Shown piece after piece: positions 1-64,000 of a DNA stretch of 64,000 bases; the stretch's first letter is position 1, and each line of letters starts with the position of its first letter. This DNA comes from an uncultured Ectothiorhodospiraceae bacterium (GTDB lineage Bacteria > Pseudomonadota > Gammaproteobacteria > Nitrococcales > Nitrococcaceae): NCBI GenBank assembly GCA_913061005.1, contig CAJXSH010000007.1, forward strand, positions 1-64,000, read 5' to 3'. The notes under the pieces were generated by a model. The model did not search any database. It was not told the DNA's origin and worked only from the letters and a program-made list of their open reading frames with translations. The position numbers and the translations under genes are program-made.

Positions 1-142
1 CGATGCCATCGACCACGTTCACCCCACCGTAGCGGCGGGTGAGCCCGCGGGCGGTGATGGCCGGCGCGTCGGACGCACCCACCGCCGCGCCACCGCCGGT
101 GGCGGCGGATCCGGTGATCGCCTCATCCACCGGCACCGCCAT
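1..142 (-). CDS. ABC transporter ATP-binding protein, N-terminal fragment
   Basis: Only the first 47 codons are inside the window. The ATG lies three bases after the stop of the RND pump gene, so this is the third gene of that efflux operon. A low-complexity Ala/Gly/Thr-rich lead of about 27 residues is followed by ITARGLTRRYGGVNVVDGI, the usual first strand of an ABC ATPase, with the A-loop aromatic at Tyr38. Walker A would begin just beyond the edge. The family energises export or import by ATP hydrolysis in the cytoplasm. The partner permease is probably the next gene downstream. The family call rests on one short motif region, so it is probable rather than certain. Confidence 0.72.
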   Translation of the reverse strand, partial: MAVPVDEAITGSAATGGGAAVGASDAPAITARGLTRRYGGVNVVDGI

Positions 143-145
143 GGC

Positions 146-3100
146 CTAGGCCGCGGTCGCCGGCTGGGCGTTATGGTCCCGGGCCAGGATCAGATAGAAC
201 GCCGGCAGCACAAACAGGGTGAAAAGCGTACCGATGCCAAGCCCGGTGGCGATGGTCAAACCGATATGGAACCGGCTCACCGCCCCCGGCCCGGTGGCGA
301 TCAGCAGCGGCACCATGGCCATGATCAGCGCCAGCGAGGTCATGATGATCGGCCGCAGCCGAATGGCCGAGGCCTCTTCCACCGCCGCGCGTTTATCCAT
401 GCCCTTGTTGATCTGCAGGTTGTTGGCGAACTCGACAATCAGAATGCCGTTTTTGGCCACCACGCCGATCAAGGTGATCAGCCCCACCTGGGTGTAGATA
501 TTGACCGTGGCAAAGCCAAGGGTGATGAACGCCAGCGCCCCGGCGATGCTAAGCGGCACCGAGACCAGGATGATGGCCGGATCGCGCCAGCTCTCGAACT
601 GCGCGGCCAGCACCAGATAGATCACCAGGATCGAGAGGAAGAACGTCACCACCAACGCCGTGCCCTGGTTGGCGAGCTGCCGGGACTGGCCGGTGTAGTC
701 GACGCCAAAGCTCGCCGGCAGGGTGCGCTCGGCGGTGCGCTCGAGAAAGCCAAGGGCATCCCCCAGCGGCACCCCGGGCGTGGGGATGCCCTCGAGGGTC
801 ACCGAGTTGAGCTGCTGGAAGCGGTTGCGCGAACTGGGCACCACCGAGTCGCTCAGGCTCACCACACTGGCAAGCGGCACCTGCTCGCCGCTGGCGGTGT
901 CGATGTAGTAGTCCTGGAGCTGCTCGGCGGTCAGTCGGTAGGGCCGGTCCACCTGGGGGATGACCTTGTAGCTGCGGCCATCCAGGTTGAAGCGGTTGAC
1001 GTAGCCCCCGCCGAGCATGCCCGAGAGGCTGTTGCCCAGATCGGCCATGGTGATGCCCAGATCCGCCGCCCGGTCCCGGTCCACCTCGAGGGTGGTCATG
1101 GGCCGGTCAAACTCGGTGGATTTTTTAAGGAACATAAAGTTGCCGCTCGCCATGGCCTGGCCGATCAGCTCGTTGGCCCGGGCGTCCAGGGCCTCATAGC
1201 CCGCCGAGGAGGTCAGCACGAACTGGACCGGCAGACCGCCGCCCGAGCCCGGCAGGCTCGAGGGCGGGAACACCGCCGTGTCGAGCCCCGGGTTGGCGCT
1301 GAACTTGCCGGTCATCTCGCCCTGTACGGCGGCAAGATCACGATCGCGCTCGGTCGGTGGTGGCAGCTTGAGCCCGCCAAAGATGGTATCCGGCGAGAAA
1401 CCGCCCAGGATCATAAAGGTCGCCTGGTACTCATCGATGCTCTCGGCGGCGGCCTGGTAACGCTTGCCGTAGTGGTCGAGATAGTCGTAGGTGGCGGTCC
1501 GCGGGGCCGAGCCCTGGAAGAAGATGATGCTCTGATCCTCGGTGGGGGCGAGCTCGTTCTGGCTGGTGACGAACATAAAGTAGTTCGAGGCCAGCACCAC
1601 CACGCCAAAGAAGATGAGCACGCTCTTGGTCTCGAGCAGTCCGTGGAGGACGCGCTTGTAGCCGGCGGCGAGGTTGTTGAAAAGCCGCTCCACGCCGGCC
1701 TCGAACCGGCCCGGGTTGCCGCCGGGCTTGAGCACCTTGGCCGAGACCATGGGCGAGAAGGTGAGTGCGACCACCCCCGAGATCAGCACCGCGCCGGCCA
1801 GGGTGAAGGCGAACTCGGTGAAAAGCGTCCCCACCAGGCCGCCCATGAAACCGATGGGCGCATAGACGGCCAGCAGGGTGGTGGTCATGGCGATGATCGG
1901 CACGGCCAGCTCCCGGGCTCCCATGAGCGCGGCCTCGCGGTTGGAGTGGCCTTCTTCGATATGCCGGTGGATGTTCTCCACCACGATGATGGCGTCATCC
2001 ACCACCAGCCCGATGGCAAGCACCATCGAGAGCAGCGTGAGCAGGTTGAGCGAGTAGCCCAGCGCCAGCATCAGCGTGGCGGCGCCGACCAGCGACAGGG
2101 GCACCGCCAGCGAGGGCACGATGGCCGCCCGCAGCGAGCCGATGGTCAGAAAGATCACCACCAGCACGATCAGCACCGCCTCGAGGATGGTCTTTAGCAC
2201 CTCGTTGATGGAGTCTTCGATGAACTCGCTGGCGTCATAGGGCAGCGCCAGCTCGATGCCCTGGGGGAGCTGGCGGCGCAGGTCCGGGAGCTCTTCTCGT
2301 ACTGCCCCGGCCACATCCAGCGGGTTGGCGCCGGGCGCCTGTTCCACGGCGATGAACACCGACGGCCGGCCCTTGTACCAGGCCGCCGACGAGTAGGTCT
2401 CGGCGGCAAACTCGGTGGCGGCCAGGTCCTCGAGCCGGATGACGGTGCCGTTTTCTTCGCGCACCACCAGCCGCGAGAACGCCGCGGGGTCGCTGATGTC
2501 GGTGGTCACCGACAGGTTGATCTGGGTGTAGGGGCCCTTGGTCGAGCCGATGCCCGCCTGGTAGTTGTTGGCCCGCAAAACGCGGCGGACCTCGCTGGCG
2601 GTGACATCCAGCGCGGCCATGCGCTGTGGATCGAGCCAGATGCGCATCGCCGGCGAGCGGCCGAACACCCGGGCCTTGGCCACACCCGGCAGGGCCTGGA
2701 CCTGGGGCTGGAGGACCCGGTCGACAAAGTCGGTGATCTCGGGCACCGGTACCGACTCGCTCGAGATGGCCAGATACATCAGCGCGGTCTGATCGCCGGT
2801 GCTGGATTCGATGACCGGGTCGCGGGCCTCGGCGGGCAACACGTTGCGCTGGCTGGCGACCTTGGCCTGGATCTCGGCCACCGCGGCGTTGGCGTCGTAG
2901 TTGAGGACCATGTTGACCTCAATCGTCGACTGGCCCTGGCGGCTTTCCGAGGTGATGTAGTCAATGCCATCGGCCTCGGCGATGGCCTGGGACAGGGGCT
3001 GGGTGATAAAGCCCTGCACCAGTTCGCTGTCCGCCCCGGGGAAGGCGGTGGTGACGGTGACCACGGTGTTTTCGGTGGACGGGTACTGGCGGACTTCGAG

Positions 3101-3193
3101 CAGCCCCAGCGAGCGGGCGCCGGCCAGCAGGATCAGCAGGCTGATCACCGTGGCCAGCACGGGGCGGTTGATGAAGGTATCGGTAAACTTCAT
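146..3193 (-). CDS. RND multidrug efflux permease (HAE-1/AcrB type)
   Basis: A 1015-residue inner-membrane proton/drug antiporter with the length and layout of AcrB: TM1 near residues 12-28, two large periplasmic loops and twelve expected TM helices. The proton-relay residues are intact: Asp399-Asp400 in the TM4 motif VVDDAIIVVEN, and Lys914 in the TM10 motif AKNGILIVE. It should form a trimer that works with the adaptor encoded upstream and an outer-membrane channel not seen here. Its start overlaps the adaptor stop as ATGA, so translation is coupled. The substrate cannot be told from sequence. Confidence 0.95.
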   Translation of the reverse strand: MKFTDTFINRPVLATVISLLILLAGARSLGLLEVRQYPSTENTVVTVTTAFPGADSELVQGFITQPLSQAIAEADGIDYITSESRQGQSTIEVNMVLNYDANAAVAEIQAKVASQRNVLPAEARDPVIESSTGDQTALMYLAISSESVPVPEITDFVDRVLQPQVQALPGVAKARVFGRSPAMRIWLDPQRMAALDVTASEVRRVLRANNYQAGIGSTKGPYTQINLSVTTDISDPAAFSRLVVREENGTVIRLEDLAATEFAAETYSSAAWYKGRPSVFIAVEQAPGANPLDVAGAVREELPDLRRQLPQGIELALPYDASEFIEDSINEVLKTILEAVLIVLVVIFLTIGSLRAAIVPSLAVPLSLVGAATLMLALGYSLNLLTLLSMVLAIGLVVDDAIIVVENIHRHIEEGHSNREAALMGARELAVPIIAMTTTLLAVYAPIGFMGGLVGTLFTEFAFTLAGAVLISGVVALTFSPMVSAKVLKPGGNPGRFEAGVERLFNNLAAGYKRVLHGLLETKSVLIFFGVVVLASNYFMFVTSQNELAPTEDQSIIFFQGSAPRTATYDYLDHYGKRYQAAAESIDEYQATFMILGGFSPDTIFGGLKLPPPTERDRDLAAVQGEMTGKFSANPGLDTAVFPPSSLPGSGGGLPVQFVLTSSAGYEALDARANELIGQAMASGNFMFLKKSTEFDRPMTTLEVDRDRAADLGITMADLGNSLSGMLGGGYVNRFNLDGRSYKVIPQVDRPYRLTAEQLQDYYIDTASGEQVPLASVVSLSDSVVPSSRNRFQQLNSVTLEGIPTPGVPLGDALGFLERTAERTLPASFGVDYTGQSRQLANQGTALVVTFFLSILVIYLVLAAQFESWRDPAIILVSVPLSIAGALAFITLGFATVNIYTQVGLITLIGVVAKNGILIVEFANNLQINKGMDKRAAVEEASAIRLRPIIMTSLALIMAMVPLLIATGPGAVSRFHIGLTIATGLGIGTLFTLFVLPAFYLILARDHNAQPATAA

Positions 3194-4293
3194 CGCCCGC
3201 TCACTGCCGCCGGATCCGGCGTCTCGCTGTCATCGATGGTCACCGGCTGGCCGGGGCGGACCTTGACCAGGCCGGCCCCCACCACCCGATCGCCTTCGGC
3301 GAGCCCCGAGACCACCTCGACCCGGCCGTCGCGAACGGCGCCGGTCTCGATCTGCACCCGCTCGCTGACCAGGCCGTCGTCGCCTTCGACGATGCGCATG
3401 GCGAAATCACCATAGGTGTTGTAGTTCACCGCCGTCCGCGGGATGGTCAGCACCGAGCGCTGGTCGGCCTGCAGCAGCCGGATGCGGGCGAACATGCCCG
3501 GCCGCAGCCGGCCGTCGGCATTCTCGAGGGTGGCACGCACCGACACCGATCGGGTCTGGTCGCTGACATCCGGCTCGACGGCGGTCACCGTGCCGGTGAA
3601 CACCGACGCGTAGGCCGAGGTGCGGACCTCGACCCGCTGCCCGTTGCTGATCTCGGGCAGAAACCGCTCGGGCAGGGTGAAATCGGCATAGATCGGATCG
3701 ATCCGCCGCAGGGTGACGATATCGCTGCCCGGAGCGAGGTACTGCCCGGGGCTGACGCGCCGCAGCCCCAGCACCCCGTCAAAGGGGGCGGTGATGGTTT
3801 TCTGGCCGATCCGCGCGCGCTGGCTGCGGACCGCGGCCACGGCGCTGTCGAGCCGGGCCCGGGCTTCGTCGAACTGCGACTGCGAAATGGCGCGCTGCTC
3901 GAGCAAATCCTGGGCGCGACGAAACTCGATGCGGGCCAGCTCGGCCTCGGCTTCGAGGCCATCGAGCTCGGCCTGGTCGACGGTCTGATCGAGGGTCAGC
4001 AGGGTGTCGCCGGCCTCGACCGCCGCGCCGGATTCAAAGGCGATGGACTCGATGATGCCGGCCACCTCGGTGCTCACCGCCACGGTGTCCACGGCGGTCA
4101 GGCTGCCCACCGACTCGCGCTGCTGCTGCCAGTCCTCGCGCTGGACGGTCGCCTGGACCACGTTGGCCGGCTGCGGGCCGCCAAATCCCGCCATCTGCTG
4201 GGGGATCTGGATGAGAAACTTATAGCCGAAAACGCCGCCGAAGAGCACACCCAGCAGCAGCAGGGCGATCAGGAATCGCTTGGTAAGTCGCAT
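3190..4293 (-). CDS. RND periplasmic adaptor (membrane fusion protein, HlyD/AcrA family)
   Basis: A 367-residue adaptor joining the RND pump to an outer-membrane channel. An N-terminal membrane anchor (about residues 7-28) is followed by the first half of the lipoyl/barrel-sandwich domain, an alpha-helical hairpin rich in Ala, Glu and Arg (about 105-165), the second lipoyl half with TAPFDG, a beta-barrel and a C-terminal membrane-proximal domain. It is the first gene of the minus-strand operon adaptor, RND pump, ABC ATPase. AAGG precedes the ATG. No regulator gene is next to it; the next gene is divergent and encodes a stress protein. Confidence 0.93.
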   Translation of the reverse strand: MRLTKRFLIALLLLGVLFGGVFGYKFLIQIPQQMAGFGGPQPANVVQATVQREDWQQQRESVGSLTAVDTVAVSTEVAGIIESIAFESGAAVEAGDTLLTLDQTVDQAELDGLEAEAELARIEFRRAQDLLEQRAISQSQFDEARARLDSAVAAVRSQRARIGQKTITAPFDGVLGLRRVSPGQYLAPGSDIVTLRRIDPIYADFTLPERFLPEISNGQRVEVRTSAYASVFTGTVTAVEPDVSDQTRSVSVRATLENADGRLRPGMFARIRLLQADQRSVLTIPRTAVNYNTYGDFAMRIVEGDDGLVSERVQIETGAVRDGRVEVVSGLAEGDRVVGAGLVKVRPGQPVTIDDSETPDPAAVSGR

Positions 4294-4337
4294 GACCAGA
4301 GCCTTATCGTTGGTTCTCGCGCGGCATCCGTCCGCGG

Positions 4338-4366
4338 TTGGGATGACATCATCGTCACCATAAAGT
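4338..4366 (+). promoter_or_regulatory. Weak candidate sigma-70 promoter for the universal stress gene
   Basis: TTGGGA (4338-4343) and TAAAGT (4361-4366) are 17 bases apart, each matching four of six consensus bases. They lie about 110 bases upstream of the stress-protein start, in the 180-base gap between the divergent adaptor gene and this gene. Nothing else in that gap is convincing. Confidence 0.28.
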
Positions 4367-4473
4367 TGCGATCATATCAGCCGTGCCGGGGGTTTTTGCC
4401 AATCGCGCTGGCCCGCCCGGCGGCGGCGGGCGTAGGCTTTGGGCAAGGCATGGCAACACCGCGAGGCCAGGGG

Positions 4474-5310
4474 ATGCGCGATATCCTGCTCTATCTCACC
4501 GATGATGGTCATGAGGCCGATCATATCGCCGCCACGGTGGCACTGGCCGAGGCCCAGGGGGCGCGGCTGACCGGGCTGGCGGTGGCCGAGCCCCTGGCCG
4601 CCCACGCCGAATATCTGCCCCCCGAGGCGCTCAGCCGCTACCGCGAGGCCTGGCAGACCCGCAATGCCCGGCTGCAGCGGAGTTTTGACGCCGGCGTGGC
4701 CCATTCGGCGCTGACCACCGAGTGGCGGTCGGTGGAGGATCTACGGGTCGACCGGGCGGTGGTGGATGTGGTGGCCATGCAGGCCCGCTATGCCGATCTG
4801 CTGGTCATGGGCCAGGTGGACCCGGACCGGCCGGCGGATCTCATCGCCGCCGATCTGCCCGGCCAGGCGGCGGTGATCGCCGGCCGCCCGGTGCTGGCCC
4901 TGCCCTACGCCTGGACCCCCCGGCCCATCGGCCAACGGGTGATCATCGGCTGGGATGGCGAGCGCGAATCCGCCCGCGCCGTGGCCGATGCCCTGCCGCT
5001 GCTCCGCGCGGCCGACTGGGTGCAGGTCTTGAACATCGACACCGGCCCCGGCGGCCGGCGGCTGGCCGCCGATCTGCCCGGCGCCGACATGGCCGCCCAT
5101 CTGGCCCGTCACGGCGTGGCGGTCGAGGCGGCCCATTCCAACGCCGACATCCCTCTGGCCGATGCGCTGCTCTCGGCGGTGGCGGACGCCGATGCCGATC
5201 TGCTGGTCATGGGCGCCTATGGCCGGTCGCGGTTTCGCGAGATGATCCTGGGCGGCACCACCCGGCGGATGCTGCGCGAGATGACGGTGCCGGTGCTGCT
5301 CTCGCACTGA
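4474..5310 (+). CDS. Tandem-domain universal stress protein (UspA family)
   Basis: A cytoplasmic protein of 278 residues made of two fused Usp domains. The first (about 1-140) ends in DLLVMGQVD and lacks a clear nucleotide loop. The second (about 150-278) ends with GAYGRSRFREMILGGTTR, the Gly-x2-Gly-x9-Gly-Thr pattern of ATP-binding Usp proteins. I chose the ATG at 4474 because GAGGCCAGGG precedes it and the Usp fold begins at once with RDILLYL. An in-frame ATG at 4450 and a longer open frame from 4366 have no ribosome binding site. Such proteins help cells survive starvation, oxidants or osmotic stress; the ligand is unknown. The stop lies three bases from the convergent exporter gene. Confidence 0.9.
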   Translation: MRDILLYLTDDGHEADHIAATVALAEAQGARLTGLAVAEPLAAHAEYLPPEALSRYREAWQTRNARLQRSFDAGVAHSALTTEWRSVEDLRVDRAVVDVVAMQARYADLLVMGQVDPDRPADLIAADLPGQAAVIAGRPVLALPYAWTPRPIGQRVIIGWDGERESARAVADALPLLRAADWVQVLNIDTGPGGRRLAADLPGADMAAHLARHGVAVEAAHSNADIPLADALLSAVADADADLLVMGAYGRSRFREMILGGTTRRMLREMTVPVLLSH

Positions 5311-5313
5311 CGC

Positions 5314-5952
5314 TCAGCCGCCGGCGACCCCCACAACGGTGGTGAGCGCAAGTCCCACCAGCACCACGCCGGTGAGCCGGTCCAGCCAGCGTTGGTGGCG
5401 TCGCAGCCATCGGGCCGCCCCCGAGCGGGATAACACCGTGGCCACCAGGGCATACCAGCCGGCATCAATGACCATGGCGGTGGCGGCCAGCCCGAGCACC
5501 ACCGGCCAGGGCGCGCCGGGGGTGACGAACTGGCTGAAAAGCGCGAGAAAGAACACGGCGATCTTGGGGTTGAACAAGGCAATGGCCAGGCCATCCCGAC
5601 AGGCCCCGCCAAGCCCGGCGGACGGCTCGGGCCGGGCCGCGGTGGTCGGGCCCTCGGCCGTCGCCCCATCCCCGGCGCGCAGGGCCGAGGCCCCCAGCCA
5701 GAGCAGGTAGGCGGCGCCGGCGAGCGCCAGCAGGTTGTAGAGCCCGGGATTGCGGGCGATGAGCGCGGCCAGGCCCAGGGCGGTGGCAAGGGCATAACCG
5801 CCCACCATCAGGCCGTGGCTGAGCGCGGTGGCGATGCCGGCGGCGGTGCCCTGTCGCAGGGTGTTGCCCATCACTACCGCCAGGCTGGGGCCCGGCGAGA
5901 GGGCGCCGAGCAGGCACACGGCGGCCAGCGATAGCCACTCCGCCGGAGTCAA
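5314..5952 (-). CDS. LysE/RhtB family amino acid exporter
   Basis: A 212-residue inner-membrane protein with about six TM helices. It opens with the family hallmark GALSPGPSLAVVMGNTLRQG and carries the usual polar central loop (about 90-115) between TM3 and TM4. The family exports lysine, arginine, threonine, homoserine or similar compounds; the substrate here is not predictable. The start is a TTG one base after the folX TAG, so it is probably the translationally coupled last gene of a folE-folX-exporter operon. No upstream ATG fits. The link to pterin synthesis may be only transcriptional. Confidence 0.88.
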   Translation of the reverse strand: MTPAEWLSLAAVCLLGALSPGPSLAVVMGNTLRQGTAAGIATALSHGLMVGGYALATALGLAALIARNPGLYNLLALAGAAYLLWLGASALRAGDGATAEGPTTAARPEPSAGLGGACRDGLAIALFNPKIAVFFLALFSQFVTPGAPWPVVLGLAATAMVIDAGWYALVATVLSRSGAARWLRRHQRWLDRLTGVVLVGLALTTVVGVAGG

Positions 5953-5953
5953 G

Positions 5954-6331
5954 CTATCGGCTCGCCGCCATGGTCAGCGAGACCGAATCGGAAAAGCGCA
6001 GCGCGTGGGGCTTGTCGACTTCGACCTCGGTGGCCCTGGCCGCGTCATGGGCCATGACGATCTCGACCAGGTCATTGACCAGCTTTTCCAGCAGCAAGAA
6101 GCGGTTTTCCTCGACGTGGGCGATCACCTGCTTGGTGATGGTTTTGTAGTCCAGCGCCTCGTCCACCGCATCGCCCCGGGCGGCGGCCAGGGCGTCGTAG
6201 TCGATGCGGATGTTGACCACCACATCCTGGCGCTTGCGCTGCTCTTCGTCGTTAAAGCCGATGAAGGTGCGAAGGCGCAGGTCCTTGATGTGGATCCGCG
6301 ACAGGGGACGGTCGAGCCCGGCGCCGCTCAT
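5954..6331 (-). CDS. folX: Dihydroneopterin triphosphate 2'-epimerase
   Basis: A 125-residue tunnelling-fold enzyme of the FolB/FolX family. I prefer FolX because the sequence follows remembered Escherichia coli FolX closely: LRLRTFIG near the start, a Lys-Arg-Gln-Asp stretch, [10 protein letters not shown] in the middle, and the C-terminal block with [14 protein letters not shown]. The enzyme epimerises dihydroneopterin triphosphate to the monapterin form. The ATG overlaps the folE stop (ATGA), so the enzyme is made together with the one that supplies its substrate. A longer open frame runs 42 codons upstream inside folE and is not needed. A FolB aldolase role is the alternative. Confidence 0.85.
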
Positions 6332-6891
6332 GTCGCCCGCCGCCGGATGAGCTGGAGGAATTCGTTGCGGGTGGACTCGGACTCGCGGAAGGTCCCGAGC
6401 ATGACCGAGCAGCTCATCTCGGAGTTCTGCTTGCTCACCCCGCGCATCATCATGCAAAGGTGCCGGGCATCCATCTGCACCGCCACCCCCTTGGCATCGG
6501 TGGCCGCCTGGATGGCGTTGGCCACGTCCCGGGCGAGCTTTTCCTGGATCTGCAGCCGCCGGGCGTACATATCGACAATCCGGGCGATCTTCGACAGCCC
6601 GATCACCTTGCCATTGGGGATGTAGCCCACCTGGGCATGGCCGATGAACGGCAGGACATGGTGTTCGCAGAGCGAGTAGAACTCGATGTCACGAACGATG
6701 ACCATTTCGTCGCTGTCCGATTCGAACAGCGCATCATTGACCAGATCGTCCAGCGACTGGTTATAGCCCTGGGTGAGGTACTCCATGGCGCGAGCGGCGC
6801 GATAGGGCGTTTTGAGTAGACCTTCGCGGGTGACGTCTTCGCCGACGCCGCGGATAATCTGCTCAAAGTGATGATCCAGATCGGGATTCAT
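6328..6891 (-). CDS. folE: GTP cyclohydrolase I
   Basis: A cytoplasmic enzyme of 187 residues that converts GTP to 7,8-dihydroneopterin triphosphate, the first step of tetrahydrofolate and tetrahydromonapterin synthesis. Zinc ligands are visible: Cys75 and His78 in [10 protein letters not shown], and the third Cys in [19 protein letters not shown] is the family core. The ATG at 6891 has GGAG seven bases upstream; an earlier in-frame start 14 codons away has none. It is the first gene of a minus-strand unit with folX and a LysE-type exporter, transcribed away from the glycosidase gene. Confidence 0.96.
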
Positions 6892-6985
6892 GTTCGATCT
6901 CCAGTCGCTGGGAATACGCCATGACAATGGCAAGAACCATCAATTCTTACATGGGCGTTGCAGGAATTCGACAAGGGGGCATCCA

Positions 6986-9295
6986 TTGGGGCGATTGAGC
7001 GGGGCAATCCGCTGGTTGCCGTGGCGCTGGCTGCTGCGGCGGGCGGCGCGGTCGCAGGGGTTTCTCGACCCGCTGGCGGTGATGGCGCGTCTGCGCCGCT
7101 TTGGCCAGCCCGCCGAGGTGGCCGAGCCCATCGAGCTGCTGCGCGCCGGCATGATTTTCCACGCCCGGGGGCTGGTCAACACCCGGGTCATCCAGCACAA
7201 CCTCGACTGGGTCTGGCCCTGGTGGATCGAACAGCAGTTCGACCCGGCAAGCCCCGCGTTTCTGCCCCGGGCGTTTAGCATCACCCACGTCAACCTCACC
7301 CACCGCAACTGGACCGCCGTGGGCCGGCCGGACTGTGCCGCGCTGCCCATCGTCGACCCCCGCGGCCTGGTGACACCGCTGGATGATGGCTGGTCGCTGG
7401 ACGCCTGGGTGCTGGGCGAGGATGGCAGCGCGCTTTACCCGGCCCGCGCGGCCAGCGCCGATCAGCAGCTTAGACACGGTGACGATGACCTGAGTGTGGT
7501 CACCCGCCTCGCCGAGGCCGGGCTCGGGCTGACCAGCGAGGCCTGGCTGGCCCGCGAGGCGGACCGGCCGGTGCTCTACTGCCGCTATCAGGCCGATGCC
7601 GACCAGCCCGCGCGGCTCGCCATCTCGCTGCGGCCCTACAACCCCGAGGGCATCAGCTTTGTCCATGGCCTTGAACAAACGCCGGTGGATGGCGGGCTTC
7701 GGTGGCAGGTGGATCGCGGCGAGGGCCCGCCGGCGACCCTCGAACTGGGCGAGCGGCCCCAGGCCACCCTCAGTTCGGATTATCACGGCGGCGATGTGGC
7801 GCTGGCGCTCGATCAGATGCCCCACGGCCAGTCGGCGGCGCTGGATGCCCCGCAACAGCAGGACTGCGAAACCGGGCTTGTCACCGCCGCGGCGCTCTAT
7901 GCCATCGAACCCGGGGTGGCGCGGACGGTGACCCTGCGCATCCCTTTGAGCCGCGAGGCGGCCCAGTCCACCCCCCAGGGCTGGGCCGCGGTGGATGCCG
8001 CGGCGGCGCAGTTGCAACTGCCCGATGCCCGGTATCAGGCCCTGTACCGCAGTGCGGTGCGCACGCTTGCCATGCACTCGGTCGAAGATATCTACCCCGG
8101 GCCGTATACCTATCGCCGATTCTGGTTTCGTGATGCGGCGTTCATCATCAATAGCCTTTTGCAGGCCGGGCTGGTGGCCCGGGCCGAGAAGGCCCTGGCG
8201 GCGTTCCCCACCCGGCAGACCCGGGCCACCGGCTATTTTCACAGCCAGGAGGGCGAGTGGGATTCGAACGGCCAGGCGTTGTGGATCCTCGAGCGCTTCC
8301 ATGCCCTGACCGGGCGCTGGCCGTCGACAAGCGCCGGCCGGGACTGGCACACGGTGGTCCGCCGCGGGGCGGAGTGGATCGCCCGCAAGCGGCTTGATGC
8401 CGACAGCGACCGGCCCGAGGCGGGGCTTCTGCCCGCCGGTTTCAGCGCCGAGCATCTGGGGCCCAATGATTATTACTACTGGGATGATGAATGGGCGGTG
8501 GCCGGGTTGCGGGCCGCCGCCCGGCTGATGGACGCCGAGGCCGACGCGCCGGCGGCGCGCTGGATGCGCGCCGAGGCCGAGGATCTGGCCCATTGCATCG
8601 ACCGGGCCCAGGCCAACGACGCCCGGCGACTGGGGGCCGCGCTGCTGCCCGCCTCGCCGCTGCGGCGCATGGATGCCGGGGCCATCGGCTCGGTGGTCGG
8701 GGGCTATCCGCTGCAGCAGCGCCCGGCCAATGACGCCGCGCTGCTTGCCACGGTGGATTATCTGCTCGCCGCCCACCGGGTGGGCGGTGGCTTTTTCCAG
8801 GAGATGATCCATGCCGGGATCAACGCCTATCTGACGTTGCATCTCGCGCAGATCCTGATGCGCGCCGGCGATGACCGGGGCCTGGCGTTGGTCGAGGCGG
8901 TGGCCGATCTGGCAAGCCCCACCGGGCAGTGGCCCGAGGCCATCCATCCCCACACCCGCGGCGGCTGTATGGGTGACGGCCAGCATGTCTGGGCCGCCGC
9001 GGAGTGGGTGAGTGTCATGCGCAACGCCTTCTGCCGCGAGGAAGACCGCGGCCTGGTGCTGGGCGCCGGGGTGCTGCCCCGGTGGCTGGCGGCGGGCGAG
9101 ACGCTGTCGTTCGGGCCCACCCCCACGGTGTACGGGGCGGTGAGCGTGACCATTACCCCCGAGTCGGGCGGCTGCCGGGTGGAATGGCGGATTGACGGTG
9201 GTGACCCGGCGTGGATCACTGTGGAGCTGCCAGGCCATGCGCCGGTGGCGCTGGCCGGCGAGGCGCGGGCAACCCGGGTGGAGGCCGTGGCCTGA
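6986..9295 (+). CDS. Six-hairpin (alpha/alpha)6-barrel glycosidase-like protein
   Basis: About 769 residues without a signal peptide, so probably cytoplasmic. The first 350 residues look like a beta-rich domain, and the C-terminal 400 form a Trp-rich helical toroid like GH15/GH63/GH65 enzymes. RFWFRDAAF (Asp383) resembles the substrate-binding WxRD motif of glucoamylases, and GQWPEAIHPH (Glu651) is a possible catalytic acid. I chose the TTG at 6986 because AAGGGGG lies just upstream; an ATG at 6890 in the same frame would overlap the divergent folE start. The stop touches the start of a glycosyltransferase gene, so both probably act on the same glucan or glycolipid. Substrate and exact family are not known to me. 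Confidence 0.72.
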   Translation: MGRLSGAIRWLPWRWLLRRAARSQGFLDPLAVMARLRRFGQPAEVAEPIELLRAGMIFHARGLVNTRVIQHNLDWVWPWWIEQQFDPASPAFLPRAFSITHVNLTHRNWTAVGRPDCAALPIVDPRGLVTPLDDGWSLDAWVLGEDGSALYPARAASADQQLRHGDDDLSVVTRLAEAGLGLTSEAWLAREADRPVLYCRYQADADQPARLAISLRPYNPEGISFVHGLEQTPVDGGLRWQVDRGEGPPATLELGERPQATLSSDYHGGDVALALDQMPHGQSAALDAPQQQDCETGLVTAAALYAIEPGVARTVTLRIPLSREAAQSTPQGWAAVDAAAAQLQLPDARYQALYRSAVRTLAMHSVEDIYPGPYTYRRFWFRDAAFIINSLLQAGLVARAEKALAAFPTRQTRATGYFHSQEGEWDSNGQALWILERFHALTGRWPSTSAGRDWHTVVRRGAEWIARKRLDADSDRPEAGLLPAGFSAEHLGPNDYYYWDDEWAVAGLRAAARLMDAEADAPAARWMRAEAEDLAHCIDRAQANDARRLGAALLPASPLRRMDAGAIGSVVGGYPLQQRPANDAALLATVDYLLAAHRVGGGFFQEMIHAGINAYLTLHLAQILMRAGDDRGLALVEAVADLASPTGQWPEAIHPHTRGGCMGDGQHVWAAAEWVSVMRNAFCREEDRGLVLGAGVLPRWLAAGETLSFGPTPTVYGAVSVTITPESGGCRVEWRIDGGDPAWITVELPGHAPVALAGEARATRVEAVA

Positions 9296-10591
9296 ATGAA
9301 CATCGTGATGATGACCAACACCTACACCCCCCATGTGGGCGGGGTGGCGAACTCGGTGGCGGCCTTCGCCGAAGGCTACCGTCGCCGTGGCCACCGGGTG
9401 TTGGTGGTCGCCCCGGTTTTCCCGGATATGCCCACCGACGAGCCGGATGTCATTCGCATCCCGGCCTGGCAGAACTTCAACGGCAGCGATTTCTCGGTGG
9501 TCCTGCCGGTGCCCACCGGGCTGGACGAGGCGCTGGATGGCTTTGCCCCGGATATCATCCACGCCCATCACCCGTTTCTGATCGGCTCGACCGCCCTGCG
9601 GGTGGCCGCCGAGCGACGGGTGCCGCTGGTTTTCACCCACCACACCCTCTACGAGTGCTACACCCACTACGTCCCGGGCGATTCGCCGGCGCTCAAGCGC
9701 TTTGTCATGGCGCTCTCCACCCATTTTGCCAATAGCTGTGACCGGGTGTTCGCCCCCAGCCAGAGCGTCGCCGAGCTGATCACCGACCGGGGCGTGACCA
9801 CCCCCATCCGGGTGGTGCCCACCGGGGTGGATGTCAACGCCTTTGCCAGCGGCGATGGCGCTGCGTTTCGCCGTGAGGCCGGGATCCCCGCCGGGGCCCG
9901 GGTGATCGGCCATGTCGGCCGGCTGGCCGAAGAGAAAAACCTGGGCTATCTGGCCGATGCCATGATCGCCGCCTGCCGGCAGGATGAGACGGTCCACTGC
10001 CTGGTGGTGGGCGATGGCGCGGCGGCGGATGATTTTGACCGGCGCTTCGAGAACGCCGGCCTCGCCGGGCGGCTGACCCGCCCCGGGGCGATGACCCTGC
10101 CCGGGCTGGCCGATGCCTATGCCGCCATGGACAGCTTTGCCTTTGCCTCGCTCACCGAAACCCAGGGGATGGTGGTGGCCGAGGCGATGGCCGCCGGCCT
10201 GCCGGTGGTGGCGCTGGATGCCCCGGGGGTGCGCGAGGTGGTCGACAATCGCAATGGCCGGCTACTGCCCGCCGACAGCGACGCCGGGGCGATGGGCGAG
10301 GCGCTTTTGGCCATTCTCCACCCGTCACCGGCCCAGTCCCGGGCCATGGCCTCGGCGGTGGCGGCAACCGCCGATGCCTTTGCCATGGAGCGATCGGTGG
10401 CCACCGCCCTGGCCCACTACCAGGGGGTCATCGCCGAGCATGGCGCCGCCGCCGGCGCCCGGCAGGCGGCCCGTGATCGCTGGCAGGAGAGCCTGAGGGG
10501 CATCCAGGCCGAGTGGGCGGTCATCCGCGGCCTGGCCCGGGCGGCGGGCAAGGCCATCGCCTCGGACAAGACTCCGGATTACCCGAGCTAG
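9296..10591 (+). CDS. GT4 family glycosyltransferase
   Basis: A 431-residue retaining glycosyltransferase with the GT-B fold. The acceptor half starts with the Gly-rich PHVGGVANSV loop and contains IIHAHHPF. The donor half carries HVGRLAEEKN and the EX7E-type block ETQGMVVAEAMAAGLPVV. No TM segment is present; the lysine/arginine-rich C-terminal tail could touch membrane. It resembles GT4 enzymes that make glucosyl- or mannosyl-diacylglycerols, but the acceptor cannot be fixed. The ATG follows the glycosidase TGA with no gap (TGAATG), so the two are co-translated. Which sugar nucleotide it uses is unknown. Confidence 0.85.
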   Translation: MNIVMMTNTYTPHVGGVANSVAAFAEGYRRRGHRVLVVAPVFPDMPTDEPDVIRIPAWQNFNGSDFSVVLPVPTGLDEALDGFAPDIIHAHHPFLIGSTALRVAAERRVPLVFTHHTLYECYTHYVPGDSPALKRFVMALSTHFANSCDRVFAPSQSVAELITDRGVTTPIRVVPTGVDVNAFASGDGAAFRREAGIPAGARVIGHVGRLAEEKNLGYLADAMIAACRQDETVHCLVVGDGAAADDFDRRFENAGLAGRLTRPGAMTLPGLADAYAAMDSFAFASLTETQGMVVAEAMAAGLPVVALDAPGVREVVDNRNGRLLPADSDAGAMGEALLAILHPSPAQSRAMASAVAATADAFAMERSVATALAHYQGVIAEHGAAAGARQAARDRWQESLRGIQAEWAVIRGLARAAGKAIASDKTPDYPS

Positions 10592-10592
10592 G

Positions 10593-10614
10593 GGCTGTGC
10601 CAGACTGGCCAGCC
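10593..10614. other. Strong hairpin just after the GT4 gene
   Basis: Left arms GGCTG (10593-10597) and GCCAG (10599-10603) pair with CTGGC (10605-10609) and CAGCC (10610-10614), giving a ten-pair stem with a single bulged T. It starts two bases after the stop codon. No T-run follows, so it may be a 3'-end processing or attenuation structure rather than a classic terminator. Confidence 0.45.
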
Positions 10615-10645
10615 GTGTGATTCCCAACCACAAGGCAGGACGACC

Positions 10646-11605
10646 ATGGGTTTACTTGTTGACGGTGTCTGGCATGAGCAGTGGTACGACACCGAGTCCA
10701 CCGGCGGGCGCTTCGAGCGGCCGGAGACCGTGTTCCGGCGCTGGATCGACCCGGCGGGCGATTTTCCACCGCAATCCGGGCGGTATCTGCTCTATGTCTC
10801 GCTGGCCTGTCCCTGGGCCCATCGCACCCTGATCCTGCGCGAGATCAAAGGCCTGGCCCGGCATATCGATGTGGCGGTGGTGCACCCCTACATGGGTAGC
10901 GGCGGCTGGCATTTCGACGGCCGCTATCCCGGCGCCACCGACGAGCCGCTCTATGGGCTTACGCATCTCCATGCGCTCTACCAGCGCGCCGATCCCCACT
11001 ACACCGGCCGGGTGACGGTGCCGGTGCTCTGGGACCGGGTGGGCGAGACCATTGTCAGCAACGAATCGGCCGATCTGGTGCGCATGTTCAACCGCGCCTT
11101 CGATGATCTGCCCGGCGTCGAGACCGGGGTCGATCTCTACCCCGCCGACCGGGCCGAGGCCATCGATGCGCTCAACGAGCGGATCTATCACACGGTGAAT
11201 AACGGCGTGTACAAGGCCGGATTCGCCACCACCCAGGCCGCCTACGAAGAGGCGGTGGCGGCGTTATTTGACAGCCTGGACTGGCTGGAGGCGCAGCTTG
11301 GCGAGCGGCGTTATCTCACCGGGGACGCCATCACCGAGGCCGACTGGCGGCTTTTCACCACACTGGTGCGCTTTGACGCGGTCTATGTCGGCCATTTCAA
11401 GTGCAACCTGCGCCGGATCGACGACTACCCCCATCTGAGTGGCTATCTGCGTGACCTCTACCAGCAGCCGGGCATCGCATCGACCGTGGACCTGGATCAT
11501 ATCAAGCGCCATTACTACACCAGCCACCCGATGATTAACCCCACCGGGGTGATCCCCGCCGGGCCGGTGCTGGATCTCGATGCGCCGCACCATCGGGGCG
11601 CGTGA
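10646..11605 (+). CDS. yqjG: Glutathionyl-hydroquinone reductase (Xi-class GST, YqjG/ECM4 type)
   Basis: A cytoplasmic enzyme of 319 residues that reduces glutathionyl-hydroquinones to hydroquinones with glutathione. The catalytic Cys55 lies in SLACPWAHR, the Xi-class signature. The N-terminal thioredoxin-like domain ends with VPVLWD and the C-terminal helical domain holds EADWRLFTTLVRFDAVY and the HFKCN segment typical of the class. AAGGCAGG precedes the ATG. It lies between the glycosidase/GT4 pair and ribA and looks like its own unit or the head of a unit with ribA, whose start is 12 bases downstream. Confidence 0.94.
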   Translation: MGLLVDGVWHEQWYDTESTGGRFERPETVFRRWIDPAGDFPPQSGRYLLYVSLACPWAHRTLILREIKGLARHIDVAVVHPYMGSGGWHFDGRYPGATDEPLYGLTHLHALYQRADPHYTGRVTVPVLWDRVGETIVSNESADLVRMFNRAFDDLPGVETGVDLYPADRAEAIDALNERIYHTVNNGVYKAGFATTQAAYEEAVAALFDSLDWLEAQLGERRYLTGDAITEADWRLFTTLVRFDAVYVGHFKCNLRRIDDYPHLSGYLRDLYQQPGIASTVDLDHIKRHYYTSHPMINPTGVIPAGPVLDLDAPHHRGA

Positions 11606-11617
11606 TATCCTTATAAG

Positions 11618-12238
11618 ATGATGTCTGAGCAGGCTTTAACCGTTGAAACGGGCGTGCATCACACCGGTGAGGCCCGTCTGCCCACGCGCTGGGGCGAGTA
11701 CCGCATCCACGGCTTCGAGGATGGGGCGGGCGCCGAGCATGTGGCGCTGGTCATGGGCGAGCCCGACGGGGCGGCCGCCCCGCTGGTGCGGGTGCATTCC
11801 GAGTGTCTGACCGGGGATGCGCTTTTCAGCCAGCGCTGTGACTGTGGCCCGCAGCTCGAGGCGGCCATGCAGCGGATCGGCGAGGCCGGTGAGGGCATCA
11901 TTGTCTACCTGCGCCAGGAGGGCCGGGGGATCGGGCTTTTGAACAAAATCCGGGCCTATGGTGTGCAGGACCGGGAGGGGGCCGACACGGTCGAGGCCAA
12001 CGAGGCCCTGGGCTTTGCCCCCGACGCCCGCGACTATGGCGTGGCCGCGGCGATGCTCGCCCATCTGGGCATCCAGCGCCTGCGGCTTTTGACCAACAAC
12101 CCGCAGAAGGTGGCCGGCCTCGAGGCCGCCGGGGTCCAGGTGGTAGAGCGGCTGTCGCTGCGCGCCGGGCGCAACCCGCACAATCATGCCTATCTCGAAA
12201 CCAAGGCGGCCAAATTCGGTCACTGGTTCGAGGACTGA
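11618..12238 (+). CDS. ribA: GTP cyclohydrolase II
   Basis: A 206-residue enzyme that opens GTP to 2,5-diamino-6-ribosylamino-4-pyrimidinone phosphate, the first step of riboflavin synthesis. Zinc ligands Cys63, Cys74 and Cys76 stand in [17 protein letters not shown] with the family spacing, and [11 protein letters not shown] is the GTP-binding and catalytic stretch. It is a stand-alone RibA, not fused to RibB. Two consecutive ATG codons could start it. No good ribosome binding site is present; CTTATAAG lies directly upstream, so the message may be leaderless or coupled to yqjG. The adaptor gene follows 19 bases later. Confidence 0.96.
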
Positions 12239-12257
12239 GCCACCGTCGGGAGCCGGG

Positions 12258-13331
12258 ATGAACCTCAAATCCTATCTAATCGCCTTGGCTGTGGCGCTGG
12301 TGCTGGGGGCCTGGATGCTCAGTGGGCAGTTCGCCGATGAGCCGGTCGCCCAGACCGAAGAGAGCGCGTCTGCGGCAGCGCCGATGACCGTCGAGGTGGT
12401 CGAGGTCAGCGCCCGGCCGGTGCAGCGGTTCATCGAAAGCGAGGGCGATACCGAGGCGGATCAGGATGTCCAACTGCGTGCCGAGACCGCCGGGCGGGTC
12501 AGCGCGGTGCGCGTCGAGCAGGGCGAGCGGGTGGCGGCCGGCGATACGCTTTTAACCATTGCCATGGGCGATCGTCAGGCCCGGCTGGCCGAGGCCGAGG
12601 CCCGGGTTGCGCAGCGCCAGGCCGACCTGGATGCCGCCGAGCAGTTGCAGCGCGATGGCTACCAATCCGAGATCGCCGTGCGCGAGGCGCGGGCGGCGCT
12701 GGAATCGGCCCGGGCCCAGTTGGCCGCGATTCGCGAGGATATCGCCAATACCACGGTCACCGCGCCCATCGACGGGCTGTTGCAAAGCCGGGCGGTGGAT
12801 GTGGGTGACTACGTGCGGGTGGGTGATGCGCTGGCGCGGTTGATGACCACCGATCCGCTGGTGGCGGTGGCCCATGTCGCGCAGCAGGACATCCGGCAGA
12901 TCGAGCTGGGCCGGCGCGCCGAGCTGACCCTGGCCACGGGGGATCGCTTGACCGGCCAGATCCGCTATATCAGCGCCGCCGCCGAGGCCGGGTCGAAGAC
13001 CTTTCGGGTCGAGGTCCACGCCGACAACCCGCAGGGACTGCCCGTGGGGGTGAGTGCCACCATCCGCATCCCGCTGGGGGCGGCCCGCGGGCATTTCTTG
13101 AGCCCCGCCTGGCTGTCACTCAACGAGGCCGGCGAGATGGGGGTCAAGACCCTGGATGAGGACAACCGGGTCGTGTTTCGGGCGGTCGAGGTCATTCGCA
13201 CCCAGCGGGACGGCGTCTGGGTGGCCGGGCTGCCCGATTCGATCCGGCTGATTACCGTCGGCCAGGGGTTTGTCCAGACCGGCGAGCAGGTCGACCCGGT
13301 GATGGCCGAGCAGCCGGCCACGGAGCCTTAA
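12258..13331 (+). CDS. RND periplasmic adaptor (membrane fusion protein)
   Basis: A 357-residue adaptor with an N-terminal membrane anchor (about residues 5-24), an acidic linker, a biotinyl-lipoyl half (RAETAGRVSAVRVEQGERV), a short helical hairpin (about 105-160), TAPIDGLLQ as the second lipoyl half, and a beta-barrel domain. GGGAG lies just before the ATG at 12258; a longer frame that starts inside ribA is not needed. It is followed four bases later by its RND pump. It is distinct from the adaptor at the window start, with low visible similarity outside the lipoyl motifs. Confidence 0.92.
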   Translation: MNLKSYLIALAVALVLGAWMLSGQFADEPVAQTEESASAAAPMTVEVVEVSARPVQRFIESEGDTEADQDVQLRAETAGRVSAVRVEQGERVAAGDTLLTIAMGDRQARLAEAEARVAQRQADLDAAEQLQRDGYQSEIAVREARAALESARAQLAAIREDIANTTVTAPIDGLLQSRAVDVGDYVRVGDALARLMTTDPLVAVAHVAQQDIRQIELGRRAELTLATGDRLTGQIRYISAAAEAGSKTFRVEVHADNPQGLPVGVSATIRIPLGAARGHFLSPAWLSLNEAGEMGVKTLDEDNRVVFRAVEVIRTQRDGVWVAGLPDSIRLITVGQGFVQTGEQVDPVMAEQPATEP

Positions 13332-13335
13332 GGCC

Positions 13336-16300
13336 GTGCGGGCGCTGATCGACGCCGCCTTCTCGCGCAGTCGCTCGGTGAGCTTTGTCCTGCTGCTGAT
13401 CGTCGCCATGGGCGTGGTGGCCTACCAGGACATCCCCAAAGAGGCCGAGCCCGACGTCAACATCCCCATCATCTATGTCTCCATGGCCTACGAGGGCATC
13501 TCGCCGGAGGACGCCGAGCGGTTGCTGGTCCGGCCCATGGAGCGCGAGCTCTCGACCATCGAGGGGCTCAACGAGATCAAGGGCACCTCCACCGAAGGCT
13601 TTGCCTCGGTGCTTCTGGAGTTCGACGCCGGCTTTGACGCCGACCGCGCCCTGGATGACGTCCGCGAAGGGGTGGACATTGCCCGCTCGGAGTTGCCCCA
13701 GGGCGTGGAGGAGCCCCGGGTCAACGAGGTCAATGTGGCGCTCTTCCCGGTGCTCACGGTGGCGCTGTCCGGCCCGGTGCCCGAGCGGGCGCTGATCGAT
13801 GCCGCCGAGCAGCTCCAGGACCGGATCGAGGCGGTCCCCGGGGTGCTCGAGGCGGATATCGGCGGCAATCGCGAAGAGCTGCTCGAGGTGGCGGTGGATG
13901 ACCGGGTCATGCAGACCTACGACGTCTCCTATGCCGATCTTTTCAATCTGGTCGACCGCAACAACCGCTTGATCGCCGCCGGGGCCCTGGATACGGGCGC
14001 CGGCCGGCTGTCGGTCAAGGTGCCCGGGGTCATCGAGAGCATGGACGATGTCCTCAACCTGCCGGTGAAGGTGGCCGACGACCGGGTGGTGACCTTCAGC
14101 GATGTGGCCGAGGTGCGGCGCACCTTCAAGGACCCGGACGAGTTTGCCCGCATCAATGGCGAGCCGGCGGTCACACTCGAGGTCTCCAAGCGGGTGGGGG
14201 CCAACATCATCCAGGTCAATGACCAGGTCCGGCGCATTGTCGGTGGCATGCAACAGCAGTGGCCGGCGTCGCTGGAGGTCACCTATCTCCAGGATCGCTC
14301 CGAGGACATCCGCACCATGCTGCGGGATCTGCAGAACAACGTCATGACCGCGGTGGTGCTGGTGATGATCGTGGTGGTGGCGGCCATGGGCTGGCGCCCG
14401 GCGCTGCTGGTGGGGCTGGCCATCCCCGGGGCGTTCCTCGCCGGGATCCTGGTGGTCCACGCCCTGGGCTACACCATGAACATCGTGGTGCTTTTCAGTC
14501 TCATCCTGGTGGTGGGCATGCTGGTGGATGCCGCCATTGTGGTGGTCGAGCTCGCCGAGCGGCGCATGACCGAGGGCTGGAGCCCGCGGGATGCCTATCG
14601 CTACGGGGCCAGGCGCATGAGCTGGCCGATCATCGCGGCCACGGTGACGACCCTGGCGGTGTTCGTGCCGCTGCTTTTCTGGGGCGGCATCGTCGGGCAG
14701 TTCATGAAATACCTGCCCATTACGGTGATCATCACCCTGGCGGCCTCGCTTGCCATGGCGCTGATTTTCATTCCCGTGCTGGGCGGCTGGCTGGCCCGGC
14801 CGCAGCAGGCCCAGGGGGCGCATCAACGCCGCGTGACCATCGCCGAGAGTGGTGATCTCAACCAGCTCGATGGCTTCAGCGGCCGCTACATCCGCCTGCT
14901 GCGGGGGGCGCTGCAGATGCCCGGGACGGTGTTTGTGCTGTTGCTTGCCTTTGTCGTGGCCACCTACATCGCCTACAGCCGGCTGGGTGCCGGGGTGGAG
15001 TTCTTCCCCTCCACCGAGCCGGATTATGCCCGTATCCAGATCCAGGCCCGGGGGGATATGTCGGTCCACGAAAAGGATGCCCTGGTCCGCGAGGTCGAGA
15101 CCCGGGTCATGGCCTTTGACGAGGTGGACTTTGCCTACGCCCGCACCTTTGCCGACCCCACCCGCACCGGCGGCCAGTCCCTGGCCCGGGATGCCATCGG
15201 GGTGGTGCAGCTCGAGTTCGTGGACTGGTCGCAGCGGCGGCCGGCGGCGTCGATCATCCGCGACATCCGCGCGGCGGTGGCGGATGTGCCCGGGGTGCGG
15301 GTGCAGATCACCGAGCAGCAGGAGGGCCCCGGCCAGGCCAAGCCGGTGGAGCTGCAGGTCACCGGGCTGCCGGATCAACTGCCCGCCGGGGTGGCGCAGT
15401 TGCGCGAGCGCATGGCCAGTCTGGGCGGGTTCGCCGATGTCGAGGACAACCGGCCGCTGCCCGGCATCGAGTGGGCGCTGCAGGTGGATCGGGAAAAGGC
15501 GGCGCGCTACGGCGCCGATGTCCAGCTTGTCGGTAACGCCGTCCAGCTTGTCACCAACGGGGTGTTGATTGCCGATTACCGGCCGGATGATGCCGATGAC
15601 GAGCTCGATATCCGGGTGCGCTATCCGGTGGCCGAGCGCAACCTCGACAGCCTGGGCGAGCTGCGGGTGCCGACCCGGTTTGGCCAGGTGCCGGTGAGCA
15701 ATTTCGTCGACTTTCAACCGGCGCCGCGGACCGGCACGCTCGAGCGCATCAACGGCCAGCGCGTGCTCACGGTCAATGCCGATGTCGAGAGCGGCCGGCT
15801 GGTGGACGAGCGGGTCCAGGCGCTGCGCCGGTCGCTGGCCGACGAGCCGCTCGCCGGTGACGTGCAGGTGCTTTTCAAAGGTGAGGACGAGGACCAGCGC
15901 GAGGCCCAGGCGTTCCTCAGCCGGGCCTTTGTGGTGGCCATCGCGTTGATGGCGATCATCCTGGTCACCCAGTTCAACAGCCTCTACCAGACGCTGCTGG
16001 TGCTCTCGGCCATCGTGCTGTCCACCGCCGGTGTGCTGCTCGGGCTGATGCTCACCCAGCGGCCCTTCGGGATCGTCATGGGCGGGGTGGGGATGATCGC
16101 GCTGGCGGGCATTGTGGTGAATAACAACATCGTGCTCATCGATACCTACAACGGCCTGCGCGGCGAGGGCATGCCGGTGCAGGAGGCCATCCTGCGCACC
16201 GCGGCACAGCGTCTGCGGCCGGTGCTTTTGACCTCGGTGACCACCGTGCTGGGGCTCATGCCCATGGTGCTCAAACTCAACGTCGACCTGCTGGGCCGCA

Positions 16301-16482
16301 GCATCGAGTTCAATGCCCCGTCCACCCAGTGGTGGGCCCAGCTTTCGGCGACCATCGCCGGGGGCTTGAGCTTTGCCACGGTGCTGACCCTGCTGCTCAC
16401 GCCCTGTCTGTTGATGCTCGGCCACCGGGTCAGCCAACGCCTGGGTGGCTGGCGGCAGCGCTGGCAAAGCGCCGGGGCCTAG
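13336..16482 (+). CDS. RND efflux permease with altered proton-relay residues
   Basis: A 1048-residue inner-membrane pump starting at GTG four bases after the adaptor stop. Length and repeats match HAE-1 pumps. In TM4 it reads GMLVDAAIVVVE, so only Asp398 of the AcrB Asp407/Asp408 pair is kept and the second is Ala399. In TM10 the AcrB Lys940 position is Asn929, in VVNNNIVLID. Asp934 follows at the end of TM10. This divergent subtype may couple protons differently or carry other substrates. No outer-membrane channel gene is adjacent. The sequence is intact throughout, with no frameshift. Confidence 0.94.
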   Translation: MRALIDAAFSRSRSVSFVLLLIVAMGVVAYQDIPKEAEPDVNIPIIYVSMAYEGISPEDAERLLVRPMERELSTIEGLNEIKGTSTEGFASVLLEFDAGFDADRALDDVREGVDIARSELPQGVEEPRVNEVNVALFPVLTVALSGPVPERALIDAAEQLQDRIEAVPGVLEADIGGNREELLEVAVDDRVMQTYDVSYADLFNLVDRNNRLIAAGALDTGAGRLSVKVPGVIESMDDVLNLPVKVADDRVVTFSDVAEVRRTFKDPDEFARINGEPAVTLEVSKRVGANIIQVNDQVRRIVGGMQQQWPASLEVTYLQDRSEDIRTMLRDLQNNVMTAVVLVMIVVVAAMGWRPALLVGLAIPGAFLAGILVVHALGYTMNIVVLFSLILVVGMLVDAAIVVVELAERRMTEGWSPRDAYRYGARRMSWPIIAATVTTLAVFVPLLFWGGIVGQFMKYLPITVIITLAASLAMALIFIPVLGGWLARPQQAQGAHQRRVTIAESGDLNQLDGFSGRYIRLLRGALQMPGTVFVLLLAFVVATYIAYSRLGAGVEFFPSTEPDYARIQIQARGDMSVHEKDALVREVETRVMAFDEVDFAYARTFADPTRTGGQSLARDAIGVVQLEFVDWSQRRPAASIIRDIRAAVADVPGVRVQITEQQEGPGQAKPVELQVTGLPDQLPAGVAQLRERMASLGGFADVEDNRPLPGIEWALQVDREKAARYGADVQLVGNAVQLVTNGVLIADYRPDDADDELDIRVRYPVAERNLDSLGELRVPTRFGQVPVSNFVDFQPAPRTGTLERINGQRVLTVNADVESGRLVDERVQALRRSLADEPLAGDVQVLFKGEDEDQREAQAFLSRAFVVAIALMAIILVTQFNSLYQTLLVLSAIVLSTAGVLLGLMLTQRPFGIVMGGVGMIALAGIVVNNNIVLIDTYNGLRGEGMPVQEAILRTAAQRLRPVLLTSVTTVLGLMPMVLKLNVDLLGRSIEFNAPSTQWWAQLSATIAGGLSFATVLTLLLTPCLLMLGHRVSQRLGGWRQRWQSAGA

Positions 16483-16538
16483 GCTTGTGCCGCCCCGCTG
16501 GAGGGGTATGCTGGCGCCACTGAAAAGGGAGGGGACCC

Positions 16539-17138
16539 ATGCAGCTCTATACCTCGACGACATCGCCCTACGCCCGGCTGGTCCGGGTGGCGCTGGCCGA
16601 AAAGCAGCTCTCGGCGAGCATTGATTATCAATTTCTCGACCCCTGGCAGGATCCGGCGGCGCTGCAGTCGGTCAACGCCGTCTGCCGGGTGCCGACGCTG
16701 GTCACCGATGATGGCCAGGCGCTGACCGAGGCGGCGGTGATCCTGCTCTTTCTCGAGCGCCGGTATCCCGAGCCACGGCTAATGGGCCGGGACAATGTCG
16801 AGCAGGTCCATGCCCGCCTGGGTCAGGCCCTGGGCTGCATCGATGCCGGCGTGGGGGTGATCACCGAGCGTCGCCATGGCGACCCCGAGACCGCACTCAC
16901 CCGTCGGCGGGCCGCCGCCCTTGAGCGCTCGGCCCATGCCATTGCCGAAGCGGTGGACGTGGACGGCGACGGCAAGCCGGATCTCGGCAGCCTGGCCCAG
17001 GCGGTGACCCTGGCCTGGCTGGAGTTCCGCTTTGCCGCCGAGTTGCCCTGGCGCGAGCAGCATCCGGCCACCGCCGAGTGGCTCGATCGCATCAGTCAGC
17101 GCCCCTCGTTTGTCGAGACCCAGCCACCGGCTGCCTGA
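16539..17138 (+). CDS. Glutathione S-transferase family protein
   Basis: A soluble protein of 199 residues. The N-terminal thioredoxin-like domain begins QLYTSTTSPYARLVRVAL, where Ser8/Ser9 could be the glutathione-activating residues, and has the cis-proline VPTLV and the TEAAVIL gamma-glutamyl-binding site. The C-terminal half is the helical GST domain, ending in WLDRISQRPSF. GGGAGGGG precedes the ATG. It overlaps the azlC start by one base (TGATG). It is one of four glutathione- or MAPEG-type proteins in this window; its substrate is unknown. Confidence 0.9.
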   Translation: MQLYTSTTSPYARLVRVALAEKQLSASIDYQFLDPWQDPAALQSVNAVCRVPTLVTDDGQALTEAAVILLFLERRYPEPRLMGRDNVEQVHARLGQALGCIDAGVGVITERRHGDPETALTRRRAAALERSAHAIAEAVDVDGDGKPDLGSLAQAVTLAWLEFRFAAELPWREQHPATAEWLDRISQRPSFVETQPPAA

Positions 17139-17830
17139 TGACAACCGGCCGGGCCGCCTTTGTCGCCGGTTTGCAGGCGGTCGCCCCGATGGTGGCGGCG
17201 ATCGTGCCGTTTGGCGTGACCGCCGGGGTGGCCGGGCTGGATGCCGGTCTGGGGCCGTGGGTCACCATGGGGATGTCGGTGGTGATCTTTGCCGGTGCCT
17301 CGCAGCTTGCCAGCATCCAGCTACTCGATGCCGGCGCGGCGGTCCCGCTGGTCATCGTCACCGCGCTGCTCATCAACCTGCGGATGGTGATGTACAGCGC
17401 CCACCTGGCGCCGCATTTCCAGCAGGCATCGGGGCCGACCCGGTCGTTGATGGCCTATCTGCTCACCGACCAGGCCTATGCGCTGACCATCTCGCGGGTG
17501 ATGGATGACCGGCCGCTGCTGGCGGGGCATTGCTTTTATCTGGGCGCGGCGCTGCCCCTGTGGGGGGTCTGGCAGATCGCCACGGCCTTTGGTTACTGGG
17601 CCGGGGCGGCGGTGCCGGCGGGCTGGGAGCTGGGGTTTTTTGTGCCGCTCATCTTTCTGGCGCTTTTGGTGATGTCGATTCGCAGCCTCCCGGGGCTACT
17701 GGCCGCGGCGGTGGCCGGCACCATTGCCGTGGCCGGGGCAAGCCTGCCGGCGGGGCTGGGACTGACGCTGGGGGCCGTGGCCGGGATTGCCACCGGGGTC
17801 GTGGCCGAACGCTGGAGACCCCATGCCTGA
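17138..17830 (+). CDS. azlC: AzlC family branched-chain amino acid export subunit
   Basis: A 230-residue inner-membrane protein with several TM helices. It has the AzlC features VPFGVTAGVAG, FAGASQLASIQLL and LINLRMVMYSA. With AzlD it forms an exporter of branched-chain amino acids, as known from azaleucine resistance in Bacillus and YgaZH in Escherichia coli. I use the ATG at 17138 that overlaps the GST stop; the frame open upstream lies inside the GST gene. The end overlaps azlD by eight bases. Confidence 0.93.
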   Translation: MTTGRAAFVAGLQAVAPMVAAIVPFGVTAGVAGLDAGLGPWVTMGMSVVIFAGASQLASIQLLDAGAAVPLVIVTALLINLRMVMYSAHLAPHFQQASGPTRSLMAYLLTDQAYALTISRVMDDRPLLAGHCFYLGAALPLWGVWQIATAFGYWAGAAVPAGWELGFFVPLIFLALLVMSIRSLPGLLAAAVAGTIAVAGASLPAGLGLTLGAVAGIATGVVAERWRPHA

Positions 17831-18143
17831 TCCGGTGTGGTGGGTGGTGCTGGCGATCGGGGCCGGGACGTTTTTCTGGCGGGGGTCGTTTCTGGTCTTT
17901 GGCCGGGGGCTGCACATGCCCGATCTGGTCCGGCGGGCGCTTAACTACGTGCCGCCGGCGGTCTTTGCCGCGTTGGTGCTGCCGGGGCTTGTCCAGTTCC
18001 AGGCCGAAGGGGGCATCGATGCCCCGCGGCTGGCGGCGGGCCTGCTGGCCGCCGCGGTGGCCTGGCGCACCCAGGGGACCATCGCCACGCTGGTGGCGGG
18101 CATGGTCACCCTGTGGGCGCTGCGGGCGTTGCTGGGGGGTTAG
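17823..18143 (+). CDS. azlD: AzlD family branched-chain amino acid export subunit
   Basis: A 106-residue membrane protein with four likely TM helices and the AzlD signature of a Trp-Arg pair after TM1 (FFWRGSFLVF), then RRALNYVPPAVFAALVLPGL. It is the small partner of AzlC and overlaps it by eight bases, so the subunits are made together. Its TAG overlaps the stop of a minus-strand small gene by four bases, leaving no room for a terminator. Confidence 0.92.
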   Translation: MPDPVWWVVLAIGAGTFFWRGSFLVFGRGLHMPDLVRRALNYVPPAVFAALVLPGLVQFQAEGGIDAPRLAAGLLAAAVAWRTQGTIATLVAGMVTLWALRALLGG

Positions 18144-18304
18144 CGGCTGGCGAGGCCGTGGCCGGCGGCCGCGCGGTCGCCAAGCCCCTGGCGGACCCGG
18201 TGGACCAGCGATTTGCAGGCGCCGGCGATATAGGCGCTGCGAATCATCTCTGCCTGGCGCAGGGCGGCATCGATTTCTGAGTGACTGATCTTTTCGGCCT
18301 GCAT
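18140..18304 (-). CDS. Small uncharacterised protein of 54 residues
   Basis: A short gene with GGGAG eight bases before the ATG at 18304, divergent from the LysR gene and convergent with azlD. The product begins MQAEKISHSEIDAALRQAEM, then RSAYIAGACKSLVHRVRQGL: an amphipathic helix pattern with a basic second half and one Cys. Small soluble proteins of this look, with a RSxYIA motif, occur in halophilic gammaproteobacteria, but I cannot name a function. A reading frame open upstream to 18601 runs through the regulator and is not real. The good ribosome binding site and fitting gap are the evidence for a real gene. Confidence 0.6.
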   Translation of the reverse strand: MQAEKISHSEIDAALRQAEMIRSAYIAGACKSLVHRVRQGLGDRAAAGHGLASR

Positions 18305-18412
18305 GCTGTCATCTCCCTGGTGAGTCATTGCAAGAGTTAGGCTATCCTGTGCCCAGAAAAAGATAATCCGGCAGACTGGAACAGTATTCTTGAACGATAG
18401 GAACGAATAGAC

Positions 18413-19372
18413 ATGGATCGGGCCGCGGAAATGCATATGTTCGTCCGGGCCGTGGACAAGGGGAGTTTCTCCGCCGCGGCCCGCGACCTGGATCTCACCC
18501 CATCGGCGGTGAGCAAGCAGATACGCCGGCTCGAGGATCGCCTGGGGGTACGGCTTTTCAACCGCACCACCCGCCGGGTGAGCCTCACCGAGGTGGGCCA
18601 TGCCTACTATGATCGCTGCAGCCGCATCATCCAGGAAATCGAAGAGGCCGAAGAGGCGGTCACCGCGCTCAATGAAAACCCCCGCGGCACCCTGCGGGTG
18701 GCCGCCACGGTGGCCTTTGGCCGGGTCGAGGTCCTGCCCCGGATCAACGAATTCCTCGACCGCTACCCGGATCTGAATATCGAGTTCGAGCTCACCGACC
18801 GGCAGGTGGACTTGATCGAGGAAGGGATCGATGTGGCCATCCAGTGGCGGGAGCAGATGGAAGACCCCTCACTGATTGCCCGGCGGCTTTGCGTCAACCG
18901 CCGCATTATCTGTGCCGCACCCAGCTATATCGAGCAGTTCGGCAAGCCGACCACGCCCGAGGCGTTACTCGATCACAACTGCCTGACCCTCTATGAGGTC
19001 TCGCAGTTCAACGACTGGGCCTTTGAGGATGCCGAGAAGGGCCACCGGGTTTTGCATGTCAACGGCAACTTCCGGGCCAATACCGCCGATGCGCTCTACG
19101 AGGCCGCACTGGCCGGGGTGGGGCTGGCCCGGCTTTCCACCTGGTTGGTGATGCCCGCCATCCGCCGGGGCGAGCTGGTGCCGGTGCTGCCCCAATACCC
19201 CCACGAGAGTTCGGCGTATTTCCTGCTCTACCCCCATCGCCGGCATCTCTCGCGCAAGGTCCGGGCGTTTGTGGATTTTCTCGTCGAGGTGTTCACCCCG
19301 GTCCCGCCCTGGGAGCGGGAGGGGCTGGAGTTCACCGAAGCGGAGTGGCAGGCCCGGATCGAGGGCGAATAA
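18413..19372 (+). CDS. LysR family transcriptional regulator
   Basis: A 319-residue regulator. The N-terminal winged helix-turn-helix (about 5-65) contains GSFSAAARDLDLTPSAVSKQ and the linker helix follows. The C-terminal periplasmic-binding-like effector domain spans about 95-300. It resembles the CrgA/AaeR-like group that follows FNRTTRRVSLTE. AGGAA precedes the ATG. It is divergent from the 54-residue gene and lies downstream of azlCD on the same strand, so azlCD, itself or the small gene are candidate targets. No clear LysR box (T-N11-A) was assigned. Confidence 0.93.
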   Translation: MDRAAEMHMFVRAVDKGSFSAAARDLDLTPSAVSKQIRRLEDRLGVRLFNRTTRRVSLTEVGHAYYDRCSRIIQEIEEAEEAVTALNENPRGTLRVAATVAFGRVEVLPRINEFLDRYPDLNIEFELTDRQVDLIEEGIDVAIQWREQMEDPSLIARRLCVNRRIICAAPSYIEQFGKPTTPEALLDHNCLTLYEVSQFNDWAFEDAEKGHRVLHVNGNFRANTADALYEAALAGVGLARLSTWLVMPAIRRGELVPVLPQYPHESSAYFLLYPHRRHLSRKVRAFVDFLVEVFTPVPPWEREGLEFTEAEWQARIEGE

Positions 19373-19381
19373 CCCGCCGGG

Positions 19382-19891
19382 TCAGCCCGGCGGCGCCGGG
19401 CCGTTGAGGGCGATAATGCCGATATTGAGATAGGCGGCGTAGGTCACCCACACCAGATAGGGAGCGAGCAGCCAGGCGGCCGGCGGGTGGATGCGCCGAA
19501 AGCGCAGCATGGTCAGACCGATCAGCGTCCACAGCACCACCAGATCCACCAGCGCCCGGTCCGGTCGGTGCCACTGGAAGAACAACACACTCCAAAGCCC
19601 ATTGGCGCCGAGCTGGGCGACAAAGGGCAACAACGCCGCCAGCCCGCCGATCAGCCCGACGCGCCGCCAGACCTGCCAGGCGGCCGCGGTCATGAGGATA
19701 TAAAGCAACGTCCAGGCCACCGGAAACAGCCAGTCCGGCGGCGTCAGCGGGGGCTTTTCGAGCGCTGCATACCACTCGCCCGGCGGGCTCAAGATACCGC
19801 CCATGGCGGTGACCACCACCAGCGCGATCCACACGGCAAGCCCGGTCAGGTCGCGTCGGCGGTCGGTCATCGGGGGCGCCGATGGGTTCAT
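19382..19891 (-). CDS. tspO: TspO/MBR family protein (tryptophan-rich sensory protein)
   Basis: A 169-residue, five-TM membrane protein rich in Trp. It has the family motifs WYAALEKPPLTPPDWLFPVAW, then a LYILM helix and, in TM5, the WVTYAAYLNIGI segment. TspO proteins bind porphyrins and help control tetrapyrrole levels or oxidative stress. The ATG lies two bases after the gloA stop. The gene is therefore probably read with gloA and perhaps glpK. A porphyrin role would fit the heme genes elsewhere in the window, but they are not linked. Confidence 0.93.
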   Translation of the reverse strand: MNPSAPPMTDRRRDLTGLAVWIALVVVTAMGGILSPPGEWYAALEKPPLTPPDWLFPVAWTLLYILMTAAAWQVWRRVGLIGGLAALLPFVAQLGANGLWSVLFFQWHRPDRALVDLVVLWTLIGLTMLRFRRIHPPAAWLLAPYLVWVTYAAYLNIGIIALNGPAPPG

Positions 19892-19893
19892 GG

Positions 19894-20337
19894 CTACCAG
19901 CTCCCGGTGTTGGGCATGGACTGCCAGGGCTCCTGCGGGGGCAGGGCATCGCCTTTTTGCAACAGCTCGATGGAGATGCCGTCGGGTGATTTAACAAAGG
20001 CCATGTGGCCATCCCGGGGTGGCCGGTTGATGGTCACGCCATTGTCCATCAATCGCTGGCAAAGGCCATAGATGTCGGTGACCCGATAGGCCAGGTGGCC
20101 AAAGTTGCGGCCGCCGTCATAGACCTCGGGGTCCCAGTTGTAGGTGAGCTCGAGCATGGGCGCCCGATCGTCGGACCGGGCCCGGTCCACGTCATCGGGG
20201 GCGGCGAGGAAGATCAGCGTAAAGCGGCCCTGTTCGCTGTCGCGCCGGCTGATTTCTTCCATGCCCAGCAGGCCGCAGTAGAAATGCAGCGAGGCCTCGA
20301 TATCGCTGATGCGCACCATGGTGTGGAGATACTGCAT
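19894..20337 (-). CDS. gloA: Glyoxalase I (lactoylglutathione lyase)
   Basis: A 147-residue cytoplasmic metalloenzyme that isomerises the methylglyoxal-glutathione hemithioacetal to S-lactoylglutathione. All four metal ligands of the Escherichia coli enzyme are present: His5 (YLHTMVRI), Glu63 (MLELTYNW), His81 (FGHLAYRV) and Glu124 (ISIELLQK). GAGGAGG stands ahead of the ATG at 20337, so the five-residue longer frame is rejected. It starts 28 bases after the glpK stop and is followed by tspO, suggesting a glpK-gloA-tspO transcript. Methylglyoxal arises from the triose phosphates that glycerol breakdown makes. Confidence 0.95.
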   Translation of the reverse strand: MQYLHTMVRISDIEASLHFYCGLLGMEEISRRDSEQGRFTLIFLAAPDDVDRARSDDRAPMLELTYNWDPEVYDGGRNFGHLAYRVTDIYGLCQRLMDNGVTINRPPRDGHMAFVKSPDGISIELLQKGDALPPQEPWQSMPNTGSW

Positions 20338-20365
20338 GAATCCTCCTCGCACTGGCCGGCGCCAC

Positions 20366-21862
20366 TCAGTGGGCGCCGGTGGTTAATGTCCGCCTGACCG
20401 CATCATGCCAGCCCTCGACCACATGGTCGCGGTGGCTTTTGGCCAGTGCCGGCTCGAAACGCTCATCGAGCGACCATTGTGCCTTGAGATCGTCCAGCGA
20501 GTCATACAGTCCATGCCGCAGGCCGGCCAGATAGGCCGCCCCCAGCGCGGTGGTCTCGATGGTCTCGGGCCGCTCCACCGCCAGACCGGTGAGATCGGCA
20601 AGCCGCTGGAGCAGCCAGTTGTTGGCCACCATGCCGCCGTCCACCCGCAGGGTGGCCTGGGCGGTGCCCGAGTCGGCGGCCATGGCCTCGAGCAGGTCGC
20701 CGGTCTGCAGACAGACCGAGTCGAGGGCGGCGTGGACAAACTCTGCCACCCCGGTGTTGCGGGTCAGGCCAAAGATGGCGCCCCGGGCGTTGGGATCCCA
20801 CCAGGGGGCGCCCAGCCCGGTAAAGGCCGGCACCAGGTAGAGCCCTTCGGCCTCGGCATCGTTGGCCAGGCCCTCGCTCTGCGAGGCGTGGGCGATGATG
20901 CCGAGCTCGTCGCGCAGCCACTGAATGGCCGCCCCGGCGATGAAAATCGCCCCTTCCAGCGCATAGGTGGGCTTGCCGTCGATGCGATAGGCGGTGGTGG
21001 TGAGCAGCCGGTTGTTCGACGGCACGGCCTGATCGCCGGTATTCATCAGCGCAAAACAGCCGGTGCCGTAGGTGCTTTTGATCATCCCCGGGGCAAAACA
21101 GCACTGGCCCACCACCGCGGCATGCTGGTCGCCGGCGATGCCCTGGATGGGCAGGCGCATCCCCAGGGCATCGGCGTGGGTGGTGCCAAAATCATCGGCG
21201 CTGTCCATCACCGTGGGCAGCAGGCTCGCCGGGATGTCGAAAAGCGCCAGCAGCTCGTCGTCCCAGCACTGCCGGTGGATATCGAATATCAGCGTCCGGC
21301 TGGCGTTGGTGGCGTCGGTGGCGTGGGACTGGCCGCCGGTGAGATGCCAGAGCAGCCAGGTGTCGACGGTGCCAAAGGCCAGTTCGCCATTGCGGGCCCG
21401 CTCACGGGCGCCGGCGACGTTGTCCAGCAGCCAGGCGATCTTGGTGGCGGCAAAATAGGGGTCGAGCAGCAGCCCGGTCCGCTCGGCCACCACCGCCTCG
21501 TGGCCGGCGGCCTTGAGGGCCGCACAGCGCTCGGCGGTGCGCCGGTCCTGCCAGACGATGGCGTTGTGAATGGGGGTGCCGGTCTGGCGATCCCAGATGA
21601 TGGTGGTCTCGCGCTGGTTGGTGATGCCAATGGTGCGGGCATGGACACCGGCCGCCTTGGCCGAGCGCAGTGCCTTGCGGCAGGTCTCGAGGGTGCTGTC
21701 GAGCAGATCCTGCGGGTCATGTTCGACCCAGCCGCTTTGCGGGTAGTGTTGCGGGAATTCCTGCTGGGCGGTGGCGACGATCTGTCCGTCCAGATCGAAG
21801 ACAATGGCCCGGGAACTGGTCGTGCCCTGGTCGATGGCCAGGATGCCGTTTCGCTCGGCCAT
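20366..21862 (-). CDS. glpK: Glycerol kinase
   Basis: A 498-residue FGGY kinase that phosphorylates glycerol to glycerol 3-phosphate in the cytoplasm. Signatures are [12 protein letters not shown] at the N terminus, [10 protein letters not shown], the substrate-binding [24 protein letters not shown], and the C-terminal DGGMVANN and [19 protein letters not shown] precedes the ATG. It is divergent from glpR; the 128-base gap holds promoters for both and a GlpR-type palindrome. No GlpF facilitator is nearby; the ABC importer across the gap supplies the substrate. Confidence 0.98.
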
Positions 21863-21898
21863 GATGCTCCCCTCCTGTGGCGTGATTCGGCTGCCGGA

Positions 21899-21926
21899 TT
21901 GCGCCGGTTCAACAACCCGGTATGAT
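21899..21926 (+). promoter_or_regulatory. Candidate glpR promoter
   Basis: TTGCGC (21899-21904) and TATGAT (21921-21926) are separated by 16 bases. The -10 box overlaps the glpK -10 on the other strand. The GlpR-type palindrome lies about 30 bases downstream, in the glpR leader, which would allow autoregulation. Confidence 0.5.
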
Positions 21927-21949
21927 CAAATGCAACCATTAAATGTCAA
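21922..21949 (-). promoter_or_regulatory. Candidate glpK promoter
   Basis: Read on the minus strand, a perfect TTGACA (21949-21944) is followed after 16 bases by GATCAT (21927-21922). The -35 box stands five bases from the GlpR-type palindrome, so bound repressor would abut RNA polymerase. Confidence 0.55.
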
Positions 21950-21954
21950 GGATC

Positions 21955-21973
21955 ATTTTCGAATCCGAAACAT
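21955..21973. promoter_or_regulatory. Candidate GlpR operator, glpK/glpR intergenic region
   Basis: ATTTTCGAATCCGAAACAT is an imperfect palindrome with half-sites ATTTTCG and, read on the other strand, ATGTTTCG, about a centre at 21963/21964. It matches the ATGTTCG half-site of GlpR operators and the second copy ahead of glpD. Confidence 0.6.
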
Positions 21974-21990
21974 CCGGGGAGGGGTCGACC

Positions 21991-22776
21991 ATGATGGCCG
22001 ACTATGCAGGCGTTGAGCTCAATCGCCGACAACAGGCGATGCTCAAGCTCGTCGAGGAACAGGGATTCGTCTCCGTCGAGGAGCTCGCACAGCACTTCGC
22101 GGTGACCGCACAGACCATTCGGCGCGATATCAATGCCCTTTGTGGTGCCGGGCTGCTGCGTCGCTACCACGGCGGCGCGGGGCTGCCGTCGAGTGTCGAG
22201 AACGTCGCCTATCAGGCCCGGCAGGTGCTGCATCTCGAGGCCAAAGAGCGCATCGCCGCGGCCATCGCTGCGCGCATCCCCAACCAGGCGTCGCTTTATA
22301 TCACCCTCGGGACGACCACCGAGGCGGTGGCCCGGGCGCTGCGCGAGCATCGCGGGCTGCGGGTGATCACCAACAACCTCAATGTCGCCAGCACCCTGGC
22401 CGAAAACCCCGGCTGCGAGGTCATTGTCGCCGGCGGCGTGGTGCGCCACCGCGATCGGGGCATCACCGGCGAGGCCACCATCGATTTCATGCGTCAGTTC
22501 AAGGTCGACTACGCGGTGATGGGCATCTCGGGCATCGAATCCGACGGCACCTTGCTCGATTTTGACTACCGCGAGGTTCGGGTGTTGCAGGTCATCATGG
22601 GCAATGCCCGTTCGGTTCTGCTCGGTGCCGATCACAGCAAGTTCGGGCGCAATGCCCTGGTCCGGGTGGGCGATCTCACTGAAATCGCTGAGCTTTTCAC
22701 CGATATCGAGCCCCCTGCGCCGGTGCAGCGCATCCTCGCCGAGCACGGCGGCCGGCTGACTGTGGCCGGCGATTAG
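21991..22776 (+). CDS. glpR: Glycerol-3-phosphate regulon repressor, DeoR family
   Basis: A 261-residue repressor. The N-terminal DeoR helix-turn-helix contains VSVEELAQHFAVTAQTIRRDI and RRYHGGAGLPSS, followed by the isomerase-like effector domain with TLGTTTEAVARAL, VITNNLNVA and GADHSKFGR. It is expected to sense glycerol 3-phosphate and repress the glp genes. I chose the ATG at 21991 because GGGGAGGGG lies just upstream; earlier starts lie inside the promoter region. It sits between divergent glpK and the glpD operon, 108 bases ahead of the latter. Confidence 0.95.
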   Translation: MMADYAGVELNRRQQAMLKLVEEQGFVSVEELAQHFAVTAQTIRRDINALCGAGLLRRYHGGAGLPSSVENVAYQARQVLHLEAKERIAAAIAARIPNQASLYITLGTTTEAVARALREHRGLRVITNNLNVASTLAENPGCEVIVAGGVVRHRDRGITGEATIDFMRQFKVDYAVMGISGIESDGTLLDFDYREVRVLQVIMGNARSVLLGADHSKFGRNALVRVGDLTEIAELFTDIEPPAPVQRILAEHGGRLTVAGD

Positions 22777-22784
22777 GGCGCGAA

Positions 22785-22835
22785 AATGTTCGCTTGACAC
22801 CCCTTTTCCGGCTGGTATGTTTGAAACCGAACATA
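22785..22835 (+). promoter_or_regulatory. glpD operon promoter with overlapping GlpR operator
   Basis: A perfect TTGACA (22794-22799) is followed after 16 bases by TATGTT (22816-22821). The -10 box is the left half of TATGTTTGAAACCGAACATA (22816-22835), a palindrome with seven of ten pairs matched and ATGTT(T/C)G half-sites. A further half-site, AATGTTCG (22785-22792), lies directly upstream of the -35. Repressor bound at both would cover the promoter. Confidence 0.75.
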
Positions 22836-22839
22836 AAGA

Positions 22840-22857
22840 GGCGGCAATATAGCCGCC
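22840..22857 (+). other. Hairpin in the glpD leader
   Basis: GGCGGC (22840-22845) pairs perfectly with GCCGCC (22852-22857) around the six-base loop AATATA. It lies between the operator and the ribosome binding site at 22870-22879, so it would be at the 5' end of the operon transcript and may protect it. No T-run follows. Confidence 0.5.
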
Positions 22858-22884
22858 CACTTACAGGCTGGAGGAGAGGCGCAC

Positions 22885-24414
22885 GTGTCTTCCGATCATC
22901 AGCGGAACGATTCCTACGACCTGGTTGTGGTCGGCGGCGGCATCAACGGCGCGGGCATCGCCCGGGACGCGGCCGGCCGCGGGCTGCGCGTGTTGCTTTG
23001 CGAACAGGGCGATCTGGCCAACTACACCTCGTCGGCCAGCACCAAGCTCGTCCACGGCGGGCTGCGCTATCTCGAGTACTACGAGTTCCGTCTGGTGCAA
23101 AAGGCCCTCGCCGAGCGCGAGGTGCTCATGGGCATCGCCCCGCATATCATCTGGCCGCTGCGGTTTGTCATGCCCCATGTCAAAGAACTGCGCCCGGCCT
23201 GGATGATCCGCATGGGGCTTTTCCTCTACGACCACCTGGGCGGGCGCAAGAAGCTGCCCGGCTCCAGGGGGTTGAACCTGCAGACCCACTACACCGGCAA
23301 GCCGCTCAAGGACAGCCTCAAGAAAGGCTTTATGTACTCCGATTGCTGGGTCCAGGACTCGCGGCTGGTGGTGCTCAACTGCATGGATGTGGAGGCCCGC
23401 GGCGGCACCGTGCTGCCCCGGACCCGCTGCACCGATGCCCAGCGCAGTGACGAGAACTGGTCGGTGGAACTCACCGACACGGTCAGCGGCAAGACCACGC
23501 GGGTCAACACCCGGGCGGTGATCAACGCCGCCGGCCCCTGGGTGGCACGACTGCTCAGTGATGCCATGCATCGCAACGACGACAAGGACGTGCATCTGGT
23601 CAAGGGCAGCCACATCGTCGTGCCCAGGATGTTCGATCACGAGGCGTCGTATCTTTTTCAGAACGACGACGGCCGGGTGATCTTTGCCATCCCCTACGAG
23701 CAGCATTTCACCCTCATCGGCACCACCGATGTCGCCTACGAGGGCAACCCCGCCGAGGCCGAAGCCAGCGACGACGAAATCCAGTATCTTTGCGATGCGG
23801 TCAACCGCTATTTCAAGCAAGGCATCGAGCCGGCGGACGTGGTCTGGACCTACTCCGGCGTCCGGGCGCTCTATGACGAGTCCGACGAAGAGGATGTCTC
23901 GGCGGTGAGCCGCGACTACAGCCTCGATCTCGACAGCAGCGCTGCACCGCTTTTGTCGGTGTTTGGCGGCAAGATCACCACCTACCGCACCCTGGCCCGC
24001 CAGGCGGTGGATCAGGTGGCGCCGCTGCTCGGCGCGCCGATCGACGACTGGACCGGCAAAGCGGCGTTGCCGGGCGGGGACATCCCGGGGGGTGATTTCG
24101 AGCACTACCTCGAGCTGCTGTGCGCGGCCCGGCCGTGGCTGCCGCAGGACATGGCCTGGCGGCTGGCGCGCAACTACGGCACGCGTACCGAGCAGATCCT
24201 GGGGGAGGCGGCGTCACTGGATGATCTGGGAGCGCACTTCGGGGCCGATCTGTACGAGGCCGAGCTGCGCTATCTGGCGGATGCCGAATGGGCGATGACC
24301 GCCGAGGATGCAATCTGGCGGCGCAGCAAGCTGGGGTTGATGCTCACGCCGGCCGAGCGTGAGCGGGTGGCCGCCTGGTATGCCGGGCAGAACGACAAGA
24401 GGGCAACTGCATAA
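22885..24414 (+). CDS. glpD: Aerobic glycerol-3-phosphate dehydrogenase
   Basis: A 509-residue flavoprotein that oxidises glycerol 3-phosphate to dihydroxyacetone phosphate at the membrane and passes electrons to quinone. The FAD-binding VVGGGINGAG motif (Gly17-Gly24) is followed by STKLVHGGLRYLEYYEF, diagnostic for GlpD. TSGVR-like YSGVRALYD and SVFGGKITTYR are further FAD contacts. Translation starts at GTG with GGAGGAGAGG upstream. It is the first gene of the glpDSTPQUV operon, and its TAA overlaps the glpS ATG by one base. Confidence 0.97.
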   Translation: MSSDHQRNDSYDLVVVGGGINGAGIARDAAGRGLRVLLCEQGDLANYTSSASTKLVHGGLRYLEYYEFRLVQKALAEREVLMGIAPHIIWPLRFVMPHVKELRPAWMIRMGLFLYDHLGGRKKLPGSRGLNLQTHYTGKPLKDSLKKGFMYSDCWVQDSRLVVLNCMDVEARGGTVLPRTRCTDAQRSDENWSVELTDTVSGKTTRVNTRAVINAAGPWVARLLSDAMHRNDDKDVHLVKGSHIVVPRMFDHEASYLFQNDDGRVIFAIPYEQHFTLIGTTDVAYEGNPAEAEASDDEIQYLCDAVNRYFKQGIEPADVVWTYSGVRALYDESDEEDVSAVSRDYSLDLDSSAAPLLSVFGGKITTYRTLARQAVDQVAPLLGAPIDDWTGKAALPGGDIPGGDFEHYLELLCAARPWLPQDMAWRLARNYGTRTEQILGEAASLDDLGAHFGADLYEAELRYLADAEWAMTAEDAIWRRSKLGLMLTPAERERVAAWYAGQNDKRATA

Positions 24415-25496
24415 TGGGGCTGGTCCTGGAGGGGGTGAACCGCACCGTCGATGGTGAGGTGTTCCTCAGTGATATCAACCTGACCTTCGAGCGCGGCGAG
24501 TTCAACGTGCTGCTGGGCCTCACCGAGGCCGGCAAGACCACCTTGATGCGCATCATGGCCGGGCTCGAGCCCCCCAACTCGGGGCGGGTGGTCGAAGACG
24601 GCACGGATGTGACCTCGGTGCCGGTGCGCAAGCGCTCGGTGGGGATGGTCTATCAGCAGTTCATCAACTACCCGTCGCTGAGCGTCTACGACAACATCGC
24701 CTCGCCGCTCAAGCTCGCCAAGCTGTCAAAGGCCGAGATCGACCGGCGGGTGCGGACCGAGGCCGAGCGCCTGGGCATTGATCATCTCATCGACCGGCTG
24801 CCCGCCGAGCTCTCCGGCGGCCAGCAGCAGCGCTGCGCCATGGCCCGGGCCCTGGTGCGCGACGCCCGGCTCGTGCTGCTCGACGAGCCGCTGGTCAACC
24901 TCGATTACAAGCTTCGCGAGGGGCTGCGCTCGGAGTTGCGCAACCTCTTTGCCGACCGGGACACCGTGGTGGTCTATGCCACCACCGAGCCCGAAGAGGC
25001 CCTGGTGCTGGGCGGCAAGACCACCGTGCTGCACGAAGGCCGGGTGGTCCAGCATGGCGTCACCGCCGAATGCTACCGGCATCCGGCCAATACCACCGTC
25101 ACCCAGGTCTTTGCCGACCCGCCCATGAACCTCATGCCGGTGCGCATCGACGATGGCCAGCTCCAGGCCGAAGGGGTGTTCAAGGCGCCGCTGCCCGCGC
25201 ACATGCGCGAGCTGACGCCGGGCGACTACACCCTGGGAATCCGCCCGCATCACCTCTACACCGGCGCGGGGGACGACCGGGTGGCGCTGGAAGGCCGGGT
25301 CGAGGTGGCCGAGATCGCCGGGTCGGTGACCTATGTCCATGTCGAGATCAACGGCCGTGACTGGGTGGTGGAAGAACGCGGTGTCCACCAGGCCCACCCC
25401 GGTGAGCAGTTCCCGATTCATATCGACCTGGCACGGGCCTATGCCTTTGACGGGTCAGACAGCCTGGCGGCGGCGCCGGCAAGCGAGCGCGGATAA
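24414..25496 (+). CDS. glpS: Glycerol ABC importer ATPase subunit GlpS
   Basis: A 360-residue ATPase with a C-terminal TOBE-type regulatory domain (about 240-350). Walker A is GLTEAGKTT (35-43, Lys41), the signature LSGGQ is intact at 133-137, and Walker B ends in Asp157-Glu158. The H-loop reads YATTEPEEA, so the usual switch His is Thr191. The other ATPase, GlpT, has the opposite defect, so the two probably form a heterodimer with one working site. The gene order glpD-S-T-P-Q-U-V matches the glycerol operon described in Rhizobium leguminosarum. The start overlaps the glpD stop. Confidence 0.9.
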   Translation: MGLVLEGVNRTVDGEVFLSDINLTFERGEFNVLLGLTEAGKTTLMRIMAGLEPPNSGRVVEDGTDVTSVPVRKRSVGMVYQQFINYPSLSVYDNIASPLKLAKLSKAEIDRRVRTEAERLGIDHLIDRLPAELSGGQQQRCAMARALVRDARLVLLDEPLVNLDYKLREGLRSELRNLFADRDTVVVYATTEPEEALVLGGKTTVLHEGRVVQHGVTAECYRHPANTTVTQVFADPPMNLMPVRIDDGQLQAEGVFKAPLPAHMRELTPGDYTLGIRPHHLYTGAGDDRVALEGRVEVAEIAGSVTYVHVEINGRDWVVEERGVHQAHPGEQFPIHIDLARAYAFDGSDSLAAAPASERG

Positions 25497-25500
25497 GACA

Positions 25501-26580
25501 ATGGCCCGAATCGAACTCAACAACCTTGCCCATCAGTACGCCCCCGGCGGTGACTATGCGCTGCAGCCCATGCAGCATGTCTGGGAAGACGGCGGCGCCT
25601 ACGCGCTGCTGGGCCCCTCGGGCTGCGGCAAAACCACGTTGCTCAACATCATCTCGGGGCTGCTCCAGCCCTCCCAGGGCCGGGTGATGTTCGGCGACCG
25701 CGATGTCACCACCCTGCCGCCCGAGCAGCGCAACATCGGCCAGGTTTTTCAGTTTCCGGTCATCTACGACACCATGAGCGTGTTCGACAACCTGGCCTTC
25801 CCGCTGCGCAACCGCAAGATGGGCGAGGACTACGTCGAGCGGCGCGTCACCCAGATCGCCGGCATGCTGGGGCTCGAGGATGTATTAAAGCGTCGCGCCA
25901 AAAACCTCACCGCCGACGCCAAGCAAAAGATCTCGCTGGGCCGGGGGCTGGTCCGCGAGGACGTGGCCGCGGTGCTCTTTGACGAGCCCCTCACGGTCAT
26001 CGACCCGCATCTTAAATGGCAGCTCCGCCGCAAGCTCCGCGAGGTGCATGAGCAGCTCAACCTGACGCTCGTCTACGTGACCCATGACCAGACCGAGGCG
26101 CTGACCTTCGCCGACAAGGTGGTGGTCATGCTGGCCGGCCAGGTGCTGCAGGTCGGTACCCCCCAGGCGCTTTTCGAGCGCCCCGAGCACACCTTTGTCG
26201 GCTATTTCATCGGCAGCCCCGGGATGAACTTCTTCGACTGCCAGGTCGACGGCGGCGAGGCGCTCATCGAAGGCCATCGGGTGGCGGTGGACCCGGCCAT
26301 GGCGCAGGCCGCCGGTGAAGCCGGCGGGCTGCTTCAACTGGGCATCCGCCCGGGGCTGATCCGCACCGCCGCCGCCGGCGAAAAGGGCCTGACCGTGCAG
26401 GTCGAGAACGTCGAAGACCTGGGCGATTACGAGCTGGTCACCGGTTATCTGGGCAGCCAGAAGCTCCATGTCCGCCTGGAAGAGTCCGAGAAGATTGGCA
26501 GCGATGGCCTCGAGGTGGTCTTCCCCCGGGAGCATGCGCTGCTTTATGCCGACGATCGTCTGGTCGGTGGAGGGAAATAG
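25501..26580 (+). CDS. glpT: Glycerol ABC importer ATPase subunit GlpT
   Basis: A 359-residue ATPase, not the unrelated GlpT antiporter of Escherichia coli. Walker A GPSGCGKTT (38-46, Lys44), Walker B Asp161-Glu162 and the H-loop VTHDQTEAL (His195) are all canonical. The signature position reads LTADA (136-140) in place of LSGGQ, which should weaken its contribution to the partner's site. A TOBE-like C-terminal domain spans about 240-350. I take the ATG at 25501, four bases after the glpS stop; a longer frame would run inside glpS. It pairs with GlpS and powers GlpPQ. Confidence 0.9.
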   Translation: MARIELNNLAHQYAPGGDYALQPMQHVWEDGGAYALLGPSGCGKTTLLNIISGLLQPSQGRVMFGDRDVTTLPPEQRNIGQVFQFPVIYDTMSVFDNLAFPLRNRKMGEDYVERRVTQIAGMLGLEDVLKRRAKNLTADAKQKISLGRGLVREDVAAVLFDEPLTVIDPHLKWQLRRKLREVHEQLNLTLVYVTHDQTEALTFADKVVVMLAGQVLQVGTPQALFERPEHTFVGYFIGSPGMNFFDCQVDGGEALIEGHRVAVDPAMAQAAGEAGGLLQLGIRPGLIRTAAAGEKGLTVQVENVEDLGDYELVTGYLGSQKLHVRLEESEKIGSDGLEVVFPREHALLYADDRLVGGGK

Positions 26581-26582
26581 CC

Positions 26583-27449
26583 GTGGATAAGCGCGAATAC
26601 CAATGGGCGTGGCTGATGGTCCTGCCGGTGGTGCTGATCGTGGCGTTCAGCGCCATCATGCCGCTGATGACCGTGGTCAACTACTCGGTGCAGGACATCT
26701 TCGGGCCGGACTCGCGGTTTTTCGTGGGCACCGAGTGGTTCAAGGAAGTCCTGCGCGACCCGGCCCTGCACGGGGCGCTGGTCCGGCAGATCATCTTCTC
26801 GGCGGCGGTGCTTTTCATCCAGATTCCGCTGGGCATCGGCCTTGCCCTTTGCATGCCCAAAAAGGGCATCGGCGTGTCGTTTGCCCTGGTGCTGCTGGCG
26901 CTGCCGCTTCTGGTGCCGTGGAATGTGGTCGGCACCATCTGGCAGGTCTTCGCCCGCCCGGACGTGGGCCTGGCCGGTGTGACACTCAACAGCCTGGGGC
27001 TTGACTACAACTACACCGGCGACTCGCTGGATGCCTGGTTCACGGTGCTGGTGATGGATGTCTGGCACTGGACCTCGCTGGTCATCCTGCTTTGTTACGC
27101 AGGCCTGCAGGCCATTCCGGACGCCTTCTACCAGGCCGCGCGGATCGATGGCGCTTCGCGCTGGGCGGTGTTCCGCTACATCGAGCTGCCCAAGCTCAAA
27201 GGGGTGTTGCTGATCGCCATCCTGCTGCGGTTTATCTTCAGCTTCCGGATCTATGCCGAGCCATTCGTGCTCACCGGCGGTGGCCCGGGCAACGCCACGA
27301 CATTCCTCAGTCAGAGTCTGACGACCATGGCCGTGGGGCAGTTCGATCTGGGGCCGGCGGCGGCGTTCTCGCTGGTCTACTTTCTGATCATTCTGCTTTT
27401 CAGCTACGTCTTCTATCTGACCATTCTCAACATGGACCGGGAGGGCTGA
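26583..27449 (+). CDS. glpP: Glycerol ABC importer permease subunit GlpP
   Basis: A 288-residue inner-membrane permease of the MalF type with about six TM helices; TM1 is near residues 8-30. The EAA loop that contacts the ATPase is visible as YQAARIDGASRWAVFRYIELP. Start is GTG with GGAGGG upstream. It forms the channel with GlpQ. It lies two bases after glpT and three bases before glpQ in the glycerol operon. Confidence 0.93.
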   Translation: MDKREYQWAWLMVLPVVLIVAFSAIMPLMTVVNYSVQDIFGPDSRFFVGTEWFKEVLRDPALHGALVRQIIFSAAVLFIQIPLGIGLALCMPKKGIGVSFALVLLALPLLVPWNVVGTIWQVFARPDVGLAGVTLNSLGLDYNYTGDSLDAWFTVLVMDVWHWTSLVILLCYAGLQAIPDAFYQAARIDGASRWAVFRYIELPKLKGVLLIAILLRFIFSFRIYAEPFVLTGGGPGNATTFLSQSLTTMAVGQFDLGPAAAFSLVYFLIILLFSYVFYLTILNMDREG

Positions 27450-27452
27450 TCG

Positions 27453-28256
27453 ATGGGCTCGAGGCGTCGTTACATCTTCCTGGGCCTGTGGCTGGTCTTT
27501 TTGATGCTGCCGATTTACTGGCTGGTCATGATGTCGCTGAAGACCAACCAGGAAATCCTCTCGACCTTTTCGCTGTGGCCGCAGAACCTGACGGTGGATA
27601 ACTACATCAAGATATTCACCGACCCGACGTGGTATCCCGGCTATATCAACTCAACGCTTTATGTGTTGATGAACGTGGTCATCTCGCTGACGGTGGCGCT
27701 GCCGGCGGCCTATGCCTTTTCGCGCTACAACTTTCTGGGTGACAAGCATCTGTTCTTCTGGCTGCTGACCAACATCATGGCGCCGCCGGCGGTGTTTTTG
27801 CTGCCGTTTTTCGAGCTCTACCAGAGTGTCGGGCTCTATGACACGCACATCGCGGTGGCCCTGGCGCATACCCTTTTCACCGTGCCGCTGGCGGTGTGGA
27901 TCCTCGAAGGGTTCATGTCCGGCGTGCCCAAGGAGATCGACGAGACCGCCTATCTCGATGGCTACTCCTGGCCGCGGTTTTTCATCACGATCTTCCTGCC
28001 CCTGATCCGCTCGGGTGTCGGGGTGACCGCCTTTTTCTGCTTCATGTTCTCGTGGGTGGAGCTGCTGCTGGCGCGCACGCTGACCTCCACCGAGGCCAAG
28101 CCCATTGCCGTGACCATGACGCGGACGGTCAGTGCCTCGGGCCTGGACTGGGGGCTTCTGGCCACCGCCGGTGTGCTCACCCTGGTGCCCGGGGCGCTGG
28201 TGATCTGGTTCGTGCGCAAACACATCGCCCGCGGCTTCGCCCTGGGTCGGGTCTGA
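27453..28256 (+). CDS. glpQ: Glycerol ABC importer permease subunit GlpQ
   Basis: A 267-residue permease of the MalG type with about six TM helices. The EAA loop reads DETAYLDGYSWPRFFITIFLP. It is the second channel subunit of the glycerol importer and unrelated to the GlpQ phosphodiesterase of Escherichia coli. The start is three bases after glpP. A conserved acidic TM context such as FSWVELLLART is typical of sugar and polyol permeases. Confidence 0.93.
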   Translation: MGSRRRYIFLGLWLVFLMLPIYWLVMMSLKTNQEILSTFSLWPQNLTVDNYIKIFTDPTWYPGYINSTLYVLMNVVISLTVALPAAYAFSRYNFLGDKHLFFWLLTNIMAPPAVFLLPFFELYQSVGLYDTHIAVALAHTLFTVPLAVWILEGFMSGVPKEIDETAYLDGYSWPRFFITIFLPLIRSGVGVTAFFCFMFSWVELLLARTLTSTEAKPIAVTMTRTVSASGLDWGLLATAGVLTLVPGALVIWFVRKHIARGFALGRV

Positions 28257-28269
28257 TCGGAGTAATGGC

Positions 28270-28566
28270 ATGAATGGTGATGCGGGATTCAACCTGGCGT
28301 GGATGGCCTGGACGCAGCCGGTGGCCATCTTCTTTGCCGCCATTGTGGTGATGCTGGTGGTCTTTGGCGTACTGCAGTTCGTCATCCCCACCTACGAGCG
28401 GCGCGGCTTTCTGCCGGTGCCCACCACCCGCGGCGATCGGCTTTTCATGAGCCTGCTGGGCTCGGCGTTTATCCATCTCATCTGGCTGGCGTTCTCGGAC
28501 GCGAGCCTTTTGATTGCCTCGGCCATTTCCGTTGCCTATGCAGCGGTGATGATGCGCTGGGGCTGA
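28270..28566 (+). CDS. glpU: Small membrane protein of the glycerol importer operon (DUF2160, GlpU)
   Basis: A 98-residue protein with two or three TM helices (about 16-38 and 57-75, and perhaps 77-95). It carries the DUF2160 hallmark TRGDRLFMSLLGSAFIHLIWL. In Rhizobium leguminosarum the corresponding GlpU lies at the same place in the operon. The biochemical role is unknown; the position between permease and binding protein suggests an accessory to the importer. It starts 13 bases after glpQ. Confidence 0.88.
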   Translation: MNGDAGFNLAWMAWTQPVAIFFAAIVVMLVVFGVLQFVIPTYERRGFLPVPTTRGDRLFMSLLGSAFIHLIWLAFSDASLLIASAISVAYAAVMMRWG

Positions 28567-28576
28567 CCGGCTTGCG

Positions 28577-28594
28577 CCCGGCCCCCGGGCCGGG
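28577..28594 (+). other. GC-rich hairpin between glpU and glpV
   Basis: CCCGGCCC and GGGCCGGG pair perfectly around two central bases, giving an eight-pair stem ten bases after glpU. No T-run follows. Such structures between transporter genes and the binding-protein gene often protect mRNA ends and let the binding protein be made in excess. Confidence 0.55.
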
Positions 28595-28651
28595 TGCATG
28601 GCATCAACCGGGCAAGTGCCGGATGGGCCGGTGCCGCTGCCCTTGGAAACC

Positions 28652-28668
28652 GGGATCACATGGATCCC
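28652..28668 (+). other. Second hairpin directly ahead of the glpV ribosome binding site
   Basis: GGGATC (28652-28657) pairs with GATCCC (28663-28668) around the loop ACATG. It ends five bases before AGGAGG (28674). It could be a 5' stabiliser of a processed glpV message. Confidence 0.45.
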
Positions 28669-28686
28669 CTCCAGGAGGAGAACGAA

Positions 28687-30432
28687 ATGAAACAGCAGAA
28701 AAGCGCCATGCGGCCCTGGACGGCGCTTGCCGTTGCGGCCGCCCTGGGTGTGGGTGGAATGGGCAGTGTCCATGCCGCCACCGCCGAGCAAATGGCTGTT
28801 GCCGAGCAGTACCTGGACGAGTTCCAGCCATCCACGCTGACCCGCGAAGAGCAGCTCGAGCAGCTCGAGTGGTTCATCGACGCCGCGGAGCCGTTCCGCG
28901 GCATGGATATCTCGGTGGTCTCCGAGACCATCGCCACCCACGAGTACGAGGCCAGTGTGCTGGCCGAGGCCTTCAGCGAGATCACGGGCATCAACCTCAC
29001 CCATAACCTCATCGGTGAAGGGGATGTCATCGAGGCCCTGCAGACCGAGATGCAGTCCGGCGAGAGCATCTATGACGGCTACGTCAACGATGCCGACCTC
29101 ATCGGCACGCATTATCGCTACGGCCAGGTCATCCCGCTTTCCGACTACATGGACGGTGAAGGCGCCGATGTCACCTCGCCCTACCTGGATCTGGATGATT
29201 TCATCGGCCTGGACGCGGTGACCGCGCCCGACGGCAAGATGTATCAGCTGCCGGACCAGCAGTTCGCCAACGTCTACTGGTTCCGCTATGACTGGTTCCA
29301 GCGCGAGGATCTGCAGGCGCAGTTCCAGGACATCTACGGCTATGAGCTGGGTGTGCCGGTCAACTGGTCCGCCTATGAGGACATTGCCGAGTTCTTCACC
29401 GAGCATGCCGGCGAGCTGGACGGCCGTGAGGTCTATGGCCACATGGACTACGGCAAGAAGGACCCGTCGCTGGGCTGGCGCTTTACCGACGCCTGGCTGT
29501 CCATGGCCGGTGCCGGTGACAAGGGGCTGCCCAACGGCCTGCCCGTGGATGAGTGGGGTATCCGTGTCGAGGACTGCCATCCGGCGGGCTCGGACGTGAC
29601 CCGGGGTGGAGCGGTCAACGGCCCGGCCGCGGTCTATGCCCTGACCAAGTACATCGACTGGCTCGATGCCTATGCGCCGCCGGAGGCCTCCGGCATGACC
29701 TTCTCCGAGGCGGGCCCGGTCCCGGCCCAGGGTCAGATCGCGCAGCAGATCTTCTGGTACACCGCCTTCACCGCCTCTATGGCCGAAGAAGGGACGCCGG
29801 TGGTCAACGAGGACGGCACGCCCAAGTGGCGCATGGCTCCCTCGCCCCACGGCCCGTACTGGGAAGAGGGCATGAAAGTGGGTTATCAGGACATCGGCTC
29901 CTGGACCTTCTTTGAGCATGCCGATCCCGAGCGTCGCAAGGCGGCCTGGCTGTATGCCCAGTTCGTGACCTCCAAGGTGGTCTCGCTGAAGAAGTTCCAC
30001 GAGGGGCTCACCCCGATCCGTCAGTCCGACATCATGCATGAGTCGATGACCGAGCGGGCACCGCGTCTGGGTGGTCTGGTCGAGTTCTACCGCAGCCCCG
30101 ATCGCGAGATGTGGACCGATACCGGCACCAACGTGCCCGACTATCCGCGTCTGGCTCAGCTGTGGTGGTCCAACGTGGCCGCGGCCGTCACCGGTGAGGT
30201 GACCCCGCAGCAGGCCATGGACAACCTGGCCGAAGAGCAGGACCGGGTCATGGAGCGCCTCGAGCGCGCCGGTGTCCAGGAGCGTTGCGGACCGCGCCTC
30301 AACGAAGAGCGGGATGCCGAGTACTGGTTCAACCAGCCCGGCGCGCCCAAGCCACCGCTGGACAACGAGAAGCCGCAGGGCCAGACCGTGCCCTACGACG
30401 AGCTCGTCGCCAGCTGGCGTGAGAGCATGTAA
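28687..30432 (+). CDS. glpV: Periplasmic glycerol-binding protein GlpV
   Basis: A 581-residue extracellular solute-binding protein (family 1 fold) of the glycerol ABC importer. A signal peptide spans about residues 1-31 with cleavage after VHA. It is longer than sugar-binding homologues of about 400-450 residues, as expected for this polyol group, and rich in Trp and Tyr. The product is acidic, which fits a salt-exposed periplasm. The ATG at 28687 follows AGGAGG; an earlier frame from 28594 covers the hairpins and is not used. It is the last gene before a strong terminator. Confidence 0.93.
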   Translation: MKQQKSAMRPWTALAVAAALGVGGMGSVHAATAEQMAVAEQYLDEFQPSTLTREEQLEQLEWFIDAAEPFRGMDISVVSETIATHEYEASVLAEAFSEITGINLTHNLIGEGDVIEALQTEMQSGESIYDGYVNDADLIGTHYRYGQVIPLSDYMDGEGADVTSPYLDLDDFIGLDAVTAPDGKMYQLPDQQFANVYWFRYDWFQREDLQAQFQDIYGYELGVPVNWSAYEDIAEFFTEHAGELDGREVYGHMDYGKKDPSLGWRFTDAWLSMAGAGDKGLPNGLPVDEWGIRVEDCHPAGSDVTRGGAVNGPAAVYALTKYIDWLDAYAPPEASGMTFSEAGPVPAQGQIAQQIFWYTAFTASMAEEGTPVVNEDGTPKWRMAPSPHGPYWEEGMKVGYQDIGSWTFFEHADPERRKAAWLYAQFVTSKVVSLKKFHEGLTPIRQSDIMHESMTERAPRLGGLVEFYRSPDREMWTDTGTNVPDYPRLAQLWWSNVAAAVTGEVTPQQAMDNLAEEQDRVMERLERAGVQERCGPRLNEERDAEYWFNQPGAPKPPLDNEKPQGQTVPYDELVASWRESM

Positions 30433-30461
30433 TCCGGACCCATCTCCTCATCCGGAACCTT

Positions 30462-30488
30462 GGGGGCCTGCGGGCCCCCTTTTCTTTT
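30462..30488 (+). terminator. Rho-independent terminator of the glpDSTPQUV operon
   Basis: GGGGGCC (30462-30468) pairs with GGCCCCC (30473-30479) around a TGCG loop and is followed by TTTTCTTTT. It lies 30 bases after the glpV stop and separates the glycerol operon from copA. Confidence 0.9.
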
Positions 30489-30508
30489 GGGGTGCCGCTT
30501 TCTGCCGA

Positions 30509-30539
30509 TTGACCTACCCCCGGGGGGGAGGGGTAGCAT
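30509..30539 (+). promoter_or_regulatory. copA promoter with CsoR/CueR-type operator
   Basis: TTGACC (30509-30514) and TAGCAT (30534-30539) stand 19 bases apart. The perfect palindrome CTACCCC (30514-30520) N9 GGGGTAG (30530-30536) fills the spacer. G-tract palindromes ending in TA..TA are typical of CsoR/RcnR operators, and the repressor is encoded two genes down. A 19-base spacer is also typical of MerR/CueR activation, so a regulator encoded elsewhere remains possible. Confidence 0.7.
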
Positions 30540-30567
30540 CAAGGCATCACACGGCAGTTAGCGATGC

Positions 30568-32871
30568 ATGACCATGAGCGAGCCAACCCTCACATTGACC
30601 ATTTCGGGACTGAACTGCGCGAGTTGCGTGCGCCGTGCCGAGACGGCGATAAACGGCGTCGACGGGGTGCAGAGCGCGAGCGTCAACCTGGGCACCGGCA
30701 AGGCCCAGATCCAGCTGGATGGTTCGGTGGATCCGGCCACCGCCGCCGATGAGGCGATCGCCGCGGTGGAGGCGACGGGCTACGGGGCCGAGCGGGCCGA
30801 GGCGCCGGGCGGCAAGGCCGATGAGGACAACCCGGCGGCCAAGGAACAGGCCCTTTTGTTGCGGCGGCTGCGGATCGCAGCGCTCTTTACCGTGCCGTTG
30901 GTGATCATCGCCATGGGCCGGCATCTGCCCGGCGGGCAGGCGCTTTTCCATCAGCTGCTGCCCGAGCGGGCGTGGATCGGCATCGAGTGGTTGCTGGCCA
31001 CTCCGGTGGTTTTCTGGGCGGGGCGCGAGTTCTTTGTGCGCGGCTATGCCGAGATGCGCCACCGCGCGCCGGCCATGAGCAGCCTGGTGATGATCGGTGC
31101 CGGGGCCGCCTATCTCTACTCGCTGCTGGTGCTGCTGGTACCGGGGCTTTTTCCCGCCGGCACCGCCGGCAGCTATTTTGAGGCCGCCGGCGTGATCGTC
31201 ACCCTCATCCTCGCCGGTCGCTACCTCGAGCAGGTCGCCCGCGGCCGGACATCGCAGGCCATTCAAAGGCTGCTGCGGCTGCAGTCGCGGACCGCCCGGG
31301 TCATGCGCGATGGCGAGCCGGTCGAGGTGGACGTCGACGCGGTGGCAGTGGGTGACCGGGTGCTGGTCCGGCCCGGCGAGCGCATCCCCGTGGATGGCCA
31401 GGTGCGCGAGGGCCAGTCACGGGTGGATGAGTCCATGCTCACCGGCGAGCCCGTGCCCGTGGCCAAGGCCGCGGGGGATGAGCTCAGTGCCGGGACGGTG
31501 AATGGCAGCGGTTCGCTGACCTTTGACGTGACCCGGGTGGGCGGTGAGACGGTGCTCGCGCGGATCATCGACATGGTCGAACGCGCCCAGGCCGAGAAGC
31601 CGCCCATCCAGCGCATGGCCGACCGGGTGGCCGGCGTGTTCGTCCCCATCGTGCTGGTGGTGGCACTGGCCACCGCCGCCGTGTGGCTGACCATCGGGCC
31701 CGAGCCGGTCCTCTCGTATGCATTCGTCGCGACGGTGAGTGTTCTGCTCATCGCTTGCCCATGCGCCATGGGGCTTGCCACCCCGACGGCGATCATGGTG
31801 GCCACCGGCAAGGGCGCCGAGCAGGGCATGCTCATGCGCCGCGGGGCGGCCCTCGAGTCGCTGGCCCGGGCGGATACGGTGGTGCTGGATAAAACCGGCA
31901 CGCTCACCGTTGGTCAGCCCCGGATGACGGATCTGGTGGTCCCCAGCGGCGCCGAGGACGAGGCCCTTGCCATGATCGCCGCGGTGGAGCAGCACAGCGA
32001 ACATCCGCTGGCCGAGGCCATTGTCAGCGCCGCCCGGGAGCGTGGCCTGTCCCTCTCCGCGGCCACGGACTTTGACGCGGTGAGTGGCTATGGCATTACC
32101 GCGCAGCTCGAGGATCGCTACGTCCACGTGGGCGCGGCCCATTACATGGAATGGCTCGGGGTCGACACCACGGCGGTGGCCGACGCCGTGACCAGACTCG
32201 CCCGGGACGCCCGCACGGTGGTCTATGCCGCGGTGGATGGCCAGCTGCTGGGGGTGGTGGGCATCGCCGATCCGCCCCGGCCCGAGAGCGCCGCGGTCAT
32301 CCACGACCTCAAGGCCGCCGGCCTGCGGGTGGCCATGGTCACCGGTGACCAGCAGGCCACCGCCGATGCGCTGGCCCGGCAGCTGGGCATCGACGAGGTC
32401 ATGGCCGGGGTCCTGCCCGATGGCAAGGCCCGCGAGGTCGGCCGGCTGCAGGCGGATGGCCAGCGGGTGATGTTTGTCGGGGATGGCATTAACGACGCCC
32501 CGGCCCTGGCCCGGGCCGATGTGGGCATCGCCATTGGCACCGGCACCGACGTGGCCATCGAGTCCGGCGACGCGGTGCTGATGCGCGCCGATCTCAATGG
32601 CATCCGCGATGCCTTGAGCCTGGCCCGGCGCACCCATCGCACCATCATCGGCAACTTCGTCTGGGCCTATGGCTACAACGTGTTGCTCATCCCGGTGGCG
32701 GCGGGGCTGCTCTTCCCGTTCACCGGCTGGTTGCTCAACCCCATGGCCGCGGCGGCGGCGATGAGCCTGTCGAGCCTTTTTGTGCTCACCAACTCCCTGC
32801 GGCTGCGGCGGTTTTCGCCGGCGCCCTCCGCCGGGTCGAGTACGCCACAGCCGGAGGTGGCCCATGGATGA
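30568..32871 (+). CDS. copA: Copper(I)-exporting P1B-type ATPase
   Basis: A 767-residue inner-membrane copper pump. One N-terminal heavy-metal domain carries GLNCASC (Cys17, Cys20). The membrane metal site is CPC at 397-399, with TM7 YGYN and TM8 MSLSS, the combination of Cu(I) pumps. The phosphorylated residue is Asp441 in DKTGT, the HP motif is EHPLAEA and the hinge is GDGIND at 638. ATG at 30568 or at 30574 could start it; neither has a good ribosome binding site. The repressor gene overlaps its end by eight bases. Confidence 0.96.
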
Positions 32872-33163
32872 GCAGACCCATTGCGAACTGGCCCTGGATG
32901 ACAATGTCCGCGAGGACGCGCGCCGGCGACTGGCCTCGGTGCGGGGGCATGTCGAGGGGGTGGTGCGGATGCTCGAGCGCGACGATGTCTACTGCGTGGA
33001 TGTGCTGCGCCAGTTAAAGGCGATTAACGCCGCCCTGGACCGGGTGGGTGACACGGTGCTGCGCAGTCACCTGCGCCACCATGTCACCAACGCCCAGGCC
33101 CGGGGGGATGACGAGCGCATCGTCGCCGAGCTCATGGAAATCCTCAAATACCGCCAGGGCTAG
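32864..33163 (+). CDS. CsoR/RcnR family metal-sensing repressor
   Basis: A 99-residue all-helical repressor (DUF156). The family layout is visible: [18 protein letters not shown] as helix 1, then Cys44 in VYCVDVL, and helix 2. Copper CsoR proteins use Cys-His-Cys; here the matching positions are Cys44, His69 and His73 (SHLRHHV), as in nickel/cobalt RcnR. Context with copA still argues for copper. GGAGG precedes the ATG, and it overlaps the copA end by eight bases. It probably controls its own operon through the palindrome ahead of copA. Its stop overlaps the acetyltransferase stop on the other strand. Confidence 0.88.
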
Positions 33164-35871
33164 CCGGCGTCGTTCAACGGCAACCGGACCTCGATGATGT
33201 CCCGGTCGTCGGGGTCGGTCCGCTCGCTGAATCCCAGTTGCCGGCAGAGCGCGAGCATGGGCTGGTTCTCGCGCAGGACCTCGCCGGTGATCGCCCCGAT
33301 GCCCCGCTGCCGGGCATAGTCGATGACATGCTCCATGAGAATCCGGCCCAACCCCTGACGGGTGAGCTCGTGGCGGACCACGATGGAGTATTCGGCCTGC
33401 TCGCCATCCGGGTCGGCGTGGATGTGCACCGCGCCATAGAGCTCGGCCTCGCCGGGCACCCGATCCGGATCGGTGATGATCAGCGCCATCTCGCGGTCGT
33501 AGTCGATCTGGGTAAAACGCGCCGCCGCCATGTGGCTTAGCTGCTTCATGGGGGCAAAAAACCGCAGCCGGATCTGTTCCGGGGTCAGATGCGAAAACGC
33601 CCGGTGCAGCGCCGGTTCATCCTCCGGCAGGATGGGCCGGAGCAGATAGTCGCTGCCGTCATCGGCACGGACCCGTGTCTCGAGCTCGCGGGGATAGGGC
33701 CGGATGGCCAGCCGGCCGGCGCCGTCGCCGGCCTCACCCACCCGGATGCGGGCGTCCAGCGCGATGGTGCCATCCGCCGAGGCCAGCAGCGGGTTGATGT
33801 CGAGCTCTTTGATCCGCGGCAGATCGGCGGCGATCTGCGCGATGCGGGTCAGGGTCAGCGCGATGGCCTCGAGGTCCGCCGCCGGGCGGTCGCGATAGCC
33901 CTGGAGCTGGCGGTAGATGCGGGTGCGCGAGACCATGTCCTTGGCCAGTTTGAGGTTGAGCGGCGGCAGCGCCAGGCTCTGGTCGCGGATGACCTCCACC
34001 GCCGTGCCCCCCTGGCCGAACAGCACCACCGGCCCGAACTGGGCATCCTCGGTGAACCCGGCGATCAGCTCCCAGGCGCCGGCGCGCTTGACCATGGGCT
34101 GGACGCTAAAGCCCTGCAGGCGCGCATCCGGATAGGTCTCGGCCACCCGCCGCTGCATGGCCTCGGCGGCGCTGCGCACGCCCTCGGCGGTCTCGAGATC
34201 CAGCACCACCCCACCGACGTCGCTTTTATGGGTGATATCCGCCGAGAGGATCTTGATGGCGGCGGGCAGCCCCAGCCGTTCCGCCGCCTCGCCCGCCGCC
34301 GCCGGCGTGGCAGCAACCTCGGTGGGCACCACATCGATGCCGTAGGCGGCGAGCAGGGATTTGGCCTCGGGCTCGCTCAGGATGGCCCGATCTTCATCCA
34401 CTGCCCGGTCAATCAAACGCTTGGCCCGGTCATGGTCGGGCTGGAAGAGCTCGGGCACCGACGGCGGGGTCTCGAGCAGCTGCTCCTGACTGCGCCGGTA
34501 GGCCACCATGTGCATGAACGCCCGCACCGCCGCCTCGGGGGTGGTGTAGCTGGGGATGCCCGCCTCGGCAAACCGCCGGCGGGCATCCTGGGCGGTGTGT
34601 TCGCCCACCCACGAGGTCAGCATGACCGGGCGCTGACCGCTGCCCGAGGCCTGCCAGCGTTGATGCTCGGCGATCACCGCCTCGGCCGCATCCATGCTGT
34701 CGGCCACCGCGGTGGGGCAGTTGAGCACCAGAATGGCATCGGTCTCGGCATTGTCGGCGAGCACCGCCAGGGCGTCGGCGTAGCGTTTGCCCGGGGCGTC
34801 GCCGATGATGTCCACCGGGTTGCCCTTCGACCAAGTGGCCGGCAGCACCTCATCCAGCGCGGTGGTGATGTCGTCGTCGAGCTCGGCGAGGTGGCCGCCC
34901 TGGCCGACCAGTGCGTCGGTGGCCAGAACGCCGATGCCACCGCCGTTGGTCAGGATGGTCAATCGATCGCCGGCCGGGGGTTCGGTCGAGGCCAGCGTCT
35001 CGACGGCGGCAAAGAGCTCGCCCAGGGTGTCCACCCGCAACATGCCGGCCCGCCGGAAGGCGGTGTCGTAGACCGCATCCGAGCCGGCCAACGCCCCGGT
35101 GTGCGAGGCGGCCGCCTGGGCGCTTGCCGCGTGGCGGCCGGATTTGACCACGATCACCGGTTTCATGCGGGCCGCTGCCCGGGCGGCGGACATGAACTTG
35201 CGTGCGTCGGTGATGGCCTCGACATACAGAAGGATCGCCCGGGTGTCCGGGTCGTTGGCGAGATAATCGATGGTATCGCCAAAGTCCACATCCGCCATGT
35301 CCCCCAGCGAGATCATGTGCGAAAAGCCGATGCCCCGGCGCTTGGCCCAGTCCAGCACCGAGGTGACGATGGCGCCGGACTGGGTGACAAAGGCAAGCCG
35401 TCCTCGGGGCGGTGCCAGGTGCGAGAAGCTGGCATTGAGCCCCATGCCCGGCACCAGGATGCCCAGGCAGTTGGGCCCGATGATGCGGGTCAGCTGCGGC
35501 CGGGCCGCATCCAGTACCGCCTGACGGCGCTGCTCGCCGGCCTCGTCGCCGCCCTCGCCAAAGCCGGCGGTAATCACCACCACCCCGCGGGTCCCCCGAC
35601 GCGCCAGTGCCTCGACGATACCCGCCACGGTATCCGGCGGCGTGCAGATCACCGCCAGATCCGGGGTCATGGGCAGGGCATCGATATCGGGATAGCACAG
35701 GACCCCCTCGATGGCGTCATGCTTGGGGTTGACCGGCATGATCGGCCCGTCGAACCCGCCGCGAAAGAGGTTGCGTGCCAGCACCGCACCCACGGACCCG
35801 GGACGGCGGCTGGCCCCGATGACGGCGACCGACCGGGGCTTGAAAAGGGCGTCAAGGTTGCGAATGGTCAT
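33160..35871 (-). CDS. Pat-type protein lysine acetyltransferase (acyl-CoA synthetase-like domains fused to GNAT)
   Basis: A 903-residue cytoplasmic protein. Residues about 1-460 form the CoA-binding and ligase alpha-type domains of NDP-forming acyl-CoA synthetases (VAVIGASRRPGSVG, IIGPNCLG, SHTGALAG with His257). About 480-700 form the ATP-grasp beta part, and about 730-895 the GNAT acetyltransferase with RQGLGRILMEHVIDYAR. Proteins of this order, such as Pat/YfiQ, acetylate and switch off acetyl-CoA synthetase and other targets. AGGAG precedes the ATG. It is a single gene convergent with the copper repressor. A true acyl-CoA synthetase activity cannot be excluded, since His257 is kept. Confidence 0.9.
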   Translation of the reverse strand: MTIRNLDALFKPRSVAVIGASRRPGSVGAVLARNLFRGGFDGPIMPVNPKHDAIEGVLCYPDIDALPMTPDLAVICTPPDTVAGIVEALARRGTRGVVVITAGFGEGGDEAGEQRRQAVLDAARPQLTRIIGPNCLGILVPGMGLNASFSHLAPPRGRLAFVTQSGAIVTSVLDWAKRRGIGFSHMISLGDMADVDFGDTIDYLANDPDTRAILLYVEAITDARKFMSAARAAARMKPVIVVKSGRHAASAQAAASHTGALAGSDAVYDTAFRRAGMLRVDTLGELFAAVETLASTEPPAGDRLTILTNGGGIGVLATDALVGQGGHLAELDDDITTALDEVLPATWSKGNPVDIIGDAPGKRYADALAVLADNAETDAILVLNCPTAVADSMDAAEAVIAEHQRWQASGSGQRPVMLTSWVGEHTAQDARRRFAEAGIPSYTTPEAAVRAFMHMVAYRRSQEQLLETPPSVPELFQPDHDRAKRLIDRAVDEDRAILSEPEAKSLLAAYGIDVVPTEVAATPAAAGEAAERLGLPAAIKILSADITHKSDVGGVVLDLETAEGVRSAAEAMQRRVAETYPDARLQGFSVQPMVKRAGAWELIAGFTEDAQFGPVVLFGQGGTAVEVIRDQSLALPPLNLKLAKDMVSRTRIYRQLQGYRDRPAADLEAIALTLTRIAQIAADLPRIKELDINPLLASADGTIALDARIRVGEAGDGAGRLAIRPYPRELETRVRADDGSDYLLRPILPEDEPALHRAFSHLTPEQIRLRFFAPMKQLSHMAAARFTQIDYDREMALIITDPDRVPGEAELYGAVHIHADPDGEQAEYSIVVRHELTRQGLGRILMEHVIDYARQRGIGAITGEVLRENQPMLALCRQLGFSERTDPDDRDIIEVRLPLNDAG

Positions 35872-35946
35872 CGGATGCTCCTGGCATGCTGCATAGCAAC
35901 ATGCCCAGTGTAACGAACATCAGCGCCTGCGTTGTGACAGCCGGGA

Positions 35947-36879
35947 TCAGCCCAGGTGGCGGGCAAGCAAAGCCAGCACCAGCGGCAGCGTCAGCGCCGA
36001 GATGGCCGTCTGCAGCGTCAGCATGCCGGCGACCAGACGAAAATTGCCACCCATCTGACGGGCCAGGATGTAGGCCGAGGTGGCGGTGGGCAGCGCGGCG
36101 AAAAGCACCAGGACCTGGGTCTCAACCGTGGTCAGGCCGATGCCCACCGCCAGGCCCCAGGCGATGGCCGGCATGGCGACGAGCTTGACGGCGGCCGCTC
36201 CCACCATCGGCGCGCCGGTACGCCGGAGCGCGCCCATGCGAAGACCGGCGCCGACGCTGATCAGCCCCAGCGGGACGGCGGCGCTGCCGGCGATCTCGAG
36301 CAGACTGGCAAGCCACGGATGCAGGCCGATGCCGCCGACGTTGAGCAGCAGCCCGAGCACACAGCCGATGATCAGGGGGTTTTTCACCAGGCTGCCGGCG
36401 ATATAGGCGGCGGTGGTGGGGGTGTTGTTGAAGCGGCTCAGCACCAGCACACAGCCCAGGTTGATCAGCGGCACCATGATGGCGATCACCACCGCGGTCA
36501 CCGCCATCGCCGGCTCGCCGTAGACCGCCAGCACCACCGCGATCCCCAGGTAGGTGTTAAAGCGGATCCCGCCCTGGTAGAGCGAGGTCAGATCGGGCCC
36601 GTTGAGTCGCAGCAGGGGCTGCAGGGCGAAGGTCAGTGCACTGCCCAGGGCGATGGTGCCGCCGGCGGCCAGGAACACCGGGACCAGCCGGGCCGGGTCG
36701 ACATCGGCGGTGGCCAGGCTCTCGACCAGCAGCGCGGGGAAGAGAAAGAAATAAATCAATCGACCCAGATCCGGCCAGAACCCTTCGCCGGGGAAATCCG
36801 CCCGGGCCAGGGCGGCGCCGATCACGATCAGGCCAAAAAGCGGGACCAGGGCCCCGAGGATGGCGGCCAGGGTGTTCAT
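35947..36879 (-). CDS. Auxin efflux carrier (AEC) family transporter
   Basis: A 310-residue inner-membrane protein with about ten TM helices in two five-helix halves. The family pattern of a mid-protein KNPLIIGCVLG and a late LPTATSAYILARQMG is present. Bacterial members carry malonate, malate or unknown metabolites. Its ATG overlaps the dinB stop (ATGA), making it the last gene of the six-gene run that includes the trehalose genes. A link to osmoprotection is possible but not shown. Confidence 0.9.
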   Translation of the reverse strand: MNTLAAILGALVPLFGLIVIGAALARADFPGEGFWPDLGRLIYFFLFPALLVESLATADVDPARLVPVFLAAGGTIALGSALTFALQPLLRLNGPDLTSLYQGGIRFNTYLGIAVVLAVYGEPAMAVTAVVIAIMVPLINLGCVLVLSRFNNTPTTAAYIAGSLVKNPLIIGCVLGLLLNVGGIGLHPWLASLLEIAGSAAVPLGLISVGAGLRMGALRRTGAPMVGAAAVKLVAMPAIAWGLAVGIGLTTVETQVLVLFAALPTATSAYILARQMGGNFRLVAGMLTLQTAISALTLPLVLALLARHLG

Positions 36880-37913
36880 GGTCGGGCGGGCTCCGGGTGG
36901 CTGTCCTCAAGGCCGGCAAGCTGGACGCCCAGCAGGCGCACGGCCCGGTGCAGGCGGTGGGCATAGAGGCAGGCGCGGGTGGTCTGTGCCAGTGTTGCAA
37001 AGTCATCGGTGGGGCCGGTCAGGCTCTGCGAACGGGTATGGGTGGTGAAGTCGCGATAGCGGATCTTGACCGTCACCGTGCGGGCCAGCAGATGGCGTTG
37101 GCACAGCCGGGTGTGGACCTCGGTGAGCATCTGCTCGGCCTCCCAGGCCAGTCGGGCACTGCTGCGGCAGTCGGTCTGGAAGGTGCGCTCGCGGCCAATG
37201 GATTTGCGCACCCGCTGCGACTGGACCGGCCGTTCGTCGCGCCCGTGGGCGGCGTCATGCAAAGCCCGGGCGTGGCGCTCGCTGAACTCGCTACTCAGGG
37301 TCGTAAGCGGTGTCCGGGCCAGGTCTCCCACGGTCTCGATGCCCAGGCCGGCGAGACGCGCGCCGGTTTTGGGCCCCACGCCGTGGAGCACCCGGGCGTT
37401 GAGCGGCCAGACCCGATCTTCAAGATCGCCCGGGCCCAGACAGGTCAGCCCGTCGGGCTTTTCCAGATCCGAGGCGATCTTGGCCAGCAGCCGGTTGGGG
37501 CCGATGCCCACCGAGGCCACCAGGCCGGTATCCTCGCGGATCGACTGCTTGAGCGCCCGGGCGAGCGCCACCGCATCACCGGCCCGGTCGCTGACATCGA
37601 GATAGGCCTCGTCCAGACCCACCGCCTGGATCACCGGTGTGACCCGGTGGAGATGGCGGAACACCGCCTCCGAGGCCTCGCGGTAGGCGGCCATGTCCAC
37701 GGGCAGAAAGACCGCATCGGGGCAGAGGCGTGCGGCGGTGCGAAGGGCCATGCCCGAGTGGATGCCATAGACCCGGGCCTCGTAGGTACAGGTCGAGACC
37801 ACGCCCCGCCGGGACGGATCACCCCGGCCGCCCACGACCATGGGCTGGCCGCGCAGCTCGGGCCGCCGGCGCAGTTCCACGGCGGCAAAAAAGGCATCCA
37901 TGTCCAGGTGCAT
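36876..37913 (-). CDS. dinB: DNA polymerase IV (Y family)
   Basis: A translesion polymerase of about 345 residues. Catalytic motifs are HLDMDAFFAAVE near the N terminus and GLDEAYLDVS around residue 100; the little-finger domain begins near 230. The exact start is uncertain. The ATG at 37913 places the HLDMD motif at residue 2, while homologues have about four residues before it. A TTG at 37994, preceded by GGGAG, or a GTG at 37991 would overlap otsA by about 50 bases. It lies between otsA and the AEC gene and seems to be read with them. No LexA box was found ahead of it. Confidence 0.93.
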   Translation of the reverse strand: MHLDMDAFFAAVELRRRPELRGQPMVVGGRGDPSRRGVVSTCTYEARVYGIHSGMALRTAARLCPDAVFLPVDMAAYREASEAVFRHLHRVTPVIQAVGLDEAYLDVSDRAGDAVALARALKQSIREDTGLVASVGIGPNRLLAKIASDLEKPDGLTCLGPGDLEDRVWPLNARVLHGVGPKTGARLAGLGIETVGDLARTPLTTLSSEFSERHARALHDAAHGRDERPVQSQRVRKSIGRERTFQTDCRSSARLAWEAEQMLTEVHTRLCQRHLLARTVTVKIRYRDFTTHTRSQSLTGPTDDFATLAQTTRACLYAHRLHRAVRLLGVQLAGLEDSHPEPARP

Positions 37914-37941
37914 GATCCGACGCCGGGCGGGCGTGGCCGGA

Positions 37942-39318
37942 TCAAGCCCGGGCAACGCCAAGGTCGTCGAGGAAGCGCTGTTCCCAGGCACCAATGTCGT
38001 TCTCCCGCAGGGTGGTCATCATCGCCTCGTGCCGCCGGCGCCGCTCGGGCAGCGGCATGGCCAGCGCCTGGTTGACGCCGGCGGCGATGGCATCGATGTC
38101 GTAGGGGTTGACCAGGATGGCATCGGCGAGCTCGGCGGCGGCGCCGGCAAGCTCCGAGAGCACCAGCACGCCGGGGTTGTCCGGATCCTGGGTGGCGACA
38201 AACTCCTTGGCCACCAGGTTCATGCCATCGCGCAGCGGGGTGACCAGGCCCACCCGGGCGGCGCGGTAGAGCCCCATGATCGAGCCCCGGGCAAAGGTGC
38301 GATTGAGATAATGCAGCGGTGCCCAGTCGAGGTCGGCGTAGGTGCCGTTGATATGCCCGGCCAGTCCCTCCAGGCGTTGGCGCAGATCGGCGTATTCGCT
38401 GATGCTGCTGCGCGAAGGACTGGCGATCTGCATGAGCACGGTGTGACCGCGGCGGTGGGGGTAGTCTTCGAGCAGCGCCTCAAAGGCCCGGAAACGCTGC
38501 TCGAGGCCCTTGGAGTAGTCCAGCCGGTCGACACCGATCATCAGGTCGCGCTCGCCCAGGCCGTTGAGCAGCCGGCGGACGCGGTTGGTGGTCAGCGTGC
38601 GCGCTGCGGTGCGGGCCAGCTCGTCCACGGCGACGCCCACCGGATAGACCCCGGTGCCAAAGGGATGATTGCGGTGCCGCAACGCCCCGGGGGCGTGGAC
38701 CAGCGCACCGATGGCCCGGCCGGCGGATTCCTCGAAAGCGTGCTGGTCGTTACGGGTCTGGAAACCCAGAAGATCAAACCGGCACAGATCCTCGAGCAGC
38801 TGGCGGTGGCCGGGCATGGCCCGCAGCACATCGTAGTCGGGAAAAGGGATATGCAGGAAAAAGCCGATGCGGTTGCCGATGCCGCGTTCGCGCAGTTCCC
38901 GCGCCAGGGGCATGAGGTGATAGTCGTGGACCCAGAGGATGTCATCGGGCTCGATCAGCGGCGCCAGGGCATCGGCGAACAGCGCATTGACCCGGCGATA
39001 GGCCTCGCCATAGCGGCGCTGGTAATCCATGGCCCCCAGGTTGAAATGGAACACCGGCCAGATCACCGCGTTGGCGTAGCCCAGGTAGAAGTCGTCGTAG
39101 TCGGGTTTGGCAAGGGGCAGGGTGGCGTAGTCGATGCCCTCGTGATGCGCCACCCGCGGGCGGGTCACCGCCGACTGGCTGAGCTGGCCGTTCCAGCCAA
39201 ACCAAAGCCCACCCCGGCGTTTGAGGGCATCGGTCAGCGCCACCGCCAGTCCACCGGCCTGGGGTTGGCCCGAGCCGGGATTGGGGACCCGGTTGGAGAC
39301 CACCACCAGACGGCTCAT
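37942..39318 (-). CDS. otsA: Trehalose-6-phosphate synthase (GT20)
   Basis: A 458-residue cytoplasmic glycosyltransferase that joins UDP-glucose and glucose 6-phosphate. Family motifs are VVVSNRVP and GGLAVAL at the N terminus, [42 protein letters not shown] and [24 protein letters not shown] precedes the ATG at 39318, which overlaps the GH15 stop (ATGA); an upstream frame of 28 codons lies inside the GH15 gene. Together with OtsB it makes trehalose, a protectant against salt and drying. Confidence 0.97.
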
Positions 39319-41126
39319 AGCGCCTCCTCCCAGCTGCGGCTCAGGTGCATGGCCGAGTTGATCAACCCCACCATGCTGTAGGTCTGCGGGAAGTTGCCCC
39401 ACAGCTCGCCGCTCTGGGTGTCGAGATCTTCCGAGAGCAGCCCCAGCCGGGTGCGGTGGCCGAGCATGTTCTCGAAAAGGGCCCGCGCCTCATCGCCCCG
39501 GCCGATGGCATCGAGGGCATCGATGAACCAGAAGGTGCAGATGTTAAAGGCGTTCTCGGGCAGGCCGAAGTCATCCTCGGCGGCATAGCGAAAGAGGTGA
39601 TCGCCGCGTCGCAGGTGCCGCTCGATGGCCTCGACGGTGCCGACAAAGCGGGGGTCATCGGCGGCCATGAAGCCCAGTTCGTGCATCAGCAGCAGACTGG
39701 CGTCCATGGTCTCGCCGCCGAAGGTCTCGGTGAAGGCGTTTTCGCTGGCATTCCAGGCCTGGTGGCAGATATCGGTGTGCATGCGATCGGCCTCATCGCG
39801 CCAGCGCCGGGCATCGGCGTCGAGCTCGAGCTGGCCGGCGATGCGGGCCAACCGATCGCAGGCCGCCCAGCACATCATCGCCGAGTAGGTATGCACCCGG
39901 GCCCGGCCGCGATACTCCCAGATGCCGGCGTCGGGCTGGTCATAGAGCCGGGCGGCCTCCTCGCCAAGGGCGCAGAGGCGATGATAGAGCGCCCGATCGC
40001 CGGGACGGTCGAGGCGCTGGTCAAAGAACGCCTGGGTGGCGGCGAGCACCACCGTGCCGTAGACATCGTGCTGGTTTTGCCGGTAGGCGGCATTGCCCAC
40101 GCGCACCGGCTGCATGCCGCGGTAGCCACCCAGCGCATCGGCGGTGGTCTCTTCGATGCGGCGCTCGCCGCCGATGCCGTAGAGCGGCTGCAGCCGGCTG
40201 TCATCCGTGCCGGCCACCAGGTTGATGATATAGCGCAGAAAGCCCTCCATGGTGCGGGTGGCGCCCAGGCGGTTGAGGGCATGGACGGTAAAATAGGCAT
40301 CCCGCAGCCAGCAGTAGCGATAGTCCCAGTTGCGCTGGGTGGCCGCCGCCTCGGGGATCGAGGTGGTGAACGCGGCGATCACCGCGCCGGTGTCCTCGTA
40401 GGCCGAGAGCTTGAGGGTGATCGCCGCCCGGATCACCGAGGCCTGCCACTCGAAGGGAATGGCCAGCGAGCGGGACCACTCGCGCCAGTGGTCCTCGGTC
40501 AGCTCGAGAAAGCGCCGGCCCATGGCATCCACCGACTCCTTGACGCTCTCATCCGGGCCAAGGACGAAGGTCATGGTCCCATCCACCACAAACGGGGTTT
40601 CATCGAGTACATGGGTGAGCGGGGCATCGGTGGTCACCCGCAGCACCTGGTCGTTGCGCAGAAACCGGACATGGTTGCTGCCCCGGGTGGTGGCCGGCGC
40701 TTCGCCGTCCCAGCCCATCGACGGGCGCAGCCGGGCGCGGATCACGGGGTTGCCCCGCAGCACCTCGAGCCGGCGGATGATCATCACCGGCCGGTAGTAA
40801 CGGCCGTATTGACGAAAGCGGGGGCAGAAATCGGTGATGCGCAGCACCGCGCCGTGGCGGTCGGTGAGCTCGGTGCAGAGCACCGCGGTATTGCGTCGGT
40901 AGTACTGCTGGGTATGGCAGGGGTCGCAGAGCTCGATGGCAAACTGCCCCCGATCCTGGGTGTCCACCAGCCGCGAGAAGGCCGGTTCGGCGTCAAACCG
41001 GGGCAGGCAGGACCAGACGATGCTGCCCCGCTCGTCCACCAGTGCGGCCACCTGGCAGTTGCCGATGACCCCCAGCTCCAGGTCTAGCGGTGGTCGGCCA
41101 GTTGTCTCGCCAGACGGTTCAGCCAT
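39315..41126 (-). CDS. GH15 glucoamylase-like/trehalase-like protein
   Basis: A 603-residue cytoplasmic protein of glycoside hydrolase family 15. A beta-sandwich N-terminal part (IGNCQVAALVDERGSIVWSC) precedes the (alpha/alpha)6 barrel, with YCWLRDAYF for substrate binding and two likely catalytic glutamates in GIWEYRGR and TQSGELWGNFPQ. The C-terminal PQTYSMVGLINSA is typical of the bacterial group found beside otsAB; mycobacterial members are trehalases. It starts inside otsB (43-base overlap) at an ATG with GAGG upstream. It may degrade trehalose or trim another glucan; activity is not proven. Confidence 0.9.
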   Translation of the reverse strand: MAEPSGETTGRPPLDLELGVIGNCQVAALVDERGSIVWSCLPRFDAEPAFSRLVDTQDRGQFAIELCDPCHTQQYYRRNTAVLCTELTDRHGAVLRITDFCPRFRQYGRYYRPVMIIRRLEVLRGNPVIRARLRPSMGWDGEAPATTRGSNHVRFLRNDQVLRVTTDAPLTHVLDETPFVVDGTMTFVLGPDESVKESVDAMGRRFLELTEDHWREWSRSLAIPFEWQASVIRAAITLKLSAYEDTGAVIAAFTTSIPEAAATQRNWDYRYCWLRDAYFTVHALNRLGATRTMEGFLRYIINLVAGTDDSRLQPLYGIGGERRIEETTADALGGYRGMQPVRVGNAAYRQNQHDVYGTVVLAATQAFFDQRLDRPGDRALYHRLCALGEEAARLYDQPDAGIWEYRGRARVHTYSAMMCWAACDRLARIAGQLELDADARRWRDEADRMHTDICHQAWNASENAFTETFGGETMDASLLLMHELGFMAADDPRFVGTVEAIERHLRRGDHLFRYAAEDDFGLPENAFNICTFWFIDALDAIGRGDEARALFENMLGHRTRLGLLSEDLDTQSGELWGNFPQTYSMVGLINSAMHLSRSWEEAL

Positions 41127-41857
41127 TGCAGTGCCTCGTTAACAGAGTCGATGGTGTGGTGCGCGGCGGTGGCGCGATCGCCATCGCCCACCCGGATGGT
41201 ATGGCCGCCCAGTTGATTGACCGCGGCGAAGGCGTACTCGTCGGTCACATCATCGCCCATGAACACCGGCACCCGGCCGGCGAAGGGGGGCTCGCGCATA
41301 TAGGTCTGGACCACCGTGCCCTTGTGTTGATCCGCCGGCTTGAGCTCGAGGACCTGTTTGCCGTCCATGAGCACGAACTCATCACCCATGGCGTGGCAAT
41401 GCGCGTTCAGCATGGCCCGGGCGGCGTCGGCCGCCGCCGGGGCGCCGCGGAAGTGCAGCGTGATGGCATTGCCCTTGTCCTCCATCACCGTGCCCGGGTG
41501 GTCTTCGACGAAGGCCTGGACCGCCGCCCGGGCCTGGCGGAACGCCGGGGTGCGATCAAGCGGCGCGTAGGTCTGGCCGCGTCCATCCCGGCGCTCCAGC
41601 CCGTGGACCCCGGCCATGGCCGGCAGCGCCCCGTCAAGCAGGGCATCCAGGCCCGCCAGGCTGCGCCCCGAGACGATGGCGACCGCGCCGTCCAGGGTCG
41701 CGGCCAGTCGCTTTAAAAGCCCCGGCAGGGTCTCGGGCACCACCACCGCGTCGGGGTGGTCGGCGATTTCCACCAGCGTGCCGTCAAAATCCAGAAAAAG
41801 CGCCCAGTCGCTGGCCGGCTGGGGCAGGGCGTCCATTCGTGCATCGCCAGCGTGCAT
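41084..41857 (-). CDS. otsB: Trehalose-6-phosphate phosphatase
   Basis: A 257-residue HAD phosphatase that releases trehalose from its 6-phosphate. The nucleophile and acid/base are Asp23 and Asp25 in LFLDFDGTLVEIADHP; VSGRSL and GDDVTDEYAF complete the HAD motifs. The start may be the ATG at 41857 or at 41836; neither has a strong ribosome binding site and the first is eight bases after the lipoprotein stop. It runs into the GH15 gene, so the cell makes synthase, phosphatase and hydrolase from one message. Confidence 0.96.
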   Translation of the reverse strand: MHAGDARMDALPQPASDWALFLDFDGTLVEIADHPDAVVVPETLPGLLKRLAATLDGAVAIVSGRSLAGLDALLDGALPAMAGVHGLERRDGRGQTYAPLDRTPAFRQARAAVQAFVEDHPGTVMEDKGNAITLHFRGAPAAADAARAMLNAHCHAMGDEFVLMDGKQVLELKPADQHKGTVVQTYMREPPFAGRVPVFMGDDVTDEYAFAAVNQLGGHTIRVGDGDRATAAHHTIDSVNEALQWLNRLARQLADHR

Positions 41858-41865
41858 CGTCGTGG

Positions 41866-42447
41866 CTATCGTCCCGTGGCCAGAAAGCGGGCCAGTTCGT
41901 CGTCCAGCAGCTGCCCCAGCGCACGGCTGAGGGCGGTGTTAATGGCATCGGCGTTGGCATCCGCTGTGGGGGGCAGGGGGCGTTGCCGGGTGAGGGTGGT
42001 CCCCGAGCGGGTGGTGTAGCGTTGGCCGTTGGCGTAGCCGGTGGCGGTGAGCGCCACCTCGGTGGCCAGCTCATAGGGCACCCCGGCGGTGACCTGGTGG
42101 TCGAGGGTTTCGATGCGGATTTCAAGCCGGGGGGTGCGGGCCTCGTCCCAGAGGCTGGGTTCGAAGTCGTAGCCGCGCAGGGTCTCGGCGGCGGCCAGTT
42201 GCAGCGTGTAGGTGATCTGCTGGGCCGGCATCAACCGGGCGATGCTGCCATCGGGGTTTTCCAGCATGCCCAGGTCGCGATCGGTGCGCGCGTCCTCGAC
42301 GGTCAGCCCCAGGCTCTGTCCCGAGCCGACCAGCGATTCCACCGCCGCCGGCGTGGGCGATAACCGCAGGGTCTGCGTGCCCTGGGCGCAGGCGGTGAGG
42401 ATGACCGCGGTTGCGGCCAGAAGGATCAGTCTGGGTAGATGTCTCAT
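41866..42447 (-). CDS. YajG-like outer-membrane lipoprotein
   Basis: A 193-residue lipoprotein. The signal peptide is followed by the lipobox LTAC, so the mature protein starts at a lipidated Cys near residue 19. The mature part resembles YajG: LRLSPTP, TVEDARTDRDLGML and a C-terminal helix with SRALGQLLDDELARFL. GGAGG lies nine bases ahead of the ATG at 42447; a longer frame to 42531 has no site. Function is unknown. It heads the run that continues with otsB. Confidence 0.82.
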   Translation of the reverse strand: MRHLPRLILLAATAVILTACAQGTQTLRLSPTPAAVESLVGSGQSLGLTVEDARTDRDLGMLENPDGSIARLMPAQQITYTLQLAAAETLRGYDFEPSLWDEARTPRLEIRIETLDHQVTAGVPYELATEVALTATGYANGQRYTTRSGTTLTRQRPLPPTADANADAINTALSRALGQLLDDELARFLATGR

Positions 42448-42582
42448 CGATGGCGTCCTCCGGCTGGCCAGCACCAAGATTAACATCCTCGCGCCGGCGG
42501 CTGCCGGCACTTGACGCGGTCGGGGCCGCATCAGAGACTGCCGGGTCTTTTCGACGATGACCCGCTTCGGAAGCCATTATCC

Positions 42583-43485
42583 GTGAAAACCGTACTTGAA
42601 GCCGTTCCGCCGGAACGCCACCGGGGCCAGGCCGCGCTGGAGAAGGTGCTCGAGAAAGTCGCCGCGGTGCAGGCCCACACGCCGGTGGATCTGGTCAATA
42701 TCCCCGAGATCCACGAAGAGCCGGCGCGCAGCGACAAGGGCGAGCGCCGCCAGCCCTTCGCGCCGCGCATGGCACCCCGGGATCTCGCGCAGATCATCCG
42801 CGAGCGGCTGGGTATCGAGTGCATGATCAACCATGTGGTGGTCCACCATCACTCCGAGCAGGCCCTGGTGGATTGGGCCCGCGAGACCTGGGAGCGCTGC
42901 GGCGTCCGGCAGATGGTGTTGGTAGGCGGTGGCCGCCGCTCGGTGCGCTATCCCGGCCCCGGGGTGGCCCGGGCCAACGCGCTGCTGCGCGACGCCGATG
43001 GGTTGCCAGGGCTTCGCATCGGCAATATCTGCATCCCCAGCCGGCGGGATGAGGCCGCACGCATGGCCGAGAAGGTCGGCGCCGGGGCCGATTTCTTTAC
43101 CACGCAGATTCTCTACGAGTCGGATGGCTTCTCGCAGATGCTCGCGGCGCTGTCGGCGGCGGGCCAGGCACCGGCCGAGGTGCTGGTGGCTTTCTGTCCG
43201 ATCCGCAGCGTGCGCAACCTGCGCTTTCTGCAGTGGCTGGGGGTGGGTGTACCCGAGGACCTCGAGGCCTGGCTGGTTGCTGACGAGACCAAGATCACCC
43301 AGCGCTCGGTCGAGCAGATCCACCGGACATGGCAGGCGATCCTTGATGAGGCCCGGACCATTGCCCCGCCGGTGCCCCGGCTGGGGGTCAATCTCGCGCC
43401 CATCGGGCCGATTCCGCCGGCGGTCACCGCCGGTCTGGCCCGCGATCTGGCCGCCGCGCACACCGACGGGGTCGCCGCGCTATGA
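42583..43485 (+). CDS. MetF-like methylenetetrahydrofolate reductase family protein
   Basis: About 300 residues of a TIM-barrel protein of the MetF superfamily. VLEAVPPE replaces the usual EFFPP near the N terminus, and GADFFTTQILYE matches the flavin/folate-binding strand with the conserved Gln. Overall similarity to classical MetF is low; it recalls the mycobacterial-type reductases. I favour the GTG at 42583 because GGAAG precedes it and a -35-like TTGACG lies at 42511, where a longer frame would start with TTG. It is divergent from the lipoprotein gene. It might use an unusual flavin arrangement. Confidence 0.68.
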   Translation: MKTVLEAVPPERHRGQAALEKVLEKVAAVQAHTPVDLVNIPEIHEEPARSDKGERRQPFAPRMAPRDLAQIIRERLGIECMINHVVVHHHSEQALVDWARETWERCGVRQMVLVGGGRRSVRYPGPGVARANALLRDADGLPGLRIGNICIPSRRDEAARMAEKVGAGADFFTTQILYESDGFSQMLAALSAAGQAPAEVLVAFCPIRSVRNLRFLQWLGVGVPEDLEAWLVADETKITQRSVEQIHRTWQAILDEARTIAPPVPRLGVNLAPIGPIPPAVTAGLARDLAAAHTDGVAAL

Positions 43486-43518
43486 TGCGCGGGACAAGCC
43501 TTGGCGAGGAGACAAACC

Positions 43519-43761
43519 ATGGGTGACCTGCCAAAGGTCTTTCGCATCCTGGGCTGGGTGTTTCTGGCGCTGGCGGTGAACATCGTCGGCATCAGCGTGG
43601 GCGCGCTGTGGATGAAGCTGGGCCCGGCGACAGTGGATCTGCTGCTCGACCCGGCCAACGCCACCATCTGGTTGACCACGGCGCTGACCTTTGCCCCGGC
43701 CATCGGCAGCTTCTACGCCGCCTATCTGCTGCGCCGACGCGAGGCCCGTCAGGCCGACTGA
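43519..43761 (+). CDS. Small two-TM membrane protein of unknown function
   Basis: An 80-residue protein with two predicted TM helices (about 10-31 and 50-72) and a basic tail rich in Arg. GAGGAG lies seven bases before the ATG at 43519; a start at 43501 has none. It follows the MetF-like gene by 33 bases and may be read with it. The end overlaps the convergent dehydrogenase gene by 13 bases. No family is recognised. Confidence 0.72.
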   Translation: MGDLPKVFRILGWVFLALAVNIVGISVGALWMKLGPATVDLLLDPANATIWLTTALTFAPAIGSFYAAYLLRRREARQAD

Positions 43762-45170
43762 TCCCCCGGCGGCACCACCTTGCCCGGGTTGAGCGTGTCG
43801 GCCGGATCCAGTGCGGCTTTAAGATCGCGCATCAGCGCCAGTTCCACCGGGTCCTTGAGCCGTTGCACCTCGGCCGGCTTTAACTGGCCGATGCCATGCT
43901 CGGCGGCGAACGACCCGCCCAGCCGGACCGCCTCGTCGTGCACCACCGCGGTCAGATCGGCCCATCGAGCCAGAAATTCGTCGTCGTCGCTGGCTTCGGG
44001 GCGGGTGAGGTTGAAATGGATGTTGCCATCGCCCAGATGGCCGAACGCACAGATCCGCGTCCCGGGGCAGGCGGCGATGACCGCTTCGCCGGCGCGCTGG
44101 ATGAACTCGCCCATGCCGCTGATGGGCACCGAGATATCGTTCTTGATGCTGGCCCCGGCCACTTTCTGGGCCGCCGGGATGGTGTTGCGCAGCCGCCAGA
44201 ACGCCGCGGCGGTGGGGGCATCACCGGCGATGCGGTAGTCGCCGACGGCCGCAGCGGCCATGGCCTGTTCCAGCCGGCCGGCCAGGTCCACGTCCTCGGC
44301 GCTGCTGCTGGCTTCGACGAGCAGATACCAGGCGTGGGGCGCCGGCAGCGGGTCGAGACATCGCGCGTCATGGGCAAGGGCGTACTCGAGCGGCCGACGA
44401 CCCATGAGTTCGCAACTGCTCAACGCATCGCCGCTTGCCTGGCGCAGCTGGCTGAACAACGCGATGGCGCGCTCGACGCTGTCCAGTCCGACAATGGCCG
44501 TGGCCCTTTGCCGGATGGCCGGAAAGAGCTTGAGGCTGGCGGCGGTGATGACCCCCAGGCTGCCCTCGGCGCCGATGAAAAGATCCTTGAGATCAAAGCC
44601 GCTGTTGTCCTTGCGCAGACGCTTGAGCCCATGCCAGATCCGGCCATCGGCGAGGACCACCTCAACGCCCAGGGTCAGATCCCGGGCGTTGCCGTAGCGC
44701 AGCACGTTCATGCCGCCGGCGTTGGTGGCCAGGTTGCCGCCGATCTGACAATCCGCCTCGGCGGCGTAGCTCAGCGGAAACAGCCGATCGACGGCCGCGG
44801 CGGCGGACTGGACGGCGCTGAGCCGGCAGCCGGCTTCTGCCACCAGGGTGAAATCCTCGGCATCCACCGAGCGGATGCGGTCGAGCCGCTCCAGCGAGAG
44901 GATGATGGCCTGCTCGTCCGGCCGCGCCGCCGCCCCGCCGCAAAGCCCGGTGTTGCCACCCTGGGGGATGACCGCCAGGCCGGCCCCGTGGCACGCCGCC
45001 ACCACCCGGGCCACCGCCTCGGTGGTATCCGGCCGGATCACCGCCGCTACCGGGTGTCCGCCAAACCGGCCCCGCTGTTCGGTGAGATAGGGCGCCATCG
45101 CCCGGGCATCGGTCATCACCGATTCGGCGTCGAGGGTCTTGCGCAGTTGCGCGACGGTGGCGTTGGTCAT
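43749..45170 (-). CDS. FAD-linked D-2-hydroxyacid dehydrogenase (GlcD/D2HGDH type)
   Basis: A 473-residue flavoprotein of the vanillyl-alcohol oxidase fold. The PCMH FAD domain has IPQGGNTGLCGGA and CQIGGNLATNAGG, then GAEGSLGVITAA. The C-terminal substrate domain ends with the metal-binding GHLGDGNIHFN and AAEHGIGQLK motifs. Close relatives oxidise D-2-hydroxyglutarate or D-lactate; GlcD of glycolate oxidase is another option, but no glcE/F is adjacent. GGGAG precedes the ATG at 45170; 29 earlier codons are rejected. Confidence 0.92.
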   Translation of the reverse strand: MTNATVAQLRKTLDAESVMTDARAMAPYLTEQRGRFGGHPVAAVIRPDTTEAVARVVAACHGAGLAVIPQGGNTGLCGGAAARPDEQAIILSLERLDRIRSVDAEDFTLVAEAGCRLSAVQSAAAAVDRLFPLSYAAEADCQIGGNLATNAGGMNVLRYGNARDLTLGVEVVLADGRIWHGLKRLRKDNSGFDLKDLFIGAEGSLGVITAASLKLFPAIRQRATAIVGLDSVERAIALFSQLRQASGDALSSCELMGRRPLEYALAHDARCLDPLPAPHAWYLLVEASSSAEDVDLAGRLEQAMAAAAVGDYRIAGDAPTAAAFWRLRNTIPAAQKVAGASIKNDISVPISGMGEFIQRAGEAVIAACPGTRICAFGHLGDGNIHFNLTRPEASDDDEFLARWADLTAVVHDEAVRLGGSFAAEHGIGQLKPAEVQRLKDPVELALMRDLKAALDPADTLNPGKVVPPGDQSA

Positions 45171-45282
45171 GATGGCTCCCGTTGCCGATTCCTTCCATTG
45201 TACGGCGTGGATCGGCCTGCCGTCGCGGCGGTGAGCGTGTATCATGAGCCGGGTCAATCATTGGCTTTGAGGAGTGCCGGTC

Positions 45283-45858
45283 ATGAGGTTCAAGACTGCC
45301 CGTTGGGCGCTTTTATCCGTGGTCTTCGCCGCCGCCACCGCCGGCGCGGATACCCTGGGCGTGGATCTGAGCAGCGACGCTGCCAAGCTGTCGTTCTTGC
45401 GGCCCCTGCCGCCCGAGGGGCTGGAGGCCGGCGGTGGGCTGATGATCCATGATGACGACGGCGAGATCATCGAGGCCGACCTCCATCTGGTCGACCGGCC
45501 CGAGCCGGGGCGCAACGCGCTGGTGCTCGGCATTGGCGGCAAGCTGCCGGTGATCATGGACGACCGGCGTGATGCCGACGGCGCCGCGCTTGCCATCGGC
45601 GGCAAGCTGCGCTGGACGCTGCCGCAGTACAACCGCGCGGCGGTGGCCGGCAACCTCTACTACGCGCCTTCGGCCACCAGCTTCAGCGACATCGACGGCT
45701 ATCAGGAATATGCCGTCCGTGGCGAGTTCCAGATCCTCGAGCAGGCCAATGTCTTTGTTGGCTATCGCAACATCGAGCTGAGCTACGACGGCCGCTCCCG
45801 CGGTGGCGACCGGGATTTCGACGATGGCGTCTATGCCGGGTTCAACATCGACTTCTAA
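45283..45858 (+). CDS. YfaZ-like outer membrane beta-barrel protein
   Basis: A 191-residue exported protein. The signal peptide spans about 1-22 with cleavage after AGA. The mature part has alternating strands and ends in AGFNIDF, a terminal aromatic typical for outer-membrane insertion. It fits the YfaZ family by size and by YRNIELSYDGRS. GAGGAG lies eight bases before the ATG at 45283; a GTG at 45274 is less likely. The deacetylase gene begins within its last codons. Function is unknown. Confidence 0.78.
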   Translation: MRFKTARWALLSVVFAAATAGADTLGVDLSSDAAKLSFLRPLPPEGLEAGGGLMIHDDDGEIIEADLHLVDRPEPGRNALVLGIGGKLPVIMDDRRDADGAALAIGGKLRWTLPQYNRAAVAGNLYYAPSATSFSDIDGYQEYAVRGEFQILEQANVFVGYRNIELSYDGRSRGGDRDFDDGVYAGFNIDF

Positions 45859-46936
45859 CCCCGCGCGCCGCCGCCTCGGCGGCGTCCCGGGGTGGCTGCT
45901 GGGGCTGGTGCTGCTGGCCGGGCCGGCCGGCGCCTCGGCACCGGATCTGGCCGCGACGGTGTTGATGTACCACCACGTCGGCAACGCCGAGACGCCCAGC
46001 ACCAGTGTCACCCGCACGCAGTTCGCGGCGCATCTCGACTATCTCGCGCGCAACGACTTTAACGTGGTCGATCTGGGCGAGGTGGTCGAGGCGCTGCGCA
46101 CCCGCGAGCCGCTGCCCGATCGCACGGTGGCGATCACCTTTGATGACGGCTACGAAAGCGTCGGCCGGGTCGCGCATCCGATGCTGGCCGAGCGGGGCTG
46201 GCCGTATACGGTTTTCGTCAACACCCGGCCGGTGGCGGATGGCTACAGCGGCTATCTGACCTGGGCCGAGATGGCGGCCATGGCCGATGAGGGCGCCCGG
46301 TTCGCCAACCACTCCCACCGCCACGTGCCGCTTCAGTTGCGGCGGGATAATGAGGCCCGACCCCAGTGGCGCGAGCGGGTGGTCGATGACATCCAGACCG
46401 CCCAGCGCCGGCTGGTCGACCGGTTGGGCGAGGCCGTCCACCAGGATCCGCCGTTGCTGGCCTATCCGTTTGGCGAATACAGCATCGAGCTCATGGATGT
46501 CGTCGCCGAGCTCGGCTATGTGGGCCTGGGTCAGCATTCCGGCGCCATCGGCCGCCACAGCAACTCGCTGGCGCTGCCGCGCTTCCCGATGAATGAGCGT
46601 TACGCCGACATGGACGGGTTTGCCGTCAAGGTCGATGCCCTGCCCCTGCCGGTGGTCTCGCAGACGCCCCTCGATCCGGTGCGCGAGGCCGACGAGCTGC
46701 CCACCCTGACCGTGACCCTGGCGCCCGACGCGGCGATCCCCGAAGCCCGGCTCGCCTGTTTCTACCAGGACCAGCGCCTCGAGCCACGCTGGCTCGAGCC
46801 CGGGCGGCGCTTCGCCGTGCAGGCCACCGGCCGTCTGCCCGTCGGCCGCAGCCGTTACAACTGCACCGCGCCGGCCGGTGAGGGGCGTTTTTACTGGTAC
46901 AGCCAGCTGTGGATCCACGGCGAGGCCGGTACATGA
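45833..46936 (+). CDS. Exported polysaccharide deacetylase (NodB domain)
   Basis: About 367 residues. After a basic N terminus, a hydrophobic signal segment (LLGLVLLAGPAGASA) exports the protein. The NodB domain shows YHHVG, the catalytic and metal Asp pair TFDDGY and the metal site NHSHRH. It probably removes acetyl groups from a surface or periplasmic polysaccharide. A C-terminal Ig-like part of about 100 residues follows. The start is uncertain: ATG codons at 45803, 45824 and 45833 are in frame, all inside the YfaZ-like gene and without a good site. The end overlaps the next gene (ATGA). Confidence 0.88.
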   Translation: MPGSTSTSNPARRRLGGVPGWLLGLVLLAGPAGASAPDLAATVLMYHHVGNAETPSTSVTRTQFAAHLDYLARNDFNVVDLGEVVEALRTREPLPDRTVAITFDDGYESVGRVAHPMLAERGWPYTVFVNTRPVADGYSGYLTWAEMAAMADEGARFANHSHRHVPLQLRRDNEARPQWRERVVDDIQTAQRRLVDRLGEAVHQDPPLLAYPFGEYSIELMDVVAELGYVGLGQHSGAIGRHSNSLALPRFPMNERYADMDGFAVKVDALPLPVVSQTPLDPVREADELPTLTVTLAPDAAIPEARLACFYQDQRLEPRWLEPGRRFAVQATGRLPVGRSRYNCTAPAGEGRFYWYSQLWIHGEAGT

Positions 46937-47700
46937 GCCCAGCGGGCCCGGTGCGTCTGCTGCAGCTAAGCGATACGCATCTTTTTGCCGACCCTGACAA
47001 GCGGCAGGCCGGGGTCAACGTCCGTGACCGCTTCAACCGGACGCTGGCCGCCATGAAGCCCTGGGCGGCTCATGCCCACGGGCTTTTGCATACCGGTGAT
47101 CTGGTCCATGACGAAAGCCCCGCCGGCTATGATGATCTGGCCGCGCAACTGGCGACCCTGGGGCTGCCCGGCCGGGTCATCCCGGGCAACCATGATGACC
47201 CCCGGCAGATGGCCCGGGCGTTTGCCGGGCCGCTGATCACCACCGGCCGCAGTCTGGTGGTCGGGGACTGGACGGTGATCATGCTCAACACCCAGATCCC
47301 CGGCGCGGTCCCGGGGGCGCTTGCCGAAGGCGAGCTGGCGGCTCTGGATGAAGTGCTCGAGACGCTGACGACTCACCACGCCATCCTGGCCATGCACCAC
47401 CCCCCCATCCCGGTGGGCACCCCCTGGCTGGATGCCATCGCGTTGCAGCGGCCGGCGGCGCTGCAGGCCCGGGTCGAGGCCGAGTCGCGCATTCGTGCGG
47501 TGCTGGTCGGGCATATCCACCACCCCGTGGACCGGCCCTGGTGCGGGGCGCGGGTGATCAGCGCCCCCTCCACCGCCGCCGATTTCTGCCCCGGTGCCGC
47601 CGACTTTACCCGGGGCGATGCGCCGCCGGGTTTCCGCTGGCTGGATCTGGGCCCGGGCGGTGAAATCGACACCGGTGTGGTCTGGGCCCCCCACGGCTAA
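46933..47700 (+). CDS. cpdA: CpdA-like metallophosphoesterase (cyclic nucleotide phosphodiesterase)
   Basis: A 255-residue cytoplasmic enzyme of the calcineurin-like group. The dimetal motifs are complete: LSDTHLF, HTGDLVHD, PGNHDD, MHHPP and GHIHHP. The size and motif spacing fit CpdA, which hydrolyses cAMP to AMP. The ATG at 46933 overlaps the deacetylase stop. Another substrate in the family is possible. Confidence 0.88.
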   Translation: MSPAGPVRLLQLSDTHLFADPDKRQAGVNVRDRFNRTLAAMKPWAAHAHGLLHTGDLVHDESPAGYDDLAAQLATLGLPGRVIPGNHDDPRQMARAFAGPLITTGRSLVVGDWTVIMLNTQIPGAVPGALAEGELAALDEVLETLTTHHAILAMHHPPIPVGTPWLDAIALQRPAALQARVEAESRIRAVLVGHIHHPVDRPWCGARVISAPSTAADFCPGAADFTRGDAPPGFRWLDLGPGGEIDTGVVWAPHG

Positions 47701-47731
47701 AGCCCTTTCCCGTGGACGCGGCAGGCTTTAG
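47697..47731. other. Inverted repeat covering the cpdA stop
   Basis: CTAAAGCC (47697-47704) and GGCTTTAG (47724-47731) are perfect complements around a 19-base loop. The left arm contains the cpdA TAA. There is no T-run, so it is not a standard terminator. It lies 51 bases before the rubredoxin start. Confidence 0.5.
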
Positions 47732-47781
47732 GGTTGGGATCTGCAAACATTCTGACTTCGACCCAATCAATGGAGATGGCA

Positions 47782-47952
47782 ATGGAATATCGCTCGTGGA
47801 TGTGTGTGGTCTGCGGCTGGATCTATGAAGAAGAGGATGGCCTGCCCGAGGAGGGCATCGCCCCCGGGACGCGCTGGGAAGATATCCCGGATGACTTCGT
47901 CTGCCCGGAATGCGGCGCCGGCAAGTCGGATTTCGAGATGATCGAGATTTGA
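47782..47952 (+). CDS. Rubredoxin
   Basis: A 56-residue electron carrier with one Fe(Cys)4 centre: Cys8, Cys11, Cys41 and Cys44 in CVVCGW and CPECGAG. GGAG lies six bases ahead of the ATG at 47782; in-frame ATG codons at 47734 and 47776 fit less well. In gammaproteobacteria a rubredoxin often lies just before thiE and hemL, as here. Its redox partner is not visible in the window. Confidence 0.96.
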   Translation: MEYRSWMCVVCGWIYEEEDGLPEEGIAPGTRWEDIPDDFVCPECGAGKSDFEMIEI

Positions 47953-48584
47953 CCGCCGCGGGTTCCATCACCGGGCTTTACGCGATCACCGCCCCGCGTC
48001 GGGCCGGCCAGTCCGGCCTGCTCGACGCCGCGGCCGCCACCCTCGGGGCCGGCACCCGGGTGCTGCAGTATCGGGACAAAAGCGATGACGCCGAGCGGCG
48101 ACTGACCGAGGCCAACGCGCTGGCGGCCCTGTGTCGGCAGCATGGTGCGGCGTTCATCGTCAACGACGATATCGAGCTGGCCCTGCAGGTCAACGCCGAT
48201 GGGGTGCACGTCGGTCGTGACGACGCCGGTGTCGCGCGGGCACGATCGGCGCTGGGGCCCGGCCGTGTGCTGGGGGTTTCCTGCTACGCCGATCTCGACC
48301 GGGCCGGGGCAGCGGTCGAGGCCGGTGCCGACTATCTGGCCTTTGGCAGTGTCTACCCCTCGCCCACCAAGCCCCAGGCCGGGCTGGCGCCGCTTGATAT
48401 CCTTACCGAGGCCCGGCGACGCTTTGCCCTGCCGGTGGTGGCCATTGGCGGGATCACGGCCGATAACATCGGCGAGGTGACCGCTGCCGGGGCCGATGCG
48501 GTGGCGGTGGTGGATGCCGTATTCGGTGCCGACGACCCGCGGGCCGCCACGGCCGAGTTGATCCATCGCGGCTTTTCAACATAA
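47949..48584 (+). CDS. thiE: Thiamine-phosphate synthase
   Basis: A 211-residue TIM-barrel enzyme that couples the hydroxymethylpyrimidine diphosphate and thiazole phosphate to thiamine phosphate. Motifs are [48 protein letters not shown] and AIGGITADN. Start is a TTG that overlaps the rubredoxin TGA (TTGA). No TPP riboswitch is present ahead of this unit. Confidence 0.95.
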
Positions 48585-48597
48585 GGACGCTACGACC

Positions 48598-49881
48598 ATG
48601 AGCAGCCGATCCGAGACGCTTTTTGCCGAGGCCCAGCAGCATCTGGTGGGCGGGGTGAACTCTGCCGTGCGGGCATTCCGCTCGGTGGGCGGGACACCGG
48701 TTTTCATCCGCCGCGGCGAGGGCGCCTGGATCGAGGATGTGGACGGCAAGCGCTATGTGGACTACGTGCTCTCGTACGGGCCGCTCGCCATCGGCCATGC
48801 CCATCCCGAAGTGGTCGAGGCCATCGCCGATACCGCCGCCCGGGGCACCAGCTTTGGTGCCCCCACCGAGCTCGAGACCGAGCTGGCCGTCCAGGTCAAA
48901 TCCCTGATGCCGGGCATCGAGCGCCTTCGCATGGTCAACTCCGGCACCGAGGCCTGCATGAGCGCCGTGCGGCTGGCCCGGGGCTATACCGGCCGTGACC
49001 GGGTGTTGAAATTCCGCGGCAACTACCACGGCCATGTCGATGCGCTGTTGGTCGAGGCGGGCTCGGGGGTGTTGACCCTGGGGATCCCCGGCTCTCCCGG
49101 GGTGCCGGCATCGGTCACCGAGACCACCCTGACCGCGCCCTACAACGACATCGATGCGGTCCGGCAGCTCTTTGCCGAGTATGGCGAGACCATTGCGGCG
49201 GTGCTGGTCGAGCCGGTGGCCGGCAACATGAACTGCGTCCCGGCCATGCCGGCATTCCTCGAGGGGCTGCGGGGCCTTTGCGATGACAGCGGGGCGCTGC
49301 TGGTCTTTGACGAGGTGATGAGCGGTTTCCGTGCCGCCCCCGGCGGAGCCCAGGCCGCCTATGGCGTGACCCCGGATCTCACCTGCCTGGGCAAGGTGAT
49401 CGGCGGTGGCCTGCCCACCGCGGCGCTGGGTGGACGGGCCGATGTCATGGAATACCTCGCCCCCACCGGTCCGGTCTATCAGGCCGGCACCCTGTCGGGG
49501 AACCCGCTGGCAATGGCCAGCGGCCTTGCGACGTTGCGCAACCTCACCCGGCCCGGTGTGCATGCCGGGGCCGAGGCATGGACCGGGCGTCTGCTCGCCG
49601 GGCTCGAGGCCCGGGCCGAGGCCGCCGGCGTTGGGCTGACCACCACCCAGGCCGGCACCATGTTCGGGCTTTTCTTTACCGACAAGGACGAGATCGTCGG
49701 CTTTGAGGATGTCGCCGGCTGTGATGCCGATCGATTCAAACGCTTTTTCCACGGCATGCTCGAGGCCGGGGTCTATCTGGCCCCTTCCGCTTTCGAGGCG
49801 GGCTTTGTCTCGACCGCCCATGACGAGGCGGCGCTGGCCCATACCCTGGATGCCGCCGAGCGGGTCTTTGCCCATCTGTGA
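48598..49881 (+). CDS. hemL: Glutamate-1-semialdehyde 2,1-aminomutase
   Basis: A 427-residue PLP enzyme of the C5 heme pathway that turns glutamate 1-semialdehyde into 5-aminolevulinate. The PLP lysine is Lys266 in [32 protein letters not shown] and FDEVMSGFR are family landmarks. The start is 13 bases after thiE. Its TGA overlaps the next start (GTGA). Confidence 0.97.
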
Positions 49882-51863
49882 ACGGGCCCTGGGGATTTGT
49901 TGAACCCATCCTGAACTTCCTCGCCGCTCACCCCGACTGGGTGGGGGTGGCGGTGGCGGTCATCGCCTTTGCCGAGTCCCTGGCGCTGGTGGGGCTGCTG
50001 GTCCCCGGGGCGGTGCTGATGTTCGCCGCCGGGGCCCTTATCGGCGGCAGTCATATGCCGGTGCTGCCGATTCTGCTCTGGGCCATGGCCGGTGCCATTG
50101 CCGGGGATGGGCTGAGTTTCTATCTGGGGCGGCGCTTTCGCGGCGAGCTCCGTCTGCTGCCGGTCATCCGCCGCTATCCGGGGGCGGTGAACCGGGCCGA
50201 GGCGTTGTTCCACCGCCACGGCGGCAAGAGCGTGGTGATTGGCCGGTTTGTCGGCCCGGTGCGTCCGGTGATTCCCGCCGTGGTCGGCATGCTGGGCATG
50301 CCGCCGGGGCGTTTCCTGCTCGCCAACCTGGGCTCGGCGGTGATCTGGGCGCCGGCGTATCTCCTCCCCGGTGTGGTGTTCGGGGCCTCGCTGGCCCTGG
50401 CGCTCGAGGTCATGGGTCGCCTGGTGGCCTGGATCGTGCTGGTGATCACCCTGTTCCTGCTGCTGCGCTGGCTGTTGCCGCGCATCGACCGGCCACTGCG
50501 GCTGGCCGGCCATCGCCTGGCCCGCGCGGTGGGCCGACAACCGCCCAGGGGCGTGGAGTGGGCCTGGCTGCGGCCATTGCATGCCGCCACCCGGGCGCTG
50601 CGATACCGGCGTGGCTGGTTCTGGTGGCTGATGCTGGCCGTGCTGGTGGCAAGCAGCGCCCGGGCGCTGCTCGAACCCGCGCCCATGGACTGGGAGCGCG
50701 GCATGGCCGCCGTCATCCGGGTCTCGGCGTCCGGCCTTGATGATGCCTTCTGGGCGGTCACCCAGCTGGGCGGTGTATTGCCGGTCATGCTGGCGACGCT
50801 GGCCCTTGCCGGGGTGGTGTGGCGGGTCGAGGGGCAACGGCGGGCGCTGCTGGCGCTGCTGGCGATGGCCGCCACCCAGGCCATCGCCTACGGCCTCAAG
50901 GCCTGGATTGGTCTGGCCCGGCCGCTTTCGCTGACCGAGACACCCGCGTTCGGGGCGGCGTTGCCGAGCGCCCACGCCGCGGGTATTGCGGTACTGGTCA
51001 CGCTCTGGGTGGTGTTGTGGCCGGCCGCGCGGCCCATCTCGCGCAATCTTTTGCTGGCCATTGCCGGGCTGCTGACCGCCGCCGTTGCCGTGAGTCGTCT
51101 GGCGTTGGGGGTGCATTGGCCATTGGATGTCCTCGCCGGCATCGGCCTGGGCGTCACCCTGGGCGCGCTCCCGGTGGTGGCCCGCAGCCCCCGGGGCTCG
51201 GGCAATGGGTCGATGACGGCGGTGGCCGTCTCGATGGTGGTGCTGCTCGCCACCGCCGGGCTCACCCGGCAGCTTGGTTGGCCGGATCCGTTGGCGGATT
51301 ATCCCGAACCGCCGGGCGCGCCGGTGATGACCGCGGCCGACTGGCTGGCCGGCGATGGCCCCCTGCCGCAGCGGCGATTGGCCATTCTGGGGCTTGAGGC
51401 GCCGTTTGACGCCCAGTGGTGGTCGGCGGCAACGCCACCGGCGGGTTTTCAACCCGACTGGCAACAACCGCCGGAATGGCGCTGGCAGACCCTGCTGCGC
51501 TGGGTCAGTCCGCGGCCCACACCCGCGCGCCTGCCGGTGCTACCGCGCTGGCACGCGGGCCGGACAGCCGCCTTTGTCCGTATCCGTCTGGGCGATGACC
51601 CGACCCGGCGCTGGGTGTTGCGGGGCTGGCCGGTGGCGCATGTCGAGCGCGGTCGGGTGTGGTTGCTGCAACTCGAGCAGGAGCGTATTACCGGTGGCTT
51701 GCTGCTCCCGCGTCTCGAACGGCAACGCCCGGACCGGACGGCGGTAATGCGGCTTTTGGACGCCGCGGCCGAGCGGGCCGAGCGGCGCTCGATTGCCGGG
51801 ATCCGGCCGCCTCGTTATTCGCCGGCGACCGAGTCCTGGCCCCAGGGCGGGATCAGCGACTGA
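49878..51863 (+). CDS. DedA-PAP2-LssY fusion membrane protein
   Basis: A 661-residue inner-membrane protein of three parts. Residues about 1-190 are a DedA/SNARE-associated domain ([31 protein letters not shown]). About 230-430 form a PAP2 phosphatase with all three motifs: [16 protein letters not shown] and [13 protein letters not shown]. About 440-661 form an LssY-type C-terminal domain rich in Trp. It may flip and dephosphorylate a membrane lipid such as undecaprenyl or phosphatidate. Start is GTG coupled to hemL. The last 49 bases overlap ubiX on the other strand. Confidence 0.9.
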
Positions 51864-52438
51864 TCAAGTCCCAGGCGGTCGAGCACCCGGGCGACGACAA
51901 AGTCCACCAGCTCGTTCATCGCCGCCGGCCGGTGATAGAAGGCCGGGTTGGCGGGCAGCATGACCGCCCCCATGCGGGTGAGCCGGAGCATGTTCTCGAG
52001 GTGGATCTCGGACAGGGGGGTCTCGCGGGGCACCGCGATGAGCTGGCCGCGTTCTTTGAGCACCACATCCGCCGCCCGCTCGATCAGTGCCTCACTGGTC
52101 CCGGCGGCGATCCGGCCCAGGGTGCCGGTGGTGCAGGGGCAGATCACCATCTGCCGGGGCGCCCCTGAGCCCGAGGCCACCGGCGCCGACCAGGCCTTGG
52201 CGCCAAACACCGTCAACTGCCCGTCATGGGCGCCGAAGCGCCGGGCCAGTGTGGCCGCCATGTCACTGCTTCGCGCCGGCAGACTGAGATCGTGCTCCAT
52301 TTTGAGCACCAGCCGCCCGGCCTCCGAGACCATCAAATAGACCGGGACACCGGCGCCCAGGAGGCATTCCAGCAGTCGCAGGCCGTAAATCGCGCCCGAG
52401 GCGCCGGTGATCGCCAGGGTGATGGGTGCGTTGTTCAT
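51815..52438 (-). CDS. ubiX: Flavin prenyltransferase
   Basis: A 207-residue enzyme that prenylates FMN for the UbiD decarboxylase of ubiquinone synthesis. Landmarks are AITGASGAIYGLRLL (flavin binding), VICPCTTGTLGRIAAG, ADVVLKERGQLIAVPRETP and AVMLPANPAFYHRP. The ATG overlaps the mpl stop (ATGA). No ubiD is in the window. Confidence 0.97.
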   Translation of the reverse strand: MNNAPITLAITGASGAIYGLRLLECLLGAGVPVYLMVSEAGRLVLKMEHDLSLPARSSDMAATLARRFGAHDGQLTVFGAKAWSAPVASGSGAPRQMVICPCTTGTLGRIAAGTSEALIERAADVVLKERGQLIAVPRETPLSEIHLENMLRLTRMGAVMLPANPAFYHRPAAMNELVDFVVARVLDRLGLDQSLIPPWGQDSVAGE

Positions 52439-53793
52439 GGGGCATTGTCCTGTGTCTGTCGGGTCAATCCCTCGATGAGTCGCTCATGGATCCCACCGAA
52501 GGCCCCGTTACTCATGACCGCGATGGTATCGCCGGGTCGGCTGTCCTGCATGATGCCCGCCACCAGCGCATCCAGTCCGTCGGCCACGCGGGCGCGGGGG
52601 CCAAGATCGGCCACCGCGGCCCGGACATCCCAGTCAAGGGACGGGTCGGCCAGCAGATGGATCCGGTCGGCTTTCTGCAGCGAGCCACTCAGGCGATCGG
52701 CATGGACGCCTTCGCGCATGGTGTTCGACCGCGGCTCGACCACCGCCACCAGCCGCCGATCGGGTGCCGCGGTCTGCAGGGCCTCGAGGGTGGCGGCGAT
52801 GGCGGTGGGGTGGTGGGCAAAATCATCCACCACCCGGATGTCGTTGACCTCGCCGCGCAGTTCAAGACGCCGCGCCACGCCCCGAAAGTCGGCCAGCGCT
52901 TCGGTCGCGTTTTCGATGGCAACGCCCACGTGGCGGGCCGCCAGGGTGGCCGCGGCGGCATTCATGGCGTTGTGGGCGCCTGGCTGTGGCAGGGGCAGGG
53001 GGTATTGCCCCAACTGCCACGCCCCGGCCGTGCCGTCCAGGCGCCAGGGGTGGTCGGGATGCCGGCCAAACACCACCCGGTCGGTCCAGCAGCCGGTGGC
53101 CAGCACCCGCTCGAGGGCGGGCTCATCGCCGTTGACCACCAGGCTGCCGTTGCCGGGGACGGTGCGGATCAGATGATGGAATTGCCGTTCGATCGCCGCA
53201 AGATCGGGGTAGATGTCGGCATGATCGAACTCAAGATTGTTCAGCACCAGGGTCCGGGGGCGGAAGTGGACGAACTTGGCGCGTTTATCGAAAAAGGCGG
53301 TGTCGTACTCATCGGCTTCGATGACAAAAAACGGCGCCTGACCAAGCCGCGCCGGGACGTCAAAGTTGGCCGGCCGGCCGCCGATCAAAAACCCCGGTGC
53401 CAGGCCGGCGGACTCCAGCATCCAGGCAAGCATCGCCGCGGTGGTGGTCTTGCCATGGGTGCCGGCCACCGCGATCACCCAGCGGTCGTGGAGGATGTGG
53501 CGGGCCAGCCAGGCCGGGCCCGAGGTGTAGTCGCGGCGCATCGCCAGAATGGCCTCCACCGCCGGGTTGCCGCGGCCAAGGGCGTTGCCGATGACCACCT
53601 CATCGGCGGCCTCGGCACTGGGCGATGGCGCATAACCGGTCTCGACGTCGATACCGGCGCGGGCAAGCACTTCGCTCATGGGCGGGTAGAGCGGCTGATC
53701 CTGACCGGTCACCCGGTAGCCGGCCTCTCGGGCGATCAGCGCCAGCCCGGCCATGAACGTCCCGCCGATGCCCAGGATATGGACGTGGCTCAT
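52435..53793 (-). CDS. mpl: UDP-MurNAc:tripeptide ligase (Mpl), murein recycling
   Basis: A 452-residue Mur ligase that joins recovered L-Ala-D-Glu-mDap tripeptide to UDP-MurNAc. The N terminus HILGIGGTFMAGLALIAREAG is typical of Mpl, the ATP loop GTHGKTTT is at 111-118, and EADEYDTAFFDKRAKF and FAHHPTA follow. The ATG at 53793 overlaps the stop of the upstream membrane gene; an open frame continues far upstream but only inside that gene. It forms a unit with ubiX. Confidence 0.97.
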   Translation of the reverse strand: MSHVHILGIGGTFMAGLALIAREAGYRVTGQDQPLYPPMSEVLARAGIDVETGYAPSPSAEAADEVVIGNALGRGNPAVEAILAMRRDYTSGPAWLARHILHDRWVIAVAGTHGKTTTAAMLAWMLESAGLAPGFLIGGRPANFDVPARLGQAPFFVIEADEYDTAFFDKRAKFVHFRPRTLVLNNLEFDHADIYPDLAAIERQFHHLIRTVPGNGSLVVNGDEPALERVLATGCWTDRVVFGRHPDHPWRLDGTAGAWQLGQYPLPLPQPGAHNAMNAAAATLAARHVGVAIENATEALADFRGVARRLELRGEVNDIRVVDDFAHHPTAIAATLEALQTAAPDRRLVAVVEPRSNTMREGVHADRLSGSLQKADRIHLLADPSLDWDVRAAVADLGPRARVADGLDALVAGIMQDSRPGDTIAVMSNGAFGGIHERLIEGLTRQTQDNAP

Positions 53794-54302
53794 GCGCCGG
53801 TCAGCCCGCGAACAAAGACACTGGCGCCAAACAGATAGACCAGCGCCAGGCCGACGGCAAAGCCCGTGGTCATGGACAATGCCGCGCGCAGGATGCGGCT
53901 GACCACGGCGATATTCCACAAAAGCAGCGCCAGGAAAAGCCCCGCGGCCAGGCCGTTGGTCTCGTTGGGCTGGCCAAGCCCCAGCAGCACCGGCAGGGCC
54001 ACCGCCGAGATGATCGCATCGGTGCCGAAAACCGCGGTGGCGGTCTGGGTGAAACGCGCTGGCACGCCCCGCAGCCACAGGGCAACGGCAAGGAACGCCG
54101 CGTTGTAGGCGATCAACAGCAGGATCTGCACCAGCGGGTCCACCTCGGGGGTGTAGCGCTGGATGACCGGGTAGTTGATGGCCGCGGTGGCAGCGATGGT
54201 CCCACCCAGCAGGGCATTCGAGCAGGGCAACTCGTCGGGTCCGGCGCGGAGCAGGGCGATGCCCAGCAGGCGCTGCAGTGACGATGCGGATGTCTCGGCC
54301 AT
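53790..54302 (-). CDS. Uncharacterised multi-TM membrane protein upstream of mpl
   Basis: About 170 residues with four or five TM helices and no recognised catalytic motif; it may belong to the Yip1-like group by size and pattern, but I cannot confirm it. AGGAA precedes the ATG at 54302; twenty earlier codons are rejected. It overlaps mpl (ATGA) and is divergent from cfa. Gene order suggests an envelope role. Confidence 0.75.
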   Translation of the reverse strand: MAETSASSLQRLLGIALLRAGPDELPCSNALLGGTIAATAAINYPVIQRYTPEVDPLVQILLLIAYNAAFLAVALWLRGVPARFTQTATAVFGTDAIISAVALPVLLGLGQPNETNGLAAGLFLALLLWNIAVVSRILRAALSMTTGFAVGLALVYLFGASVFVRGLTGA

Positions 54303-54403
54303 GGTTTCCTGCGCTCTTGCGGGCGGGGTTGAACCCGCCGGCGGTGTTGCGGTTGTATGCATGGTAACGGTTCACCGCGCCGCCGTCGCCACGGAGGTCA
54401 GGG

Positions 54404-55591
54404 ATGCTGGACAAAGTCCTCGAAGAAGGGGTTCGTCACGGCTCGCTTGATTTTAGGGCTGCCGATGGCCGCCGCGGTCGTTATGGCGATGGCGAGCCGG
54501 TGGCCGAGGTGACACTGCATGACCCCGCCATCGAGCGGCGGCTTGTGGCCGACCCGGATTTCATGCTCGGCCAGACCTACATGGAAGGGGCCTGGAGCAC
54601 GCCGGATCTGCGCACACTGCTGGATGTGTTGATGGGCAACTTCGCCCGACAGGCGCCGGGGCAGGGCCAGCGGGTGTTGCAGCCCGTTCTTCGCTTGTTG
54701 CAGCAGTGGAACCGACGGGCGGCCAGCCGGCGCAATGTCGCGCATCACTACGATCTTGATGAGTCGCTTTTCAGGCGGTTTCTCGACCGCGATCTGCAGT
54801 ACTCCTGCGCCTATTGGGACGACGGGGTGGAAGACCTCGAGGCCGCCCAGGCGGCCAAGCGGGCGCTCATCCGCCGCAAGCTCTGCCTCGCGCCCGAAAA
54901 GACCGTGCTGGATATCGGCTGCGGCTGGGGCGGGCTCGCCATCGAGCTGGCGGAACAGGCCGGTGCCCGGGTGGTGGGGTTGACCCTGTCCCGGGAGCAG
55001 GCCCGGGTGGCCCGGCAACGGGTGGCCGATCGGGGGCTCGACGACCGGGTGGAGATCCGCATGCAGGATTACCGCGATGTGCCCGAGCGGTTTGACCGCA
55101 TCGTCAGTGTGGGCATGTTCGAGCATGTCGGGGCGCGTTACTACGACACCTACTTCAACGCCGTCCACCGTCACCTGACCGCCGATGGCATCGCCCTTGT
55201 CCACACCATCGGCCGGACCGGCCGGCCGGGGGTGACCAACCCCTGGATTCGTCGTTACATCTTCCCCGGCGGCTACATACCGGCGCTCTCCGAGGTGGCC
55301 TCGGCGGTGGAGCGCCAGCAACTGCTCTGCAGCGACCTTGAAGTGCTGCGCATGCATTATGCCTACACCCTGGCGGCGTGGTTCGCCCGGTTCCAGGCGG
55401 TCCGTGATGCGGTCTGCCGCGAGAAGGGCGAGCGCTTCTGCCGAATGTGGGAGTTCTATCTGGCGGCCAGCGAGATGGCCTTCCGCCACCGCGGGCTGGT
55501 GGTCTTTCACTTCCAGCTCGCGCGGGATCAGCATGCCGTGCCCCGGACCCGGGATTATCTCTGGCAGCAAGGCCAACCGGTCAGTTGTTAG
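54404..55591 (+). CDS. cfa: Cyclopropane-fatty-acyl-phospholipid synthase
   Basis: A 395-residue enzyme that methylenates unsaturated acyl chains of membrane lipids with S-adenosylmethionine. The N-terminal lipid-binding part (about 1-110) is followed by HHYDLDESLFRRFL, the SAM loop VLDIGCGWGGLA and the active-site stretch VGMFEHVG. GGAGG precedes the ATG. Cyclopropane lipids are often raised in stationary phase or salt. It is transcribed away from the mpl unit. Confidence 0.96.
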   Translation: MLDKVLEEGVRHGSLDFRAADGRRGRYGDGEPVAEVTLHDPAIERRLVADPDFMLGQTYMEGAWSTPDLRTLLDVLMGNFARQAPGQGQRVLQPVLRLLQQWNRRAASRRNVAHHYDLDESLFRRFLDRDLQYSCAYWDDGVEDLEAAQAAKRALIRRKLCLAPEKTVLDIGCGWGGLAIELAEQAGARVVGLTLSREQARVARQRVADRGLDDRVEIRMQDYRDVPERFDRIVSVGMFEHVGARYYDTYFNAVHRHLTADGIALVHTIGRTGRPGVTNPWIRRYIFPGGYIPALSEVASAVERQQLLCSDLEVLRMHYAYTLAAWFARFQAVRDAVCREKGERFCRMWEFYLAASEMAFRHRGLVVFHFQLARDQHAVPRTRDYLWQQGQPVSC

Positions 55592-55623
55592 AATCGGCCC
55601 CGGATTGCAGGGGAGAGACATTC

Positions 55624-56883
55624 ATGACCGCCAGAAACGCTTTTTATGCCCAGTCCGGGGGGGTGACCGCCGTGATCAACGCCACCGCCTGCGGGGTGAT
55701 CGAGACCGCCCGCGCCCACCCCGAGCGGATTGGCACCGTCTACGCCGGCCGCCACGGCATATTGGGGGCGTTGCACGAGGCGCTCATCGACACCGCCGGC
55801 GAGTCGGCCGAGACCATCGCCGCGCTGCGCCACACCCCGGCGGGTGCATTTGGCTCGGCGCGCTACAAACTCAAGGGGCTGGAGGAAAACCGCGCCGAGT
55901 ACGAGCGGCTGATCGACGTCTTCCGGGCCCACGACATTGGTTATTTCTTCTACAACGGCGGTGGTGATTCGCAGGACACCGCCCACAAGGTCTCGCAGCT
56001 CGGCGAGGCCATGGGCTATCCGATCCAGTGCATTGGCGTGCCCAAGACCGTCGACAACGACCTGCCGGTCACCGATACCTGCCCGGGATTCGGCTCGGTG
56101 GCCAAATACATTGCCGTGGCGACCCGCGAGGCGGGGCTGGATGTGGCCTCCATGGCCGAGACCTCGACCAAGGTGTTCATCCTCGAGACCATGGGGCGGC
56201 ACGCCGGCTGGATTGCCGCGGCCTCGGCCCTGGCGCGGGAGGGCGAGGGCGATCCGCCCCATGTCATCCTGCTGCCCGAGGTGCCGCTGGATGAGCAGCG
56301 TTTCCTCGATCGGGTCCGCGAGAGTGTCGAGCGGTTCGGCTACTGCGTGGTGGTGGTCTCGGAGGGGGTGAAAACCGCCGACGGCCAGTTCCTGGCCGAC
56401 CAGGGCACGCGGGATGCCTTCGGCCACGTCCAGCTGGGGGGCGTGGCGCCCACGGTGGCGGCCATGGTCAAAAACCATCTCGGCTACAAATACCACTACG
56501 CCATCGCCGATTATCTGCAACGCGCGGCGCGGCACATCGCCTCGGCCACCGACGTGGAACAGGCCTATGCCCTGGGCAAGGCGGCCGTGGAGCTGGCAAT
56601 CGCCGGCGAGGATGCGGTCATGCCCACGATCGTGCGCGAATCCGACAGTCCCTATCGCTGGCACATCGGCCGGGTGCCGCTGGCCGAGGTGGCCAACGTC
56701 GAGGCCAGGATGCCGGCGGAATACATCGATGAAAGCGGCCTTTTCGTCACCGAATCCTGCCTGCGCTATCTGCGCCCGCTGATTGCCGGTGAAGACTATC
56801 CGCCCTACCGCAACGGCCTGCCCGACTATGCCCGTCTGGCCGGCCGGATGGTCGAAAAACGCCTGCCGGCATTCGGTGCCTGA
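55624..56883 (+). CDS. pfp: Pyrophosphate-dependent 6-phosphofructokinase
   Basis: A 419-residue phosphofructokinase. The phosphoryl-donor site reads GGGDS (112-116), with Asp115 where ATP enzymes have Gly, and PKTVDND (140-146), with Lys141 where they have Gly; both substitutions mark PPi use. ETMGRHAGW and SEGV follow the family. GGGGAGAG precedes the ATG at 55624; an open frame from 55447 lies within cfa. It acts reversibly in glycolysis and gluconeogenesis. The stop lies within the promoter of the pyrophosphatase gene. Confidence 0.94.
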   Translation: MTARNAFYAQSGGVTAVINATACGVIETARAHPERIGTVYAGRHGILGALHEALIDTAGESAETIAALRHTPAGAFGSARYKLKGLEENRAEYERLIDVFRAHDIGYFFYNGGGDSQDTAHKVSQLGEAMGYPIQCIGVPKTVDNDLPVTDTCPGFGSVAKYIAVATREAGLDVASMAETSTKVFILETMGRHAGWIAAASALAREGEGDPPHVILLPEVPLDEQRFLDRVRESVERFGYCVVVVSEGVKTADGQFLADQGTRDAFGHVQLGGVAPTVAAMVKNHLGYKYHYAIADYLQRAARHIASATDVEQAYALGKAAVELAIAGEDAVMPTIVRESDSPYRWHIGRVPLAEVANVEARMPAEYIDESGLFVTESCLRYLRPLIAGEDYPPYRNGLPDYARLAGRMVEKRLPAFGA

Positions 56884-56908
56884 CCCGGGGGCGGGGGCTG
56901 CGTATAAT
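56880..56908 (+). promoter_or_regulatory. ppa promoter
   Basis: CTGACC (56880-56885) and a perfect TATAAT (56903-56908) are 17 bases apart. The -35 overlaps the pfp stop codon. A small palindrome GGTTC-AC-GAACC (56915-56926) lies at the expected transcript start, about 45 bases before the ppa ATG. Confidence 0.7.
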
Positions 56909-56958
56909 CACGCCGGTTCACGAACCAAGCCTGCATCCAGCAACGAGGAGAGCGAAGC

Positions 56959-57486
56959 ATGGCCTTTGAGGGAATCACCGCCGGCAAGGATCTGCCGGAA
57001 GACATCAACATCATCATCGAGATCCCGGCCAACGCCGATCCGATCAAGTACGAAGTGGACAAGGACTCGGGCGCCGTGATGGTGGACCGGTTCATGGGCA
57101 CGGCCATGCACTACCCGGCCAACTACGGCTACATCCCGGACACCCTCTGCGGCGATGGGGATCCGCTCGATGCGTTGGTGGTCACCCCCTTTCCGCTGGC
57201 GGTAGGCTCGGTGATCCGCTGTCGTCCGGTGGGGGTGCTGGAGATGTCCGACGAAAGCGGCGAGGATGCCAAGCTGCTTTGCGTGCCGATCAGCAAACTC
57301 ACCCCCATCTACGATCATGTCCAGGCCCCCGAGGACCTGCCGTCGCTGCTGCTCGAGCAGATCAGTCATTTCTTCGAGCACTACAAGGATCTCGAGCCCG
57401 GCAAGTGGGTGAAGGTCAACGGCTGGAAGGGGCATGACGCGGCGGTCGCCGAGATCGAGGATTCGGTCAAGCGGTTCAACGGGTAA
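56959..57486 (+). CDS. ppa: Soluble inorganic pyrophosphatase (family I)
   Basis: A 175-residue hexameric enzyme that hydrolyses pyrophosphate. Metal and substrate residues are in [28 protein letters not shown] and [18 protein letters not shown] precedes the ATG. It has its own promoter after the PPi-dependent phosphofructokinase, so two users of pyrophosphate stand side by side. Confidence 0.97.
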
Positions 57487-57490
57487 CCGC

Positions 57491-58060
57491 GTGGTCAAGC
57501 TCACCAAAATCTATACCCGAACCGGGGATGCCGGTCACACGGCGCTGGGCGACGGCAGCCGTGTGGCCAAAACCGATCTGCGGGTCAATGCCTACGGCAC
57601 GGTGGATGAGTTGAACGCCCTGCTCGGGATCTGCCGGCTGCACGCCGGCGGTGATCTGGACGCGGCGTTGATGCGCATCCAGAACGATCTTTTTGACGTG
57701 GGGGCCGATCTTTGTACCCCCGAGCAGGAGGATCCGCCCTTCGAGCCGCTGCGGGTGACCGAGCCCCAGGTGGAATGGCTGGAGGCCGAGATCGATCGCA
57801 TCAACGCCGGCCTCGAGACGCTGCGCTCGTTTGTCCTGCCGGCCGGCAGCCCGGCGGCGGCGCACCTGCATCATGCCCGCACCGTGGCGCGTCGGGCCGA
57901 GCGGGATTCGGCCGCGCTGGCCACCGCCGCGCCCATCAACGAGACGGTGCTTCGCTATCTCAACCGACTCTCGGATTATCTGTTTGTCCTCGCCCGCGAG
58001 GCCAACCGCGAAGCCGGCGGTGATGTCCTCTGGCAGCCCGGCGAACATCGCGGGCCGTGA
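57491..58060 (+). CDS. Cob(I)alamin adenosyltransferase (PduO type)
   Basis: A 189-residue trimeric enzyme that adenosylates cob(I)alamin with ATP. The ATP loop is KIYTRTGDAGHTALGDGSRV, then AYGTVDELN, and the C-terminal RRAERDSAAL and LNRLSDYLFVLAR helices. It starts at GTG four bases after the ppa stop. The window has no B12-dependent enzyme and no cobalamin riboswitch. The stop overlaps prmA (GTGA). Confidence 0.95.
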   Translation: MVKLTKIYTRTGDAGHTALGDGSRVAKTDLRVNAYGTVDELNALLGICRLHAGGDLDAALMRIQNDLFDVGADLCTPEQEDPPFEPLRVTEPQVEWLEAEIDRINAGLETLRSFVLPAGSPAAAHLHHARTVARRAERDSAALATAAPINETVLRYLNRLSDYLFVLAREANREAGGDVLWQPGEHRGP

Positions 58061-58938
58061 GTGACTGGCAGCTGAGCTTTCCACTGCCGGCGGCCGATGC
58101 TGACCGGGCCGAGACGGTGCTCGAAGCCCATGGCGCGACGGCGATCAGCCTTTGTGAGGCGGCCGGGGCGACGGCGGTGCTCGAACCGGCCCCGGGCGAG
58201 ACCCGTCTGTGGGATGCCATGCGGGCCGAGGCGCTGTTCGGCGCGGACGTCGACCGGGCGGCGGTGACTGATGCCATCGCCCGGGTCCTCGATCTGCCGC
58301 CGACCGAGCTCAAGTGGGCACCCATCGAAGCGCGCGACTGGGAACGGGTCTGGCTGGATGACTTCAAGCCGCTGGATTTTGGCCATGGCCTCTGGGTGGT
58401 GCCCCACGGCATGACACCGCCGGCGTCGGCGACCATCCCCGTCCGGCTGGATCCGGGGCTGGCCTTTGGCACCGGCACCCACCCCACCACGGCGCTCTGC
58501 CTCGAGGCGCTGGCGGCGGCACCGCCTGTGGGGCAAACGCTGATCGACTATGGCTGCGGATCCGGCATCCTGGCCGTCGCCGCCCTCAAGCTGGGCGCCC
58601 GCCGGGTCATTGCCATTGATAACGATCCCCAGGCGCTGACCGCCACCCGGGACAATGCCCGGGCCAACCAGGTGGCCGAGGCCATCGAGACCGGTCTGCC
58701 GGGCCATGATCTGCCGGTGGCCGACGCGGTGGTGGCCAATATCCTGGCCGGTATCCTCAAAGAGCTGGCGCCGGTTTTGACCGATGCACTGGCGCCCGGC
58801 GGGCGTTTGCTCATGAGCGGGGTCCTTGCCGATCAGGCCGAGGCCGTACGCCGGGCCTACACCCCGGCCATTGATTTTGTCGATGACACCCGGCGCGACG
58901 GTTGGATCTGTCTGCGTGGACACCGGCGGTTGTCTTGA
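58057..58938 (+). CDS. prmA: Ribosomal protein L11 methyltransferase
   Basis: A 293-residue enzyme that trimethylates ribosomal protein L11. The N-terminal substrate-binding domain (about 1-90) has WERVWLDDFKPLDFG; the SAM domain has FGTGTHPTT, LIDYGCGSGILAVAALKLGA and VANILAG. Start is GTG. In gammaproteobacteria prmA commonly precedes dusB and fis; here dusB is absent between them. Confidence 0.97.
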   Translation: MSDWQLSFPLPAADADRAETVLEAHGATAISLCEAAGATAVLEPAPGETRLWDAMRAEALFGADVDRAAVTDAIARVLDLPPTELKWAPIEARDWERVWLDDFKPLDFGHGLWVVPHGMTPPASATIPVRLDPGLAFGTGTHPTTALCLEALAAAPPVGQTLIDYGCGSGILAVAALKLGARRVIAIDNDPQALTATRDNARANQVAEAIETGLPGHDLPVADAVVANILAGILKELAPVLTDALAPGGRLLMSGVLADQAEAVRRAYTPAIDFVDDTRRDGWICLRGHRRLS

Positions 58939-58947
58939 CCCATGCGC

Positions 58948-58976
58948 TTTAACGCAGCGGGGGTTGTGGTTATGAT
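58948..58976 (+). promoter_or_regulatory. Candidate fis-purH-purD promoter
   Basis: TTTAAC (58948-58953) and TATGAT (58971-58976) are 17 bases apart in the 65-base gap between prmA and fis. The predicted transcript would start about 20 bases before the fis ATG. Confidence 0.45.
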
Positions 58977-59003
58977 CCCGGCTTCGCGCGAGGAATGAAC
59001 GCC

Positions 59004-59267
59004 ATGTCGGACCAATCACCCAAACATAGTGCCGATGTCGGCCCCATCCGGGCCTGCGTTCGTGACACCCTGAGTGATTATTTTGAAAAGCTGGATGGCC
59101 ACCACTGCCGCGATCTCCACCGCATGGTCATCGAAGAGGCCGAGCGGCCCCTGCTCGAGGTGGTCATGCAGATCTGCGAGGGCAACCAGACCCGTGCCGC
59201 CGAGACCCTGGGGATCAATCGCGGGACCTTGCGCAAGAAGCTGCGGCACTACAATCTCGAAGACTAA
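59004..59267 (+). CDS. fis: DNA-binding protein Fis
   Basis: A nucleoid protein of about 87 residues. The C-terminal helix-turn-helix is [20 protein letters not shown], with the preceding dimer helices around [18 protein letters not shown] lies eight bases before the ATG at 59004; the ATG at 58995 sits on the ribosome binding site. It is followed by purH 26 bases later. Fis activates growth-rate genes, and its place before purine genes is usual in this group. Confidence 0.95.
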
Positions 59268-59293
59268 CGCGGGTCATGCCCCGGGGAGTCCCC

Positions 59294-60871
59294 ATGACGA
59301 CTGTCGATCGCCCGATACCGGTGCGCCGGGCGCTTTTGAGCGTCTCGGACAAGACCGATATCGAAACCCTGGCCCGGGCGCTGAATGACGCCGGCGCCGA
59401 AATCCTCTCCACCGGGGGCACCGCCCGGCTTTTGACCGAGGCGGGCATTCCGGTCACCGAGGTGGGCGATTACACCGGGTTTCCCGAGATCATGGCCGGC
59501 CGGGTCAAGACCCTCCACCCCCGGGTGCACGGCGGGCTGCTGGGCCGTCGCGGCGAGGACGAGGCGGTCATGGCCGAGCAGGACATCCCGCCCATCGATC
59601 TGCTGGTGGTCAACCTCTACCCCTTCGAGGCGGTGACCGCCGACCCGGACTGCAGTCTGGCCACGGCGATCGAGCATATCGACATCGGCGGCCCGGCGAT
59701 GTTGCGGGCGGCGGCCAAGAACCACGCCGGTGTCGGGGTGGTGACCGATCCGTCACAGTACTCGGACGTGATCGACGCCCTGGGCGGTGACGGGCTCAGT
59801 GCTGCACTGCGTTATGAGCTGGCGGTGGCGGCGTTCAACCATGTCGCCCGCTATGACGCGGCGATCAGCAATTATCTCTCGGCCCGATCGGCCGATGGTG
59901 AGCGCGCTGACTTTCCCGCCCAGCTCAACGCCCACTGGCAGCGGATCGATACCCTGCGCTATGGCGAAAACCCCCATCAGCAAGCGGCCTTCTACCAAGA
60001 GGCGGCCGCGCCGGCCGGCAGCTTTGCCAGCTACCGGCAATGTCAGGGCAAGGCGCTTTCCTACAACAACCTCGCCGACGCCGATGCCGCCTGGGCCTGT
60101 GCCGCGGCCTTCGAGGCCCCGGCCTGTGTCATCGTCAAACATGCCAACCCCTGCGGGGTGGCGGTGGCGGACAGCCTCGAGCAGGCCTACCAGGCCGCCT
60201 TCGCCACCGATCCCACCTCGGCGTTTGGCGGGATCATCGCGTTCAACCGGCCGCTGGATGCGGCCACCGCCGAGGCCATTATCGCCCGGCAGTTTGTCGA
60301 GGTGATCCTGGCCCCGGCGGTGGCCGACGAGGCGCTCGCCATTACCGGCCGCAAGCAGAATCTGCGGGTGCTCGAAATCCCCCACGGCCCATCGACGCCC
60401 GGGGGCTGGCGGTTGCAGCCCATCGGCGGCGGGGTGTTGGTACAGTCCCAGGATGCCGCACTCTACGGCGACGATGCGTCCCTGCGCTGTGTCACCGAGG
60501 CCGCCATCGACGACTCGCTTCGGGCGGATCTGGATTTTGTCTGGCGGGTGGCCAAGCATGTGAAATCCAACGCCATCGTCTATGGTCGTGAGGGTCGGAC
60601 GCTGGGGATCGGGGCGGGGCAGATGTCGCGGGTGGACAGCGCCCGCATCGGCGTGCGCAAAGCCACCGATGCCGGTCTCTCGCTGGCCGGGGCGGTGCTT
60701 GCCTCGGATGCCTTTTTTCCGTTTCGGGATGGGGTCGATCAGGCCGCCGAGGCCGGGGTCCGGGCCATTGTGCAGCCGGGCGGCTCCATGCGGGATGACG
60801 AGGTGATTGCCGCGGCCAACGAGCATGGCATCGCCATGGCGTTCACCGGCATGCGGCATTTTCGCCACTGA
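59294..60871 (+). CDS. purH: Bifunctional AICAR transformylase/IMP cyclohydrolase
   Basis: A 525-residue enzyme for the last two steps of IMP synthesis. The N-terminal cyclohydrolase part has [20 protein letters not shown] and [11 protein letters not shown]. The C-terminal transformylase part has [21 protein letters not shown] (catalytic Lys-His) and [14 protein letters not shown] precedes the ATG at 59294. purD follows 28 bases later. Confidence 0.97.
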
Positions 60872-60899
60872 TCAACGGTCCACGGAACCGGGAGGGGAG

Positions 60900-62198
60900 A
60901 TGGATATTCTGGTGATCGGCAACGGTGGGCGCGAGCATGCGCTTGCCTGGCGGCTGGCCCGCTCGCCGCGGGTCAACCATGTGCATGTGGCCCCGGGCAA
61001 TGCAGGCACGGCCCTCGAGCCGGGGGTGAGCAATGTCAATGTGGGTGTCGAGGATATCGACGGGCTGCGCGCCGTTGCCCAGCGTCTGGAGGTGGCCATG
61101 ACCGTGGTCGGCCCCGAGGCACCCCTGGCCGCCGGGGTGGTGGATGCCTTTGCCGCCGCCGGCCTGCCCTGCCTGGGGCCCGGCCGGGCCGGCGCCGAGC
61201 TGGAGTCGTCCAAGGCCTTCGCCAAAGATTTCTTTGCCCGTCACCACATCCCCAGCGCCGCCTACCAGACCTTTGATGATCTGGACGAGGCGCGGGCCTA
61301 TATCGAGGCGCGCGGTGCGCCGCTGGTGGTCAAGGCCGACGGTCTGGCCGCGGGCAAGGGGGTCACCGTGGCGCGCACCCTGGATGAGGCGCTCCTCGCC
61401 GCCGAGGAGATGCTCTCGGGCGCCTTCGGCGCGGCCAGCGAGCGCATCGTGGTCGAGGATTACCTCGAAGGCGAGGAGGCGAGTTTCATCGCCCTGGTGG
61501 ATGGCGAGACGGTGCTGCCGCTTGCCACCTCGCAGGATCACAAGGCCCGGGACGCCGGCGACCAGGGGCCCAACACCGGCGGCATGGGCGCGTATTCGCC
61601 GGCCCCGGTGATCGACGATGCCGTCCACGCGCGGGTGATGGACGAGGTGATTTACCCCACCGTCCGGGGCCTGGTGGCCGAGGGACGTGGCTATCAGGGG
61701 TTTCTGTATGCCGGGCTGATGATCGATGCCGACGGGGCGCCCCGGGTGCTCGAGTTCAACGTCCGGCTCGGCGACCCCGAGACCCAGCCCATTGTCATGC
61801 GCCTTGCCAGCGACCCGGTGGCGCTTTTCGAGGCCGCCCTGCAGGGCCGGCTCGCCGAGCAGTCGGTGGCATGGGATCCGCGGCCGTGCCTGGGGGTGGT
61901 GATGGCGGCAGCCGGCTATCCCGGGGTCTATGACAAAGGCGCGGTCATCCACGGCCTGCCCGATGCGGCGATCCCCGATCGCAAGGTCTTTCATGCCGGC
62001 ACCGCCCAGAACGCCGAGGGCCAGGTGGTGACCGCCGGCGGTCGGGTGCTCTGCGCCTGTGCGTTGGGTGAGGATATCGTCGCCGCCCAGCAGGCGGCCT
62101 ACGACCTGGCCGGGCAGATCCACTGGGAGGGCGCTTTCGTGCGCACCGACATCGGCCATCGGGCGGTGACCGCCGCCCTTAAAGGAGGCTCGTCATGA
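60900..62198 (+). CDS. purD: Phosphoribosylamine-glycine ligase
   Basis: A 432-residue ATP-grasp enzyme making glycinamide ribonucleotide in purine synthesis. Motifs are [13 protein letters not shown] at the N terminus, [29 protein letters not shown] and the metal-binding [23 protein letters not shown] lies directly before the ATG at 60900; 31 earlier codons overlap purH. The stop overlaps the MAPEG start (ATGA). Confidence 0.97.
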
Positions 62199-62578
62199 CC
62201 CTTGCCTACTGGTGCATCCTCGCCGCGGCGCTGATCCCCTTTGGGTTTGCCGGTGCGGCCAAATCGGCCGGGCAGTTCGACAACGCCCGGCCCCGGGCCT
62301 GGCTTGCCAACCTCGAGGGCTGGCGGCAGCGGGCCAATTGGGCGCAGATGAACAGTTTCGAGGCCTTCCCGCCCTTTGCCGCCGCGGTCCTGGTGGCCGA
62401 GCAGCTGGATGCCGGCCAGGGCTGGGTGGATGGCCTGGCGGTGGCCTTTGTCGTCCTGCGGGTCGGCTATGGACTGGCCTACATTGCCGATCGGCCGATG
62501 CTGCGCAGCCTGTTGTGGACCGCCGCGTTTGCCTGTGTGGTGGGGTTATTCATCGTCGCGGCGCTCACCGGCGCCTGA
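62195..62578 (+). CDS. MAPEG family membrane protein
   Basis: A 127-residue protein with four TM helices. The family signature is NARPRAWLANLEGWRQRA followed by QMNSFEAFPPFAAAVL. MAPEG proteins are glutathione-dependent or lipid-linked membrane enzymes; the role of this bacterial group is not established. GGAGG precedes the ATG. It is coupled to purD, and its last 33 bases overlap the convergent DUF454 gene. Confidence 0.92.
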   Translation: MTLAYWCILAAALIPFGFAGAAKSAGQFDNARPRAWLANLEGWRQRANWAQMNSFEAFPPFAAAVLVAEQLDAGQGWVDGLAVAFVVLRVGYGLAYIADRPMLRSLLWTAAFACVVGLFIVAALTGA

Positions 62579-63007
62579 GCCGCGCGGGCCATGGGGGCGG
62601 GTGGCGAGAAACACCACCACGCCGGCCATCACCGCCGAGGCGGCAAGTCGGGCATAGAGGGGTTCGACGCTGACCCACATCCACACCCAGCTCAGTGCCA
62701 CCAGGATCAGCGCGGTCACCTTGGCCCGCGGCCGGATGGCGCGATGATCGCGCCAGTCCCGCAGCAGCGGTCCAAAGCGCGGATGGCTGTAGAGCCAGGC
62801 GTGAAGCGCCGGCGAGCTGCGCGAGGCACAGAACGCCGCCAGTAACAGAAATGGCGTGGTCGGCAGCAGCGGCAGCACCGCCCCGACGCTGCCCAGGCCG
62901 ACAAAGAAAAGCGCCAGCGCCAGCCACAACCGCCGTATCAACTGCTGCCGCAGCCCCGCCCCGGGCCGGTCTGCTCCGGTGGTTGGCCTTTTGCCGTGCT
63001 CACTCAA
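62546..63007 (-). CDS. DUF454 (YbaN-like) inner membrane protein
   Basis: About 153 residues with three or four TM helices. The hallmark is FVGLGSVGAVLPLLPTTPFLLLAAFCASRSSP, here split around Gly-rich turns. The start is uncertain: TTG at 63007 has GGGAG nine bases upstream, and the ATG at 63085 lies across the hemN promoter. The family has no known function but is often near heme or oxygen-related genes. It is divergent from hemN with the FNR-like box between or at its start. Confidence 0.83.
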   Translation of the reverse strand: MSEHGKRPTTGADRPGAGLRQQLIRRLWLALALFFVGLGSVGAVLPLLPTTPFLLLAAFCASRSSPALHAWLYSHPRFGPLLRDWRDHRAIRPRAKVTALILVALSWVWMWVSVEPLYARLAASAVMAGVVVFLATRPHGPRGSGAGERRDDE

Positions 63008-63035
63008 TCCTGTCTGCTCCCAACGGGCCCGGTGG

Positions 63036-63077
63036 CTGATCCATATCAAGGGGCGCTGTGCCGATACCCGGTATCGT
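63036..63077 (+). promoter_or_regulatory. FNR/Anr-type box and -10 element ahead of hemN
   Basis: CTGAT-CCAT-ATCAA (63036-63049) matches nine of ten bases of the TTGAT-N4-ATCAA consensus. TATCGT (63072-63077) is a fair -10. A start near 63084 would put the box centre about 41.5 bases upstream, the class II activation spacing. The site could also act on the DUF454 gene. Confidence 0.7.
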
Positions 63078-63110
63078 CTGACCATTGCAACACAACAGGG
63101 TTAGGCTGCC

Positions 63111-64000
63111 ATGGCCGACAATCTGATGCTCGACCGCGAGCTGCTGCAGCGCTACGACGTCACCGGCCCGCGGTATACCTCGTATCCCACCGCCGCGCAG
63201 TTTACCGAGGTCTTCGACGCCCAGCGATATCGCCAACGGGTCGAGGCCAGCAACGGCGATCCGATGCCGCGGCCGTTATCGCTGTACGTGCATGTGCCGT
63301 TCTGCCGGACGGTCTGCTTTTACTGCGCCTGCAACAAGGTGATTACCGCCAACTACCGCCGGGCCGAGCGTTACCTCGACCGACTCATCGACGAGCTTGA
63401 CCTGCAGGCGGCGCTGTTTGACGACGACCGACCGGTGGAGCAGCTGCACCTGGGCGGCGGGACCCCGACCTACTTTAGCGATGACGATCTCGCCCGGTTG
63501 ATCGATGCCATCGCCGAGCGTTTTCCCCTGGCCGATCCGTCGCGGCGCGAGTTCTCCATCGAGGTGGACCCGCGCACGGTGGATCGGGCGCGGATCGCCG
63601 GCCTCGCCGAGCTCGGCTTCAATCGGCTGAGTCTGGGCGTGCAGGATTTTGACGACGATGTGCAAAAGGCCATCAACCGCATCCAGGGGGTCGAAGATAC
63701 CGCCGATGTGGTCGCCGAAGCCCGGGCCCGGGGGTTTCACTCGGTCAACCTCGATCTGATGTACGGACTGCCGCTGCAGACACCGGCCAAGCTGGCCCGC
63801 ACCCTGGATGCGGTCATGGCCATCCGGCCCGACCGGATCGCGCTCTACAACTACGCCCATATGCCGCAGATGTTTCGTATCCAGCGCCAGATCCGCGAGG
63901 ACATGCTGCCGCCGGCGGATGTCAAACTCACGCTTTTGATCGAGGCCATGGAGCGGCTCGCCCGCGATGGCTACCAGTATATCGGCATGGACCACTTCGC
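63111..64000 (+). CDS. hemN: Oxygen-independent coproporphyrinogen III dehydrogenase, N-terminal part
   Basis: The first 296 codons are in the window; the end is cut. This radical SAM enzyme decarboxylates coproporphyrinogen III to protoporphyrinogen IX without oxygen. The [4Fe-4S] cluster ligands are Cys65, Cys69 and Cys72 with the extra Cys74, in PFCRTVCFYCACNK. YDVTGPRYTSYPTA at the N terminus and LHLGGGTPTYF fit HemN rather than HemW. The ATG at 63111 is 27 bases beyond the predicted transcript start. Confidence 0.96.
   Translation, partial: MADNLMLDRELLQRYDVTGPRYTSYPTAAQFTEVFDAQRYRQRVEASNGDPMPRPLSLYVHVPFCRTVCFYCACNKVITANYRRAERYLDRLIDELDLQAALFDDDRPVEQLHLGGGTPTYFSDDDLARLIDAIAERFPLADPSRREFSIEVDPRTVDRARIAGLAELGFNRLSLGVQDFDDDVQKAINRIQGVEDTADVVAEARARGFHSVNLDLMYGLPLQTPAKLARTLDAVMAIRPDRIALYNYAHMPQMFRIQRQIREDMLPPADVKLTLLIEAMERLARDGYQYIGMDHF

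Follow-up and report, generated by a model that had tools for sequence, protein, structure and literature searches.

A copA-csoR operon in a halophilic bacterium

The window (the whole stretch of 64,000 nucleotides that was analyzed) contains two overlapping genes on the forward strand. The first, copA (30568..32871), encodes a 767-amino-acid copper-type P1B-1 ATPase with one N-terminal heavy-metal domain. This assignment is based on TIGR01511 (599.4 bits; cut-off, 397) and on the motifs CASC at 17, CPC at 397, YGYN at 701, and MSLSS at 732, which were read partly after excerpts of PMC5057107. The second, csoR (32864..33163), has an open reading frame of 99 amino acids plus stop, with an ATG start preceded by GGAGG, and begins within the last codons of copA, giving an overlap of 8 bases. 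Its product matches PF02583 (CsoR/RcnR, DUF156) at 80.5 to 80.9 bits against a cut-off of 22.8, which places it in that family. A sequence-only reading of this locus had proposed a CsoR-family repressor beside copA, and the PF02583 match, the gene overlap, and the TIGR01511 score all agree with that proposal. The residues Tyr43-Cys44, His69, His73, and Glu89 mark the repressor as one of the Thermus thermophilus type; at its N terminus it has His6-Cys7.

An AlphaFold model of CsoR (mean pLDDT, 83.2) has helices at residues 13-37, 44-80, and 83-94, with pLDDT below 50 for residues 1-6. When this model was searched with Foldseek, four chains of 3aai, the CsoR of T. thermophilus HB8 (TTHA1719), ranked first, with 59 to 60% identity and rmsd values of 1.5 to 1.7. 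As modeled, the protein has the three-helix fold of the family.

Upstream of copA lies a gene for an extracellular solute-binding protein (28594-30432), and between this gene and the copA promoter is a strong terminator-like stem (30462-30479) of 7 G-C pairs followed by TTTTCTTTT. Downstream, a CoA-ligase/ATP-grasp/GNAT fusion gene on the reverse strand (33160-35871), which we take to encode a Pat-like acetyltransferase, is convergent with csoR, the ends of the two genes sharing 4 bases; a membrane transport protein gene (35947-36879) lies beyond it. In the source genome (1.65 Mb, 84.7% complete), csoR was the sole PF02583 match found, the HMA domain of CopA was the only one found, and copA was one of two P-type ATPase genes found. 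A search of the same assembly yielded no separate copZ and no match to CueR at E <= 0.001; at 84.7% completeness, the absence of other sensors is weak evidence.

The third metal ligand of CsoR is a histidine

Excerpts of PMC4235346 define the metal ligands W-X-Y-Z and the second-shell positions A-B-C of this family. Alignments to solved relatives confirmed that Cys44, His69, and His73 occupy the positions that are Cys-His-Cys in copper CsoR, as the sequence-only reading had stated. The third ligand stays at the same column in these alignments. That column holds His in T. thermophilus CsoR and Cys in the CsoR proteins of Mycobacterium tuberculosis, Geobacillus, and S. lividans and in InrS. A third-ligand Cys elsewhere in the alignment, which the sequence-only reading had named as grounds against itself, was not seen in the solved relatives. 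Having His73 rather than Cys as its third ligand, the window protein is not a classical Cys-His-Cys CsoR. All 16 aligned relatives and all 80 of the named relatives described below have His73; the residue is therefore neither an error nor a chance substitution.

The second shell of the window CsoR consists of Tyr43 at A, Glu89 at B, and Ile86 at C. Judged from the aligned residues, this combination of Tyr43, Glu89, and a nonacidic residue 86 is that of copper CsoR. All six positions (Y43, C44, H69, H73, I86, and E89) carry the residues of 3aai. M. tuberculosis CsoR (2hh7) has the Tyr, Cys, His, and Glu of the site and second shell in common with the window protein but has Cys65 where the latter has His73, and the LxLD N-terminal extension of the window CsoR falls outside the aligned part. 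M. tuberculosis CsoR belongs to a copper ATPase operon, as does the window protein (PMC10141476, in excerpt). Synechocystis InrS (5fmn) has the family fold but differs in its Pro at A and Cys at Z.

Cys-His-His at X-Y-Z is also the pattern of Escherichia coli RcnR, and an N terminus with His and Cys would likewise suit an RcnR-like nickel/cobalt sensor that lies beside copA by chance. However, positions A, C, and B of E. coli RcnR are Glu, Asp, and Val, versus Tyr, Ile, and Glu in the window protein; E. coli RcnR adjoins rcnA and falls in a different clade. At position W, RcnR has His3 at its start, and the window protein has His6-Cys7 nearby and Glu8 at the place aligned with T. thermophilus His5, residues 1-6 being of low confidence in the model. 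In addition, the window protein scored 28.4 bits with the NCBIfam RcnR model, far below the cut-off of 138, and no nickel or cobalt gene was found among the adjacent genes examined. We consider this reading very improbable.

A formaldehyde sensor like FrmR or a persulfide sensor like CstR would keep the reactive Cys44, as the window protein does, and Cys7 could in principle pair with Cys44. The Cys pair of CstR acts as a dithiol, but the window protein has no Cys at Z to form one. The cysteines given for TTHA1953 are Cys39 and Cys68 (excerpts of PMC10318464). FrmR requires Pro2 along with Cys35 (excerpts of PMC5016687), whereas residue 2 of the window protein is Asp, and E. coli FrmR, although it has the family fold, carries Pro2 and, at the aligned Z column, Thr. 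No formaldehyde or sulfur gene (frmA, a sulfur transferase, or sox) was found among the adjacent genes examined. A sensor of either kind is extremely improbable at this locus.

To place the site among its relatives, residues were compared in 93 rows, duplicates included, representing eight references and 85 of 91 loci; the other six (L121, L125, L127, L128, L131, and L138) had no usable open reading frame. Cys-His-His was found in 47 of the 93 rows. All 33 of these rows with Tyr at A have Glu at B and Ile, Leu, Met, or Val at C; the other 14, which include E. coli RcnR, lack Tyr at A and mostly have different residues at B and C. In a tree of 108 rows, the Tyr-Cys-His-His rows (51 of 51, 3aai included) fell on one side of one branch (support, 85), and this side was joined to M. 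tuberculosis CsoR (support, 99). The remaining Cys-His-His rows, which are RcnR-like, grouped elsewhere with FrmR-like rows, and E. coli RcnR was set apart from the window protein. The tree was built from 87 columns only, long branches come together at M. tuberculosis CsoR, and the details of the tree are unsure. On these 87 columns, the window CsoR is in the same clade as T. thermophilus CsoR, and kinship with RcnR is not supported.

Histidine as the third ligand appears, then, twice in the family tree, in separate parts with different second shells. The ligand triad alone is unfit for telling nickel sensors from copper sensors, a point already argued in PMC4235346, which states in excerpt that the metal is not predicted by the Cys/His pattern. 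The RcnR, FrmR, and CstR readings were set aside after second-shell residues, family models, the tree, and neighboring genes had all been tested. The earlier description of the site as RcnR-like holds only for the His at the third position; in second shell, tree placement, and operon, the protein follows CsoR.

Relatives of the window CsoR are found beside copA in several phyla and classes

When solved chains were searched with phmmer, the best match was 3aai (119.8 bits), followed by M. tuberculosis CsoR (57.7 bits). Among 369 sampled genomes of the class, 38 had a match at E <= 0.001. Members at E <= 1.1e-42 were present in nine genomes, including the source genome, and the next matches were at 8.7e-16 and weaker. 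This gap, with nine of 369 genomes on its near side, indicates that the branch is distinct and patchy.

Relatives were also taken from GTDB genomes, in which 300 stretches encoded one; the best 80 of the 300 were kept (L031-L110). The titles of these 80 loci name Gammaproteobacteria, Alphaproteobacteria, Acidobacteria/Holophagaceae, Myxococcales/Polyangiaceae, and Thermaceae. Tyr-Cys-His-His-Glu is present in 80 of the 80, with Ile, Met, Leu, Val, or Arg at C. Because the search patterns contained Tyr43-Cys44 and Glu89, the conservation of these residues is partly built in; His69 and His73 were not part of the patterns. copA was found in the fetched DNA of 75 of these best 80 of 300 loci; 68 of the 75 are arranged csoR-copA, and 7, two of them titled Spiribacter, have the copA-csoR arrangement of the window. 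In a set of 30 loci, copA lay within the 1.5-kb flanks of 21 of 22 members, the exception being L015, where the contig ends. These data connect the copper repressor of T. thermophilus with a branch that spans a wide range of bacteria, as sampled by the best 80 of 300 loci. Cys-His-His has also been reported in P. pantotrophus (PMC10457146). Among the matches listed in a literature search, no paper was found on CsoR in Spiribacter, Ectothiorhodospiraceae, or Halorhodospira.

Five of the 80 loci had no copA in the fetched DNA. Two of them (L033 and L107) lie near contig ends, and three are from Thermaceae (L096:3669-6091, L098:4688-7616, and L103:4754-7108). The three Thermaceae loci encode a Cys-His-His CsoR, and the frames beside it, read by eye, have starts resembling those of a CopZ-type metallochaperone (L096), of thioredoxin-like proteins, and of an FAD disulfide reductase.

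A probable CsoR operator precedes copA

Upstream of copA, at 30514..30536, is a perfect 7-bp inverted repeat, CTACCCC/GGGGTAG, around CGGGGGGGA; the full element reads CTACCCCCGGGGGGGAGGGGTAG. It lies between a -35-like TTGACC (30509) and a -10-like TAGCAT (30534) that are separated by 19 bases. A sigma-70 scan reported no consensus promoter here, the 19-base spacer being outside the 16-to-18 range of the scan. From its sequence and position, this element is probably the CsoR operator. The 1.65-Mb source genome has a single occurrence of TACCCC-N5..11-GGGGTA and none of the reversed control pattern. A similar element precedes copA in six related loci in which copA comes first, in most of them directly after TTGACC.

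The conservation of the element was examined in the copA-bearing loci, 3 of 75 of which had fewer than 420 bases upstream and were dropped (n = 72). A search for TAC-N-GTA recovered the window site and those of some close relatives. Most loci escaped it, since sites in the wider branch are of the form CCCACCCC...GGGGTGGG, and a palindrome scan was substituted for it. A strict C-tract/G-tract motif within 400 bases upstream was found in 62 of 72 operons. Control stretches taken from these loci contained it in 8 of 1,273 cases and shuffled sequences in 13 of 720, the motif having been defined after the sites were inspected. The window's own element, with five C in a row and not six, fails this strict motif. 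Exact 7-bp arms were found in 47 of 72 operons and 54 of 1,273 control stretches. Since the 64-kb window contains ten C-rich exact 7-bp palindromes, this measure is weak for any one site. With one mismatch allowed, the palindrome matched 69 of 72 operons; as it also matched 512 of 1,273 control stretches, this version is useless as evidence. In the Thermus loci the upstream motif reads CCCACCCCACCTGGGGTGGG, which is contained in the published TtCsoR site, CCCCACCCCACCTGGGGTGGGG (excerpts of PMC10318464).

A -35/-10 spacing of 19 bases is a feature of MerR-type promoters. Within 30509-30539, the element fills such a spacer, yet no CueR was found in the source genome at its completeness of 84.7%.

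The window protein is very probably a copper-responsive repressor

Taken together, the evidence strongly favors the window protein being an orthologue of T. thermophilus CsoR and the copper-responsive repressor of the copA-csoR operon. This reading builds on what was observed directly, namely, the sequence, the ligand positions, the predicted fold, the clade, and the conservation of operon and operator; that the protein binds DNA and responds to metal, and the direction in which it acts on the operon, we infer from orthology with the Thermus protein. T. thermophilus CsoR is described as the copper-responsive repressor of copZ-csoR-copA (excerpts of PMC10318464, PMC10141476, and PMC4235346). 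It has in common with the window CsoR the Tyr-Cys-His-His-Glu set with Ile at C, the LxLD N-terminal extension, a copA partner, and a G/C-tract kind of operator; by sequence, the window operon likewise pairs a Cu(I) P1B-1 ATPase with a G/C-tract pseudopalindrome. The two operons differ in that the Thermus one includes copZ and the window one is copA-csoR, with no separate copZ found.

Under this reading, a three-helix repressor, probably a tetramer, would sit between the promoter elements of copA-csoR, on the G/C-tract operator. At low copper, the apo-repressor would occupy the operator and the operon would be shut down. Cytosolic Cu(I), and possibly other soft metals at excess, would be bound between subunits, by Cys44 of one and His69 and His73 of the other, and the change would be relayed via Tyr43 and Glu89. 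The repressor would then leave the DNA, allowing expression of copA, for copper export, and of csoR itself.

The branch with His at the third position has already been characterized for copper in its T. thermophilus member, an outcome that the sequence-only reading had named as telling against it. PMC10141476 states in excerpt that most CsoR proteins are C-H-C and that T. thermophilus CsoR has a C-H-H copper site, and excerpts of PMC4235346 describe the latter as Cu(I) sensing with His at Z (see also excerpts of PMC5057107). The window csoR is accordingly an ordinary gene of a halophilic bacterium: its unusual third ligand is real, but the Thermus member of the branch is known. The earlier interpretation as a whole is partly supported. 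It had offered either copper sensing with an unusual ligand set or a response to another metal or to sulfur/formaldehyde chemistry; of these, copper sensing through ligands that depart from Cys-His-Cys has the best support, and RcnR-type nickel/cobalt and formaldehyde sensing found no support.

By analogy with the metal range of the Thermus protein, copper may not be the sole effector. Excerpts of PMC5057107 report coordination not only of Cu(I) but also of Cu(II), Zn(II), and Cd(II) by T. thermophilus CsoR, give its motif as H-C-H-H, identical to that of E. coli RcnR, and cite Sakamoto et al. (2010) as holding His70 and His5 responsible for the low selectivity. The window CsoR has the same third ligand, and its two-His site could also take Zn(II), Cd(II), and others, with copA induced by these metals in the cell. 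Against such a response, the pump under control is a Cu(I)-type ATPase and no divalent-metal exporter is present in the operon; moreover, release by a metal in vitro need not happen in the cell. InrS, for example, binds zinc and copper tightly yet does not respond to zinc or copper after 48 h (excerpts of PMC4235346). A broader metal response is possible, if rather doubtful. It is a broadening of the copper-repressor reading, and our confidence in the two overlaps.

An N-terminal cysteine could be an additional ligand

Codons 6 and 7 of csoR (window positions 32879-32884) encode His6-Cys7, next to the LxLD motif; T. thermophilus CsoR has His5, which aligns with Glu8. Cys7 is nearly invariant among the 16 aligned close relatives. 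Among the best 80 of 300 relatives, with the starts of L032, L076, and L102 set by hand, the short N-terminal extension contains Cys in 44, His in 64, either in 76, and neither in 4. His without Cys is found in the 20 loci whose titles name Thermus, Thermaceae, Meiothermus, or Calidithermus, and all 44 loci with Cys are among the other 60. The four with neither residue (L042, L044, L047, and L066) are from Salinisphaera/Lysobacterales, and an N-terminal ligand is therefore not indispensable to the branch. In a comparison set of 30 Cys-His-Cys rows, 2 have Cys and 6 have His at the N terminus; start codons in this set are uncertain, row L136 was misread, and no statistic is claimed. Since residues 1-6 are under pLDDT 50, the AlphaFold model says nothing firm on Cys7.

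From this pattern of conservation, Cys7 could be an extra metal ligand at W. We suggest, as a speculative and on balance unlikely proposal, that outside the Thermus group Cys7 joins Cys44, His69, and His73 in a Cys2His2 or Cys2His copper site, with His in its place and lower selectivity in Thermus. A copper site of this composition with an N-terminal Cys was not described for CsoR in the literature examined. If the proposal is true, one family would hold two solutions, Cys at W and His at W, to the missing thiolate at the third position.
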